From an uncultured Pseudoflavonifractor sp. (GTDB lineage: Bacteria; Bacillota; Clostridia; Oscillospirales; Oscillospiraceae), in the NCBI GenBank assembly GCA_947644625.1, contig CANRZY010000004.1, positions 1-48,180 on the forward strand: a stretch of DNA of 48,180 nucleotides, read 5' to 3'. Positions 1-48,180 of this stretch are shown one piece after another; the stretch's first letter is position 1; every line of letters begins with the position of its first letter. The notes below the pieces were generated by a model, which worked only from the letters and a program-made list of their open reading frames with translations, had not been told where the DNA came from and searched no databases. A program made the translations under genes and the position numbers.

Positions 1-85
1 TCCTCTTCTGGTGTTGTTCTGTCTTCACGTTGTTTAATTTACAAGGTACACACCGTTCGCTTGGCTTTCGCTTGCGAACTTTGAT

Positions 86-114
86 AGGATACCACCGTCC
101 CCCAGGTTTGTCAA
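86..114 (-). promoter_or_regulatory. Sigma-A promoter, probably of an rRNA operon beyond the left edge
   Basis: On the minus strand TTGACA (114-109) is followed by a 17-nt spacer and TATCCT (91-86). The downstream leader carries a GTTCGC/GCGAAC hairpin and a stretch with taaattaaacaacg, which resembles the leader that precedes 16S rRNA in many clostridia. No rRNA lies inside the window, so the target is inferred. Confidence 0.5.
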
Positions 115-222
115 GTCTTTTTTTTATTTTTTTCAAACTTTTTTGGAGAGGGGTACACAGCAGCACAAATCCTGCTCTTTTATCTTACTATTAAGTAATA
201 GGAACGTCCCATAGATAGCATT

Positions 223-536
223 ACCCCCCGGCCTTCCATCGAGACCGGGGGGTCACTTCTGGTTGGGCTCTATCAATGTTGTTTACCTCGCTTCCTATGG
301 GATGTTCGCTTCGCTGAGATCGGGAGCCTGGTCGTTGTTCTCGCTTCGCAGTTACCGGAAACTGTGTCGAGCCTCTTTCGTGCTCTTCCTCACATCGTGT
401 GAGACCGTTTGGAACTTGCTCTGGCTGGAAAAACTGACTGGTCCTGCTTCTCGCTTAGCCGGGATCGGGTTTCGGTCCCTTTCCAGAAAGGGTTTTTCTG
501 TTTGGACTTCTTAGCCCATTGGACTCACCTCTTTCT
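223..536 (-). ncRNA. Candidate structured non-coding RNA
   Basis: The stretch 1-645 has no credible gene. A consensus promoter (571-543, minus) would start a transcript near 536. The transcript can close on itself through TGGGCT (518-513 region) with AGCCCA (269-264), a span of 255 nt. Inside are clear hairpins at 477-492, 389-403 and 349-364, and four repeats of the type GCGAAGCGA/GAAGCGAG. It ends in a 9-bp GC hairpin (223-253) without a U-run. I do not recognise the family; 6S RNA or the raiA-motif RNA are possibilities to test. Confidence 0.4.
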
Positions 537-542
537 GTCTAT

Positions 543-571
543 ACTATACAATAGGCTTTAGGGTTTGTCAA
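543..571 (-). promoter_or_regulatory. Consensus sigma-A promoter for the candidate RNA
   Basis: TTGACA (571-566), 17-nt spacer, TATAGT (548-543) on the minus strand. It points away from spoVAC and into the non-coding stretch, so it cannot serve spoVAC. Confidence 0.65.
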
Positions 572-613
572 TAGGTTTTATGAAATTTTTCTAAAAATAT
601 TTTCCAAAAATAG

Positions 614-642
614 AAAAGGCGGGGAGCAAGCCCCCGCCTTTT
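614..642 (-). terminator. Intrinsic terminator of spoVAC
   Basis: Stem AAAAGGCGGGG/CCCCGCCTTTT directly downstream of the spoVAC stop, followed on the minus strand by TTTTCTATTTTTGG. Confidence 0.75.
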
Positions 643-645
643 CCT

Positions 646-1092
646 TCAGGCCAGCCCCAGCAGCAGTAAAATGAGGCCGTAAATCACGCTGGCGCTGATG
701 CCGAACACCAGCACAGGCCCGGCGATCACAAACATTTTGGCCGCTACGCCCATAACGAGTCCCTCGCTTTTGAACTCCAGGGCCGGAGATACCACGGCGT
801 TGGCAAAGCCGGTAATGGGTACCAGGGTCCCTGCCCCGGCATGCTTGGCGATCTTATCGAAGATCCCCAGTCCGGTGAGCGCCGCCGAGAGAAGGATCAG
901 GGATACCGATACCGCTCCCGCCGCGTCGTCCTTGGGCAGTCCGCAGGAGTTTTGATAAAAATTCAGCAACGCCTGTCCAAGGACGCAGATCAGCCCGCCT
1001 ACACAGAACGCCCACAGGCAGTTCTTTCCGGTAGGCGAACTTTGACTTTTGGCGTTGACGTATTTGCCATAGTCCGTGTTGGTCATATCCAT
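646..1092 (-). CDS. spoVAC: Stage V sporulation protein AC
   Basis: A 148-residue membrane protein of the SpoVAC family, part of the SpoVA channel that moves dipicolinic acid during spore formation and germination. The sequence shows a polar N-terminus, then about four hydrophobic segments, with the family-typical stretch LVPITGFANAVVSPALEFK near the middle. The chosen ATG has GGAGG eight bases upstream. Usual partners spoVAD and spoVAE/AB are not next to it here, so this is a detached copy or the complex is encoded in pieces. It ends at a strong terminator and starts after the terminator of the upstream membrane gene, so it is probably transcribed alone. The presence of this gene is the main sign of an endospore former. 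Confidence 0.88.
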   Translation of the reverse strand: MDMTNTDYGKYVNAKSQSSPTGKNCLWAFCVGGLICVLGQALLNFYQNSCGLPKDDAAGAVSVSLILLSAALTGLGIFDKIAKHAGAGTLVPITGFANAVVSPALEFKSEGLVMGVAAKMFVIAGPVLVFGISASVIYGLILLLLGLA

Positions 1093-1193
1093 GCTACGCG
1101 CCTCCCTTTCCGGGACAGTTTACCCAAAGGAGGACCTTCTATTCATTCCGCTACTATAAGGTTGCTATCCGGTTTCACCGCCTTTTGGGGGCG

Positions 1194-1225
1194 CAAAAAA
1201 TCCGGGGCACGGATATGCCCCGGAT
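1194..1225 (-). terminator. Intrinsic terminator
   Basis: Stem ATCCGGGGCA/TGCCCCGGAT with a 6-nt loop, followed on the minus strand by TTTTTT. It ends transcription of the membrane protein gene before spoVAC. Confidence 0.85.
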
Positions 1226-1236
1226 CCTTTATTCCG

Positions 1237-2022
1237 TCACATCAGCTTCACGGTATAGTAGACCGCCATGATGAGCAGCCAAGCCACCACCACCGCATAG
1301 AGGACCGCCGAAGAGATCCCGATGGCCGCCACAATGAGAGCCAGCAGCGCGATCACCGCCCCGGCATAGAGAATACCATAGTTGGCGTCCTTGGAAAAGA
1401 GCTTCCATTCCTTTCCCGCCAGCTCTACCCTTCCCCGGTCTCCCTGCGCCTTGCGGCACAGTCCGGCGGCCGCCAGGATCAAAAGAGCCGCCGCCACAAC
1501 ATAGGCGTAACAAAAAACGCTTCTTCCTCCGCCCAAGGCCCTTCCACACATCCAGATCCCAAAAAGGGCCAGAACGCTCTGGCTCGCGATGAGGAAAAAC
1601 TCATGCTGGTAAAGGTAATAGACCAGGGCCAGGATCACTACGGCGGGAACAGCGTAGCTCATCAGCCGCAGCCCGGAGTCAGAGCCAAACCAGGTGGCAA
1701 AGCAGCTTACAGACACCCCCACCATAAACAGGCACAGCGTACCCGGCAGATTAACGCCCTTGTCGCTTTTCCGGGCGCTGCTCCACCAATACCCCGCTCC
1801 GGCGGCACAGGCAAGCCCCGCCACCGCCAGGATCCTTACCACGCTGTCCAGCGCCAAACGCAGATTCACTTGTGCTCCGGTATAGTGGGTCCAATAGCGG
1901 TTCAGCAAAAGCAGCAGAAACTCCAGCACGGCTCCCCCCGCCACCCAGCATAGGATGCGGTTGAGAGCCTCTTCCTCCGCCCGGAGCTTCTCCGCTCTTT
2001 TTTGCTTCGCGTTCTTGTCCAT
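1237..2022 (-). CDS. Multipass membrane protein of unknown function
   Basis: A 261-residue protein with a charged N-terminal stretch (MDKNAKQKRAEKLRAEEEA) and about six or seven hydrophobic segments. I do not recognise the family. The track begins at codon 2064, but the ATG at 2022 has AGGAG eleven to fifteen bases upstream, and the residues before it look non-native, so 2022 is preferred. It is divergent from the NodB-like lipoprotein gene and single, bounded downstream by its own terminator. Clostridial genomes often carry such proteins between sporulation and envelope genes, but nothing in the sequence gives a function. Confidence 0.7.
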   Translation of the reverse strand: MDKNAKQKRAEKLRAEEEALNRILCWVAGGAVLEFLLLLLNRYWTHYTGAQVNLRLALDSVVRILAVAGLACAAGAGYWWSSARKSDKGVNLPGTLCLFMVGVSVSCFATWFGSDSGLRLMSYAVPAVVILALVYYLYQHEFFLIASQSVLALFGIWMCGRALGGGRSVFCYAYVVAAALLILAAAGLCRKAQGDRGRVELAGKEWKLFSKDANYGILYAGAVIALLALIVAAIGISSAVLYAVVVAWLLIMAVYYTVKLM

Positions 2023-2180
2023 GCGCACATCTCCTGAGAAAGCCTTCCCCATTAGGGTAAGCAAAAATAGTCTCTGGTTATTCTACCAGATTCTTCCGAA
2101 ATTTGCAACAGAAAAAACCGGCGCTTCCCCCTTTCCGTTTTCTTTCCTGCAATCTTCCATAAATTGTAAGCATTTTGTTG

Positions 2181-2208
2181 TTGTTTTTTGGACACACCTC
2201 GGTATAAT
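2181..2208 (+). promoter_or_regulatory. Promoter of the NodB-like lipoprotein gene
   Basis: TATAAT at 2203-2208 with a weak TTGTTT 16 nt upstream, 35 bp before the chosen ATG. Confidence 0.5.
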
Positions 2209-2242
2209 GAAGCTACTACAAACAGAGAGGAACGCGACGAAT

Positions 2243-3520
2243 ATGGTAAAAACCTTCCCGAACCGGGCGCTGGCCTTGGGCCTCGCTCTCTTGTTCACCC
2301 TCAATCTTTCCGGCTGTGGCGGCAAGGAGCCCAAGCCTACGGAAAGCCCCGCCGCCGCAACGGAGACGCCTGCTCCAACGCCCACCCCAACCCCGGAGCC
2401 CACGCCGGATCCCGATGTCACCACCCCTCCCGTCCCCCTGGTGGCCTGGGGCCCTGACCAGGTGGTGGAGCATCTTTTTTTCCATCCGGTCATCGCATAC
2501 CCCAAGTGGGGCTTTCAGGACTGCCCCTCCTCCCAGTCCCAGAAGGAGGGGCTGGACGACTGGATGGTCACGGTAGACGAATACAACAAAATCTTGCAAA
2601 GCGTCTATGACCGGGGCTATATTATGGTAAGCATGAACGAGGTGTGGAGCGAAGTCACCGGCGACGACGGCGTGGCTCGGATGCAGCGCAATACCCTGAT
2701 GATCCCCGAAGGCAAAAAGCCCCTTATCATCTCCTTTGACGACACCAACTACTATGACTATATGCTGGAGGAGGGCTTTACCTCCAAGCTGGTACTGGGC
2801 ACTGACGGAGAGGTCTGGGCAGAGTGTACCGATCCCTACACCCAGGAGACCTTTCTCACGCAGGATCTGGACGCCATTACTATTCTGGACAAATTTGTCC
2901 GGGAACATCCCGACTTTTCCCTTAACGGGGTAAAAGGCTGCCTTTCCCTTACCGGCTACCAAGGGATCCTGGGTTACCGGACTCAGAATGACATCGACAT
3001 CGCCGCCACCGACCCCCGCCGCCCTGCCTTTGACGCCAACCGTCAGGCCGAGATCGACGCGGTAAAGCCTATCATCGCCCGCTTGAAGGAGACCGGCTGG
3101 TACTTTGGCTCCCACACCTGGGGGCACATCAACCTCAACGGCGACCGGGTGGACCTTGCTTGGGTCAAGCGGGATACTGTCCGCTGGCAGGAGGAGGTCG
3201 GCTCTCTGGTTGGCCCCACCCAGATCCTTTTCTACCCCCACGGCGCCCGGCCCGACGGGGACGACTGGCACAAGACAGGTCCCAAGTTCCAGTTTCTCCA
3301 AGAGTTTGGCTTCCGCATATTTGCCAGTGTGGGCATCAACTCCTTCTCCTATGTAAAGCAGGATATCTCCGCCGTGATCTGTGACCGGCTTCATCCCGAC
3401 GGCACCACCCTCCGGGGCGGCCCCGGCGGAAAAGCGGTGGGCTGGTACAGCCAGTTTTATGACGCAAGGGAGATCATCGACCTGGACGTACGGCCTAAAT
3501 TAGGGGTCACCTGGCAATAA
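2243..3520 (+). CDS. Lipoprotein with divergent polysaccharide deacetylase (NodB) domain
   Basis: A 425-residue predicted lipoprotein. Residues 1-23 form a signal peptide with lipobox LSGC, followed by a Pro/Thr/Glu-rich linker (PTPTPTPEPTPDPD) that would span the wall. The rest resembles NodB-type carbohydrate esterases: ISFDD matches the first metal and base motif, GSHTWGHIN the His-x3-His metal site, and FYPHGA stands where RPPYG is usual. Likely substrate is a surface or wall N-acetylated glycan, outside the membrane. The track start at 1955 is rejected; ATG 2243 begins the signal peptide and lies after a TATAAT and an AGAGAGG site. The gap of 22 bp to cdd and the lack of a terminator suggest cotranscription. 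The altered third motif makes activity uncertain. Confidence 0.75.
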   Translation: MVKTFPNRALALGLALLFTLNLSGCGGKEPKPTESPAAATETPAPTPTPTPEPTPDPDVTTPPVPLVAWGPDQVVEHLFFHPVIAYPKWGFQDCPSSQSQKEGLDDWMVTVDEYNKILQSVYDRGYIMVSMNEVWSEVTGDDGVARMQRNTLMIPEGKKPLIISFDDTNYYDYMLEEGFTSKLVLGTDGEVWAECTDPYTQETFLTQDLDAITILDKFVREHPDFSLNGVKGCLSLTGYQGILGYRTQNDIDIAATDPRRPAFDANRQAEIDAVKPIIARLKETGWYFGSHTWGHINLNGDRVDLAWVKRDTVRWQEEVGSLVGPTQILFYPHGARPDGDDWHKTGPKFQFLQEFGFRIFASVGINSFSYVKQDISAVICDRLHPDGTTLRGGPGGKAVGWYSQFYDAREIIDLDVRPKLGVTWQ

Positions 3521-3542
3521 AATTTTGCAGGGAGGTTTTTCC

Positions 3543-3938
3543 ATGACTGACCGAGAATTGGCCGATCTAGCGTATTCCATGCTGGACAAAGCCTATGTTC
3601 CCTACTCCAAATTTCCTGTGGGGGCCGCTCTCCTCTGTGCCGACGGGAGCGTGTTCACCGGCTGCAATGTGGAAAACGCAGCCTATGGCTCCACCATCTG
3701 CGCCGAGCGCACCGCCCTTGTCAAAGCGGTGAGCGAGGGCCACCGGGACGACTTTGTGAAGCTGGCAGTGGTGGGTAACTGCACCGACTACTGCGCCCCC
3801 TGTGGGGCCTGCCGCCAGATGCTTTATGAATTTGCCCCGGAGTTGGAGCTGCTGCTGGGGCGGGAGGACAGAGAGTTTACAAAAACCACTCTGAACGCTC
3901 TTCTCCCCTTTGGCTTCGGTCCAAAGAGCCTGCAATAA
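3543..3938 (+). CDS. cdd: Cytidine deaminase
   Basis: A 131-residue homotetrameric-type cytidine deaminase that converts cytidine and deoxycytidine to uridine forms in the cytosolic pyrimidine salvage pathway. The zinc and catalytic motif is intact: CNVENAAYG followed by CAERTA (Cys and catalytic Glu) and then PCGACRQ (two zinc Cys). Length fits the family. The ATG at 3543 is preferred over 3525 because AGGGAGG lies six bases upstream. The gene follows the NodB-like lipoprotein by 22 bp and ends at a strong terminator. Confidence 0.95.
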   Translation: MTDRELADLAYSMLDKAYVPYSKFPVGAALLCADGSVFTGCNVENAAYGSTICAERTALVKAVSEGHRDDFVKLAVVGNCTDYCAPCGACRQMLYEFAPELELLLGREDREFTKTTLNALLPFGFGPKSLQ

Positions 3939-3939
3939 A

Positions 3940-3980
3940 ATAAAATGCTGTGGCAAACCTGCCACAGCATTTTATTTTTT
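3940..3980 (+). terminator. Intrinsic terminator of cdd
   Basis: Stem AAAATGCTGTGGCA/TGCCACAGCATTTT with a 4-nt loop, then ATTTTTT. Confidence 0.9.
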
Positions 3981-4110
3981 CCAGTCTCTTTGCCGTCTGA
4001 ATTGAAACGGCGGAGCAATTTCTAACAGCAAAGGATACCCCCGCTCCAGTGAATACCCTTGTCAACGGCAGGTCCCGCTATTTTCCCTGCTGACCGGCAG
4101 CTTATTTTTC

Positions 4111-4139
4111 TTGACAATTCTTCGGCTCCATGATATTTT
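4111..4139 (+). promoter_or_regulatory. Promoter of the TetR gene
   Basis: TTGACA (4111-4116), 17-nt spacer, TATTTT (4134-4139). The palindromic operator follows three bases downstream, so bound repressor would cover the transcription start. Confidence 0.7.
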
Positions 4140-4141
4140 TA

Positions 4142-4164
4142 TATACATACCAACGGTATGTATA
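4142..4164 (+). promoter_or_regulatory. TetR operator, perfect palindrome
   Basis: TATACATACC AAC GGTATGTATA, ten-base arms with a 3-bp centre, between the -10 box and the ribosome site of the tetR gene. A close relative lies in front of the MFS gene at 4866-4892. Confidence 0.75.
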
Positions 4165-4178
4165 ATAGGAGGAACAGG

Positions 4179-4823
4179 ATGTCGCGGAACAAATACCCTG
4201 AGGAGACCCGGAAAAAGATCCTGAACGTGTCCTTTCGCCTGTTTTCCGAGAAGGGCTATGACCACACCACCATCCAGGATATCGTGGACGCCCTGGGTAT
4301 GAGCAAGGGGGCTGTATACCACCACTTCAAAAGCAAGGAGGATATTCTGGATCACCTATATGACCAATACTACGTGGACTCCAACATGTTCGGTATAATG
4401 GAGTCCCCCTCCCTCTCCGGCCTGGAAAAGCTACGGGAGCTGCTGCGTAGGCAGCTTGCCGATCCGGGAAAGCTGGATATCGATAACATTACCGTCTCCT
4501 TTGAACGCAACCCCCAGCTTATTCAGCTTATGCTCACCACCTCTGTCCGGAATGGGGCCCCCATGATCCAGCGGCTGCTGGAGGAGGGGATCGCCGACGG
4601 CTCTATCACCACCGCCCATCCCAAGGAGCTGGCTGAGAGCTGTCTTGTGCTGCTGAACCTGTGGGCGGGCATCTTCTCCCATGACCGGGAGGATTTTATG
4701 GCAAAATTCCGGTTTCTGAAGAGCATGACCGACGCTCTGGGTTGCCCCGTCTTTGACCAGGCCATGATGGATACTTTGGACGCCTACTATACTCGCCTTG
4801 CCCACAAAATTTCCCAAGCATAG
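4179..4823 (+). CDS. TetR-family transcriptional repressor of the adjacent exporter
   Basis: A 214-residue TetR/AcrR regulator. The N-terminal HTH is plain (ILNVSFRLFSEKGYDHTTIQ, then IVDALGMSKGAVYHHFKSKE); the C-terminal part is a helical ligand pocket of no assigned class. The track start is moved to ATG 4179, which has AGGAGG six bases upstream. An operator overlaps its own start region and a second similar site precedes the MFS gene 40 bp downstream, so it very likely represses both itself and the exporter, with release by a toxic small molecule. Only a weak hairpin separates the two genes, so some read-through is possible. Confidence 0.88.
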   Translation: MSRNKYPEETRKKILNVSFRLFSEKGYDHTTIQDIVDALGMSKGAVYHHFKSKEDILDHLYDQYYVDSNMFGIMESPSLSGLEKLRELLRRQLADPGKLDIDNITVSFERNPQLIQLMLTTSVRNGAPMIQRLLEEGIADGSITTAHPKELAESCLVLLNLWAGIFSHDREDFMAKFRFLKSMTDALGCPVFDQAMMDTLDAYYTRLAHKISQA

Positions 4824-4834
4824 TCTTTTCCGCC

Positions 4835-4860
4835 CCGCCCCCTGTGGGGCGGATTCTTTC
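4835..4860 (+). terminator. Weak hairpin terminator after tetR
   Basis: Stem CCGCCCC/GGGGCGG followed by ATTCTTTC. The poor U-run suggests partial read-through into the MFS gene. Confidence 0.45.
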
Positions 4861-4865
4861 CTCCA

Positions 4866-4892
4866 TATACATACCAACCGTCGGTATCTATA
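4866..4892 (+). promoter_or_regulatory. Second TetR operator before the MFS gene
   Basis: TATACATACC AACCGTC GGTATCTATA keeps the left half-site of the 4142 operator exactly and one mismatch in the right half, with a wider centre. It lies 23 bp before the MFS start codon. Confidence 0.6.
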
Positions 4893-4915
4893 AAACAAAG
4901 AATTGAGGTTATCCT

Positions 4916-6121
4916 ATGAATAAAACACTCTTTTCCCGCAGCTTTACCCTGATGTTGGTTGGGCAGATCGTGTCTCTGCTGGGCAATGCCCTGCTGCGGT
5001 TTGCCCTGTCTCTCTATATACTGGATCTGACCGGCTCCGCCTCTGTCTTTGGCGGCGTACTGGCGGCGTCCATGCTTCCCACCATTCTGCTTTCTCCTGT
5101 AGGGGGCGTGCTGGCCGACCGGATCCCCCGGCAGAGGATCATGTATATCCTGGACTTTCTCACCGCCATTGCCGTCTGGAATTTCGCCCTTTTTGGCCGG
5201 AATGGCTCTACCCTCCCCCCCGCCCTGCTGTTGCTGTCCCTCTCCGCCATTCAGGCCTGCTATCAACCTTCGGTCCTCTCCTCTGTTCCCCTGCTGGTCT
5301 CCCAGGAGGAACTGACCCGGGCCAACGCCCTGGTGACCCAGGTATCCGCCCTGTCCTCTCTGCTGGGTCCCTTGGCAGGCGGAGCTCTTTACGGATTTTG
5401 GGGCATGGGGCCCATCTGCGCCGTCAGCGGGCTGTGCTTTCTTGCCTCGGCAGTGATGGAATGCTTTCTCCGCATCCCCTTCTTTCCCTCCACGGGCAAG
5501 GGCGGGGCGGGCGGCGCCCTTGCCGACCTCCGGGAGGCCGGCCGGTTTCTCCTCCAGTCCGGGCTCATGCCTCTTTTGTGGGTGGTGGCAGGCCTGAACC
5601 TGTTCCTCTCCTCCCTCTACCTTGTGGGCCTCCCCTTTTTTGTCAAGATCACCCTGGGGCTGTCCAGCCAGCTTTATTCCCTGGTGGAGGCCGCCATGGC
5701 TCTGGGCACCATTCTGGGCGCTGTGTTGGTGGGGGTCATTGGGTCCCGCCTTTCCTTCTCCCGCTCCTGGCGGTATATCCTGCTCGCCGCCCTGTCCCCG
5801 GTTGTTATGGCCCCTGCCGTGGCGCTTCCCTTCGCCCCTTTGGTCTCCTGGCTGGTCCTGCTTCTCTCCGCCTTTTTGGGCATGACCTGCGCCGGAGTCT
5901 TCTCCATCCTGGCCCAGTCCTTTTTCCAAACCGTGACCCCCGCTTCTCTTTTGGGAAAGGTGGGCGCCTTTGTAACGGCGGCGGCCACCTGCGCCATGCC
6001 TTTGGGGCATGGAATGTACGGTCTGCTGCTGGACTGTTTCTCCCCCTGGATGGCTCCCATTCTGACCTTTGCCGCCTGCCTCCCCCTGGCATGGACGGCA
6101 CGAAAGGTTTTAAACCGTTAA
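4916..6121 (+). CDS. MFS exporter (MFS_3/EntS-like efflux)
   Basis: A 401-residue major facilitator with about twelve membrane segments. It has the motif-A-like loop GGVLADRIPRQRIMYI between segments two and three and the typical N-terminus FTLMLVGQIVSLLGNALLRF. This subfamily includes siderophore and macrolide exporters that work by proton antiport at the cytoplasmic membrane. Substrate is unknown. It is paired with the tetR gene just upstream and has a copy of that regulator's palindrome in its leader, so it is probably inducible by its own substrate. GAGG precedes the ATG by eight bases. No truncation is seen. Confidence 0.85.
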   Translation: MNKTLFSRSFTLMLVGQIVSLLGNALLRFALSLYILDLTGSASVFGGVLAASMLPTILLSPVGGVLADRIPRQRIMYILDFLTAIAVWNFALFGRNGSTLPPALLLLSLSAIQACYQPSVLSSVPLLVSQEELTRANALVTQVSALSSLLGPLAGGALYGFWGMGPICAVSGLCFLASAVMECFLRIPFFPSTGKGGAGGALADLREAGRFLLQSGLMPLLWVVAGLNLFLSSLYLVGLPFFVKITLGLSSQLYSLVEAAMALGTILGAVLVGVIGSRLSFSRSWRYILLAALSPVVMAPAVALPFAPLVSWLVLLLSAFLGMTCAGVFSILAQSFFQTVTPASLLGKVGAFVTAAATCAMPLGHGMYGLLLDCFSPWMAPILTFAACLPLAWTARKVLNR

Positions 6122-6202
6122 GAATTTCTGATTTTTGTATAGATCTTCCCCTTTCTGTCAAAACTGTTTCCGGGAATCCATTTGAGGAGGTTTCTTAGGA
6201 CT

Positions 6203-6415
6203 ATGATCATGGATAAGATCGCCCTGACCCTGGCCATCGTGGGCGGGCTCAACTGGGGCAGTATCGGCATTTTCGGCTTTGACATTGTGGCGTTTCTCTT
6301 TGGAGGCGCCAACAGCGCTCTGAGCCGGGTGGTTTATACGCTGGTTGGCCTGGGTGCCATCTGGTGTATCTCCCTTCTCTTTCGGGAGACCGATCCGGTA
6401 GAAGACCGAAGCTGA
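6203..6415 (+). CDS. DUF378 family small membrane protein
   Basis: A 70-residue protein with two hydrophobic segments and the family signature LAIVGGLNWGSIGIFG. DUF378 proteins are widespread in Firmicutes and have no established function. The track start at 6182 is a TTG inside the ribosome site; GAGGAGG at 6184-6190 points to ATG 6203, or possibly to 6209. It stands alone after the MFS gene and ends at a strong bidirectional terminator shared with the convergent feo operon. Confidence 0.8.
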   Translation: MIMDKIALTLAIVGGLNWGSIGIFGFDIVAFLFGGANSALSRVVYTLVGLGAIWCISLLFRETDPVEDRS

Positions 6416-6467
6416 ACAAAAAACCGCCGCTCATCCAATGGATGAACGGCGGTTTTCCATTTTTCCG
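6415..6467. terminator. Bidirectional terminator between DUF378 and the feo operon
   Basis: Arms AAAACCGCCG and CGGCGGTTTT enclose a CATCC/GGATG inner stem; T-rich tracts follow on both strands (TTTTCCATTTTT on plus, TTTTTTG on minus). Confidence 0.85.
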
Positions 6468-6497
6468 GACGCTTTCTCGGAAGCATCCTCCCGTTTC

Positions 6498-6656
6498 TTA
6501 TTTTTTGGGGTGGCAGATATCCTTTCCGGGGCAGTCTCCGCAGCCGCAAGAGCAACCGCCCTTTCCGCTTTTTCGGTTGCGGACGCCCCGGATGATAACG
6601 GCGGCAAAGACGCCGAATACGACGGCTCCCACCAAAACTGTAGCCAGATTGGGCAT
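6498..6656 (-). CDS. FeoB-associated Cys-rich membrane protein
   Basis: A 52-residue protein missed by the ORF track. Residues 4-22 form one membrane segment (LATVLVGAVVFGVFAAVII), followed by a basic stretch and a Cys cluster CSCGCGDCPGKDIC. This is the layout of the small Cys-rich proteins found after feoB in clostridia, thought to assist ferrous iron transfer. AGGAGG lies eight bases upstream and overlaps the feoB stop codon, so translation is probably coupled. It is the last gene of the feo operon before the terminator. Confidence 0.85.
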   Translation of the reverse strand: MPNLATVLVGAVVFGVFAAVIIRGVRNRKSGKGGCSCGCGDCPGKDICHPKK

Positions 6657-6668
6657 ATCAATCCCTCC

Positions 6669-9062
6669 TTACCGGGCCCCGGCGGCAATGGAGCGCACCG
6701 CCCCAGAGGCGCCTTCATACCTATTCTTTCTTACCAGCAGATAAATCATTCCTGTGAGACATACCGCAGCGGCTACCGTGCCCACCCCAAAGGTCAGCTC
6801 CCCGGTCGCCACCCCGCCCAGCTGGTAGACGATGAGAGCGGCCACATAGGCCAGCACACACATATACCCGATTGCGGCCCAGGTCCACCCGGCGTTGTTC
6901 ATCTCCCGTCTGATCGCTCCCATGGCGGCAAAGCAGGGCGCGCAGAGAAGATTAAAGATCATAAAGGAGTAGGCGGAAAGGCCGGTGAAGACCACAGCCA
7001 TCTGGTCAGAAAAGTTGCTGCCAGGAAACAGGACGCGGAAGGTGGAGACTACATTCTCCTTGGCGATCAGCCCGGTAACGGTAGCCACAGCGGACTGCCA
7101 GTTGCCAAAGCCGATGGGGGCAAAGATCCAGCATACCCCTCCACCGATCGCCGCCAGGATAGAGGCGTCAGGGTTCTCCACCAGGCCGAAGGCTCCGTTT
7201 TCCAATCCGAAGCCCTGAAGAAACCAGAGAATGACGGAGGAACACAGGATCACGGTGCCCGCCCGCTTGATAAAGGACCAGCCCCGCTCCCAGGCCGCCC
7301 GGAGTACGTTGGTCACGCTGGGCACATGGTACTGGGGCAGCTCCATAACAAAGGGGGCCGGATCTCCGGCAAAGACGCGGGTCTTTTTCAGTATGACGCC
7401 GGAGACAATGATGGCGGCCACGCCGATAAAGTAGGCAGAGGTCGCCACCCAGGTGGAGCCTCCGAAAAGGGCCCCGGCAAACATGGCGATAATAGGCATT
7501 TTCGCTCCGCAGGGAATGAAGCAGGTGGTCATAATGGTCATTTTCCTGTCCCGCTCGTTCTCAATGGTCCGGGATGCCATAACTCCCGGCACGCCGCAGC
7601 CCGTGCCCACCAGCATGGGGATGAAGGACTTGCCGCTCAAGCCAAACTTTCTGAAGATCCGGTCCATAATAAAGGCGATCCGAGCCATATATCCCACATC
7701 CTCCAGAACGGCGAGAAGGAGAAACAGCACAAGCATTTGAGGCACAAAACCCAGCACCCCACCCACTCCGGCGATGATCCCGTCCACAATGAGCCCGGTA
7801 AGCCAGTCGGCACAGCCGATACTCTCCAGCCAGGAGCCCACGATAACAGGGATACCGTCCTGCCAGCGGCCGTAGGCATTGGGATCGGGGCCATCCTCGC
7901 CGAACTGGGCCACGGTGGCCTGGGCTTCCCCGTAAACGGCGGCGTTCACCGCCACCTCCTCGGTCTCACCGGAGTCGTCGTCATAGAAGTATACCACAGT
8001 TTCTCCGTTTTCGTAAGCCTCTATGATGGCCCCAGCACGCTCAAAGTCTCCGGCATCGTCCTCGTAGCCGTCGCCGCCGGAGAGGAACCAGCCGTCCCCA
8101 AAAAGTCCGTCGTTGGCCCAGTCGGTGGCGGCGGTGCCGATGGACACCTTCCAGCCGCCCATGGCGATGGCGTAGACCAGGAACATGACCGCTACAAAGA
8201 TGGGCAGAGCCAACACCCGGTTTGTCACCACCCGGTCGATCTTGTCAGAGGCGGACAGGCTGTGACGGGCCGCTTTTTTCTTTACCGAGCGGTCCACCAC
8301 GCCGCTGATGTAGGCGTACCGCTGGTTGGTAATAATGCTCTCCGCGTCGTCGTCCAGCTCCTTCTCGCAATCGGTGATGTGCTTTTCCAGATGAGCCTTC
8401 TCCTCATCGGACAGCTTCAGCTCCTCCAGCGCCTTCCCGTCCCGCTCAAAGATCTTGATGGCGTACCAGCGCAGATACCGGGGATCCACCTGTCCCTCAA
8501 TGGACTCCTCGATGTGGGCCAGGGCATGCTCCACACTTCCGGTAAACACATGGGGCAGCTCCCCCGCCTTGTGAGACGCGGCCAGATCGGCGGCGGCCTG
8601 GGCCGCCGCCAACCCACCCTCATTTTTCAGGGCGGATATCCCCACCACAGTACAGCCCAGGGCCTTTCCCAGCTTATCCAGATCAATGGCGTCCCCATTC
8701 TTCCGTACCAGGTCCATCATATTGACCGCCACCACCACAGGAAGTCCCAGCTCAAGCAGCTGGGTGGTCAAATACAGGTTTCTCTCTATATTGGTGCCGT
8801 CCACGATATTCAGGATGGCGTCGGGCTTCTCCTTCACCAGATAGCTCCGGGCCACCACCTCCTCCAGCGTATAGGGGGACAGGGAATAGATCCCGGGCAG
8901 GTCCTGAATGACCACGTCCTTGTTTCCCTTGAGCCGGCCCTCCTTCTTCTCCACCGTGACGCCGGGCCAGTTGCCCACATACTGGTTAGAGCCGGTAAGG
9001 GCGTTGAACAGGGTGGTCTTGCCGCAGTTGGGATTGCCCGCCAGGGCAATTTTAAGCTCCAT
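6669..9062 (-). CDS. feoB: Ferrous iron transport protein B
   Basis: A 797-residue inner-membrane ferrous iron transporter. The N-terminal G domain is intact: GNPNCGKTT (G1), GVTVEKKEG (G2 region), DLPGIYS (G3), NMMD (G4). A helical domain follows to about residue 270, then the membrane core with both conserved gate motifs, including GTGCGVPGVMASRT and PCGAKMPI. An odd feature is an acidic stretch at about residues 325-403 between the first membrane segment and SIGCADWL; most relatives have only a short loop there. The ATG at 9062 is chosen over 9095 because the protein must begin at the G1 strand, with GGAGAGGAGAG upstream. It follows two feoA genes and one GTTAGC-type box lies in the gap. 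Confidence 0.95.
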   Translation of the reverse strand: MELKIALAGNPNCGKTTLFNALTGSNQYVGNWPGVTVEKKEGRLKGNKDVVIQDLPGIYSLSPYTLEEVVARSYLVKEKPDAILNIVDGTNIERNLYLTTQLLELGLPVVVAVNMMDLVRKNGDAIDLDKLGKALGCTVVGISALKNEGGLAAAQAAADLAASHKAGELPHVFTGSVEHALAHIEESIEGQVDPRYLRWYAIKIFERDGKALEELKLSDEEKAHLEKHITDCEKELDDDAESIITNQRYAYISGVVDRSVKKKAARHSLSASDKIDRVVTNRVLALPIFVAVMFLVYAIAMGGWKVSIGTAATDWANDGLFGDGWFLSGGDGYEDDAGDFERAGAIIEAYENGETVVYFYDDDSGETEEVAVNAAVYGEAQATVAQFGEDGPDPNAYGRWQDGIPVIVGSWLESIGCADWLTGLIVDGIIAGVGGVLGFVPQMLVLFLLLAVLEDVGYMARIAFIMDRIFRKFGLSGKSFIPMLVGTGCGVPGVMASRTIENERDRKMTIMTTCFIPCGAKMPIIAMFAGALFGGSTWVATSAYFIGVAAIIVSGVILKKTRVFAGDPAPFVMELPQYHVPSVTNVLRAAWERGWSFIKRAGTVILCSSVILWFLQGFGLENGAFGLVENPDASILAAIGGGVCWIFAPIGFGNWQSAVATVTGLIAKENVVSTFRVLFPGSNFSDQMAVVFTGLSAYSFMIFNLLCAPCFAAMGAIRREMNNAGWTWAAIGYMCVLAYVAALIVYQLGGVATGELTFGVGTVAAAVCLTGMIYLLVRKNRYEGASGAVRSIAAGAR

Positions 9063-9101
9063 GGAAATTCTCTCCTCTCCAAAATTATATTTCAAGGGTG
9101 A

Positions 9102-9117
9102 ATTAGCAGTTGCTAAC
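9102..9117 (-). promoter_or_regulatory. Iron-regulator-like box between feoA and feoB
   Basis: ATTAGC AGTT GCTAAC, the same 6-4-6 palindrome as the boxes at the operon promoter with one mismatch. It could bind the same repressor or mark an internal start. Confidence 0.5.
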
Positions 9118-9131
9118 TCACGGGCAAAATG

Positions 9132-9356
9132 TTATGCCAGCTCGATCATCTCAGCGTCCGCTCTTCTCACGCTGAGCTCATAGCCCCGTACATTCAGCTC
9201 CATGGGATCTCCCAGGGGAGCCACCTTGCGGACAAAGATCTCCGTGCCACGGGTAATGCCCATGTCCATGATCCGCCGCTTTACCGCGCCCTCCCCATGG
9301 AGACGGGCTACCGTCACATTTTCCCCCACCTTGGCGTCCTTCAAGGTCCTCATCAT
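9132..9356 (-). CDS. feoA: FeoA family protein (second copy)
   Basis: A 74-residue cytosolic SH3-like FeoA protein, expected to bind or regulate FeoB. It shows the family core VKRRIMDMGITRGTEIFVRKVAPLGDP and ends in a typical LSVRRADAEMI strand. AGGAGAG precedes the ATG pair. It lies 13 bp after the first feoA and 70 bp before feoB, in the same operon. Two different FeoA proteins are common in clostridia and may play distinct roles. Confidence 0.93.
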   Translation of the reverse strand: MMRTLKDAKVGENVTVARLHGEGAVKRRIMDMGITRGTEIFVRKVAPLGDPMELNVRGYELSVRRADAEMIELA

Positions 9357-9369
9357 TTCCTCTCTCCTT

Positions 9370-9579
9370 TCAAATCAGAATGCGTCCGGCCATCCTTTGA
9401 TCCAGAGCCACCCGGCTGTCCTTCACTTGCAGGATGAGACTCCCGGCAAGCTCACTGACCACTGTCACCACAGCGTCCACCACAAAACCCATTTCGGCCA
9501 GGTGCCGACGCACCTCGTCCTTTCCTGTGATCCTGCGGATGGTCACTGTCTCCCCCGGCTTTGCCATTGACAAAGGCAT
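9370..9579 (-). CDS. feoA: FeoA family protein (first copy)
   Basis: A 69-residue FeoA protein with the core VRRHLAEMGFVVDAVVTVVSE and the C-terminal VALDQRMAGRILI strand. The ATG at 9579 is chosen because AGGAGG is placed correctly before it; the longer track ORF runs through the ribosome site. It is the first gene after the feo promoter, so it starts the operon feoA-feoA-feoB-Cys-rich protein. Confidence 0.92.
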   Translation of the reverse strand: MPLSMAKPGETVTIRRITGKDEVRRHLAEMGFVVDAVVTVVSELAGSLILQVKDSRVALDQRMAGRILI

Positions 9580-9606
9580 ATGCTCCCGCCTCCTCTTCTC
9601 CAAAAA

Positions 9607-9687
9607 GTTAGCACCAGCTAACATATCGGGAAAAATTTTGGTTAGCGATTGCTAACCTTCAACGATGGAAAGTTTACCATTGCTAAC
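9607..9687 (-). promoter_or_regulatory. Operator array of the feo operon
   Basis: Three 6-4-6 palindromes of one design: GTTAGC-ACCA-GCTAAC (9607-9622), GTTAGC-GATT-GCTAAC (9641-9656, extended by one base on each side) and GTTTAC-CATT-GCTAAC (9672-9687, one degenerate arm). The last covers the promoter core. The design fits a metal-dependent repressor of the DtxR/MntR class better than a Fur box, but no such regulator is in the window. Confidence 0.7.
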
Positions 9688-9699
9688 TCATTTTGTCAA
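9671..9699 (-). promoter_or_regulatory. Promoter of the feo operon
   Basis: TTGACA (9699-9694), 17-nt spacer, TAAACT (9676-9671). One palindromic box sits in the spacer and -10 region, another just downstream, as expected for repression. Confidence 0.75.
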
Positions 9700-9735
9700 G
9701 CCCCTTCTCAAAATTTTATCCGCCAACGGGAGATA

Positions 9736-9771
9736 GAAAAACCGGATGAGAGGATCCCTCTCACCCGGTTT
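9736..9771 (-). terminator. Terminator of the second TetR gene
   Basis: Stem AAACCGG-TGAGAGG with its complement around ATCC; the minus strand continues with TTTTTCTATC. Confidence 0.8.
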
Positions 9772-9785
9772 CGCTTTTCTTCTCT

Positions 9786-10340
9786 TCATTCCCACCGCTC
9801 CGGCAAAGCCCGTTCCAGCAGGGCCCCCATCTCTTCTGCACTGAGAGGCATGTTATTTTCCAGCCACCAGTCTACTGCGGACAAAATGGCCCCGGCATAA
9901 AAACGCCCCCAAACCTTAGCCGCATATGGATCCTCCTGTACAGCGGGATCCCCTTTCTCCAATATAAAACGCTCCAGCACCCTGGCAATGGCCTTCTCCA
10001 TCATTTGAAGCTCCGGACTCCCCGCTCCTCCAAGGCCTACGGAACACAACCGCTGATGGGTCCGGAAAAAAACAAGCACCTTTTGAAATTCGTCCCGGAA
10101 TCCTGCCCGCAGTCCCTTTTCCTTGTCCGCCCTAGCCCAGTTTTCCGAAAAACGATCCATCATATTTTGGAGTACATAGTGAAACAGATCGTTTTTGTCT
10201 TCAAAATGGGCATAAAACGTGGTGCGGTGAACCATGGCCCGTTGACAGATATCCACCACCGAGATCTCCCCATAAGGCTGTTCCTCCATCAAACCCAAAA
10301 GCGCATTGCTGAGATGCTGCCTGCTTCTGCGCTGACGCAT
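9786..10340 (-). CDS. TetR/AcrR-family regulator
   Basis: A 184-residue TetR-like protein. The N-terminal HTH is visible (ISVVDICQRAMVHRTTFYAHFEDK), with a short helical C-terminal domain and the segment RFYAGAILSAVDWWLENN, typical of the TetR group that carries a C-terminal YbjK/DhaS-like domain. AGGAGG lies just before the ATG at 10340; the track start at 10370 is less likely. It has its own perfect consensus promoter and terminator. The neighbour is the flavin reductase gene 180 bp upstream on the same strand, which has an inverted repeat in its leader, but I see no copy of that repeat at this gene. Target unknown. Confidence 0.82.
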   Translation of the reverse strand: MRQRRSRQHLSNALLGLMEEQPYGEISVVDICQRAMVHRTTFYAHFEDKNDLFHYVLQNMMDRFSENWARADKEKGLRAGFRDEFQKVLVFFRTHQRLCSVGLGGAGSPELQMMEKAIARVLERFILEKGDPAVQEDPYAAKVWGRFYAGAILSAVDWWLENNMPLSAEEMGALLERALPERWE

Positions 10341-10403
10341 ATCCTCCTTACCATCCCTGCCTTCCCGCATACTCTCACGCCCCCCTCTTTTCCTTTTTTC
10401 GCC

Positions 10404-10432
10404 ATTATACTGCTGTTTGGCAATACTGTCAA
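10404..10432 (-). promoter_or_regulatory. Perfect consensus promoter of the second TetR gene
   Basis: TTGACA (10432-10427), 17-nt spacer, TATAAT (10409-10404) on the minus strand. Confidence 0.8.
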
Positions 10433-10461
10433 GTTAGGCTACAGATGTCTTTGTATAAAAG

Positions 10462-10500
10462 AGGAAGCCGCCCCGGTCTGGGGCGGCTTCCTGCCTCTCT
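10462..10500. terminator. Strong terminator after the flavin reductase gene
   Basis: Thirteen-bp perfect stem AGGAAGCCGCCCC/GGGGCGGCTTCCT with a 5-nt loop; CTTTTATAC follows on the minus strand and CTCTCTTTTTT on the plus. Confidence 0.85.
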
Positions 10501-10522
10501 TTTTTCTGATCTTTTTTCCTTT

Positions 10523-12820
10523 TTACTTGAGCTCCTCGGCTATCCTATCGCCCACCAGGGCACCGAAGGACACGGCGGCGTCAAAGCCGTTGCCGTAGCG
10601 GGTCTCCCGCTGCTCGTAGGAACCGATCACGTCGCCGGCGGCCCACAGGCCGGGGATCTCGGCGTCCTTCTCGGTGAGTACGTGGCCGTCCAGATCCACC
10701 CGCAGACCGGCGGTGGTCAGGTAGACCACAGGCTCCACCCGGACCAGCCAAATGCCGTCCTTGGTGTCCAGGTAGGGCAGGTTACCCTGGCCCCACTCGC
10801 TGGTACCGCCGTTCATAGCCAGCTCGTTGTTGGTGGCGATGGTCTGGGCCAAATTGGGCAGGTTGAGAGCCTTGGCGGCCTCCTCCACGGTGTCGTAGTG
10901 GACAGCCTCCCCCTTCTCAAAGATGGCCTTGTAGGTGAACTTCTTATCGTCGTAATCCTTGATGGTGGCGGCGCCGGCGTCGTCAAAGACATAGTAGAAG
11001 GTGTTGCCGTTGGCGGGGTCGGCCTTGGCGGCGGCCATGGTAGCGTGGTTGTTCTTCATAATGTTGGCAAACTGGTCGCCCTTGATGTTGACCATCAGAC
11101 CCACGTTCATGTAGTGGAGGAAGGCCAGCTCAAAGTGGCTCTGATAGGTAGCCAGGAAGCCGGGCATATATGCACCGGCGTAATCCACCACGCCGCCGGC
11201 CTTCAGACCCATCTTCAGGCCGTCGCCGGTGAGGCTCTCAGGGCAGATGAAGAACTCGTCGGCCCACTCAGGGTGATACTCCTTCAGAAGTTCAGGGCTC
11301 TTGGCAAAAGAGCCGGTAGCCAGCATGGTCTGCTTGGCGTTGACGGTCCAGGTCTTGCCGTCCTTCCCCACCGCCTTCACGCCGGTGATGGCTCCGTCCT
11401 TATTCTGGATCAGCTCCGTGACGGGAGTATTGTAGACGATCCTGACCCCCTGGGCAGTGACCCGGTCCACCATAAACTCCATCAGGTAGCCGCAGCCGCC
11501 GGAGTAACAACCGGGGGCGAAATAGGGGCTGCCCACAAGGCCGGGCTCCACGCCCAGGGAGGTAAAGCCCACGCCGATGCTGTTCATCCAGTCATAGAGC
11601 TTGCCGGAGGTCTGATACATCTGCTGTAGCCAGGGCAGCTCATCCTTGGTCTTGCCGTAGGCCTTGCCCAGGGCGTCGCCAATGTTATCCCAGGAGCTCA
11701 TATAAAGCCCGGTGGCCATGTTGACCTCCCGGCCCACCAGCCAGTTCTGATAGGTCTGGGAATCCACGCCGTTGAAGCCGCCAAAGGCGGTGGGCATGGA
11801 GCCGCCGGGGATGTCCTGCTTCTCAAAGAGAATGATGTTCTTTACACCGGCCTCCAGCAGCCGGGCGGCGGCCATCAGGCCGGCGGTACCGGCGCCCGCG
11901 ATAACCACGTCCACATCCTCGGTGACCTGGGTGGGGACAACCTCCTCCTTGGCGGGAGCGGTGGCAAAGACGGCGGGATCGCCGCCGGCAGCGATAACGG
12001 CCTCAGCCACGCCCTGCTTGATAGTGGTGGAGGAAACGGTGGCGCCGCCCACGGCGTCCACATTAAAGCTCTGGGCAGCGGAGATAGCGCCGGGGATCCG
12101 GTCGATGGCGTAGGTGCCCACACCCTCAGTCTCGCTCTGAGAGTTGATGGTCACGGACTTGATCTTGCCGCCCTGGAACATGGTGGTGACCACGATGATC
12201 CCCTCATGGCCGATGGCGTTGACGGTATACTTTCCGTCGGCGGGAGCGGCCACGGCCTTACCCTGGGCCTTCGCGAGGGCCACCGTCAGAGCGTCCTTGA
12301 CGCCCCGGCTGGTGTAGGTGGCTCCGGTGATGGTATCCATCTCCAGGCCCTGGCTGGCAGCCAGACGGCCCAGAGGCGCCAGGATGGCGCCGCCGATGGT
12401 GGGAGTCTCGTCGTCACCGGTGACCTTTACCTCGGTGATGGCGTCGGCAGAGACGGTGGCTTCAACGGTGACGGGACCGCCAAAGCCCATGGCCGTGCCG
12501 GTATAGGTGCCGGGAGTGTAGGACGCGGCCGCGGTGATGCCGTCCACACCCACCAGCTTCACGGTACCCGTGTCGTTCTTGTCCCACTCCACATCAATGC
12601 CCAGCAGCTCGCACAGATAGCGGACAGGGGCATAGGTGGTGCCCTCATAGGCGAATACATCGGCGGGAGTCCCGTCCGACTTGGTGGGAGTGACCGCTTG
12701 GCCGTTGATGGTCAGGTCCATGGGGGTGATGGAGACCGTTTTCTCCACGCCGGCCGCCAGAGCGGCCGTTCCCATGACCATGGCAAGGGCCAGCGCCAGG
12801 GCTGTGATCCTTTTCTTCAT
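10523..12820 (-). CDS. Secreted FMN/FMN/FAD flavoprotein reductase (fumarate-reductase-like) with stalk domain
   Basis: A 765-residue exported flavoprotein. Order: signal peptide (1-22), a short stalk or copper-amine-oxidase-N-like domain (about 33-90, YAPVRYLCELLGIDVEWD), two FMN_bind domains (about 100-180 and 198-275), and a FAD_binding_2 reductase (about 303-760) opening with the dinucleotide fold VVIAGAGTAGLMAAAR. Both FMN domains have the ApbE flavinylation motif: DTITGAT (Thr168) and DAVGGAT (Thr261). Related proteins reduce fumarate, urocanate or other acceptors outside the cell with electrons from membrane carriers. Substrate is not clear from the sequence. No apbE is in the window. 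Single gene, own promoter and terminator, with a palindrome in its leader. Confidence 0.88.
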   Translation of the reverse strand: MKKRITALALALAMVMGTAALAAGVEKTVSITPMDLTINGQAVTPTKSDGTPADVFAYEGTTYAPVRYLCELLGIDVEWDKNDTGTVKLVGVDGITAAASYTPGTYTGTAMGFGGPVTVEATVSADAITEVKVTGDDETPTIGGAILAPLGRLAASQGLEMDTITGATYTSRGVKDALTVALAKAQGKAVAAPADGKYTVNAIGHEGIIVVTTMFQGGKIKSVTINSQSETEGVGTYAIDRIPGAISAAQSFNVDAVGGATVSSTTIKQGVAEAVIAAGGDPAVFATAPAKEEVVPTQVTEDVDVVIAGAGTAGLMAAARLLEAGVKNIILFEKQDIPGGSMPTAFGGFNGVDSQTYQNWLVGREVNMATGLYMSSWDNIGDALGKAYGKTKDELPWLQQMYQTSGKLYDWMNSIGVGFTSLGVEPGLVGSPYFAPGCYSGGCGYLMEFMVDRVTAQGVRIVYNTPVTELIQNKDGAITGVKAVGKDGKTWTVNAKQTMLATGSFAKSPELLKEYHPEWADEFFICPESLTGDGLKMGLKAGGVVDYAGAYMPGFLATYQSHFELAFLHYMNVGLMVNIKGDQFANIMKNNHATMAAAKADPANGNTFYYVFDDAGAATIKDYDDKKFTYKAIFEKGEAVHYDTVEEAAKALNLPNLAQTIATNNELAMNGGTSEWGQGNLPYLDTKDGIWLVRVEPVVYLTTAGLRVDLDGHVLTEKDAEIPGLWAAGDVIGSYEQRETRYGNGFDAAVSFGALVGDRIAEELK

Positions 12821-12846
12821 GGCTATTCTCTCCTTTTACACAAGTT

Positions 12847-12865
12847 GTTTGATGCATCATCAAAC
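12847..12865 (-). promoter_or_regulatory. Inverted repeat in the leader of the flavin reductase gene
   Basis: GTTTGATG-CAT-CATCAAAC, eight-base perfect arms, between the -10 box and the ribosome site. It may be a repressor operator or an mRNA hairpin. Confidence 0.6.
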
Positions 12866-12874
12866 ACTATATCA

Positions 12875-12903
12875 ATTATATATTAAGGGTCTTATTTTGT
12901 AAA
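12875..12903 (-). promoter_or_regulatory. Promoter of the flavin reductase gene
   Basis: TTTACA (12903-12898), 17-nt spacer, TATAAT (12880-12875) on the minus strand. Confidence 0.7.
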
Positions 12904-13006
12904 TCACAACCATATCCGACGGCAATCGAAAATTTCCCGTCTTTCATTGAATTTTTTTATCAATAGATTGCGCCAACACCTTTTCCTGTTCAAACCCGCT
13001 TTTTTA

Positions 13007-13015
13007 TGGTAAAAT
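13007..13015 (+). promoter_or_regulatory. Extended -10 promoter of the DUF3842 operon
   Basis: TGGTAAAAT is an extended -10 box 37 bp before the DUF3842 start; the -35 region is poor. Confidence 0.4.
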
Positions 13016-13051
13016 ATTTTTGATCACTTTTTCCTGGAGGCGATCTATATT

Positions 13052-13468
13052 ATGCTGATCGTTGTCATTGACGGGCAGGGTGGAGGGCTGGGTGCAGCCC
13101 TTGTAGCCCGTCTGAAAACCCGGCTAGGGAACAAGGCTCAGCTCCGGGTGGTGGGGATCAACGCCCTGGCTACCTCCGCCATGCTGAAGTCAGGGGCAGA
13201 CAAGGCCGCCACCGGAGAAAACGCCGTCTGCCATAACGCCGCCCAGGCAGACCTGATCCTGGGCCCCATCGGGCTTCTCTCCACCAATGCCCTGATGGGC
13301 GAGGTAAGCCCCGCCATAGCCGCCGCCGTCTCCTCCGCCAAGGCCCGCCGGATCCTGGTACCCGTCTCCAGCGGCTGCGGTATCCTGGTGGCGGGAGCTA
13401 CAGGCTGGAAGCTGGAGGAGCTGTTGGATGAAGCGGTGGAGCTGGCGGTAAAGGAGATAGGCCCATGA
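13052..13468 (+). CDS. DUF3842 family protein
   Basis: A 138-residue protein that begins MLIVVIDGQGGGLGAAL, a Rossmann-like glycine-rich start typical of DUF3842, a clostridial family of unknown function. No membrane segment or catalytic motif is obvious; HNAAQADLILGPIGLLSTNA is a conserved-looking stretch. GGAGG precedes the ATG. Its last four bases overlap the start of the P-loop kinase gene, so the two are translationally coupled and probably work together. Confidence 0.8.
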   Translation: MLIVVIDGQGGGLGAALVARLKTRLGNKAQLRVVGINALATSAMLKSGADKAATGENAVCHNAAQADLILGPIGLLSTNALMGEVSPAIAAAVSSAKARRILVPVSSGCGILVAGATGWKLEELLDEAVELAVKEIGP

Positions 13469-14562
13469 ATGTTTTGAAAAATATCCTTACCCTCCATGCC
13501 AAACGGTATCCTTCCATGGAGCTCCGGGACTATGTAAAGCTCCTCTACCAAAGCGAATTTGGACCCGGCCATCTGGTGGAGGCAGAAGACGCCCTAGAGG
13601 CGCTGCAAAGGGAATTTGCCCAAGCCAAAGAGGAAGGTTATACCCCTGAATATGCCGTGGAGGCCATCGGGGACGGGCTGTGCCGCGTCCACCTGGATCC
13701 CCGGTTCATTACCGGGGAGGACCTTCCCCTCCTCGCCCGCTGCTTTGCCCACTCGGCCTGCCCCAGAGGAAGCGAAGCGGGACTGTGGAAAAAATTAGGG
13801 CTTTTGTCCGGGCTGGCCTGGGCCGGAACGCTTCCTCTGGAGCCTCAGGAGCTGGACCTGTTTCTTGCCCTCTACGAAAGCGGGGGCTGTCCCCCTATCC
13901 ACCACAGCGACGGTTACCGGGAGCTTTACCGTCCCCATTACCGGGTGATGGACCGGGACCTCTCCCTGTACGCTCCCGCCCTCCGGGCCGTCGACGCTCT
14001 TTTGCGGAACACGCAGGGCCCTGTCATTGTAGCGGTGGACGGGCGCTGCGCCAGCGGTAAGACCACCTTTGCCCAAAAAGCGGAAGCACTCTTTGACGAA
14101 TGCAACGTATTTCACATGGACGACTTTTTCCTGCCACCGGAAAAGCGGACGCAGGAACGACTTTCCACCCCCGGCGGTAATGTGGACTACGAGCGTTCGG
14201 CCACCGAGCTTTTTGAGCCCCTTCGCCGGGAGGAAGCGGTTGCCCACCGCCGCTTTGACTGCTCCACCATGACCATGGGGGAACCCCAGGGGATCCCCTT
14301 CCGGCGGCTCAATATCGTGGAGGGAAGCTATGCCCTTCACCCTGTTCTGTCCGGTTACTCCCAACTGCGGATCTTCTTTACCTGTTCCCCAGAGGTCCAG
14401 CTTGCCCGTCTCTCCCGCCGGGAAACTCCCGAAAGCCTGGAAAGGTTCCGGAAACGGTGGATCCCCATGGAGGAGAATTACTTTAGATCCCTTTCCATCC
14501 AGGACCGGTGTGATATCGTGGTGGACACTTCCCCCCTGTCCTCTTTGGAGCCAGAAAAATAA
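13465..14562 (+). CDS. Uridine-kinase-like P-loop phosphotransferase with extra N-terminal domain
   Basis: A 365-residue protein of two parts. Residues 1 to about 175 form a domain I do not recognise, with SEFGPGHLVE and PIHHSDGYRELYRPHYRVM as striking stretches. Residues 185-350 are a uridine-kinase/PRK-like P-loop kinase: VDGRCASGKTTFA (Walker A), VFHMDDFFLP (substrate Asp pair) and NIVEGSYALHP. The true substrate is unknown, most likely a nucleoside or another small alcohol. The ATG overlaps the DUF3842 stop, and a clean terminator follows. Confidence 0.75.
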   Translation: MNVLKNILTLHAKRYPSMELRDYVKLLYQSEFGPGHLVEAEDALEALQREFAQAKEEGYTPEYAVEAIGDGLCRVHLDPRFITGEDLPLLARCFAHSACPRGSEAGLWKKLGLLSGLAWAGTLPLEPQELDLFLALYESGGCPPIHHSDGYRELYRPHYRVMDRDLSLYAPALRAVDALLRNTQGPVIVAVDGRCASGKTTFAQKAEALFDECNVFHMDDFFLPPEKRTQERLSTPGGNVDYERSATELFEPLRREEAVAHRRFDCSTMTMGEPQGIPFRRLNIVEGSYALHPVLSGYSQLRIFFTCSPEVQLARLSRRETPESLERFRKRWIPMEENYFRSLSIQDRCDIVVDTSPLSSLEPEK

Positions 14563-14579
14563 AACTGCAAAATCACAAG

Positions 14580-14612
14580 AAATGGGCCGGACTACCCGGC
14601 CCATTTTGTTGA
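14580..14612 (+). terminator. Intrinsic terminator of the kinase gene
   Basis: Stem AAATGGGCCGG/CCGGCCCATTT with a 5-nt loop and a short T-rich tail. Confidence 0.8.
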
Positions 14613-14631
14613 CCTTTTTGCCAAAACCCCT

Positions 14632-14660
14632 TTGCTTTCCCTGCCAAAAAGTGCTATTCT
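14632..14660 (+). promoter_or_regulatory. Promoter of the antiporter gene
   Basis: TTGCTT (14632-14637), 17-nt spacer, TATTCT (14655-14660), 45 bp before the ATG. Confidence 0.5.
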
Positions 14661-14704
14661 ACAATCTGTTGCCATGATTTTTACCCCGAAGGAGCGACCT
14701 TTCT

Positions 14705-16006
14705 ATGTCTCAGATCCTCATTTGCCTTTCCATCGCCCTGACGGGCGGGCTTCTCATGTCCCGGCCGGCCAAAAGGCTGGGGCTTCCCGCCGTCACCGCC
14801 TATCTCATTACCGGACTCCTGCTGGGCCCCTTCTGTCTGGGCGCTTTGAGCATCCCCGGCCTGGGTTTCTCCAGCCTGGACCAGGTGGTGGAATTCAATA
14901 TCATTTCCCAGGCGGCCCTTGGCTTCATCGCCTTTTCCATCGGAGACGAGTTCCGGCTGGAGCAGCTGCGGAGCATGGGCTCCCGGGTCATTATCGTGGG
15001 CATTGCCCAGGCGGTGGTCACCACCGCCGTGGTGGATCTGGCTCTTATCGCCCTCCATTTTCTGAATCCCGCCCTTATCAGCCTGCCCTCCGCCATCACC
15101 CTGGGTGCCATTGCCGCCGCCACCGCCCCTGCCGCTACCTTGATGGTGGTCCGGCAGTATAAGGCGGATGGACCTTTGACCCATCTTTTGTTGATGGTGG
15201 TGGCCATTGACGACGCGGTGGGATTGGTGCTGTTCTCCGCCTCCTTCGGGGTGGCCTCCGCCATGGAAAGCGGCGTTATCAGTGTGGTCAGCGTCCTGGT
15301 GGAGCCTGTGATCGAAATCGTTCTCTCCCTGATCCTGGGCGGTTTCGCCGGATTTTTCCTCCACTGCCTGGAGCAGTTTTTCCATTCCAGGAGCAAGCGG
15401 CGCAGCCTTTCCATCGGCTTTGTACTGCTGACGGTAGGCCTTTCTATGATGGAATTTGAAATCGGCGGCGTCCACATCGGCTTCAGCCTGCTGCTCACCT
15501 GCATGATGGCGGGCACCGTTTTCTGCAATATCTGCCGCACCTCTCAGGAGATCATGGAGCGGATCGACCACTGGACCGCACCCCTGAGTATCCTGTTCTT
15601 TGTTCTGTCCGGCGCTGAACTGGATCTGGGGGTGCTGTCCCAGCCCTTGGTACTGCTGGTGGGCGTTGTCTACATCCTGTTTCGCTCCCTGGGCAAGTTT
15701 ACCGGCTCCTATCTCAGCTGCGCCGCTACCGGGTGCGACGCCAAGATCAAGAAGCATTTGGGCATTACCCTTCTCCCCCAAGCGGGCGTGGCCCTGGGGA
15801 TGGCCCTTACCGCTCAGAACCTGATGGACGGAGCCATGGTACGCAATGTGGTACTGTTCTCCGTGCTGGTCTACGAGCTGGTCGGACCTACCCTGACCAA
15901 GCGTTCCCTCACGGCCGCCGGAGAGATCCGGCCAGAGGGAAAGACCTCCGCCCGGACCATGAACAAGGCCAAGGAGCCGGTGGAGCTGGGCACGGGAAAA
16001 TCTTGA
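14705..16006 (+). CDS. Cation:proton antiporter (CPA2 family)
   Basis: A 433-residue membrane protein with about twelve hydrophobic segments. It has features of CPA2 antiporters: LGLPAVTAYLITGLLLGP near the N-terminus, the discontinuous-helix region AAATAPAATLMVVRQYKA, and VAIDDAVGLVLFS with the paired acidic residues of the ion site. It exchanges sodium or potassium for protons at the cytoplasmic membrane; no TrkA-N/RCK domain is fused. The C-terminal 35 residues are hydrophilic. GAAGGAG precedes the ATG. The promoter of the next gene overlaps its stop codon. Confidence 0.88.
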   Translation: MSQILICLSIALTGGLLMSRPAKRLGLPAVTAYLITGLLLGPFCLGALSIPGLGFSSLDQVVEFNIISQAALGFIAFSIGDEFRLEQLRSMGSRVIIVGIAQAVVTTAVVDLALIALHFLNPALISLPSAITLGAIAAATAPAATLMVVRQYKADGPLTHLLLMVVAIDDAVGLVLFSASFGVASAMESGVISVVSVLVEPVIEIVLSLILGGFAGFFLHCLEQFFHSRSKRRSLSIGFVLLTVGLSMMEFEIGGVHIGFSLLLTCMMAGTVFCNICRTSQEIMERIDHWTAPLSILFFVLSGAELDLGVLSQPLVLLVGVVYILFRSLGKFTGSYLSCAATGCDAKIKKHLGITLLPQAGVALGMALTAQNLMDGAMVRNVVLFSVLVYELVGPTLTKRSLTAAGEIRPEGKTSARTMNKAKEPVELGTGKS

Positions 16007-16031
16007 CACCGTCCCCCTTTTTTGCTATCAT
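16003..16031 (+). promoter_or_regulatory. Promoter of the ECF S-component gene
   Basis: TTGACA (16003-16008, overlapping the antiporter TGA stop), 17-nt spacer, TATCAT (16026-16031). Confidence 0.7.
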
Positions 16032-16036
16032 TCTTT

Positions 16037-16148
16037 CAGCGAAACCGCCGTTACGAAAACGGCCCCGTCCCGTACAAAAATATGGAATGTCAATGCGCCG
16101 CGAAGGCTGGAGTCCCCATGAAGGGGACCGGCTTTCGCGGCGTTTTTT
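16037..16148 (+). promoter_or_regulatory. Attenuator leader, candidate orphan riboswitch
   Basis: About 60 nt after the start site, which includes a CCGTT/AACGG hairpin, are followed by a long hairpin (16096-16142, arms CGCCGCGAA and TTCGCGGCG around an AGTCCCC/GGGGAC core) and TTTTTT, all before the ribosome site of the ECF S-component gene. A terminator inside a 5 prime leader of a transporter gene is the usual layout of a riboswitch or attenuator. I do not match the aptamer part to a known class. Confidence 0.6.
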
Positions 16149-16168
16149 GACCGGAAGGAGTTTTTACA

Positions 16169-16714
16169 GTGGATCCCTACCGCACCAAAAAGCTTGTCCT
16201 GGCCGCCCTTTTTCTGGCGATCGGGGTGGTTCTGCCCACCGCTACCCACTCCATTCCCAATGCGGGAAGCGTACTTCTTCCTATGCACATTCCGGTCCTG
16301 CTGTGCGGCCTGACCTGCTCCTGGCAATATGGACTGCTGTGCGGCCTGCTCTCCCCTGCCCTGTCCAGCCTCATCACCGGAATGCCCCCTGCCGCCGTCC
16401 TCCCCGCCATGGTCTGCGAACTGGCTGCCTATGGCCTTCTCTCCGGTCTCTCCGCCCGGTTGGTCCACACGGGGACCCGTTTGACAGATCTCTACCTCCA
16501 GCTTATCTCCGCCATGCTCCTGGGCCGGGCGGTGTACGGCGCCATGAACGCCCTGGTGTTCCGGGCGGGGACCTATTCCATGGAGGTCTTTCTTACCGCC
16601 GCCTTTGTTACCGCCCTACCCGGCATTCTCCTCCAGCTGATCCTGCTCCCCTCTCTGGTGCTGGCGCTGGAGAAGGCCCGGATCCTGAAGGATCCCTACA
16701 GTGTTCCGGCATAA
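16169..16714 (+). CDS. ECF transporter S-component
   Basis: A 181-residue, six-segment membrane protein of the ECF S-component type. It starts with the family-like basic N-terminus followed by LVLAALFLAIGVVLPTATHS and has LLPMHIPVLLCGLTCSWQYG and SSLITGMPP, typical of vitamin-binding S-components. It would capture an unknown vitamin or precursor and dock on a shared EcfAAT energy module encoded elsewhere. The start is GTG (16169) with AAGGAG eight bases upstream. It is a single gene between an attenuator and a strong terminator, so expression probably responds to its ligand. Confidence 0.82.
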   Translation: MDPYRTKKLVLAALFLAIGVVLPTATHSIPNAGSVLLPMHIPVLLCGLTCSWQYGLLCGLLSPALSSLITGMPPAAVLPAMVCELAAYGLLSGLSARLVHTGTRLTDLYLQLISAMLLGRAVYGAMNALVFRAGTYSMEVFLTAAFVTALPGILLQLILLPSLVLALEKARILKDPYSVPA

Positions 16715-16739
16715 CGATTTTGTTTCCTCCTTTGGGCAG

Positions 16740-16775
16740 AAAAAACACCGTTTCAGAAACGGTGTTTTTTCTGTC
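16740..16775 (+). terminator. Intrinsic terminator of the ECF S-component gene
   Basis: Fourteen-bp perfect stem AAAAAACACCGTTT/AAACGGTGTTTTTT with a CAG loop. The A-tract makes it able to act on the minus strand as well, for the ABC permease gene. Confidence 0.9.
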
Positions 16776-16871
16776 TCTTTTTATTGAGAAACGCCCCCCT
16801 GTCCGGGCGTCCGCCGCAAAGGCTCACATCCATGGAAAAACGGGACCCGTTCTTTTCAGCAGCCTTTCCTT

Positions 16872-17846
16872 TTACGTTTTCTCCCGCATTTTATCATACA
16901 GCTTCTCTGTGTAGATATCCAGGACCACTGCCACAAGTATGATGATTCCTTTTACCACCGTCTGCCAGTAGTTGTCCACCTTCATCAGATTGAGGCCATT
17001 GCTGATAAGACCGATGGTCAGGCAGCCGAATACCGTTCCGATCACAGTCCCGGAGCCGCCGCCCATGGGCGTTCCTCCGATAACCACCGCCGCTATCACG
17101 TCCATTACGGTGTCTCCGCCGATCGTTGTCTGTGCCGAGCCCACTCTGCCGCAGGATATAAACGCGGTGATGGTAGTTACCGCACCAAGGAGAACGGAAA
17201 CCCCGATCCGCGTCTTCGACACATTGATCCCGGAAACCTTTGCCGCCTCCGCATTTCCTCCTACCGCTATCACATTGCGCCCAAAGCTGGTCTTGCTTAA
17301 AATGACCGCGCCCGCGATAACCAGAACAAACAGGAATAAAACAGGCATGGGGATCCTGCCTACATACCCCTGCCCCATAAACACGATCCCCTCATTGATA
17401 TTCGGGATCGGGCTTCCATTCGAGAGCAGCAGCATGAGACCCTTGTAGATCTGCTGCATGGCCAGTGTGATCAGGAACGGAGGCAGCTTGAATTTCACCG
17501 CGATAAAGGAGTTGAGTCCTCCCAGGCCCATGCCGAGCAGCAGACAGAGGATCAATATCGCAGGAAACGGAAGCCCCGCCACCGACAGCAATCCGGCAAC
17601 AATACCGATCAAACACATCATGTTTCCAATGGACAGGTCCACGCTGGCGGAGGCCAGCAAAAACGTGTATCCGATACCAACGATCGCGTTTGTACTGATC
17701 TGCATTGCCACATTTGTCAAATTTCTCGGCGTAAGAAATACCGGGGTAGCAAAGGACAGTACAAGAAAAAAGATAATGTCCAGCATGAGCGCCCGATTAT
17801 TTAAAAAGAACAGGAAAACCGCTTCAGACGGCCGCTTTTTACTCAT
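16872..17846 (-). CDS. Sugar ABC transporter permease (RbsC type)
   Basis: A 324-residue inner-membrane permease of the ribose/xylose type (BPD_transp_2), with about nine or ten hydrophobic segments. Diagnostic stretches are SVDLSIGNMMCLIGIVAG and AAVVIGGTPMGGGSGTVIGT. It forms the channel for the neighbouring ATPase and binding protein. The start codon overlaps the ATPase stop by four bases, indicating coupled translation. It is the last gene of a leftward nine-gene run. Confidence 0.9.
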   Translation of the reverse strand: MSKKRPSEAVFLFFLNNRALMLDIIFFLVLSFATPVFLTPRNLTNVAMQISTNAIVGIGYTFLLASASVDLSIGNMMCLIGIVAGLLSVAGLPFPAILILCLLLGMGLGGLNSFIAVKFKLPPFLITLAMQQIYKGLMLLLSNGSPIPNINEGIVFMGQGYVGRIPMPVLFLFVLVIAGAVILSKTSFGRNVIAVGGNAEAAKVSGINVSKTRIGVSVLLGAVTTITAFISCGRVGSAQTTIGGDTVMDVIAAVVIGGTPMGGGSGTVIGTVFGCLTIGLISNGLNLMKVDNYWQTVVKGIIILVAVVLDIYTEKLYDKMREKT

Positions 17847-19363
17847 GTAGGCCGACCCCCTTTTTCTGTGTTATGTGGAAGGATCCCAAACATTTCGGAT
17901 ATAATGACAGATTCGTCCGCTTCGCCCCTGTTGTGTTCACCCACGATGGTTCCGCCACATACCACCAGGACGCGGTCACTCATGCCAAGCACCTCCTCCA
18001 GGTCGGAGGAGATCAGGATGATCGCGTGCTTCTCCGCAGCCAGACGGCTGCACTGCATATATATTTCATACTTCGCGCCCACATCCACGCCGCGGGTCGG
18101 TTCATCCAGGATCAAAAGCTTTGGCTGTGTCAACAGCGCGCGGCCGATCAAAACCTTTTGCTGATTGCCTCCGCTGAGCGACCAAATCGGCATATTGATA
18201 TTCGCCGTTTTTACTCCCAGCCCTGACGCCATATCGACGGCGGCGGCATTTTCTTTCTTTTTGTTGATAAAGCCAAACCGGCATATCCGGTCAAAATAGG
18301 ATAGGGTCATATTCAGTTTGACCGAAAATTTCCTTACAACGCCAAGGCGCAAACGGTCTTCCGTTACCATGTTGATCCCATTGTTGATCGCCTCCTGCGG
18401 AGAGCGGTTGACAATTTTTTTGCCGTTAAGGTACATGCTGCCGGAATCCAACGGGGATATCCCGAAGATCCCATTCATGATCTCGGTACGGCCCGCCCCA
18501 ACCAATCCGGCAATTCCCAGGATCTCCCCCTCTCGGACTTGAAAGCTGACCTGATCGAAGGTGTTCCGCTTACACAGAGCCTCCGCCTGAAATACCACAT
18601 CTCCAATCGGGGCGGATTTCTTTGGATAAAGATTCTCCATTTTCCGGCCGGCGATCATTGCAATCAGTTCCGGCATAGGGGTCTCCTCCGTTTTTCGGGT
18701 AGCGATCTTTTCGCCGTCCCGAAAAACGGTTACACGGTTGGCAATCTCAAATATTTCATCCAGCTTATGGGAAATAAAAATAACTGCCGTCCCTTGAGAG
18801 GAAATATCCCGGACGATCCGGTACAGGATCTCAATCTCTTTATCCGAGAGCGAGGACGTAGGCTCATCCATAATGACAAGCTTTGACTGGTAAGAGATCG
18901 CCCGCACCAGCTCCACGATCTGCATTTGCGCCACGCTCAACGTTTTCACCACCGCCTGGGGTGAAATATCGATCTTCAGACTATCGATCAACGCCTGGGT
19001 CTCCTGCTCGCAGCGCTTTTTGGAGTATAAGCCATGGCAGCGGAACCGGTCGGACCGTCCGATCCATATATTCTCCGCCACCGTCATGCTGGGAACCAGC
19101 TCTAGCTCCTGATGGATCATGGAGATCCCGATTTGCAGCGCGTCATGGGCGGACCTGGGCCGGTACGGCTTTCCCTCAAAGAGCATCTCCCCGGAATCCG
19201 GCGTCAATGTGCCGAGCAGAATATTCATCAGAGTCGATTTCCCGGCTCCATTCTCCCCGGCCAAGGCATGTACCTCCCCGGCGTTAATATCAAAGTCCAC
19301 GGATTTTAAAGCTTGATTGGAGTAGAACCGTTTGCTGATCCCTTTCGCTTCAAACAGTTTCAT
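17843..19363 (-). CDS. Sugar ABC transporter ATP-binding protein (RbsA type)
   Basis: A 506-residue double-NBD ATPase, the usual length for RbsA/MglA. The first half has Walker A GENGAGKST, an altered signature LSVAQMQIVE and Walker B LVIMDEPTSSL; the second has a degenerate Walker A GLVGAGRTE, signature LSGGNQQKV and Walker B LILDEPTRGVD. This asymmetry is normal in the family. It energises import of a sugar by the permease encoded downstream. A 12-bp hairpin separates it from the binding-protein gene upstream and may lower its expression relative to that gene. Confidence 0.95.
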   Translation of the reverse strand: MKLFEAKGISKRFYSNQALKSVDFDINAGEVHALAGENGAGKSTLMNILLGTLTPDSGEMLFEGKPYRPRSAHDALQIGISMIHQELELVPSMTVAENIWIGRSDRFRCHGLYSKKRCEQETQALIDSLKIDISPQAVVKTLSVAQMQIVELVRAISYQSKLVIMDEPTSSLSDKEIEILYRIVRDISSQGTAVIFISHKLDEIFEIANRVTVFRDGEKIATRKTEETPMPELIAMIAGRKMENLYPKKSAPIGDVVFQAEALCKRNTFDQVSFQVREGEILGIAGLVGAGRTEIMNGIFGISPLDSGSMYLNGKKIVNRSPQEAINNGINMVTEDRLRLGVVRKFSVKLNMTLSYFDRICRFGFINKKKENAAAVDMASGLGVKTANINMPIWSLSGGNQQKVLIGRALLTQPKLLILDEPTRGVDVGAKYEIYMQCSRLAAEKHAIILISSDLEEVLGMSDRVLVVCGGTIVGEHNRGEADESVIISEMFGILPHNTEKGGRPT

Positions 19364-19383
19364 ACCTTATCCCTCCAAGGTGG

Positions 19384-19412
19384 GGGCATGAGGGCACGAA
19401 GCCCTCATGCCC
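19384..19412 (-). promoter_or_regulatory. Intercistronic hairpin between binding protein and ATPase genes
   Basis: Twelve-bp perfect stem GGGCATGAGGGC/GCCCTCATGCCC with a 5-nt loop and no U-run, in the only sizeable gap of the ABC part. Such stems often protect the upstream mRNA and give more binding protein than membrane parts. Confidence 0.6.
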
Positions 19413-19421
19413 AGGTGCGAA

Positions 19422-20453
19422 TCACTCAAGCCCCTCTTCCGCCGCGATCTCGTCCACGTTGTCCAGCGTCATAAGCCGATAATATTGGTCGATATTGACC
19501 GTCTTATCGCAGGCCTCGCCGGAAAACGCTTTCTCCGCCACGTCTCCGCAGCTGTCGCCCAGAGAACGCAGAGACAGGCAAACGGTGGCGTCAAATTCGC
19601 CGCTTCGCAGTCCCGCGATGCCCACCGAGTTTCCGTCCGCGCTGACGATCACAAAATCGTCCACGGGATCATAATTCTGGGCCCGCAGCGCATTGACGAT
19701 ACCGCTGGTCATATCGTCTGCCTGGGAGATGAAGCAGTTGATCTCAGGATACACCTGCATCCAGTCCGTAACGAGATTATAGGCCTTTTCCGCCTCGGCG
19801 TCCGCGTAGCCTTCCATAATGAGCTTTACCCTGCCTTCGTTTTCCGGCAGGTCAACGCAGTTTTCAATAAACGCGTCATACTTGATCTGGGCGGGAACAC
19901 TGGTGGGCAAGCCCCGAACGATCCCGATGTTAAGATTCTGGTCCGGATGATCCTGAAGCCATTGGTTTACATAATCTGCTTGGCAAATTCCTCCAAGGGC
20001 CTGGCTTCCGCTTACATAGCAGTAGTAATCATCATCCTCCACCTTCGCGCTGCGCCCCGCAATAATGACCTTGATCCCCGCCTCGGTCATCAACCGGATC
20101 GCCGGAACGCTGGCGTCACTGTCACAGACCATTATAACGACAGCTTCGCAGCCCAGAGAAATAAAATTCTCACAGTTGGTAAGCTCCTTGCTCGTATCAC
20201 CGTCCGCGCTGAGGGAGACATAGTCCCAGCCATGCTCTGTGGCCATCCGCTCAAAATTGTCCAGTGTAAGCTTCATGGTACTGTCCAACGCGGACATGGA
20301 AAAACCGATCAAATGCTTTTCTTCCTGTTCGGGAGTTGCCACCACCGGATTTGATTCAAGCGTTTCCTTATCGTTGTCTGTGGGTGTTTTTTGGCAGGAG
20401 CTGAGGCTAAGGAGCATAACGGCTGTCAAAAAAAGCGCTGTTAGTTTTTTCAT
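19422..20453 (-). CDS. Sugar-binding lipoprotein of the ABC importer
   Basis: A 343-residue Peripla_BP_4 substrate-binding protein. The signal peptide ends in lipobox SLSSC (Cys20), so it is anchored outside the membrane. The binding fold begins at HLIGFSMSALDSTMK and carries NLNIGIVRGLPTS and VSADGNSVGIAGLRSGEF in the usual places. The ATG at 20453 is preferred: the first track ATG (20462) is only two bases after the AAAGGA site. The ligand is unknown; the linked PTS genes suggest a sugar, sugar acid or polyol. Confidence 0.88.
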   Translation of the reverse strand: MKKLTALFLTAVMLLSLSSCQKTPTDNDKETLESNPVVATPEQEEKHLIGFSMSALDSTMKLTLDNFERMATEHGWDYVSLSADGDTSKELTNCENFISLGCEAVVIMVCDSDASVPAIRLMTEAGIKVIIAGRSAKVEDDDYYCYVSGSQALGGICQADYVNQWLQDHPDQNLNIGIVRGLPTSVPAQIKYDAFIENCVDLPENEGRVKLIMEGYADAEAEKAYNLVTDWMQVYPEINCFISQADDMTSGIVNALRAQNYDPVDDFVIVSADGNSVGIAGLRSGEFDATVCLSLRSLGDSCGDVAEKAFSGEACDKTVNIDQYYRLMTLDNVDEIAAEEGLE

Positions 20454-20495
20454 TTGATTCATTTCCTTTCCGGTATATTTTTTAATATGTGGATA

Positions 20496-21410
20496 TTAAC
20501 GAAGGACAGATTGGCACATCCGGCGCAGGGTGTGCCGTTTCCCCTTAAGGGCAATGGACAATGCCGTGATAAGCTCCGGCGTCGCCATATTTTCGTTGAT
20601 CCCCGCGTCTCCAAGCATCTGGATATCCGCGCCGCAAATTTTATTGTCGATGGCAATTCTTTGGATCAGCTCTGCTTCCGAGCCCTCCATGGAGCTGTGT
20701 ATTCCGGTGATGGCAATGCCTCCCGCCGCGTGTATGGCGTCGATCAGATCCGTTACATACTCTCTTGAAAAACCGGGCAGCGTACCCACAGCCGGAACCT
20801 GAAACAGATTGGCTCCCGCTTCAACCGCCTTAGCCGCAAAATCCGCCGTCTGAAGCTGACGCATATGGACCGGAGCTTTTTTTAGTTTGGGTCCGTGCAG
20901 AACACCAGCTTCCACAAGAGCGCGGCCCTTTGCCTTTTTTGCCAGGACCCGGATGGCGGGAAGAAAATCGGGATCCTGCTCAAACCCATAAACGCATACA
21001 ATGTCAAATCCTTCTTCCAGCATTCTATCCATACGCGCTTCACTGGCCTGCTCCACAAACATTTCAACCGCCACAGGTCTGCCGATCATGGCCCGGATCT
21101 CTCTGGCACGCCATCCCTTCCCGGCCTGAAGCTGTATTTCCTCAAAAGCTGTGTCATCCAAGGGATCCTTGGAGGGCAGTCCGGGAAACATGGGACGTTC
21201 CGGGTCATAATAGCACAGCTTTACAAGATCCGCCCCCATTGCGGCGCAAGCCTCGGCGTTGGTCACCCCCTGGATCAGATTTGGCCCCTTGCTGCGCGCG
21301 CAGGCGTATACGCATCTCCCCTCTGACTCCCGGAGCGCCTCAAACAGTTCTTCCGGCGTCAGACACAGCAGCTCCGACGGCGTGCAGGTCATCAATCTCT
21401 TTTTCCCCAT
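20496..21410 (-). CDS. TIM-barrel-like protein (PEP phosphonomutase-like/DUF7916 type)
   Basis: A 304-residue cytosolic protein. It resembles the proteins called PEP phosphonomutase-like or DUF7916 that sit beside PTS genes in Firmicutes: start KRLMTCTPSELLCLTPEELFEA, then SEGRCVYACARS, TNAEACAAMGADLVKLCYYD and VGTLPGFSREYVTDLIDAIH. The repeated strand-Gly-Ala pattern suggests a beta/alpha barrel. Possible roles are an aldolase or a regulatory subunit for the imported sugar, but no catalytic set can be named safely. AGGAGG lies seven bases upstream. It lies between the HPr gene and the binding-protein gene in one operon. Confidence 0.55.
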   Translation of the reverse strand: MGKKRLMTCTPSELLCLTPEELFEALRESEGRCVYACARSKGPNLIQGVTNAEACAAMGADLVKLCYYDPERPMFPGLPSKDPLDDTAFEEIQLQAGKGWRAREIRAMIGRPVAVEMFVEQASEARMDRMLEEGFDIVCVYGFEQDPDFLPAIRVLAKKAKGRALVEAGVLHGPKLKKAPVHMRQLQTADFAAKAVEAGANLFQVPAVGTLPGFSREYVTDLIDAIHAAGGIAITGIHSSMEGSEAELIQRIAIDNKICGADIQMLGDAGINENMATPELITALSIALKGKRHTLRRMCQSVLR

Positions 21411-21431
21411 TCCCTTTCCTCCTTTCTTTCA

Positions 21432-21698
21432 CTATTCTGTAAGCCCCTCGATCAGGCTTCGCACCGCATCCAAGGCCTCCGCCTCATCTTTGCCGTCGCA
21501 TATCAATTCCACCCGCGCGCCATATGTAAATTTCCCTGTAAGAATATGGAGGGTGCTTTTGGCGTTTACGGGCTTTCCCCCGTTTGTATCCCGCATCGTG
21601 ATCTCGCAGAGAAAGCGGGTCGCTTCTTTGGCGATCCTTCCGGAAGGACGCGCATGCAGCCCGGAGGGATCATGGATGGTCACAATCGCTTTTTGCAT
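21432..21698 (-). CDS. HPr-family phosphocarrier protein encoded in the operon
   Basis: An 88-residue HPr. The phosphorylated histidine is His15 in PSGLHARPSG, and the regulatory Ser region is kept as NAKSTLHILTG (Ser48, equivalent to Ser46 after a two-residue insertion). It can therefore receive phosphate from enzyme I and could also be a target of HPr kinase. GGAGG precedes ATG 21698. A private HPr in a PTS operon suggests a dedicated phosphate path to the IIA and to the PRD regulator encoded upstream. Enzyme I is not in the window. Confidence 0.9.
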   Translation of the reverse strand: MQKAIVTIHDPSGLHARPSGRIAKEATRFLCEITMRDTNGGKPVNAKSTLHILTGKFTYGARVELICDGKDEAEALDAVRSLIEGLTE

Positions 21699-21718
21699 AA
21701 CTTCCTCCGACCTGTCAA

Positions 21719-22156
21719 TCAATTTTGAAAGATCCGCACAACCTCCGCCGCCGTAGCGCAGAGCATCAGCTTTTTAATACACTCGGGATCCACGATTTTT
21801 TCCGCAACCATCCCAAAGGTTTCCAAATGCTCCGCTTTATTCGCCGCGGCAACGCCTACCAGAATCCGAATGGGATTGTTATCCTGCTGGGGAAACACAA
21901 CAGGCTCCTTCAAGCGCAGAAAGCAAATTCCCGTCCCTTTCGCGCCGTCCTCGGCCCGTGCGTGGGGCATGGCAACACCGGGCGCCACAATGATGTATGC
22001 TCCATATCCCTCCACAAGGGAGATCATGGCGTCTATGTATCTGCGCTCCACAATGCCTTCCGCTACCATAAGTTCACCAGCCTGCGTGATCGCCTCCTTC
22101 CAATCCTCCGCCTTAAAATCCAGCATTACGGCGGATTCCTCTATGATCTGCCTCAT
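21719..22156 (-). CDS. PTS IIA component (ascorbate/mannitol-fructose type)
   Basis: A 145-residue cytosolic IIA protein. The phosphorylated His is in VAPGVAMPHARAEDG; the surrounding pattern (LKEPVVF, then PIRILVGVAAANKAEHLE) is of the UlaC/SgaA-type. It would pass phosphate from HPr to the IIB encoded just upstream. The track start at 22165 is a GTG; the ATG at 22156 has GGAGG eight bases before it and is preferred. Gaps to IIB and HPr are about 20 bp. Confidence 0.88.
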   Translation of the reverse strand: MRQIIEESAVMLDFKAEDWKEAITQAGELMVAEGIVERRYIDAMISLVEGYGAYIIVAPGVAMPHARAEDGAKGTGICFLRLKEPVVFPQQDNNPIRILVGVAAANKAEHLETFGMVAEKIVDPECIKKLMLCATAAEVVRIFQN

Positions 22157-22174
22157 CCTCTTCACCTCCGTTCT

Positions 22175-22525
22175 TTATTCTTCCCGCAGCCAGCCTTTGC
22201 TTAAAAAGGATCTCACGATCTCCTGGCGGATCTGCTCCTGATTGGCGATGTCCTTGACCTCGATCACCAGCGCCTCCGGCACTCTTTGCCGCAGCTCATC
22301 TATGCGCAGGGCCTCGCAAAAGATAACATCCGGCGTTGAATCCCGGCTTCCCATGGGGTTATCCTCCGTTGCGGGCTCAACGCTGTAATCGGTGATGCCC
22401 AAAGCATGAAACGCGTTTTCCACCGCCATCTTCATCAGCAGACAGGTACACACCCCTACGATGCACAAGGTATTGGCCGTAAGGGGCCTGGCATAGGGAA
22501 AGCTGTACTGGTACTTTTTCTCCAT
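22175..22525 (-). CDS. PTS IIB component with atypical active-site loop
   Basis: A 116-residue IIB protein of the ascorbate/SgaB-like class. The usual loop CGTGLGSSLMLKM appears here as CIVGVCTCLLMKM: the first Cys aligns with the phosphorylated Cys, but two of three glycines are lost and two more Cys are present. The rest (VENAFHALGI, then ALVIEVKDIANQEQIRQEI) fits the family. The N-terminal 20 residues (MEKKYQYSFPYARPLTANT) are an extension. The longer track ORF reads into the mobile repeat and is rejected; ATG 22525 is used. It is separated from IIC by a 272-bp repeat element. Confidence 0.78.
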   Translation of the reverse strand: MEKKYQYSFPYARPLTANTLCIVGVCTCLLMKMAVENAFHALGITDYSVEPATEDNPMGSRDSTPDVIFCEALRIDELRQRVPEALVIEVKDIANQEQIRQEIVRSFLSKGWLREE

Positions 22526-22553
22526 GTTTGATCCATCCTTTCCGTAATAATTA

Positions 22554-22825
22554 GCTTCGATCAACAAGGGTAAACACGCCCCAGAGGCCCCAAAGGGCGC
22601 GCTGGTGGTGTTCTCGCCCTCCGAGGGCGACAAGCCCACGTTCGGGCTGTGGCCTTGCCATCACACCCTTTGGGGCCTCTGGGGTCCGAAGGAGTTTTGC
22701 GAGAGCCCAAAGCATTCCCGGCAAGGTTGTCAACGCAGCCTTACTGGCGTAAGGCAAGGAGACAAAACGCAGTCCGGAAGCGGCTTGGGCCCCGCAAAAC
22801 CGTGTCTGCCCTTGTTGATCGAAGC
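22554..22825 (+). mobile_element. TA-flanked palindromic-end repeat, copy 1 (272 bp, full length)
   Basis: Non-coding element inside the PTS operon between IIC and IIB. Both sides are flanked by TA. Ends are a perfect 17-bp inverted repeat, GCTTCGATCAACAAGGG and its complement. Inside, CCCCAGAGGCCCCAAAGGG pairs exactly with a distal complement, and GTTTTGCG/CGCAAAAC forms another stem. No transposase. The TAG stop of IIC is made of the flanking TA plus the first base of the element. Confidence 0.8.
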
Positions 22826-24141
22826 TAGCCAAAAGGTATTTCCCGAGGGCCAAAAAGCAACCTTCCCAGCAGGATAGCAATGGGATAGAGCAAAAGCCGG
22901 TCATCCGGTTCGGAGGCAACATTACAAAAATATTCCGCAGTGTAGAACGCCCCGCCAAGATACTGGATCAGCAAGCTGCCTCCGGCCATAAGTAGCGCGG
23001 TAACAACGCCGCCAATGACGGCTCCTCTCCGTCCGCCAGCCTTGTTTCCAAAGACCGCCGCGCCGCCGGCGGCCATATAGAAATAGAGCGTGGCCCCCCC
23101 AATAAATCCCCAGCCCAGCTTTGCAAACAGCAGCATCAGGGCAAAAAAGAGTACCGAGCCGGAAACGGCTCCAAACAATACCGCGTTCTGCCCAAAGGGA
23201 AACAGCGTCGGAACATCCATCGCCGCCTTTGCGTTGGGGACCAGCTTTTGGCTAACCGCCCCCAACGCCGGCATCAGCTCGCTGGTGATCATACGCAAGC
23301 CGCTTGTCAGGATAAAATAGCCCGCGGAAAATTGAAGACCCTGGGCTACCGCCCAAACCGGTACCGGAAGCTGCGTGCCGCATACCTCCCTTGCCGCCTC
23401 GGTTCCGCAAGCCGCGCAGAAAGCCAGGATCGCCGCGCTTTGCAGCAAAAACATACATACCCCCATATCACGCAGCACCGCCGCAAGCTTGGGCAGTTTT
23501 ATTTCTTCGGTATCATCGCCATCCCGCCGTTTACGGACCAGCAGCTTTACCGCCAGGGCCGTTATGGCGATAGAGATGGATGTCTGATGTCCGTAAGCCG
23601 CAGCCGAGTCGCCCCGAATGCGTTCTATCTGCTTATCGATATACATTGGCTGGATACAATACCAAAGCCCTGTGATCACCGTACCGAAGGCCACCACATA
23701 CAGCCAATTTGTTTCCTTATACACGGTTACCGCTATGCCGGTCGTTAACAGCGCCAAACGCAGAAGCACGTGACAGCCTCCCATATAGACGATCTTCCGT
23801 CCCTCAGGCACAAGCTTTCGCTCGATCAGCAGATGGAGCAAAAAGCCAAACGCCATGACCGGAACATAGTAGATCCCATTTGACCGAAAAAAAGCGTTGG
23901 TGTTCGCCGGAGCCTCCACCCCAAAGGCGGCTGTCGCCAGAAGGCGAAGTCGGTTTGCCGTATCAAGGAATACAAAGACGCCGGTATTAAAAATGAGAAA
24001 GCCGGTCACGGCCTTGACCGCCGAACAGAATATCTGCCCGGCGCTCTTTCTCATCATCGCCTGGGCGGCCATAACAAGAACGCCAAACATACACGCGGTC
24101 ACGACACAGTCAAGATCTATCCATTCTAAAATAGACTGCAT
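22825..24141 (-). CDS. PTS IIC component (ascorbate/SgaT-UlaA type)
   Basis: A 438-residue multipass permease. The match to SgaT/UlaA is best at AYGHQTSISIAITALAVKLL, TEEIKLPKLAAVLRDMGVCM and KLVPNAKAAMDVPTLFPFGQ. It would carry and phosphorylate a sugar-acid-like or polyol substrate with the IIA and IIB proteins. ATG 24141 has GGAGGAAGGA upstream; the track start at 24180 lies in the regulator gene. The stop codon TAG coincides with the left boundary of the mobile repeat on this strand (TA target plus G), so the last residues may have changed when the repeat arrived. No UlaD/E/F-type catabolic genes are adjacent. Confidence 0.87.
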   Translation of the reverse strand: MQSILEWIDLDCVVTACMFGVLVMAAQAMMRKSAGQIFCSAVKAVTGFLIFNTGVFVFLDTANRLRLLATAAFGVEAPANTNAFFRSNGIYYVPVMAFGFLLHLLIERKLVPEGRKIVYMGGCHVLLRLALLTTGIAVTVYKETNWLYVVAFGTVITGLWYCIQPMYIDKQIERIRGDSAAAYGHQTSISIAITALAVKLLVRKRRDGDDTEEIKLPKLAAVLRDMGVCMFLLQSAAILAFCAACGTEAAREVCGTQLPVPVWAVAQGLQFSAGYFILTSGLRMITSELMPALGAVSQKLVPNAKAAMDVPTLFPFGQNAVLFGAVSGSVLFFALMLLFAKLGWGFIGGATLYFYMAAGGAAVFGNKAGGRRGAVIGGVVTALLMAGGSLLIQYLGGAFYTAEYFCNVASEPDDRLLLYPIAILLGRLLFGPREIPFG

Positions 24142-24157
24142 ATATCCTTCCTCCCTT

Positions 24158-26005
24158 CTATCCGTATAATAATTTGACAATATCCTCTATATGCCGCGCA
24201 TCCAGGATCCCGGCCCTGGCCCTATTGTCGGAAAGGATATTTGCCAGCGCCCCCAAGGCCCGCTGATGAAGCTTGTTATCCAGCGCGGCAATGACGATCA
24301 CAAGCCGGATCGGATGATCCTCCATATCAAGCAAATAGACCGGCTGCTTTAAGCGCAGCAGACTAAAGCCCAACATACGCACCTGTGAGGAGTATGCGTG
24401 AGGAATCAGCGTTTCGGAAAACACCTCGTAATAAGTGCCATGAGTCAGGGTCAATCCGATCATCTCGTCAACATAACCCGGTAAAATGGCCCCCTCCCGC
24501 AAAAGCGGCTCGGCGGCGGTCCTCACCGCCGTTTTCCAATCCCCGCAGGCGTCCATCATTTGAATATACTCCGGCTTCAGTACCTTTTTCAGCTTTGGGG
24601 GCCTTAATACGTCGGCAACCACCCTGCGTTCCGCGGGAGACGCCATTTTCAGCAGATTCCGTAATACGGTCTCGTTCCGAATATCGCAATACTCCTTCAT
24701 CTGCTGGATACATAAATGAACGCTTCCCGACTCCAGATCCAATTCGGTTTGTTGTATCCGCTCCGCCTCCCATTCCCCCTGCTCCTCCGGCCCTGGGGCC
24801 GCCCTGTCGGACTCCAAGATCTTCAGCAGGTAGGATACGATAAACGCCGTTTCATCCTCACACACATACAGCAAGGAATCCATCCGAAGCCCGCGCAAAA
24901 GCATGTTTACAATACAAAACACATCGTTGTGCTTCCGCTTCATGGACAGCAGCTTTGGATAAACGATGGGAAAATCATATTTGGCGCAGAAGGAGGCAAA
25001 CAGCAAATGCCGGGACAATTCCTGGATCAACGCCTGGTCCTCTACCGGCTGGACATTCACGATCAGGGAAAACCGATAGATCAGTTCGGCGGCGATCCAC
25101 TCAAAATGGCACATCTGCTTGGGCAGCAGCTCCTGCCGTAGGTCTGCGTTATCTCCCGCATATCCCAAAAGAAGGGCGATATAGGGAAGCTCGTTCCCAT
25201 CTACCGCGCACCCAGGCTCCTCCGCCAGCTCGCCAGCCAGCTTCCGCGCCAAACTCCACGCCCGGGAGGAGCGGGGCACATCGCACATTTGGCCGTGGTA
25301 GACCGTATCCCTTCCCCCACGCAGGAAAAGCAGAGAGAGCAAGCAGGCCGCCCGGTTGAGGTATTCTATGGTACAGGGTATCTGCTCCTCCCGAAACAGC
25401 TCCCACAGCCGCTGCGCAATTTTGTGCGGGGATACCAGGCTTGTCCTGTGCAATACCGTGCGTACCACACTGGAGAAAAGCTCGATGCTGCCCAGCCTGT
25501 CAATATGCATCAGCACAAAATTCCGAACGCTCTCCTGCCTGCCTCCCAAAAAATACCCTTGCTGCCGGCTGAAGCGAAGGGAGATCGAATGCTCAGCCGC
25601 AGCCGCCCTGATCTGCTTCAGATCCCGGATCACCGTATTCTTGCTGATTTTAAAGGCAGACTGGAAATGGAATACGGAAAGCTCCTCATCGGCGCAAAAA
25701 ATATATATGATCTCCGCCGATTGCCGGATCTGGGGATCCTGGTCGTCCAGAATCAGCTTGCAGCCATCCGTATCCGCCAGTCTTGCGAAAAATTCGGACC
25801 AGGAAAATGTGACCAGCACGGAATCATTTGTAACAACAAGCTCCGGCAGTCGGTATCCGGCAAGATACTCATTGATCCAATGCAGCCGATACCTTAACTG
25901 AGAACGGCTGAGGTTATATCCCTGCTCAAGGGTCTCCAGCGGAACGCTGCCCGCCTTAACGATATCCTGAAGGATCCGAAAGCCGCTCTTCCTATAGTCA
26001 TCCAT
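24158..26005 (-). CDS. PRD-containing BglG/MtlR-type regulator with C-terminal IIA domain
   Basis: A 615-residue PTS-controlled activator. Two N-terminal helix-turn-helix parts (LETLEQGYNLSRSQLRYRL; FQSAFKISKNTVIRDLKQIR) are followed by PRD modules, the second with ELSRHLLFASFCAKYDFP, then a C-terminal IIA-like domain with SETLIPHAYSSQ, whose His can be phosphorylated. It would turn the operon on or off according to the phosphorylation state of HPr and IIA. It is the first gene of the leftward operon, 16 bp before IIC. AAGGAGACG precedes the ATG. Confidence 0.88.
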   Translation of the reverse strand: MDDYRKSGFRILQDIVKAGSVPLETLEQGYNLSRSQLRYRLHWINEYLAGYRLPELVVTNDSVLVTFSWSEFFARLADTDGCKLILDDQDPQIRQSAEIIYIFCADEELSVFHFQSAFKISKNTVIRDLKQIRAAAAEHSISLRFSRQQGYFLGGRQESVRNFVLMHIDRLGSIELFSSVVRTVLHRTSLVSPHKIAQRLWELFREEQIPCTIEYLNRAACLLSLLFLRGGRDTVYHGQMCDVPRSSRAWSLARKLAGELAEEPGCAVDGNELPYIALLLGYAGDNADLRQELLPKQMCHFEWIAAELIYRFSLIVNVQPVEDQALIQELSRHLLFASFCAKYDFPIVYPKLLSMKRKHNDVFCIVNMLLRGLRMDSLLYVCEDETAFIVSYLLKILESDRAAPGPEEQGEWEAERIQQTELDLESGSVHLCIQQMKEYCDIRNETVLRNLLKMASPAERRVVADVLRPPKLKKVLKPEYIQMMDACGDWKTAVRTAAEPLLREGAILPGYVDEMIGLTLTHGTYYEVFSETLIPHAYSSQVRMLGFSLLRLKQPVYLLDMEDHPIRLVIVIAALDNKLHQRALGALANILSDNRARAGILDARHIEDIVKLLYG

Positions 26006-26299
26006 TTCTCGTCTCCTTGCCGTGACCGCGCAGCCGCCCTATCCAAAGGACCGGGCCTGCGTATTTCCTGTTTTTAAAGTAACATCCAGCATTTTAAAAG
26101 GCAACCAATATTGAGGCCAACTTTTTAGCAGGTTGGGATAATTCCGCCAAAAAGGTGGGTATTGTGTACAAAATAGACAGCGTTTTCTATGCCGTTTTGT
26201 CTATTTCGCCAGCCCCTTCCCACATTCAGGCCACTATATACACTCTAGTATTCTGTCCCACCAGCCCCGGTATACCCGTTTGCAGCTTCCCGTGGGCAC
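26006..26299 (-). promoter_or_regulatory. Upstream region of the PTS-ABC operon
   Basis: No gene is seen between the regulator start and the terminator at 26300. A possible promoter is TTGGCC-18-TAAAAT on the minus strand near 26126-26095, weak at -35. A 9-bp inverted repeat, AAATAGACA (26171-26179) and TGTCTATTT (26198-26206), lies about 50 bp upstream of it and is a candidate activator site for the PRD regulator. Confidence 0.4.
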
Positions 26300-26331
26300 A
26301 AAAAAGCGCGGCCGTTAAGCCGCGCTTTTCC
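26300..26331 (-). terminator. Terminator of the BIG2 protein gene
   Basis: Stem AAAAGCGCGGC/GCCGCGCTTTT; minus strand continues TTTTTTG. Confidence 0.85.
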
Positions 26332-26391
26332 GTTTGTTCCCTTGTAATGAAAATCCTCTGCCTAACTGAAAAACGATTGCTTTTCCATTCC

Positions 26392-27432
26392 TCAGAAGCT
26401 ACAGCGGACGACACATTTCAGCGTCACACCGTCCACTGTGGCCGTTACACGGCAGGTCCCCTTGCCCACGGCGGTGACGGTGCCGTCAGCCCCTACGGTG
26501 GCTACGGCGGGATCGCTGGAGGTCCAGGTCACTGCGGAGCTGGTGCCTGAGACAATGAGCCGCCAGGTCTCCCCTTCCTTGCCCAGGGTAAAATCCTCCC
26601 GGTTCAGGGAAAGGTTGGCGCCGGAGGAGCTTGGCGGCGTTGATGTAGTCGTGGTGGGGGGCGTGGTCGCGGACGACGAAGCGCCGCCGGAAAGCTGACA
26701 GCGGACAACGCAGCTTCTCTCCCCCACTCCCTCAATGGAGGCGGTCACCGTTACCGTTCCCTTGGATACCGCCGTCACAAGTCCATTCCAGGACACCGAC
26801 GCCACGTTGGGATCGCTGGACTTCCAGACGATATCTCCATGGGCGTCCGCCGGGGTCAGGGTCACCTTGAACTGATAGGTCTCTCCCACCGCGAAGAAGG
26901 AGATATCCTCCCGGCTGAGTTTGAAATCGGTGGGAGTCACCAAGGGCACCGAGGGCGTCTGTATCCCCGGCGCGGTGGGCTGAGGTTCCGGGGTCACAAC
27001 AGGCTCCCCGGAAGGCTGGACCGGCTGGGTCGGCTGAATCGGCTCCATGGAGGGCTCCGTACTCACCTCCACAGGGGGAACGCTGGGACTGGGTTTGGGG
27101 TCCTTGCCCTTCCCCAAAAGCGGCTTTATCAGTGAAATGACGATCCCCGCCGCCGCAATGATAAGGGCCAGGGACAGCACCCAACTGATGATCCGCCCCA
27201 CCGAGGGCCCATTCCCTCCGGTACCGCCGGAGCGGGAGTGGCGGACCAACCGCCGTCCTCCGTGGACAGGCAGGTCGTCATCATAGTAATCATCATCGGC
27301 GGCGTCCGGGTCGTCCCAACGGCCTGTCCCATCCTCGTTGCAAAAGGGACAATGCTTATAGCTGGCGGCGTACATTTCGCCGCAGTACTCACATTTGATC
27401 AGCTCTTCCTTGGTCCCGCTTCTTCGTCCCAT
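26392..27432 (-). CDS. Zinc-ribbon membrane protein with two BIG2 (Ig-like) domains
   Basis: A 346-residue protein. N-terminal zinc ribbon with Cys14-x2-Cys17 and Cys28-x2-Cys31, an acidic stretch (DDDYYDDD), one membrane segment at about 81-103, a Pro/Thr/Ser-rich linker, then two BIG2 domains (about 172-250 and 277-346) with the repeated pattern WKSSDPNVASVSWNGLVTAV and WTSSDPAVATVGADGTVTAV. The ribbon faces the cytoplasm and the Ig-like domains are outside. Function unknown; this class is common in gut clostridia. ATG 27432 has GGAGGG six bases upstream. Confidence 0.82.
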   Translation of the reverse strand: MGRRSGTKEELIKCEYCGEMYAASYKHCPFCNEDGTGRWDDPDAADDDYYDDDLPVHGGRRLVRHSRSGGTGGNGPSVGRIISWVLSLALIIAAAGIVISLIKPLLGKGKDPKPSPSVPPVEVSTEPSMEPIQPTQPVQPSGEPVVTPEPQPTAPGIQTPSVPLVTPTDFKLSREDISFFAVGETYQFKVTLTPADAHGDIVWKSSDPNVASVSWNGLVTAVSKGTVTVTASIEGVGERSCVVRCQLSGGASSSATTPPTTTTSTPPSSSGANLSLNREDFTLGKEGETWRLIVSGTSSAVTWTSSDPAVATVGADGTVTAVGKGTCRVTATVDGVTLKCVVRCSF

Positions 27433-27465
27433 GGCAGTCCCTCCGTTTCCCATTTTCTATTCTAT

Positions 27466-27494
27466 ATTTTACACGGTTCCCCCATTATCGTCAA
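27466..27494 (-). promoter_or_regulatory. Promoter of the BIG2 protein gene
   Basis: TTGACG (27494-27489), 17-nt spacer, TAAAAT (27471-27466) on the minus strand. Confidence 0.7.
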
Positions 27495-27529
27495 CTTGAT
27501 TTGAAGAAGTTTCATCAATTTGTAATGAT

Positions 27530-28249
27530 TCATGGATAGAAGCTGCGGTAGGTCTGCCCCGGCGTCAGCTCCACATGACGCTGACAGGCCAGCTCCTCCA
27601 CCGTCACAAAAAGGAACCCCTTCTGATGAAGGGCGTCCACTACCCGAAGGGCCGCCTCCACTGAGGTGGGATAGATATCGTGGAGCAGGATCACATCCCC
27701 ATCCCCGGCGTTGGCGGTAATGTGTTCCACGATCCGGTCCGTATTTTTGTCGTCCCAGTCCTCCGGATCGATGGACCAGAGGATCAAGGGACTGTCCGAA
27801 CGTTTTTCCACCGCGGCGTCGATCTTGCCGTAGGGCGGGCGAAGAAAAAAGCCTGTGCGTCCCAATATCCCTGTTAAAAGGCTTTCCGTCCGGTCCACCT
27901 GCCGTGAAAAATCTCTGGCGTTCAATCCCGTAAGGTAAACATGGTCATAAGAGTGGGTACCGATCTGGTGTCCCTCCTGTTCCATGCGCTCCACCAGGTC
28001 CTCATTGCCTGGGATCATTTCCCCCACCAGAAAAAAGGTGGCGTGAGCCCCCCGCTGGGCCAGACCGTCCAGCAGCGCCTCCGTAGTGGAACGGCGGGGT
28101 CCATCGTCAAAGGTGAGCGCCACAAGGGGCCGGTCCACCTCCACCTGTGCCAGAGCCTCCGCCGTTACCGTTTTTGGGTCTCCCGGTCCCAAGGTCAAAA
28201 ACAACGCCAGGGCCAAGATCAAAAGAGCCGCCTTCCGTTTTCTTTTCAC
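27530..28249 (-). CDS. Polysaccharide deacetylase (PdaA/NodB family)
   Basis: A 239-residue exported enzyme. After a signal peptide of about 30 residues come all the family motifs: LTFDDGP, GTHSYDH (metal His pair), RPPYGK, WSIDPEDWDD and ILLHDIYP. It should remove N-acetyl groups from peptidoglycan or a related glycan outside the membrane by a zinc-dependent mechanism. Length and motif spacing are typical. It is a single gene, next to the DUF2461 gene on the same strand. Confidence 0.93.
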   Translation of the reverse strand: MKRKRKAALLILALALFLTLGPGDPKTVTAEALAQVEVDRPLVALTFDDGPRRSTTEALLDGLAQRGAHATFFLVGEMIPGNEDLVERMEQEGHQIGTHSYDHVYLTGLNARDFSRQVDRTESLLTGILGRTGFFLRPPYGKIDAAVEKRSDSPLILWSIDPEDWDDKNTDRIVEHITANAGDGDVILLHDIYPTSVEAALRVVDALHQKGFLFVTVEELACQRHVELTPGQTYRSFYP

Positions 28250-28326
28250 TCCCCCGCCGCCTTTCCTTCATTCTTACGGTCAGTATGTCCGGCAGGGAGA
28301 TTTTTTAATTGAAAATTTATACCATG

Positions 28327-28357
28327 CAAAGAGCCCCGCGCCGATGGTGCGGGGCTC
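28327..28357 (-). terminator. Terminator of the DUF2461 gene
   Basis: Stem GAGCCCCGC/GCGGGGCTC with a closing CC/GG and GAT loop, followed on the minus strand by TTTGC; the U-run is short. Confidence 0.6.
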
Positions 28358-28365
28358 AGGCTGTT

Positions 28366-29049
28366 CTATTGTTCCCTGGGATCGGGATCCCCATCCAGGG
28401 TGGACAGATACCGGAACATGGGCGCCAGCTTTTCCCACTCGTTCAGGATATAGCCCGCCAGCTCCGGGGACCACAGAAGCTCGTCATGCTCCCGCTCGCA
28501 ACTGAGGGAAAAGCCTCCCTTTTTGTTATACCATGGCTCCAGACATTTGCTGGGAGCGGGGCGAAGCTTTTTGAACTCCTCCCCCTCCAGATGAAAGGTA
28601 TCCTGCCTCTCCAGCTGCCGGACCAGCTTCTCCATGGTTTTTGGATCCCGGTCCATCCGGGCCCGAAGCTTTGCCATGGTGAGAGCCTGGGCCATCCAAT
28701 ATCCCAGTCCAAAGCTGTATCCCTCTGGAGAAAGCTCAAACCAAAAGACAGGCTGGCAGGACCACCGCTCGGCGGGCTCGGAAACGGTAAGCCACAGATG
28801 GTCCTTGTAGGGTCCTCTTCCGAACAGCCGCCGGGCGTCCCGGTAAATACGGCTCACCCGGCTCACCAGTCCCAGATCGGAATGCTTATCCGAAAATCCG
28901 TCATACAGCTCCCGGCACAGTTCCTTCATAGGTGTTTCAAATATTTCCTTGTACTCCACCTTCCGCGGTTCAAACCATTCCCGGTTGTTGTTCAAACGGA
29001 TCCCCCACATAAAATCCACCACTGCGGGGTCAAAGCCTTGAAAACTCAT
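28366..29049 (-). CDS. DUF2461 family protein
   Basis: A 227-residue cytosolic protein. DUF2461 features are clear: start FQGFDPAVVDFMWGIRLNNN, the motif NREWFEPRK, RIYRDARRLFGRGPYKDHLW and FELSPEGYSFGLGYWM. No biochemical role is established for the family. The mobile repeat copy 2 lies 24 bp upstream of the start codon, so its leader has been partly replaced by the element. Confidence 0.88.
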   Translation of the reverse strand: MSFQGFDPAVVDFMWGIRLNNNREWFEPRKVEYKEIFETPMKELCRELYDGFSDKHSDLGLVSRVSRIYRDARRLFGRGPYKDHLWLTVSEPAERWSCQPVFWFELSPEGYSFGLGYWMAQALTMAKLRARMDRDPKTMEKLVRQLERQDTFHLEGEEFKKLRPAPSKCLEPWYNKKGGFSLSCEREHDELLWSPELAGYILNEWEKLAPMFRYLSTLDGDPDPREQ

Positions 29050-29073
29050 GGAGTATCCTATTCTCCTTCCTTA

Positions 29074-29191
29074 GCTTCGATTAACATGGGCAGATACGGT
29101 TTTGCGGAGCCCAAGCCGCCTCGGAGGGCGAGAACGCCGCCAGTGCGCCTTTTGGGGCCTCTGGGGCGTGTTTGCCCTTGTGAATAGAAGC
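29074..29191 (-). mobile_element. TA-flanked palindromic-end repeat, copy 2 (118 bp, internally deleted)
   Basis: Lies between the VanW and DUF2461 genes, reversed relative to copies 1 and 3. Flanked by TA. Ends pair imperfectly (GCTTCGATTAACATGGG with CCCTTGTGAATAGAAGC). It keeps the outer part with CACGCCCCAGAGGCCCC and the other outer part ending CCGCAAAACCG, joined directly; the middle 155 bp present in copies 1 and 3 are missing. The VanW gene stops on TAG made of TA plus the first base of the element. Confidence 0.75.
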
Positions 29192-31077
29192 TACTGCCCC
29201 AGCACAATGGTCCCCGGAGGGAGGATCATGGGCAGAATGGGCTCCTCGCTCTCTGCCGCAGGAGGCTGCGCCCCCTGTCCCGGAGGAAGAATGGGCTCGT
29301 CCCCCGTCTCAGCAGGCGGAACTGACGGCGTTTGAGAGGGCTCCGGCCCACCGCTCTGCGCGGGGGAAGCGCTCTCCTGAGGCAGAGCGCTCTCCGCTGG
29401 GGCCACGGGAGTGGACGTGGGCTCGGTACGGATCCCGGTAAAGGGATCGATCCCCCACAGCTCCAGGTCGGCGGGATTGAAAAGAATGACCTCATTCCGG
29501 TAGTGATACTTGGTCTTGTAGAGGAGCGTTTCCGACAGCACCTTGCCCTCGGCGTCCACCAGCTTTTGATAGGTCTCAATGGTAACGCCGTTATAGCCGG
29601 TACGCTCCGGATCCTTCTGAGTAGTGCCCTGGGGAACGGAGGCGTCCGCCTGGTAAATGGTCTCGTAAGGCTGGGTCACCACCCGGTTGGTGGAATAGGG
29701 CTGCCCGTGGATCCCGGTAACGTCGGTCCCCAGGATGGTCACATGGATATAATTCTTGCTGTCTACCGAAGCCTCGATCTTGATGGGGTGGTCCGTATCG
29801 TTCTTAAAGCGGAAATCCAGACTTCCTTCATCGCCGTAATCCCCATAGACCGTGGCGTCCAAGCCGCCCTTCACATAACTGGGCTCATAACGGTGGGCAT
29901 ACCGCTCCAGGGTCTCCAGATTAGCCATCAGGGCTGCCCAGTAAAGGGTGGAAGAAGCCTGGCAGATCCCTCCCGCCACCGTATCCTTCGACAGTCCGTT
30001 TACATAGGCAGTAGCCTTTCCGTAACCGTTGGCCTCAGTATAGGGACTGCACTTCTGGTTAAAGGAAAACTCATCCCCCGGAAAGAGGATGGAGCCATTG
30101 ACAAACTCCGCCGCCACCTTCACGTTCACCTTTCGGTCGGCAGTGCCGGTGACCCGGGTGGTGGCCTCTCCCAGCACGTCCCGGAACAGGCTTTCGGTAA
30201 GCTGCTCAGTGGAGGTATCAGGCTCGGTAAGCAGAAGGTCTACCCGGAAGACGGTCCCCTCCCTGGCTGCGGCCAGCGCCTCCCTGGCTCCCTCCACATC
30301 CAGATCCTTTCCTGTGACGGAGGGAACGATCTCCAGAGATTCCCGGTCCAGATAGGCGTCAGCCACCTTGGCGTAGACCTCCTGCCGGATAGATTCAAAA
30401 TCAGGCTCGGCAGGGGGGGCAACGGCAATGACCGCCTCCACCGGGGCATAGCCCGCAGGCTCGTCATTGTTCAAAAGATGGCCTGCCCGCTCGGTGAGGG
30501 CGGGCAGCAAACCGGCCACATCCACCGTCCGGCCTGTGCGGCCCTTGGTAAATACCACCGCCGTATCCCGGATCTCCCAGGTGGTCTGGGCGTCGGCATC
30601 CCCCTGCTCCCGGGCCGCCCGCTCCACTTCACCGGGTACATGGTCCAGGGTAAGGACCACAGGAGCTCCGCTCCTGTCCAGCATTCCGGCCAGGAACCGA
30701 AACCCCCGGAGGGGTATGGGCGCGGCGGCGGGGGACACGCTTTTCACCGCCCCCTCCGCGTCATAGGAAAACTCCGTACCGGAAAGCTGATAAAGCGTCC
30801 CCTGACAGGAAAAGGGCACCTCCAACGCGGAAAGCCGCTGCTGAAGGGCAACGTCCAGGGCAGCAGAGGCCTCCCCGGCGGACATACCCCCCACCTCTAC
30901 CCCGCCGATGCGGGTATGGGGCGCCATACGTCCCCCGCCCCCTCCGGCGTAAGCGCATAAGGCCGTATAGCCCCCTATGAGCAAAACAAGCGCCGCCCCT
31001 AAAATGATAAGGGCGGTCCTGGGTCTTCCTTTATTGGGCTCCGCCACAAGGCGTTTGCCCCCTGTCTTCTCTTCCAT
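29191..31077 (-). CDS. VanW family protein with peptidoglycan-binding domains
   Basis: A 628-residue membrane-anchored surface protein. One N-terminal membrane segment (about 22-45), Gly-rich spacer, two repeats of a YoaR-like (PG_binding_4) type domain, then the VanW domain (about 325-470) with FVNGSILFPGDEFSFNQKCS and GGICQASSTLYWAALMANLE. The C-terminus is a Pro/Ser/Glu-rich tail with repeated EEPILPPG-like units. VanW proteins occur near vancomycin genes and widely elsewhere; function is not established. The stop TAG coincides with the boundary of the mobile repeat. It has its own promoter and is divergent from the XpaC gene. Confidence 0.88.
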   Translation of the reverse strand: MEEKTGGKRLVAEPNKGRPRTALIILGAALVLLIGGYTALCAYAGGGGGRMAPHTRIGGVEVGGMSAGEASAALDVALQQRLSALEVPFSCQGTLYQLSGTEFSYDAEGAVKSVSPAAAPIPLRGFRFLAGMLDRSGAPVVLTLDHVPGEVERAAREQGDADAQTTWEIRDTAVVFTKGRTGRTVDVAGLLPALTERAGHLLNNDEPAGYAPVEAVIAVAPPAEPDFESIRQEVYAKVADAYLDRESLEIVPSVTGKDLDVEGAREALAAAREGTVFRVDLLLTEPDTSTEQLTESLFRDVLGEATTRVTGTADRKVNVKVAAEFVNGSILFPGDEFSFNQKCSPYTEANGYGKATAYVNGLSKDTVAGGICQASSTLYWAALMANLETLERYAHRYEPSYVKGGLDATVYGDYGDEGSLDFRFKNDTDHPIKIEASVDSKNYIHVTILGTDVTGIHGQPYSTNRVVTQPYETIYQADASVPQGTTQKDPERTGYNGVTIETYQKLVDAEGKVLSETLLYKTKYHYRNEVILFNPADLELWGIDPFTGIRTEPTSTPVAPAESALPQESASPAQSGGPEPSQTPSVPPAETGDEPILPPGQGAQPPAAESEEPILPMILPPGTIVLGQ

Positions 31078-31128
31078 ATACGATCACCCCAAAAGTCCAT
31101 ACGGGCAGACAACACAAGATATAGTGTT

Positions 31129-31157
31129 ATTATACGGGTTCTGAAACAAAATTGCAA
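31129..31157 (-). promoter_or_regulatory. Promoter of the VanW gene
   Basis: TTGCAA (31157-31152), 17-nt spacer, TATAAT (31134-31129) on the minus strand. Confidence 0.7.
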
Positions 31158-31200
31158 GAACAGAAAGGTTACATCCAAGGATTTTCCCCGGTGATTTTTC

Positions 31201-31229
31201 TTTACAAGCAACGAAAATCGTTGTATGAT
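31201..31229 (+). promoter_or_regulatory. Promoter of the XpaC-like gene
   Basis: TTTACA (31201-31206), 17-nt spacer, TATGAT (31224-31229). The spacer holds the inverted repeat CAACGAAAATCGTTG. Confidence 0.65.
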
Positions 31230-31279
31230 AGCCTATGAGTTAATTAAAATTTCATTCATCCATGACCGGGAGGCGCCCT

Positions 31280-32512
31280 ATGTCCAATAAACAAGAATCC
31301 AATATCCCCTGGTGGGCCATTGTTCTGGGCTTTATTTTCTTTTGGCCTGTGGGCATGATCCTCCTGTTTTTAAGTCTGGGCGGAGTCAACGTTCCCGTGG
31401 ACCGGATCCGGCAGGAATTCCAAACTCAGCAGACCTACCGGCCCGGCGCCCAGCAGCGGTATACGCCGCCTTCCGCCGGGGCGCAAAGCGGGTATCAGGC
31501 CCGGAGCGGTCCCGTCCAGGGACAGGGGGCCGCCGCGGGAGCGGCGGCCAAGGCTGGGCAGGGCGCTGCCCAGCGGCCCTATTCTTACGGCGGAGCCTCC
31601 GCCTCCAAACAGGCCCCGCAGGGGCAGGGCACATCAAGAAAACGCTTTTTCCGCAAGCCTAAAAGCGGAAAGTTCCTTACCACTCTCGGCGGTATTATGA
31701 GCTTTGCCTTCGGCATTGGTTTTATTTCCGAGATTGCTGATTACGGCCTTCTTTATCCCGGAGAGTGGTTTCCCCTGTTTGGCTTTCTCTGCGCGGGACT
31801 GGTAACTCTCTGGAACGGCCTATCCCGCACCCGGCAGGGGCGGCGGCAGCGGCTTTATATGGGCGTGATCGGCAACCGGAACTCCGTCTTCATCTCTGAT
31901 CTGGCAAGCGCCGCTGGGGTCAGTGAGAAAAAGGTTATTTCCGATCTTCAGCGGATGCTCTCCGACGGCACTCTCCCCATGGGCTACATAGACCGGGCCT
32001 CGGGACGGCTGGTGCTCACCGACCAGGGCTATGAGGCCCCCCACCGGGAGGAGGCTCCCCAGAAGGAAGCTCCCCCCAAGGCCCAGAGCAAGGAGGACGA
32101 GGACGACGCCATTCTCCGCCAGATCAAGGAGGTCAACGACGCCATTCCCGACGACGAGATGAGCCGCAAAATAGACCGGATCGGGGAGATCACCGGAAAG
32201 ATCCTGGATTACCAGCGGCAGAATCCCGCCAAGGCCTCCGAGCTGCGGCAGTTTTTGAACTATTATCTGCCCACCACCCTGAAGATCCTCCGGGCCTATG
32301 CCCAGATGGAGGCCCAGGGGGTGGAGGGGGAAAACATCTCCTCCGCCAAGCACCGTATCGAGGATATGATGGATAAGGTGGTGGAGGGCTTTGAAAAACA
32401 GCTGGACCAGCTCTTCCGCACCGACGTCATGGACATTACCACCGATGTAGAGGTGCTGGAGCGGATGCTGGACAAGGACGGTCTGGGATCGGGAATGACT
32501 CTGGGAGGCTGA
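31280..32512 (+). CDS. XpaC-like (5-bromo-4-chloroindolyl phosphate hydrolysis) family protein
   Basis: A 410-residue membrane protein. N-terminal membrane segment (WWAIVLGFIFFWPVGMILLF), a long Gln/Gly/Ala-rich linker, two further membrane segments near residues 135-185, a winged-helix-like part (FISDLASAAGVSEKKVISDL), and a C-terminal helical domain with AKHRIEDMMDKVVEGFEKQ and DVMDITTDVEVLERML, the XpaC signature. XpaC partners with TelA-like proteins in other Firmicutes; none is adjacent here. ATG 31280 has GGGAGG upstream. A full-length mobile repeat starts 16 bp after the stop. Confidence 0.82.
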   Translation: MSNKQESNIPWWAIVLGFIFFWPVGMILLFLSLGGVNVPVDRIRQEFQTQQTYRPGAQQRYTPPSAGAQSGYQARSGPVQGQGAAAGAAAKAGQGAAQRPYSYGGASASKQAPQGQGTSRKRFFRKPKSGKFLTTLGGIMSFAFGIGFISEIADYGLLYPGEWFPLFGFLCAGLVTLWNGLSRTRQGRRQRLYMGVIGNRNSVFISDLASAAGVSEKKVISDLQRMLSDGTLPMGYIDRASGRLVLTDQGYEAPHREEAPQKEAPPKAQSKEDEDDAILRQIKEVNDAIPDDEMSRKIDRIGEITGKILDYQRQNPAKASELRQFLNYYLPTTLKILRAYAQMEAQGVEGENISSAKHRIEDMMDKVVEGFEKQLDQLFRTDVMDITTDVEVLERMLDKDGLGSGMTLGG

Positions 32513-32527
32513 CATCTGACAGACATA

Positions 32528-32800
32528 CCTTCGCTTGACAAGGGCAAACACGCCCCAGAGGACCCCAAAGGGTGCGCTGGCGGCGTTCTCCCCCTTGCCG
32601 GGCGACAGCCCACCTGCGGGGTGCGGCCTTGCCATCACACCCTTTGGGGCCCTCTGGGGTCCGAAGGAGTTTTGCGAGAGCCCAAGGCGTTCCCGGCAAG
32701 GTTATCGACGCAGCCTTACTGGCGTAAGGCAAGGAGATAAAACGCTGTCCGGGGGCGGCTTGGGCCCCGTAAAACCGTGTCTGCCCTTGTCAAGCGAAGG
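32528..32800 (+). mobile_element. TA-flanked palindromic-end repeat, copy 3 (273 bp, full length)
   Basis: Fills most of the 340-bp gap between the XpaC gene and the ABC permease gene. Flanked by TA. Ends are a perfect 17-bp inverted repeat, CCTTCGCTTGACAAGGG with its complement; this sequence differs from copy 1 at several positions on both arms together. Interior stems are the same as in copy 1. Overall similarity to copy 1 is high by eye, about 85-90 percent. Confidence 0.8.
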
Positions 32801-32805
32801 TAGAG

Positions 32806-32842
32806 AAGGAGCCGCGCTGCCTCAGGCAGCGCGGCTCCTTTC
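32806..32842. terminator. Terminator after the ABC permease gene
   Basis: Stem AAGGAGCCGCGCTGCC/GGCAGCGCGGCTCCTT with a TCA loop; short T-rich tails on both strands. It lies immediately beside mobile repeat copy 3. Confidence 0.75.
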
Positions 32843-32852
32843 GTATATAAAG

Positions 32853-33464
32853 TTACAGCTCCTTCCTCCCCACGATCCCCAGGGAGACCCGCCAGGACAG
32901 AGCCAGGGCGGCAAGGCCCACCAGGGGAAGAAGCGAGGTCATCGGGGGCAGGCGCAGACCCCTGGTGGCACTGGCAATATTCAGAATGGAGCCCCCCATG
33001 CCGACGACTCCGGCCATAAGGGCCACCAGAACGATCATCACCGTCCGGCTCTTGGCGCCGCCAAAATGATAGCTGACAGGCAGGGCAATGGCGGCATAGA
33101 GAAAGAATACCCCACCGTAAACCGCCGCCATGGAAAGCTGGGCGCCCTCCCCTCCCAGCAGGCCCAGGAGGATCTGCATGACCGTCATTCCCACCGCCAC
33201 CAGGAGAGTGAAAAGATACCGGGCGTCCACCATAGCCATCCGGCCTGAGGGCACGGCGGAGCCGTAGGCCGTCCAGTGATTGAAGTCATCATAGCTGAAC
33301 AGGCCCAGCACACTGGATATGCCAAAGAGAAGCACATAGAGGGCAAAAAAGCTGGTGTTAAAATCCGTAAAAACAGCCAGAATACCGAAACACGCCATGA
33401 ACAGGGCATAGAATTTCAGATTACCGCTCATGAGATAATAGTCCCGTTTTAAAAAGCCTTTCAT
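32853..33464 (-). CDS. ABC-2 type permease of the GntR-linked cassette
   Basis: A 203-residue membrane protein with about six hydrophobic segments, of the ABC-2 permease group that pairs with YtrB/BcrA-like ATPases. It starts MKGFLKRDYYLMSGNLKFYA, a common start in this group. The start overlaps the ATPase stop by four bases. Together with the ATPase and the GntR repressor it forms a three-gene unit; such units respond to cell-wall antibiotics or to membrane stress, but the substrate here is unknown. Confidence 0.82.
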   Translation of the reverse strand: MKGFLKRDYYLMSGNLKFYALFMACFGILAVFTDFNTSFFALYVLLFGISSVLGLFSYDDFNHWTAYGSAVPSGRMAMVDARYLFTLLVAVGMTVMQILLGLLGGEGAQLSMAAVYGGVFFLYAAIALPVSYHFGGAKSRTVMIVLVALMAGVVGMGGSILNIASATRGLRLPPMTSLLPLVGLAALALSWRVSLGIVGRKEL

Positions 33465-34300
33465 GTACGGTCCCCCCTCGTTGTATAGATCATCAAGTCC
33501 TCCAAGGTAGGCGGATCTAGGGACAGGTCCGGGCAGGCCCGACGGAATTCCTCCCGGTCATTGATGAGCGCCTGACAGCCATAGTCTCCCTCCCGCTTGC
33601 CCACGATGAGGGCAGGATCGACCTGGGCAAGGTCGGCCTTGGAGCAGGAGAGCTTTCCATATTTAGAAAGCAGCTCGTCCTTGGCCCCTGAGATGGTGAC
33701 CCGTCCCTTGTGGAGATAGGTCACATAGTCGCAGATCTTTTCCAGGTCGCTGGTAATGTGGCTGGAAATAAGGATAGCGTGGTCCTCGTCGGAGAGGAAG
33801 GAAAGAAATTCGTCCAGGATCTCGTCCCGTACCACCGGATCCAGCCCCGAGGTTGCCTCATCCAGCACCAGGAGCTTGGGTTTATGACTGAGAGCCACAG
33901 CGATAGACAGCTTCATTTTCATCCCCCGGGAGAGCTCCTTTACCTTCTTTTGGGCGGGAAGCTCAAACTTCTCTAAATAGTGGGTAAAAAGGGCGTCCTC
34001 CCAGCCGGAGAACATTCCGGCACAGAAGGACCCCACCTGCTTCACCCGCAGCTGGTCGGAAAAGGGACACTCGTCCGGCACATAGCCCACTCCGGCCAGG
34101 CCCTCCCCCTCCAGCAGCTCCACGCTGCCTCCGGTAGGCTTCAAGATCCCCAAAAGGCACTTGATGGCGGTGGACTTTCCCGCTCCGTTCTCTCCGATCA
34201 GCCCCAGAATGGTGCCTCCTGGAATGGATATGGACACATCGTCCAGCTTAAAGGAGCCAAAGTCCTTGGTGAGATGGTCCAGCTTTGCAGCGTACTCCAT
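33461..34300 (-). CDS. ABC transporter ATP-binding protein (YtrB/BcrA type)
   Basis: A 279-residue ATPase with Walker A GENGAGKST, signature LSRGMKMKL, Walker B LLVLDEATSGLD and the switch SSHITSDLE. Relatives drive export or sensing of peptide antibiotics. It lies between gntR and the permease gene, with its ribosome site in the end of gntR. Confidence 0.92.
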   Translation of the reverse strand: MEYAAKLDHLTKDFGSFKLDDVSISIPGGTILGLIGENGAGKSTAIKCLLGILKPTGGSVELLEGEGLAGVGYVPDECPFSDQLRVKQVGSFCAGMFSGWEDALFTHYLEKFELPAQKKVKELSRGMKMKLSIAVALSHKPKLLVLDEATSGLDPVVRDEILDEFLSFLSDEDHAILISSHITSDLEKICDYVTYLHKGRVTISGAKDELLSKYGKLSCSKADLAQVDPALIVGKREGDYGCQALINDREEFRRACPDLSLDPPTLEDLMIYTTRGDRT

Positions 34301-34303
34301 GGT

Positions 34304-34678
34304 CTATTCCTCCCCATATAGAATGTCTAAGGTCTCCCTGACCTCGGCGGCGGCGATCCCCCCCAGCTTGGCGCACTCCACCGCCTTTTGAAGGTATTCC
34401 TCCACCTGACGAAGAGCATTCTCCCGGGCCAACTCCAGATTCCGGGGAGCTACAAAGCACCCCTTGCCGGGGACAGTGGTGATGAACCCCTCCCGCTCCA
34501 ATTCCTCATAGGCCCGCTTGGTGGTGATCACCGAGATGCGGAGGTCTTTTGCCAGAGCCCGCATGGAGGGCAGGGGCTCTCCCTCCCCCAGGACCCCGGT
34601 GAGGATCAACGTCTTGACCTGCCGGGTGATCTGGTCGTAGATGGGGGCCTCCCCCGTATTTCGGATGATGATGTCCAT
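34304..34678 (-). CDS. GntR-family regulator (YtrA subfamily)
   Basis: A 124-residue repressor with only a winged-helix domain (PIYDQITRQVKTLILTGVL, MRALAKDLRISVITTKRAYE, FITTVPGKGCFVA) and a short C-terminal helix for dimerisation, the YtrA layout. It is the first gene of the ABC cassette and has a palindromic site over its own promoter, so it probably represses the operon until an antibiotic or lipid signal is present. Length is typical of the subfamily. Confidence 0.92.
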   Translation of the reverse strand: MDIIIRNTGEAPIYDQITRQVKTLILTGVLGEGEPLPSMRALAKDLRISVITTKRAYEELEREGFITTVPGKGCFVAPRNLELARENALRQVEEYLQKAVECAKLGGIAAAEVRETLDILYGEE

Positions 34679-34705
34679 GTGGTCACTCCCATCTTCTCTT
34701 TGTAG

Positions 34706-34734
34706 ATACTGTATCTATCAGATATATACAGTAT
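34706..34734 (-). promoter_or_regulatory. Operator of the YtrA-type regulator
   Basis: ATACTGTAT and ATACAGTAT, 9-base perfect arms around an 11-bp centre, overlapping the -10 box and start of the gntR promoter. Confidence 0.75.
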
Positions 34735-34758
34735 AACCACAGTGAGCCCCATTGTCAA
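34730..34758 (-). promoter_or_regulatory. Promoter of the gntR-ABC operon
   Basis: TTGACA (34758-34753), 17-nt spacer, TATACT (34735-34730) on the minus strand. Confidence 0.8.
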
Positions 34759-34810
34759 GAGGAAATTTTTATTTCTCCCGTGGGGGCCCATGAGGACATG
34801 AGCCCTTAGG

Positions 34811-34855
34811 AAAAATAAGCCCCCGGCGGAAGGGTTTCCGCCGGGGGCTTATTTT
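34811..34855 (-). terminator. Terminator of the stalk protein gene
   Basis: Long stem AAAATAAGCCCCCGGCGGAA with its complement around a 3-4 nt loop; TTTTTCC follows on the minus strand. Confidence 0.9.
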
Positions 34856-34863
34856 AGATCATC

Positions 34864-36552
34864 TCATTCTGTCTCAATAAAAATACCCTTCTCCTCAGAC
34901 CAGTCCACCTTAACGTTCAAGGCGGCGCCCAGGTCCCGGAGCTTATAATAGTTGTAGGCTCCGCCCTTGTCGTCCAGAAGGACGATGGCCTCCAGGGCGG
35001 CGGTCTGGCCGTTGACGTTGGTGGGAGCGGTGGCGGGGGAATAGGCCCGGTTGCCGGAGAAGGGGGTCTTCATCTCCGAGCCGTTGGAGGTGTAGCCCTT
35101 CCCGGTCTCAATGTTCACCGCCCCGTCCCAGCCCACCTGGAACTGAGCGGCGGTGCCGTTGAGGATCTGGGCCACATCCCGGAGCTTTACATAGTTGGTG
35201 TCGTTGCCCTTTTCATCCTTCAGGGCGTAGCACTGGAACTCCACCGCCTTGCCGTCCACCAGCACGTTCTGGGTGGAGGCGTAGGCCGTGCCGCCGGTGG
35301 GCTGCTCCGTGGGCTGGGGCTGCTGGGCGTTGGGGTCGGCCCCGGGGGCAAAGACGGCCTCAAACTCGTAGTTCTCCCGGATGTCGGAGATGGTGTAGGT
35401 GTTATTGACAAGGTCGCCGGTCCCCACGCTCTCGCCGTTGAGTTTGATGTCGGAGACATGGTAGGCGGCGGGGTCGTAGGGGGTCATGACGAAGGTGACG
35501 CTGGAGCCCTCCTTCGCCACAAACCGGTTGTTGCCGCTGTAGGGGTCACGGGCAACGCCGTCGGAGGTCTTTACCGTGCCGTAGCTGTTATCGCTCCCGT
35601 TTATGATCCGATAGCCGCCGTCATTGAGATATTTGATGGACAGGGGAATGTGGGCAGTAACGGTGTTCTGCTCTTTGGAGTCCGGGTAATAGGCGGTGAA
35701 CTTCAGCACACCCTCCACCACGCCGGGACTCCAGCTTCCGGAGTCCGCCCATACGATCACCTCGATGGATTTGCCGGCCTCCACCACTCTGTAGTCAGAG
35801 CCGACAGTAGTCTTAAAGATCCTGTCCTTGTCCTTCCGCTCGCAGGCGGAGGTGTCCACCTCCGCCTCCAGCCGGAAGGGAAGGCTGCCCTGGTTGGTAA
35901 TGGTGATGGTCTCTTTCTCTGCTTTGTGAAAGCTCGCGCCCTCAAAGGGAACATCCGAGACGCCGAAATCTATGGAGCTGGCGCTGATGGTCCAGTCGAT
36001 GTCCCCTTCCTCCGCGTCGGCCAGGGAGCGGAGGTCATAGCTGACGGTATAGGCCTCCTCAATGAGATAGCGGTCGCCTGAAGTCCAGCTCTCATAATAG
36101 GTGGGGGTGACCCAGCGCCCCTCCTCCTTGGGCTCCACAATCACCAGCAGATCCAGGGTGTCGCTGCCCTTTTTGGGGGACTCCCCGTTGATTTTGAAGG
36201 TGTAGTCCCGGCTCTCTCCCGGCTTGATAAGGAGGACCTTTGAAGCCTCGTTGCCGGACAGAACGCCGGTACCGCCCTGGAAGCCCGCCGCCACCTCCAC
36301 AGAGCTGTTGTTGGTGACGGTGACGGTGCGGGCGTCTGCGCTGGGCATTTTCATTTGATAGATGGTGCCCAGGTCAATGTGCCTGGAACCGAAGCTGAGC
36401 TCCAACTGGGATTCCGCCTGACTTGCCGAGATATTCACAGGGGTACTCTCCCCATCGGACCCATAGCTGTTCCCAGCCGCAAAAGCTGCGGCGGGCAGCA
36501 GCCCCAGGCAGAGGGTCAGGATCATCAGAAAGAGTGAAATGGGTTTTTTCAT
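34864..36552 (-). CDS. Secreted protein with Ig-like repeats and C-terminal stalk domains
   Basis: A 562-residue exported protein. Signal peptide 1-26 ends AAAFAAG. The middle holds at least two Ig-like beta domains (TVTVTNNSSVEVAAGFQGG; TITITNQGSLPFRLEAEVD), then a region like the BACON/DUF-type repeats, a Gln/Pro/Thr-rich linker, and at about 430-562 two copper-amine-oxidase-N-like stalk modules (NYVKLRDVAQILNG; NYYKLRDLGAALNVKVDW). Such modules usually bind wall or pilus components. No enzyme domain is seen. Single gene between terminators. Confidence 0.72.
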   Translation of the reverse strand: MKKPISLFLMILTLCLGLLPAAAFAAGNSYGSDGESTPVNISASQAESQLELSFGSRHIDLGTIYQMKMPSADARTVTVTNNSSVEVAAGFQGGTGVLSGNEASKVLLIKPGESRDYTFKINGESPKKGSDTLDLLVIVEPKEEGRWVTPTYYESWTSGDRYLIEEAYTVSYDLRSLADAEEGDIDWTISASSIDFGVSDVPFEGASFHKAEKETITITNQGSLPFRLEAEVDTSACERKDKDRIFKTTVGSDYRVVEAGKSIEVIVWADSGSWSPGVVEGVLKFTAYYPDSKEQNTVTAHIPLSIKYLNDGGYRIINGSDNSYGTVKTSDGVARDPYSGNNRFVAKEGSSVTFVMTPYDPAAYHVSDIKLNGESVGTGDLVNNTYTISDIRENYEFEAVFAPGADPNAQQPQPTEQPTGGTAYASTQNVLVDGKAVEFQCYALKDEKGNDTNYVKLRDVAQILNGTAAQFQVGWDGAVNIETGKGYTSNGSEMKTPFSGNRAYSPATAPTNVNGQTAALEAIVLLDDKGGAYNYYKLRDLGAALNVKVDWSEEKGIFIETE

Positions 36553-36598
36553 GTGTCATTTCTCCCTTTGTCAGTGTTCATCCACCGTATAAAACACA

Positions 36599-36628
36599 GT
36601 GGGAGCGGACCTTGAGGTCCACTCCCAC
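36599..36628 (-). terminator. Hairpin after serA
   Basis: Stem GTGGGAG-GGACC/GGTCC-CTCCCAC with a TTGA loop; weak U-run (TGTGTTTTAT) on the minus strand. Confidence 0.6.
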
Positions 36629-36645
36629 ATTTTACTATATCTTAT

Positions 36646-37815
36646 TTAGTGGGTCAAGTACCGCACCCGGAGGATCCCGTCGATGGCACGGATCTCCCCG
36701 ATCTCCTTATCGGAGACCCGTGTGCCGATGTCCACCACGGTGTAGGCATACTCCCCCTTGGACTTGTTGGTCATGTTCTCCACGTTGACCCCCTCTTCGC
36801 CCAGAAGAGCGGTGATCTGGGCCAGAATGCCGGGGCTGTTTTTGTGGATAACGCACACACGGGCCACGCCGGACCAGGGCTGCTCCAAGGTGGGCAGATT
36901 CACGCTGTTGCGGATGTTGCCGTTTTCCAGATACTCCCGCAGCTCCTGGGCCGCCATAACGGCGCAGTTTTCCTCACTCTCAGGGGTGGAGGCCCCCAGA
37001 TGGGGGATCAGGGTCACGTTCTTGCACCCGGCCAGCTTGTTGGAGGGGAAGTCCGTCACATAGGCGGCCACCTTGCCGCTCTGGAGCGCATTCACCAAAT
37101 CGTCCTCATTCACCAAGCCTCCGCGGGCCATGTTGATGATCCGAACCCCGCCCTTCATCATGTGGATGGCGTCCTCGTTTATCATACCCTTGGTCTCCTT
37201 GCCCATGGGTACATGGATGGTGATGTAATCGCAGGTTTTATAGATGGTCTCCAGATCGGGAGCCACATGGACCAGCCGGGAAAGGGCCAGGGCGGCGTCC
37301 ACCGACAGGAAGGGATCGTAACCTACCACGTTCATCCCCAGCTTGGTGGCGATATTGGCTACCTGGACGCCGATGGCCCCCAGGCCAATGACGCCCAGGG
37401 TCTTGCCCAGGACCTCAGGGCCTACGAACTGGCTCTTTCCCTTCTCCACCACGGTGGTCACGTCCACCCCGGCGCTCACCTGAGCGTCCACCCACTTGGA
37501 GCCCCCCACCACGTTCCGGGAGGCAAGCATCAGGGCGCAGACGGCAAGCTCCTTTACCGCGTTTGCGTTGGCTCCGGGGGTGTTGAATACCACGATCCCC
37601 GCCTGGGAGCAGCGCTCCACGGGGATGTTGTTCACCCCGGCCCCGGCCCGGGCAATGGCCCGGAGGGCCTCAGGAAATTCGTACTCCTGCATGTCCGCCG
37701 AGCGGACCAGGATCCCGTCCTCGTTTTCCTCGCTGTCGGAGACGGTATACCGGGCCTTGTCCAGCTGGGAAAGGCCGGCGGGGGAGATCTTGTTCAGGGT
37801 CTTGATACGAAACAT
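36646..37815 (-). CDS. serA: D-3-phosphoglycerate dehydrogenase (ACT-containing)
   Basis: A 389-residue cytosolic enzyme that oxidises 3-phosphoglycerate to 3-phosphohydroxypyruvate, first step of serine biosynthesis. NAD fold at GLGAIGVQVANIA, catalytic Arg region NMARGGLVNEDDL and His in TLIPHLGAST. The C-terminal 70 residues are an ACT domain (CVIHKNSPGILAQITALLGE), which suggests serine control. It is the short form without an intervening ASB domain. The gene lies 62 bp after serC; the gap holds a GGCGGGTT/AACCCGCC stem. Confidence 0.93.
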   Translation of the reverse strand: MFRIKTLNKISPAGLSQLDKARYTVSDSEENEDGILVRSADMQEYEFPEALRAIARAGAGVNNIPVERCSQAGIVVFNTPGANANAVKELAVCALMLASRNVVGGSKWVDAQVSAGVDVTTVVEKGKSQFVGPEVLGKTLGVIGLGAIGVQVANIATKLGMNVVGYDPFLSVDAALALSRLVHVAPDLETIYKTCDYITIHVPMGKETKGMINEDAIHMMKGGVRIINMARGGLVNEDDLVNALQSGKVAAYVTDFPSNKLAGCKNVTLIPHLGASTPESEENCAVMAAQELREYLENGNIRNSVNLPTLEQPWSGVARVCVIHKNSPGILAQITALLGEEGVNVENMTNKSKGEYAYTVVDIGTRVSDKEIGEIRAIDGILRVRYLTH

Positions 37816-37877
37816 AGGAATCGCTCCTTTATTGGTTAGGTATTCCAGCGGCGGGTTTAGAACCCGCCCGCACCACT

Positions 37878-38957
37878 TTAATTCTCTTTGTCAAACTTGC
37901 GGATGAACTCCACCAGCTTCTCTACGCCCTCCACAGGCATGGCGTTATAAATGCTGGCCCGCATACCGCCCACATTCCGGTGGCCCTTCAGGTTGGTAAA
38001 ACCGGCGGCGGCAGTCTCGGCAATAAATTTGGCGTCCAGCTCCTCGCTCACCGAGCGGAAGGTCACGTTCATATCGGAGCGGCTGCCCGGCTGGGCGGCG
38101 CAGGTAAAGAGGCGGGAATCGTCCAGCACATCGTAAAGGAGCTTTGCCTTATTGTGCTTGATCTTCTCCATACCTTCCACGCCGCCCTGGCTCTCCAACC
38201 AGTCCAGGGTAAGCCCCAGCATGTAGATACACCAGCAGGGAGGCGTATTGTACATGGAGTCCTTGTCGATCATGGTTTTATACCCCAGCATCAGGGGGGT
38301 GTAGGGAAGCTCCTTCCCCGCCAGAGCCTCCTTCACAATGACCACGGTAAGGCCCGCGGGAGCCATGTTCTTCTGGGCCCCGGCAAAAATGACCCCGTAT
38401 TTGCTCACGTCAATGGGCCGGGAGAGAATGTCGGAGGACATATCGCACACCAGGGGCACGTCCCCTGTTTCAGGGACGTACTGCCACTCGGTACCGTAGA
38501 TGGTGTTATTGGAGCAATAGTAGAAGTAGCTGGCCTTGGGGTCCAGCTTCAGCGCGGACTGCGCCGGGATGTAGGTGTGGTTCTGGTCCTCGCTGGTGGC
38601 GGCTACGCTGATCTCACCGTACTTCAGGGCCTCCTTATAGGCCAGCTTGGAAAAGTTGCCCGTCACGGCATAGTCCGCCTTTCCCGTCGCGCCGATGAGG
38701 TTCAGAGGCACGGCGGAAAACTGGGTGGAGGCTCCCCCCTGAAGGAAAAGGACCTTGTAGCCCTCAGGCACCTTCAGCGCCTTGCGGAACTTTTCCTGGG
38801 TATCGTCAAAGATCTTCTGGAACACCTTGGAGCGGTGGCTCATCTCCATGACGGACATACCGGAGCCCTGATAATTGGTGATCTCGGCCCCCGCCCGCTC
38901 CAGCGCCTCCAACGGCAGCATGGAGGGTCCGGCGGAAAAATTGTATACTCTGTCCAT
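37878..38957 (-). CDS. serC: Phosphoserine aminotransferase
   Basis: A 359-residue PLP enzyme that makes phosphoserine from phosphohydroxypyruvate and glutamate. Clear family features: start YNFSAGPSMLP, MSVMEMSHRSK, LQGGASTQF, and the PLP-lysine motif FAGAQKNMAPAG. ATG 38957 has GGGAGGAAAT upstream; the track start at 39002 is in non-coding sequence. It forms an operon with serA. The phosphatase SerB is not nearby. Confidence 0.95.
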   Translation of the reverse strand: MDRVYNFSAGPSMLPLEALERAGAEITNYQGSGMSVMEMSHRSKVFQKIFDDTQEKFRKALKVPEGYKVLFLQGGASTQFSAVPLNLIGATGKADYAVTGNFSKLAYKEALKYGEISVAATSEDQNHTYIPAQSALKLDPKASYFYYCSNNTIYGTEWQYVPETGDVPLVCDMSSDILSRPIDVSKYGVIFAGAQKNMAPAGLTVVIVKEALAGKELPYTPLMLGYKTMIDKDSMYNTPPCWCIYMLGLTLDWLESQGGVEGMEKIKHNKAKLLYDVLDDSRLFTCAAQPGSRSDMNVTFRSVSEELDAKFIAETAAAGFTNLKGHRNVGGMRASIYNAMPVEGVEKLVEFIRKFDKEN

Positions 38958-39029
38958 TGATATTTCCTCCCTTGAGTAATTATGTAACTGTGGCGGAGGC
39001 AAGCCTCCGCCCTACGGGTGGCAGGAGCC

Positions 39030-39497
39030 TCAGCCCTCGTGGGCCGCTTGAAGATCCTGGGTCTGTTCGATCTCGGTGAGCATATCCACCCTGGTCTGAT
39101 GGCGGCCCCCCTCAAACCGGGCGTCCAGCCACTCATCCACGATCATCTTTGCCGTCTCCACCCCAACCACACGGGCGCCAAAGGCAATGATGTTGGTGTT
39201 ATTGTGCATTTTGGAAAGCCTGGCGGTATAGGGATCGCTGCACACACAGGCCCGGATCCCCTTCACCTTGTTGGCCGCCAGAGAGATCCCTACTCCCGTA
39301 CCGCAGATAAGAACGCCGCCGTCTACCGCTCCGTCCGCTACCAGCCGGGCTACCTTGTAGCCCAGCACGGGGTAATTGCAGCTCTCCGTCGTGCAGACGC
39401 CTACGTCCACTACCTCGATCCCTTTGGCCTCCAGATGGGCCTTGATCGCCTGCTTTATTTCCACCGCAGAATGGTCGTTGCCGATGGCAAGCTTCAA
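39030..39497 (-). CDS. rpiB: Ribose 5-phosphate isomerase B
   Basis: A 155-residue RpiB that interconverts ribose 5-phosphate and ribulose 5-phosphate. Family features are GNDHSAVEIKQ, CGTGVGISLAANKVKGIRA and the C-terminal ARVVGVETAKMIVDEWL. The start is taken as TTG 39497 (LKLAIGND), because GGGAGG lies six to eight bases before it and the eleven extra track residues read through that site. It has its own promoter, downstream of the ribosomal operon terminator. Confidence 0.92.
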   Translation of the reverse strand: MKLAIGNDHSAVEIKQAIKAHLEAKGIEVVDVGVCTTESCNYPVLGYKVARLVADGAVDGGVLICGTGVGISLAANKVKGIRACVCSDPYTARLSKMHNNTNIIAFGARVVGVETAKMIVDEWLDARFEGGRHQTRVDMLTEIEQTQDLQAAHEG

Positions 39498-39532
39498 AAA
39501 GATCCCTCCCTGTTTTTCATTCTCAGTCATTT

Positions 39533-39561
39533 ATTATATGTCATTATTTTCACAGTTGCAA
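39533..39561 (-). promoter_or_regulatory. Promoter of rpiB
   Basis: TTGCAA (39561-39556), 17-nt spacer, TATAAT (39538-39533) on the minus strand. Confidence 0.7.
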
Positions 39562-39573
39562 GGGCAAACTCTA

Positions 39574-39606
39574 CAAAAAAACGCCGTGGACAGGTCCACG
39601 GCGTCT
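39574..39606 (-). terminator. Terminator of the rpsF-ssb-rpsR operon
   Basis: Stem ACGCCGTGGAC/GTCCACGGCGT with a short loop, then TTTTTTTG on the minus strand. Confidence 0.9.
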
Positions 39607-39618
39607 TTTCTTTGATTT

Positions 39619-39867
39619 TCAGTCGGTCACGTAGGGCAGCAGGGCGATCTGACGGGCCCGCTTCACCGCCACGGTCAGCTGACGCTGATGCATGGCGCAG
39701 GTGCCGGTGGCACGGCGGGGACGGATCTTGCTCCGCTCAGACAGGAACCGCTCCAGCTTGGCGGCGTCCTTATAGTCGATGTGCTCTACCTTGTCGGCGC
39801 AGAAGGTGCATACCTTGCGGCGCTTGCGTCCGCGGGGACGCATCTCTTTTCCGGTATCCATAGGCAT
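39619..39867 (-). CDS. rpsR: 30S ribosomal protein S18
   Basis: An 82-residue S18 with the zinc-type pair VCTFCADK and the conserved core [19 protein letters not shown] and [20 protein letters not shown]. It binds S6 in the platform of the small subunit. Last gene of the rpsF-ssb-rpsR operon, with GGGAGG upstream and a terminator downstream. Confidence 0.97.
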
Positions 39868-39909
39868 GGGAAAAAACCTCCCTTATCATTTAATGTGGCC
39901 GTCCCTGTC

Positions 39910-40374
39910 TCAGAACGGCAGGTTGTCCTCGTCGCCCACCAGCTCGGTGAACTGATCGTCCCCCGTAGGGGCGGCATAACCGCCCATGGGCTGGCTCGGC
40001 GCGGAGGGCGCGGAGTAGCTCTGGCCGCCGTAGCTGCCGCTCTCCCCCTCCCGGCGGGAATCGCCGAAATAGAAGTTTTCCGCCACCACCTCGGCAGCGG
40101 TGCGCTTGTTGCCGTCCCGGTCCGTATAAGGGCGGATCTGAAGGCGGCCCTCCACCACGGCCATACGGCCCTTGGTGAAATAACGGCTGATAAACTCAGC
40201 AGTCTGACGCCAGGCGACTACGTTGATAAAGTCGGTCTCCTTCTCGCCGGTCTGCTTGTTCTTGAAATCCCGGTCCACCGCCAGCCGGACAGTGGCTACC
40301 ATTACGCCCGAAGTGGTGGTCCGAAGTTCCGGATCGGCCACCAGCCGACCCATGATAACGATATGATTGAGCAT
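39910..40374 (-). CDS. ssb: Single-stranded DNA-binding protein
   Basis: A 154-residue SSB. The OB fold begins MLNHIVIMGRLVADPELRTT; the Gly/Ser/Gln-rich tail ends in the partner-binding acidic motif EDNLPF. Located in the usual place between rpsF and rpsR. Confidence 0.96.
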   Translation of the reverse strand: MLNHIVIMGRLVADPELRTTTSGVMVATVRLAVDRDFKNKQTGEKETDFINVVAWRQTAEFISRYFTKGRMAVVEGRLQIRPYTDRDGNKRTAAEVVAENFYFGDSRREGESGSYGGQSYSAPSAPSQPMGGYAAPTGDDQFTELVGDEDNLPF

Positions 40375-40386
40375 ACGGCCTCCCCC

Positions 40387-40683
40387 TTACTCGTCCAGGC
40401 AGACGATGATGGAACGCATCACGCCGTCGGTAATACGGAAGATACGGTCCAGCTCGGCGGGAAACGCCGGAGCGGCAGAGAAGGTCAGCCGGACATAGTG
40501 GCCGGTGGTCTGATCCTGGATGGGATAGGCCAGACGGCGCTTGCCCCACTCGTCCACCTCCACAGAGGTGGCATTGTTCTCCGCCAGGGTCTTGAACCGC
40601 TCCACCAGGGCGGCGGTCTCCTCCTCGTTCTTGCGGGGGTCAATAATGAATACTGCCTCGTAGTTCGCGTTGAGCTTTGCCAT
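40387..40683 (-). CDS. rpsF: 30S ribosomal protein S6
   Basis: A 98-residue S6 with the family start NYEAVFIIDPRKNEEETAAL and GKRRLAYPIQDQTTGHYVRL. First gene of the operon, with AGGAGG before the ATG and a possible S6:S18-binding hairpin in the leader. Confidence 0.97.
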   Translation of the reverse strand: MAKLNANYEAVFIIDPRKNEEETAALVERFKTLAENNATSVEVDEWGKRRLAYPIQDQTTGHYVRLTFSAAPAFPAELDRIFRITDGVMRSIIVCLDE

Positions 40684-40704
40684 TTTTGTGCACCTCCTTA
40701 TGGT

Positions 40705-40734
40705 CTTGTGGCCCCCGGTCTTGCCGGGAGCAAG
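40705..40734 (-). promoter_or_regulatory. Possible S6:S18-binding leader hairpin
   Basis: Minus-strand leader of rpsF forms CTTG-CTCCCGG / CCGGGGG-CCA-CAAG, a stem with a one-sided CCA bulge. The position and asymmetric bulge fit the known autoregulatory leader that binds S6:S18 in many bacteria, but the exact consensus could not be checked. Confidence 0.4.
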
Positions 40735-40762
40735 GAAGCTCTGTCTTTTGACAGGCTATATT

Positions 40763-40790
40763 ATTATAATGGAATTTGGGAAAATGTCAA
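40763..40790 (-). promoter_or_regulatory. Promoter of the rpsF operon
   Basis: TTGACA (40790-40785), 16-nt spacer, TATAAT (40768-40763) on the minus strand; it overlaps the end of the small helical protein gene. Confidence 0.75.
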
Positions 40791-41071
40791 GGAATTTCCC
40801 CCGTTTTCAAAGGTTTTTTCTTTCTTCCTCTGGCAAAGGCCCTGCTAAGGTAGTGAAGGCTCCTCTCATACTCCAGCAGATCCCGCAGCCCCAGCAGCTC
40901 CTCCAACAGCCTTAAACGCTTGTCCCCCAGTCTGACACACAGGGCATTCCGGCAGCGCTCATAGCTCTTTAACAGGTCCTGATAGGTCTGCTCCTGCCCT
41001 GCCGGGCTTTTTTCGATATCCTCCTCTACCAGGAACATAGAAACCCGGAAAATCTCTTCTTCTGTCGGCAT
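40787..41071 (-). CDS. Small helical protein of unknown function
   Basis: A 94-residue, charged, probably all-helical protein (LLKSYERCRNALCVRLGDK; LLEELLGLRDLLEYERS). No membrane segment, no family I can name with confidence; it is faintly like the small DUF6809-type proteins. ATG 41071 follows GGGGAGG; the longer track ORF includes the divergent promoter region. It is divergent from the RHH gene and shares repeated ACAATG motifs with it, so the RHH protein may control it. Its 3 prime end overlaps the rpsF promoter. Confidence 0.65.
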   Translation of the reverse strand: MPTEEEIFRVSMFLVEEDIEKSPAGQEQTYQDLLKSYERCRNALCVRLGDKRLRLLEELLGLRDLLEYERSLHYLSRAFARGRKKKPLKTGEIP

Positions 41072-41091
41072 AAATATCGCCTCCCCGGAAC

Positions 41092-41149
41092 AGCATAGCA
41101 AAGTAATACAATGTTTGTCAAGCGTTTTGCTAAACAATGTTATACAATG
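41092..41149. promoter_or_regulatory. Divergent promoter region with three ACAATG repeats
   Basis: Minus promoter TTGACA (41121-41116), 18-nt spacer, TATGCT (41097-41092). ACAATG occurs at 41108-41113, 41134-41139 and 41144-41149; the last two are 10 bp apart, one helical turn, as RHH repressors often bind. Confidence 0.6.
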
Positions 41150-41179
41150 ATAGACAAAAAGAGGGGAGGTGTTCCCGGA

Positions 41180-41329
41180 ATGAAAACAGATACACAAATT
41201 TCTTTCCGCACTACCAGCGAGTTCAAGGAAAGACTGGAGGCGCAGGCCCAGCGGGAGCACCGTGCGGTGTCCAATCTTATCACCAAGGTCCTGGAAGAGT
41301 ATCTGGACCAGGCGGAGCCCAAAGAGTAA
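41180..41329 (+). CDS. Ribbon-helix-helix (Arc-like) regulator
   Basis: A 49-residue RHH protein: TQISFRTTSEFKERLEAQAQ forms the DNA-contact strand and first helix, and HRAVSNLITKVLEEYLDQ the second. It binds DNA as a dimer. ATG 41180 with GGGGAGG upstream is preferred to the track start at 41111. It is divergent from the small helical protein gene; repeated motifs in the gap are candidate sites. No toxin-like gene is seen beside it. Confidence 0.82.
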   Translation: MKTDTQISFRTTSEFKERLEAQAQREHRAVSNLITKVLEEYLDQAEPKE

Positions 41330-41365
41330 AAGGACGGACCCTTAGTAAAAGGTCCGTCCTTTTTC
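41329..41365 (+). terminator. Terminator of the RHH gene
   Basis: Stem AAAGGACGGACC/GGTCCGTCCTTT with a 10-nt loop, then TTTT. Confidence 0.9.
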
Positions 41366-41399
41366 GTTGGAAAAAGTGCAAAGTAAATAGGAATTACCG

Positions 41400-41514
41400 T
41401 TGCGCCGATGGGGAAATCAAAAATGAAACGTGGTCCTGCCGGACCGGTGAGGACACCGGTCCCTACAAAATGGCGCCAATGCCCGCATAGGGACCAACCT
41501 CCCCGGCGGTCCGG
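41400..41514 (+). repeat. 115-bp intergenic repeat family B, copy 1
   Basis: About 90 percent identical to 43184-43298, same orientation and same length. It begins TTGCGCCGATGGGGAAATCA, contains ACCGGTGAGGACACCGGT, and ends in CCCCGGCGGTCCGG. It lies just after galU. Confidence 0.85.
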
Positions 41515-41524
41515 TCCCTGCTTT

Positions 41525-42394
41525 TTACAGCGCTTTCGCCTTATCCTTCAAAAACCGCTTCAACCACTTCCCCGTCTCCGGATGGTCCATGGCAAAGTCG
41601 ATGGTGGCCTCCAGGAAGCCCTTCAGGTTACCCGTATCGTAACGCTTGCCCTCAAAGTCCACCGCTACCATTTTTTCCTTCTTGCACAGCTCGCTCAGAC
41701 CGTCGGTCAACTGGATCTCGCCGCCGTACCCCGGCGTCAGATTTTCCAGCACGTCGAAAATGCCGGGTGTGAGCACATAGCGGCCCAAAATGGCGTAGTT
41801 GGAGAATACCTGCTCCGGCCGGGGCTTTTCCACCAGGTCGGAAACGTCAAAGATCCGTTCCTCCAGCGGTTTTACCTTTACCGAGCAGTATTTGCTGATC
41901 ACGTCCAGCCCCACCTGCTGCACTCCTACCGCCGAAGCCTCATAGCGCTCCGCCGCCTCGATGAGCTGCTTCACCACCGGCTTTTTGGACCGCATGATAT
42001 CGTCGCCCAGCAGCACCGCGAAGGGCTCGTCTCCCACGAAGCGTTTGGCCCGCCAGATGGCGTGGCCCAGGCCCTTGGTCTCCTTCTGCCGGACATAGAA
42101 GATGTTGGCAAGGTCGGCAGCCCGGCGGACCTCGGTAAGCTCCCGGTCCTTCCCCGACTGCAAAAGCCGGGTCTCCAGCTCCGGGTAATAATCAAAATAG
42201 TCGTCCATGGCGGATTTGGCCCGGTTGGTGACCACCAGGATGTCCTCGATCCCCGCGGCGGCGGCCTCCTCAATGATATACTGGATGGCGGGCTTGTCCA
42301 CCAAGGGCAGCATCTCCTTGGGCACCGTCTTGGTGGCAGGCAGCATCCGGGTCCCCAGCCCGGCGGCGGGTATCACTGCTTTGCGGACCTTCAT
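41525..42394 (-). CDS. galU: UTP-glucose-1-phosphate uridylyltransferase
   Basis: A 289-residue cytosolic enzyme that makes UDP-glucose for glycolipids, polysaccharides and wall glycans. Nucleotide motif AAGLGTRMLPATKTVPKEML, then PLVDKPAIQYIIEEA, FAVLLGDDIM and a full-length C-terminus. It starts 28 bp after queT, so the two may be cotranscribed. Copy 1 of repeat family B follows its stop. Confidence 0.96.
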   Translation of the reverse strand: MKVRKAVIPAAGLGTRMLPATKTVPKEMLPLVDKPAIQYIIEEAAAAGIEDILVVTNRAKSAMDDYFDYYPELETRLLQSGKDRELTEVRRAADLANIFYVRQKETKGLGHAIWRAKRFVGDEPFAVLLGDDIMRSKKPVVKQLIEAAERYEASAVGVQQVGLDVISKYCSVKVKPLEERIFDVSDLVEKPRPEQVFSNYAILGRYVLTPGIFDVLENLTPGYGGEIQLTDGLSELCKKEKMVAVDFEGKRYDTGNLKGFLEATIDFAMDHPETGKWLKRFLKDKAKAL

Positions 42395-42422
42395 AGGACA
42401 TCCTCCTCATGGATCTGTATTT

Positions 42423-42944
42423 TTATAGAGCGGACAACCGTTTTTCCGGGATCAGGCCCCGAAATGCCTTGATCCTGGGCAAGCAGGCCAAAAGGGGCAG
42501 CCCTAGCGCATAGCACACCGCCAGCTCTCCAAAGCCCACAGAGAACGCGAAGGTCCCCCACAGGCCCCAGAATGCGCCGCCAAAGCCGCCTGCCACGGAA
42601 AAGGCGATCTCCCCGCCCACAATGACGGCGTTGCATACCACCGGCGGCAGAGGGGCCAGCCACCGGCTGGGCATCCTTGCCGTCAGCAGGCAGGCAAGGG
42701 CCGTAGCCAGGGTGCCGAAGATCCAGTCCAGCACGAAGGGGGAGCCCAGCAGATTGGACAGGAAGCAGCCCACGACCAGTCCCGGCGCGGCCCAGGGAAA
42801 GAGGAACGGCAGCACAGTCATACATTCCGCGATCCGGAATTGCACCTCCTGGTACTGGGGGATGGGCAGGAACACCGTGAGGACTGTGTACACAGCGGCC
42901 ACCATAGCGGCCAGGGTCAGATCTTTGGTACTGAATTTGCGCAT
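42423..42944 (-). CDS. queT: QueT family transporter (queuosine precursor)
   Basis: A 173-residue, five- or six-segment S-component-like membrane protein. The QueT pattern is clear: start TKDLTLAAMVAAVYTVLTVF, then QYQEVQFRIAECMTVLPFL and GSPFVLDWIFGTLATALACL. It should take up a queuosine precursor such as preQ1 together with a shared ECF module. ATG 42944 has GGAGG ten bases upstream. The long leader (42945-43095) can fold strongly and may hold a metabolite-responsive element. Confidence 0.88.
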   Translation of the reverse strand: MRKFSTKDLTLAAMVAAVYTVLTVFLPIPQYQEVQFRIAECMTVLPFLFPWAAPGLVVGCFLSNLLGSPFVLDWIFGTLATALACLLTARMPSRWLAPLPPVVCNAVIVGGEIAFSVAGGFGGAFWGLWGTFAFSVGFGELAVCYALGLPLLACLPRIKAFRGLIPEKRLSAL

Positions 42945-43106
42945 GATAACATTACCTCCGTTTTTTGATTCAGAGCGAATGGCTCCACAGTACGCGCGCC
43001 ACGTACAGGGCCGGAGGTCCCTTCCCCGGAAGCCGACGCACTCGCTCCCAGACGGCATTCTCTCCGGCCGTTAGACTGGGCGGGGGACCCAGTCAAGGTC
43101 ATTATA
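42945..43106 (-). promoter_or_regulatory. Promoter and structured leader of queT
   Basis: Extended -10 box TGGTATAAT (TATAAT at 43106-43101), then about 150 nt of leader. It shows GACTGGG/CCCAGTC (43074-43094), ACGGC/GCCGT (43052-43071) and a long-range 10-bp stem GGAGCGAGTG/CATTCGCTCT (43039-43048 with 42972-42981) that ends 20 nt before GGAGG. QueT genes are often under preQ1 riboswitches, but I do not recognise a preQ1 class here. Confidence 0.5.
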
Positions 43107-43183
43107 CCACAGCCTTCCCCAAAAGAAAACAGGATTTTCCCCATTGATGAGGTCGGGGTAAATGGGAATTTAGCGTTGTACCA

Positions 43184-43298
43184 TTGCGCCGATGGGGAAA
43201 TCAAAAATGGGACGTGGTCCTGCCGGACCGGCGAGGACACCGGTCCCTACAAAATGGCATCAATACCTGCGTAGGGACCGCCGTCCCCGGCGGTCCGG
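43184..43298 (+). repeat. 115-bp intergenic repeat family B, copy 2
   Basis: Second copy of the family at 41400-41514, same orientation, about 11 differences. It lies upstream of the queT promoter, so the two copies bracket galU-queT. The rest of the gap 43299-43435 holds two hairpins (43310-43336 and 43376-43409) and no gene. Confidence 0.85.
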
Positions 43299-43375
43299 CC
43301 CTTGCCCTTAGGCTTCCCCCTTGCAGGGGAAAGCCTTTTTAAAAAGTAAATTTCTATTTTCTCCCCAAACAGCCC

Positions 43376-43409
43376 CAAGCCCCCCGGAATCCATCTTCCG
43401 GGGGGCTTG
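43376..43409. terminator. GC-rich hairpin in the gap before the M23 gene
   Basis: Stem CAAGCCCCCCGGAA/TTCCGGGGGGCTTG. The T-run (ACTTTTTT) is on the plus side; on the minus side, where the M23 gene is read, it is weak. Confidence 0.55.
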
Positions 43410-43435
43410 ACTTTTTTGATTTCCTGTTGTATTTT

Positions 43436-43461
43436 ATCATTTAGATAATTATCTAAATGAT
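43436..43461. repeat. Perfect 26-bp AT-rich palindrome
   Basis: ATCATTTAGATAA and its exact complement with no central spacer, two bases after the stop codon of the M23 gene. It may act as a terminator stem, an RNase site or a protein site. Confidence 0.7.
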
Positions 43462-43463
43462 TT

Positions 43464-44201
43464 TTACCTTTCCGGCAGATAGCTCAGCGGGTCCACGCTC
43501 TCTCCGTTTTTGGTCATACTCAGGTGGAGATGGGGTGCTTCGGCGCTTTCGGCAATGGCGCTCTGTCCAACGGAGCCGATCACGTCTCCGGTGCGGACCG
43601 GGTCCCCGATCTCCACCGTAGGCACCGCCGCCAGGTTGGAGCAGGTGGACATGACGCCGTCGGCATGGAGGATCACCACCGTGGTCCCCATCAGGTCGTC
43701 GGTATAAAGGTCTGAGACAGTGCCTCCTGCCGGGGCCATGACCTGGGTTCCCGCCGAAGAGGCAATGTCAATCCCGTCATGGGTCCGCCAATCTCCCATG
43801 GTCTCATCATAGCTCAGGGTCTCCACCGCCCAAGGACGAAGCACTTCCCCCTTCACGGGCCAGGTGAATACCGAGGCTGTCGCCGTGGTGGGCTCCGCCG
43901 CCGGGGCGGTGTCCACAGGCGGCTGGGCCGTGGCCTCCGGAATAGGCTCCGGGGTGGGCACGGGGCAAGGGGTGGCGGTGGTGGGCGGCACGATGGCCGC
44001 CGTTGGGGCCGGAACGGCCGTAGGGGCGGGGGTCACCACCACCGTCGCCTGGCCGGATACCGGTCTGTTCGGCTCCTGTTCAAAGCCGGAGAAGAGATAA
44101 TAGCCCGAAACTCCCAGCGCTGTCACGCACAGGAGAAGGACTATGTAGAAGCCCTTCCCCGCCATGAAGTCGCTGACACGATCCTGCATGGTCCTTTTCA
44201 T
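43464..44201 (-). CDS. M23 family metallopeptidase, SpoIIQ-like
   Basis: A 245-residue membrane-anchored protein. One N-terminal membrane segment (FYIVLLLCVTALGVSGYYLF), a Pro/Thr/Ala-rich linker, then an M23/LytM domain with THDGIDIA (first zinc His and Asp) and PHLHLS (catalytic and zinc His). Clostridial SpoIIQ proteins keep these zinc residues, and the layout matches, so a forespore channel or engulfment role is likely, though a vegetative wall hydrolase is possible. ATG 44201 has GGAGG upstream. Confidence 0.78.
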   Translation of the reverse strand: MKRTMQDRVSDFMAGKGFYIVLLLCVTALGVSGYYLFSGFEQEPNRPVSGQATVVVTPAPTAVPAPTAAIVPPTTATPCPVPTPEPIPEATAQPPVDTAPAAEPTTATASVFTWPVKGEVLRPWAVETLSYDETMGDWRTHDGIDIASSAGTQVMAPAGGTVSDLYTDDLMGTTVVILHADGVMSTCSNLAAVPTVEIGDPVRTGDVIGSVGQSAIAESAEAPHLHLSMTKNGESVDPLSYLPER

Positions 44202-44460
44202 TTGCTTTGCACCTCCGAGGGTAAGTGTTGCCATACCCTCCGGGCTTTATACCCACTTCAGGCAATTTTTTACCCCGGTCTCTCCCCGCCTCCCTTTCTT
44301 GCTTTTCCCCCGGATCCACTGTATAATATTTTTTTGGCTCCATATCTTAAATGATTTTTAACCATTTGTTCATGTTCCTTTTGCTTTCCCGTGCTATACT
44401 GCATACTTGAATCTTGACCTTGACTCAACAGGAACCCAGATTTGGAAGGAGATCCTACAT

Positions 44461-46164
44461 ATGGCTGAACAAAGCGCTGCCCAAGCCCCCGCCAAGGAGG
44501 CCCCTAAGCTCAAGCCCCCCAAGAAAAAGAAGAAATGGCTCAAGCGGCTCATCATTCTGGTCGTGATCGCCGCCGTCATCGTCTTTGTCCTCTCCCGCTG
44601 TATGGCCGGCGGGGTCCAGAGCGTATCCGGCTCCTATCTGCCCGCCCCTGCGGCCGTGCAGGAGCTGACCGTAGCCGTTACCGGCCCCGGCACCATCAAG
44701 CCCAACGACTCTTACCGGGCCACCACCCTTATTAAAGGGGAGATCCTCACCGCCCCCTTTGAGGAGGGAGATACGGTGCGTAAGGACGACGTACTGTTCA
44801 CTCTGGACCAGAGCGATGTGGAGAGCGCCGTCAAGCAGGCCCGGACCGGGGTGGAGCAGGCCCAGCTCTCCGTCCAGTCCGCCCAGCTCAACTATGACAG
44901 TCTGATCCGTACCCGGAACGACAACGCCAAGGACCGCCAGGTAAAGGCCAACGCCAACGGCGTTATTACCAAGGTCTATGTGGACCCCGGCGACACCATT
45001 GCCGCCGGGACCCCCATTGCCGACATTCTGGACCGGGACAACATGAAGCTGGAGGTCCCCTTCCACTCGGTAAACGCCGCCTCCTTCTATGTGGGACAGA
45101 GCGCCACCGTCACCGTTTCCGGCACCGCCGAAACCCTTTACGGAACGATCTCCCAGATCTCCGCCACCGACTCGGTAGGACCGGGGGGCACTCTGGTACG
45201 GAACGTGACCGTCACCGTCCAGAATCCCGGCGCCCTCTCCGACGCCTCCACCGGCTCCGCCGCTGTGGGGGACGCCTCCTCCTCTGCCTCCGGCTCCTTC
45301 CAGTATGGGGAGCGCAAGCAGCTCATCGCCAAGTATTCCGGCGAGCTGGAGACCCTGGAGCTCCACGAGGGAGACCGGGTATACGACGGCCAACAGGTGG
45401 GCGAGTTCAAGGAGACCCAGATGCAGGACCAGATCGACGCTGCAACCATTCAGCTCAGCAACGCCCGGCTGGCCCTCCGCAACGCCCAGGACAGTCTGGA
45501 GCGGACCCAGGATTCCCTGGAGGACTACACCATTACCTCCCCCATCGAGGGCACCGTCATTGAGAAGAACTACAAGGCGGGAGACAACTACGATCCCTCC
45601 ACCGCCTCCACCTCCGGGACCAGCGCCTTTATGGCGGTCATTTACGATATGTCCCGACTCACCTTTGACATCAACGTGTCCGAAATGGATGTAGTCCAGG
45701 TCCAGGTGGGCCAGAAGGTAACCTTCACCGCCGACGCCCTGGACAGCGCCAGCTTCACCGGCGTGGTGGAGAAGGTCAATATCAACGGCACCACCCAGAA
45801 CGGCAATACCTCCTATCCCGTCACCGTGGCGGTGGACGGCAACGGCAGCGATTTGGCCGACCAGGGACTTCTCCCCGGCATGAGCGTGTCCGCCAACATT
45901 ATCGTGGAGGAGGCCGGAAGCGTTCTCTGCGTTCCTGTGGACGCCATTCAGCGGGGGGCGTCTCCCTTTGTGATGGTGGCCGGGGCCGGGGCTCTGGATG
46001 AAAACGGCAATCTGGCCGACTTTACCAAGCTGGAGAAGCGGGAGGTAGAGCTGGGCCGGAACAACGACGAGTATATCGAGGTCCTCTCCGGCCTTACCGA
46101 GGGGGAGACCGTCTTTATTCCCAACGCCGCTTCCAGCTTTATGAACGCCATGATGGGGATGTAA
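44461..46164 (+). CDS. Periplasmic adaptor-like (MacA/YknX-type) efflux protein
   Basis: A 567-residue HlyD/MacA-family adaptor anchored by a membrane segment at 29-45 after a Lys/Pro-rich N-terminus (KLKPPKKKKKWLKR). Barrel-sandwich halves at FEEGDTVRKDDVLFTLDQ and LHEGDRVYDGQQVGEF, long helical hairpin (VKQARTGVEQAQLSVQSAQL), and a C-terminal beta domain with SVLCVPVDAI. It is longer than usual MacA (about 370) because of a second lipoyl-like copy and a Ser/Ala-rich linker near residues 250-285. It links to the ATPase and permease genes downstream. AAGGAG precedes the ATG. Confidence 0.85.
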   Translation: MAEQSAAQAPAKEAPKLKPPKKKKKWLKRLIILVVIAAVIVFVLSRCMAGGVQSVSGSYLPAPAAVQELTVAVTGPGTIKPNDSYRATTLIKGEILTAPFEEGDTVRKDDVLFTLDQSDVESAVKQARTGVEQAQLSVQSAQLNYDSLIRTRNDNAKDRQVKANANGVITKVYVDPGDTIAAGTPIADILDRDNMKLEVPFHSVNAASFYVGQSATVTVSGTAETLYGTISQISATDSVGPGGTLVRNVTVTVQNPGALSDASTGSAAVGDASSSASGSFQYGERKQLIAKYSGELETLELHEGDRVYDGQQVGEFKETQMQDQIDAATIQLSNARLALRNAQDSLERTQDSLEDYTITSPIEGTVIEKNYKAGDNYDPSTASTSGTSAFMAVIYDMSRLTFDINVSEMDVVQVQVGQKVTFTADALDSASFTGVVEKVNINGTTQNGNTSYPVTVAVDGNGSDLADQGLLPGMSVSANIIVEEAGSVLCVPVDAIQRGASPFVMVAGAGALDENGNLADFTKLEKREVELGRNNDEYIEVLSGLTEGETVFIPNAASSFMNAMMGM

Positions 46165-46167
46165 GCC

Positions 46168-46938
46168 ATGGAACACCTCATTGAATTTAAGGACATCTAC
46201 AAGATCTACCAGATGGGAGAGGAGTCGGTCCACGCCCTGGACGGGGTAAGCCTTACCATCGACCAGGGAGAGTTTGTGGCCATCGTGGGTCAGTCTGGCT
46301 CCGGCAAAAGTACCGCCATGAACATCATCGGCTGCCTGGATGTGCCCACCTCAGGCACCTACCACCTGGGCGGGATCGACGTTTCCACCATGGAGGACGA
46401 CCAGCAGGCGGAGATCCGCAACAAAATGCTGGGCTTCATCTTCCAGCAGTATAACCTTATACCCAAGCTCAATGTGATGGAAAATGTGGAGTTGCCCCTC
46501 CTCTACGCCGGCGTCTCCGCCGAGGAACGCCACGAGCGGGCCATTCGTTCCCTGGAACGGGTGGGGCTTGCCGATAAACGAAAGAACCTGCCCTCCCAGC
46601 TCTCCGGCGGCCAGCAGCAGCGGGTGTCCATTGCCAGAGCCCTGGCGGGGAATCCCTCGGTGATCCTGGCCGACGAGCCCACCGGCGCTCTGGATTCCCG
46701 GACGGGCCGGGAGGTGCTGGCCTTTCTTCAAAAGCTGAACGCGGAGGGAGATACGGTGGTCCTCATCACCCATGATAACTCCATTGCCGTAAAAGCCAAG
46801 CGGATCGTGCGGCTTCAGGACGGCAGGATCATCTACGATGGGGACTCTCAGGATCCCCAGGCGGTGGTCCAGCCTGAGGAGGAGTCCCTTTCCGACGACG
46901 GCTTCTCCGCCCTGCTGGGAGAGGAGGCGGGCGTATGA
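46168..46938 (+). CDS. MacB/YknY-type ABC transporter ATPase
   Basis: A 256-residue ATPase of the LolD/MacB group: Walker [11 protein letters not shown]-loop FIFQQYNL, signature [15 protein letters not shown], Walker [13 protein letters not shown], His switch ITHD. The last 30 residues are an acidic extension not needed for the fold. It starts three bases after the adaptor stop and overlaps the permease start by four bases. Confidence 0.95.
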
Positions 46939-48158
46939 ATCTGGGACAATCCTTTAAGCTGGCGGTCAAAAGCCTGATGACCAGCAAAATGCGCTCTCTG
47001 CTCACTATGCTGGGCATCATCATCGGCGTGGCCGCCGTTATTATCATCACCAGTCTTGGAAACGGTATGCAGAACTACATGAACGACCAGTTTGAGGAGA
47101 TGGGCTCCAACCTGGTCCAGGTCTACGTCTACCCCTCCGGCAGCTCCATGGATGTGGACGCCGGCGACATGTTTGCCCTGGTGTCCAAATATCCCAAGTA
47201 CCTTACCGGCGTTACCCCCTACATCAACGTTTCCGGCGCCGTCCGCCATGGCAGCAACGAGTTCAAGCGCACCAGCATTTACGGCGTCAGCGAGACCTTC
47301 TACAATCAGGATAAGGGCACCACCATGCAGGGCTCCAGCCTGGGCAAGGGCCGCTTCCTCTCTTATGTGGACGTGGAACGGGAGCAGGCGGTATGCGTCA
47401 TTGGCTCCTACCTGGAGAAGGAAGCCTTTGGCGGAGACGCCCTGGGCAAGACCCTCACCGTGAACGGAGCGCCCTTTACCGTGGTAGGCGTGCTGTCCGT
47501 CAACGCGGACAACTCTGAGGGCAGCGGAGACGACTGCTTTTACATTCCCTATACCCAGGCCCAGCGGCTGAGCTCCGGCAGTTATATGGATATGTATCTT
47601 TTCACCTCCACCGACCGCTCCACCGCCGCCGCGGCCAAGGGCATCGTGGAGAACCGGCTCTATAAGGCCTATCAGAGTACCGATTATTATATGGCCATGA
47701 CCTCTGCGGAGATGATGGACGCCATGGATTCCATGGTGAACCTCCTCATGGCCATCCTCACCCTCATCGCCGCCATCTCCCTTCTGGTGGGCGGCATCGG
47801 CATCATGAATATCATGCTGGTCTCGGTCACCGAGCGAACAAGGGAGATCGGTATCCGCAAATCCTTGGGGGCCAAGGGCCGGGACATCCGCAGCCAGTTC
47901 ATTATCGAGGCGGGCACCACCTCCGCCATCGGCGGCAGCATCGGCATCATCCTGGGCGTCATCATGGCTCAGCTCATCACCGCGGTCATGGCCTACATTA
48001 TCCAGGGGGGCGAGAACAACGGCTTTGTGGCCCTGCCCACCCTGGGCGGTATCGCGGTGGCCTTCGGCGTCTCGGTGGGCATCGGCGTCCTCTTCGGCTA
48101 CCTCCCCGCCAACAAGGCCGCCAAATTAAACCCCATCGACGCCCTGCGCTACGACTGA
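46935..48158 (+). CDS. MacB/YknZ-type ABC transporter permease (FtsX family)
   Basis: A 407-residue permease with the classic layout: N-terminal membrane segment (KMRSLLTMLGIIIGVAAVII), a large extracytoplasmic MacB_PCD domain, and three C-terminal segments including LIAAISLLVGGIGIMNIMLV and SVTERTREIGIRKSLGAKGR. It ends NPIDALRYD, the family terminus, so the gene is complete inside the window. Together with the adaptor and ATPase it should export a peptide or toxic compound, or help tolerate it; no regulator is adjacent within the window. Confidence 0.94.
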   Translation: MNLGQSFKLAVKSLMTSKMRSLLTMLGIIIGVAAVIIITSLGNGMQNYMNDQFEEMGSNLVQVYVYPSGSSMDVDAGDMFALVSKYPKYLTGVTPYINVSGAVRHGSNEFKRTSIYGVSETFYNQDKGTTMQGSSLGKGRFLSYVDVEREQAVCVIGSYLEKEAFGGDALGKTLTVNGAPFTVVGVLSVNADNSEGSGDDCFYIPYTQAQRLSSGSYMDMYLFTSTDRSTAAAAKGIVENRLYKAYQSTDYYMAMTSAEMMDAMDSMVNLLMAILTLIAAISLLVGGIGIMNIMLVSVTERTREIGIRKSLGAKGRDIRSQFIIEAGTTSAIGGSIGIILGVIMAQLITAVMAYIIQGGENNGFVALPTLGGIAVAFGVSVGIGVLFGYLPANKAAKLNPIDALRYD

Positions 48159-48180
48159 GCAAGGCAGATTTCCCCGCAGG

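Follow-up and report, generated by a model that had tools for sequence, protein, structure and literature searches.

The stretch of DNA analysed here (the window, 48,180 nucleotides from an uncultured Pseudoflavonifractor sp.) contains an ECF transporter S-component gene preceded by a structured leader. The genes and leader features on which the analysis bears are as follows.

13052 to 13468, + strand: DUF3842 protein, a recurrent neighbour
13465 to 14562, + strand: P-loop nucleoside-kinase-like protein, a recurrent neighbour of both S-component clades
16003 to 16031, + strand: leader promoter of sigma-70 type (TTGACA, 17 nt, TATCAT, extended −10)
16047 to 16063, + strand: P1 hairpin, GCCGTT-ACGAA-AACGGC, covarying helix 1 in both leader sets
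16064 to 16096, + strand: P1-P3 linker, of non-conserved sequence; place of P2 in many relatives, P2 being absent in the window
16095 to 16148, + strand: intrinsic terminator, with P3 lying within its 5′ arm
16097 to 16107, + strand: P3 hairpin, GCC-GCGAA-GGC, proposed antiterminator, covarying helix 2 in both leader sets, exclusive with the terminator
16113 to 16127, + strand: P4, apical hairpin of the terminator, TCCCC-ATGAA-GGGGA, with a loop of the same type as P1 and P3
16155 to 16160, + strand: ribosome-binding site AAGGAG, read from the sequence
16169 to 16714, + strand: ECF transporter S component, 181 aa, placed in clade A by the tree (PF12822, 58.6 bits for a cut-off of 30.7), predicted importer of the nickel-pincer nucleotide (NPN) or a derivative

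The gene upstream of the leader (14705-16006) encodes a CPA2-type cation/proton antiporter. It separates the kinase from the S component in the window; in relatives these two genes are usually adjacent or nearly so. An initial annotation had placed a promoter over the stop codon of the upstream gene, and such a promoter is present: its −35 box TTGACA (16003-16008) overlaps the TGA of the antiporter gene (16004-16006), its −10 box TATCAT occupies 16026-16031, and together they give 11 of 12 consensus matches. The long terminator announced ahead of the ribosome site was likewise recovered, with a 16-bp stem (16095-16110 paired to 16128-16143) and a run of six U at 16143-16148, followed by AAGGAG and by the GTG start codon of the S component at 16169. 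The loops of the three hairpins read ACGAA (P1), GCGAA (P3) and ATGAA (P4). The P3 stem is limited to 3 bp in the window's genus, and has 5 bp in most relatives. The predicted fold of the leader reached −58.8 kcal/mol, against −39.9 +/− 3.7 for shuffled sequences (z of −5.1, none of 200 shuffles being as good), a difference which is mostly due to the terminator.

None of the 4227 Rfam families matched the window at its gathering threshold. In a permissive search with the leader a miRNA model came first, with 25 bits out of 93, and nothing relevant was obtained with 13 related leaders. The leader thus matches no Rfam class, as first supposed. Other PF12822 S components of the family (L086-L089) are preceded by THF- and TPP-like riboswitches, recognised by eye. 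These resemble the present leader in being attenuators ahead of PF12822-type S genes, but their aptamers are different ones, unmatched by Rfam in the window, and they serve a different gene subfamily, which sets them in contrast to the orphan leader.

S-component relatives were then collected in 201 genomes of the window's family, and their leaders were read. Many of the S genes were internal to operons and had no leader; about 30 leaders showed a promoter followed by hairpins with ANGAA or NGAA loops. Over all leaders, taken at 260 nt each, 83 such hairpins were counted, for 18 expected from shuffles. Eighteen leaders were aligned on P1 (or P2) and P3 as hand-cut blocks, with an N inserted for a missing loop base and three linkers shortened; this alignment served only for model building and stem-pair counts. 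It had a covariation score of 0.736 (0.291 when shuffled, 0.11-0.14 when slid), with changes on both sides in 10 of 11 pairs. As the 18 training leaders had been picked for showing the hairpins, we tested sequences outside the training set. The covariation score of 50 held-out leaders was 0.603, against 0.221 for shuffled and at most 0.156 for slid alignments, with no shuffle out of 500 scoring as high and double changes again found in 10 of 11 pairs; this alignment was fitted to the covariance model, which favours the structure, while the size of the effect and the positions of the matches are independent of that fit.

In its complete form the leader has up to four hairpins arranged in two pairs, P1 (pentaloop) with P2 (tetraloop), then a linker, then P3 (pentaloop) with P4. 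The P1-P3 linker is about 20-50 nt long. The (A)NGAA loops and the pairing of P1 and P3 are conserved, and the sequences of stems and linker are not. The 60-nt segment with a small hairpin that had been singled out as a possible aptamer is therefore only partly borne out: the hairpin exists (16047-16063), but there is no conserved block of 60 nt. Conservation of that segment among orthologues had been set as a test; it holds for P1 and P3, in their loops and in their base pairing, and fails for the linker between them. Conservation of the leader as a whole is clear, as the same layout recurs with covariation in dozens of orthologous leaders, which makes it much more than a product of chance.

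A promoter with at least 9 of 12 matches was found within 95 nt upstream in 45 of 55 leaders of this RNA family, compared to 6.6% of shuffles. Of 54 leaders, 53 have a terminator stem that takes up one or the other arm of P3, and the two structures are therefore mutually exclusive. The arrangement of an attenuator is thus found, namely a promoter followed by a mutually exclusive antiterminator and intrinsic terminator ahead of a gene, and the leader almost certainly acts as a transcription attenuator. This agrees with the early proposal of a transcription-attenuating leader before an ECF S component. A few leaders (L034, L055, L265, L269) have no terminator; by reading, their ribosome site appears to be sequestered, with anti-Shine-Dalgarno bases in the P1-P3 linker.

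The promoter overlapping the antiporter stop codon and the terminator after it might have invited a plainer reading, in which the antiporter gene has an ordinary terminator, the leader after it is ordinary too, and the hairpins arose by chance. This reading deserves practically no credit: in many families the leader recurs, strongly covarying, behind upstream genes that are unrelated to each other; P3 forms part of the terminator in 53 of 54 cases; and the held-out covariation refutes it.

The covariance model built from the 18 leaders gave 59 held-out matches in Clostridia, of which 50 are directly upstream of NPN-linked genes; matches within coding genes were discarded as false (L110, L121, L132, L133, L263, L273, L274, L277, L375). 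The targets comprise two clades of S components (often with the P-loop kinase and DUF3842), larE-larB, larC and larBCE operons, and a CbiM-type Ni/Co transporter. Among the non-training matches of the window's family with E<0.003, 16 of 18 lie directly upstream of S (10), larE (5) or a small membrane protein (1) found elsewhere at the head of a larBCE operon. Of the 21 matches from seven other families of the order, 17 precede a target, which is an S gene of clade A in 4 cases, one of clade B in 9 and a lar gene in 4. The remainder of the class Clostridia gave 20 matches, of which 17 precede either an S gene of clade B (16) or CbiM (1). Strong matches were also found, with rare exceptions, 50-230 nt upstream of S in 80 named genomes retrieved by means of the S alignment, Pseudoflavonifractor sp. 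Marseille-P3106 being one of them.

The larE and larB targets are authentic, being equivalog matches, with larE scoring 222 bits on TIGR00268 (cut-off 150) and larB 277 on NF033503 (cut-off 175). In L282, larC is the direct target, and two operons have the order DUF3842-[leader]-membrane protein-larB-larC-larE. In leader-controlled NPN operons (L276, L271, L114, L389 and L390), larB comes after two small membrane proteins, one of which starts with MACF(L/A)VPA(A/T)EA and has no match in either Pfam or NCBIfam. The CbiM-type Ni/Co ECF transporter operon, with its partner genes, is behind the leader in one genome (L364/L381, G832:C19:310464-310540). In a single other case (L135/L187, G254:C45) the gene behind the leader encodes a secreted protein that has a 5′-nucleotidase C-terminal domain and LysM, which possibly performs a dephosphorylation step ahead of uptake.

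LarE, LarB and LarC build the nickel-pincer nucleotide, a rare cofactor that serves LarA racemases, from NaAD, which is used by LarB (PMC11796402). Since the leader is common to larE, larB and larC and to the CbiM-type transporter, the regulon appears to concern NPN, and we hold the link of the leader to NPN to be very probable. That one leader is shared by cofactor-building genes and a nickel/cobalt importer further suggests that the S-component transporter scavenges the nickel-pincer cofactor or a precursor. Relative to the known LarA/LarB/LarC/LarE system (PMC11796402, PMC7583248), larE, larB and larC are found here under the same leader in several genera; the difference lies in the many genomes with LarA where an S component stands in for LarBCE. 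Among 72 LarA-positive genomes, 25 had S and no LarC, 36 had LarC and no S, 4 had both and 7 neither (p = 4×10−9). With one genome per genus, a rough control for relatedness, the LarA-positive counts were 11, 23, 3 and 3 in the same order (p = 4×10−5). This near-complementary distribution of S and LarC suggests that S imports NPN or a derivative, and the simplest reading of the genomic association is that genomes devoid of LarBCE obtain their NPN through the S component. In addition, the S gene adjoins larC in G084 and G182, and larA in G012. The seven LarA-positive genomes with neither LarC nor S are G021, G057, G090, G134, G181, G186 and G189, five of which are less than 80% complete; G181, which is 94% complete, may use another route.

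The window's own genome (89% complete) was searched for LarC and LarA, and neither LarC nor a convincing LarA was found, the sole weak Lar_N match being a DUF362 protein. For the window, the NPN link consequently rests on relatives. Several nearly complete genomes with leader and S (among them G030, G055 and G320) also lack both LarA and LarC. About 15% of genomes with larBCE have no larA, and non-LarA NPN-binding proteins have been proposed from such larBCE-positive, larA-negative genomes (PMC11796402). Other users of NPN may therefore exist.

The AlphaFold (AF2) model of the S component matches ThiT, RibU and FolT at TM scores of 0.62-0.67; identity with FolT (TIGR04518) was rejected, with 20.6 for a cut-off of 60 bits. 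Its commonest neighbour is the nucleoside-kinase-like protein, present at 30 of 80 clade A loci and at most leader-bearing clade B loci. The kinase of the window is of the uridine-kinase/riboside-kinase type, and the frequent proximity of such a kinase to S would fit import of a nucleoside followed by re-phosphorylation. At many clade A loci (L003-L016, L287-L357) the S component has a class I methyltransferase, EcfT or both as its partner in place of the kinase, and kinase and methyltransferase look like alternatives. DUF3842 is encoded in nearly all leader-bearing genomes, and in many relatives it stands directly upstream of the leader, including at larBCE and larEB loci (L389, L390, L280). 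Its AF2 model has a Rossmann-like fold for which structure comparison returned no clear homologue (UbiX-like, TM about 0.5), and a partial search of the literature found no mention of it. DUF3842 may be a sensor, a regulatory protein or an NPN-binding protein.

Taken as a whole, we propose, with a probability of roughly 0.55, that the leader is the attenuator of an NPN regulon operated by a trans-acting RNA-binding protein, and that the S component is an NPN importer. Transcription would start at about 16038. By default the long hairpin 16095-16143 would fold and halt RNA polymerase at the U6 run. The factor would recognise the (A)NGAA loops, those of P1 and P3 and, where present, those of P2 and P4; once bound, it would keep P3 separate, thereby depriving the terminator of its 5′ arm and allowing the S-component gene to be read. 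Most likely this factor would be an RNA-binding protein of symmetric, dimeric build that acts under NPN shortage. NPN or a derivative such as the nucleoside would enter through the S component, and the neighbouring kinase would re-phosphorylate it. We infer from these arrangements that such a factor exists, what it senses, which way control runs and what S carries. The P1 and P3 loops share their variable base in 25 of 44 cases, for 14.9 expected (p = 0.0014), as might be the case for a single symmetric binder; common ancestry may also account for it. Kissing of the P1 and P3 loops was discarded, the variable base being identical instead of complementary.

What leads us to lean to protein-dependent antitermination is the direction of control. 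P3 must open for the terminator to form, and its loop and stem are conserved, so that the recognised state should be the read-through (ON) state. In a small-molecule switch NPN would thus induce the very genes that provide it, which would be strange, whereas a protein that bound the loops under NPN shortage would give normal feedback.

The alternative that survives best is a true riboswitch, in which the tandem (A)NGAA hairpins would bind NPN, a precursor such as P2TMN or NaAD, or a nickel complex, and thereby stabilise P3. The guanidine-II (mini-ykkC) riboswitch has two hairpins with identical loops and a variable linker, one of the hairpins being in the expression platform. Our leader shares this layout, as we read it, together with short loops and variable stems, and its loops and P3 are conserved; moreover, cofactor genes are common riboswitch targets, and no protein factor has been found so far. 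Guanidine-II identity itself was rejected: the loop is not ACGR (C, G and T all occur in second place), the Rfam model is unmatched, and the targets are not guanidine genes. Against a riboswitch in general, P3 is the ON structure in all terminator versions, so that the ligand would induce both its own synthesis and its own uptake, contrary to feedback; for an aptamer, the sequence beyond the loops shows very little conservation; and the Rfam search was negative. We consider a riboswitch rather unlikely, and the more specific view of a new class sensing NPN or a precursor and controlling synthesis, salvage (ECF S component and salvage kinase) and nickel uptake appears doubtful. A protein antiterminator accounts no less well for stems and a linker that vary, for identical loops that recur and for a bound state that is ON.

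A second possibility keeps the attenuator and changes the regulon, to one of nicotinate/NAD supply: S would import a nicotinate or nicotinamide riboside, the kinase would phosphorylate it, and the lar genes would be included because LarB uses NaAD. The riboside-kinase type of the kinase, the consumption of NaAD by LarB (PMC11796402) and the genomes with leader and S devoid of LarA and LarC speak for it. It leaves unexplained the replacement of LarC by S among LarA-positive genomes, the location of S beside larC and larA, and the leader ahead of CbiM, and we find it improbable.

An NPN regulon under a protein antiterminator recalls a known dual-hairpin family, the ANTAR-protein sites of the EutV, NasR and AmiR type, in which small tandem hairpins with conserved loop bases and variable stems are recognised, one of them overlaps a terminator arm, and the bound state is read-through (PMC3369931). 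ANTAR-domain proteins were found in 16 of 22 leader-bearing genomes. Nevertheless, ANTAR target RNAs have hexanucleotide loops with A at position 1 and G at position 4, and a linker of 5-12 nt (PMC3369931), whereas our leaders have loops of 4-5 nt (commonly ANGAA, GCGAA or NGAA, none of these a hexaloop with A1 and G4), a P1-P3 linker of about 20-50 nt, often four hairpins in two pairs, and NPN genes as targets; in addition, no ANTAR match was obtained in the leader-bearing genomes G061 (98% complete), G292 (97%) and G038 (94%). Identity with ANTAR target RNAs was rejected on the loop rule, and an ANTAR protein as the factor seems very improbable.

Our partial search of the literature found neither an NPN riboswitch or other RNA-level control of NPN, nor an NPN uptake system. 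Here, a single leader family across Clostridia connects the genes for NPN synthesis with two clades of orphan S components, a kinase, DUF3842 and an importer of nickel/cobalt. A large family of orphan transporters in gut bacteria thereby gains a specific candidate substrate, and DUF3842 may be one of the non-LarA proteins postulated earlier to bind NPN (PMC11796402). Cross-feeding of a nickel cofactor is also suggested.
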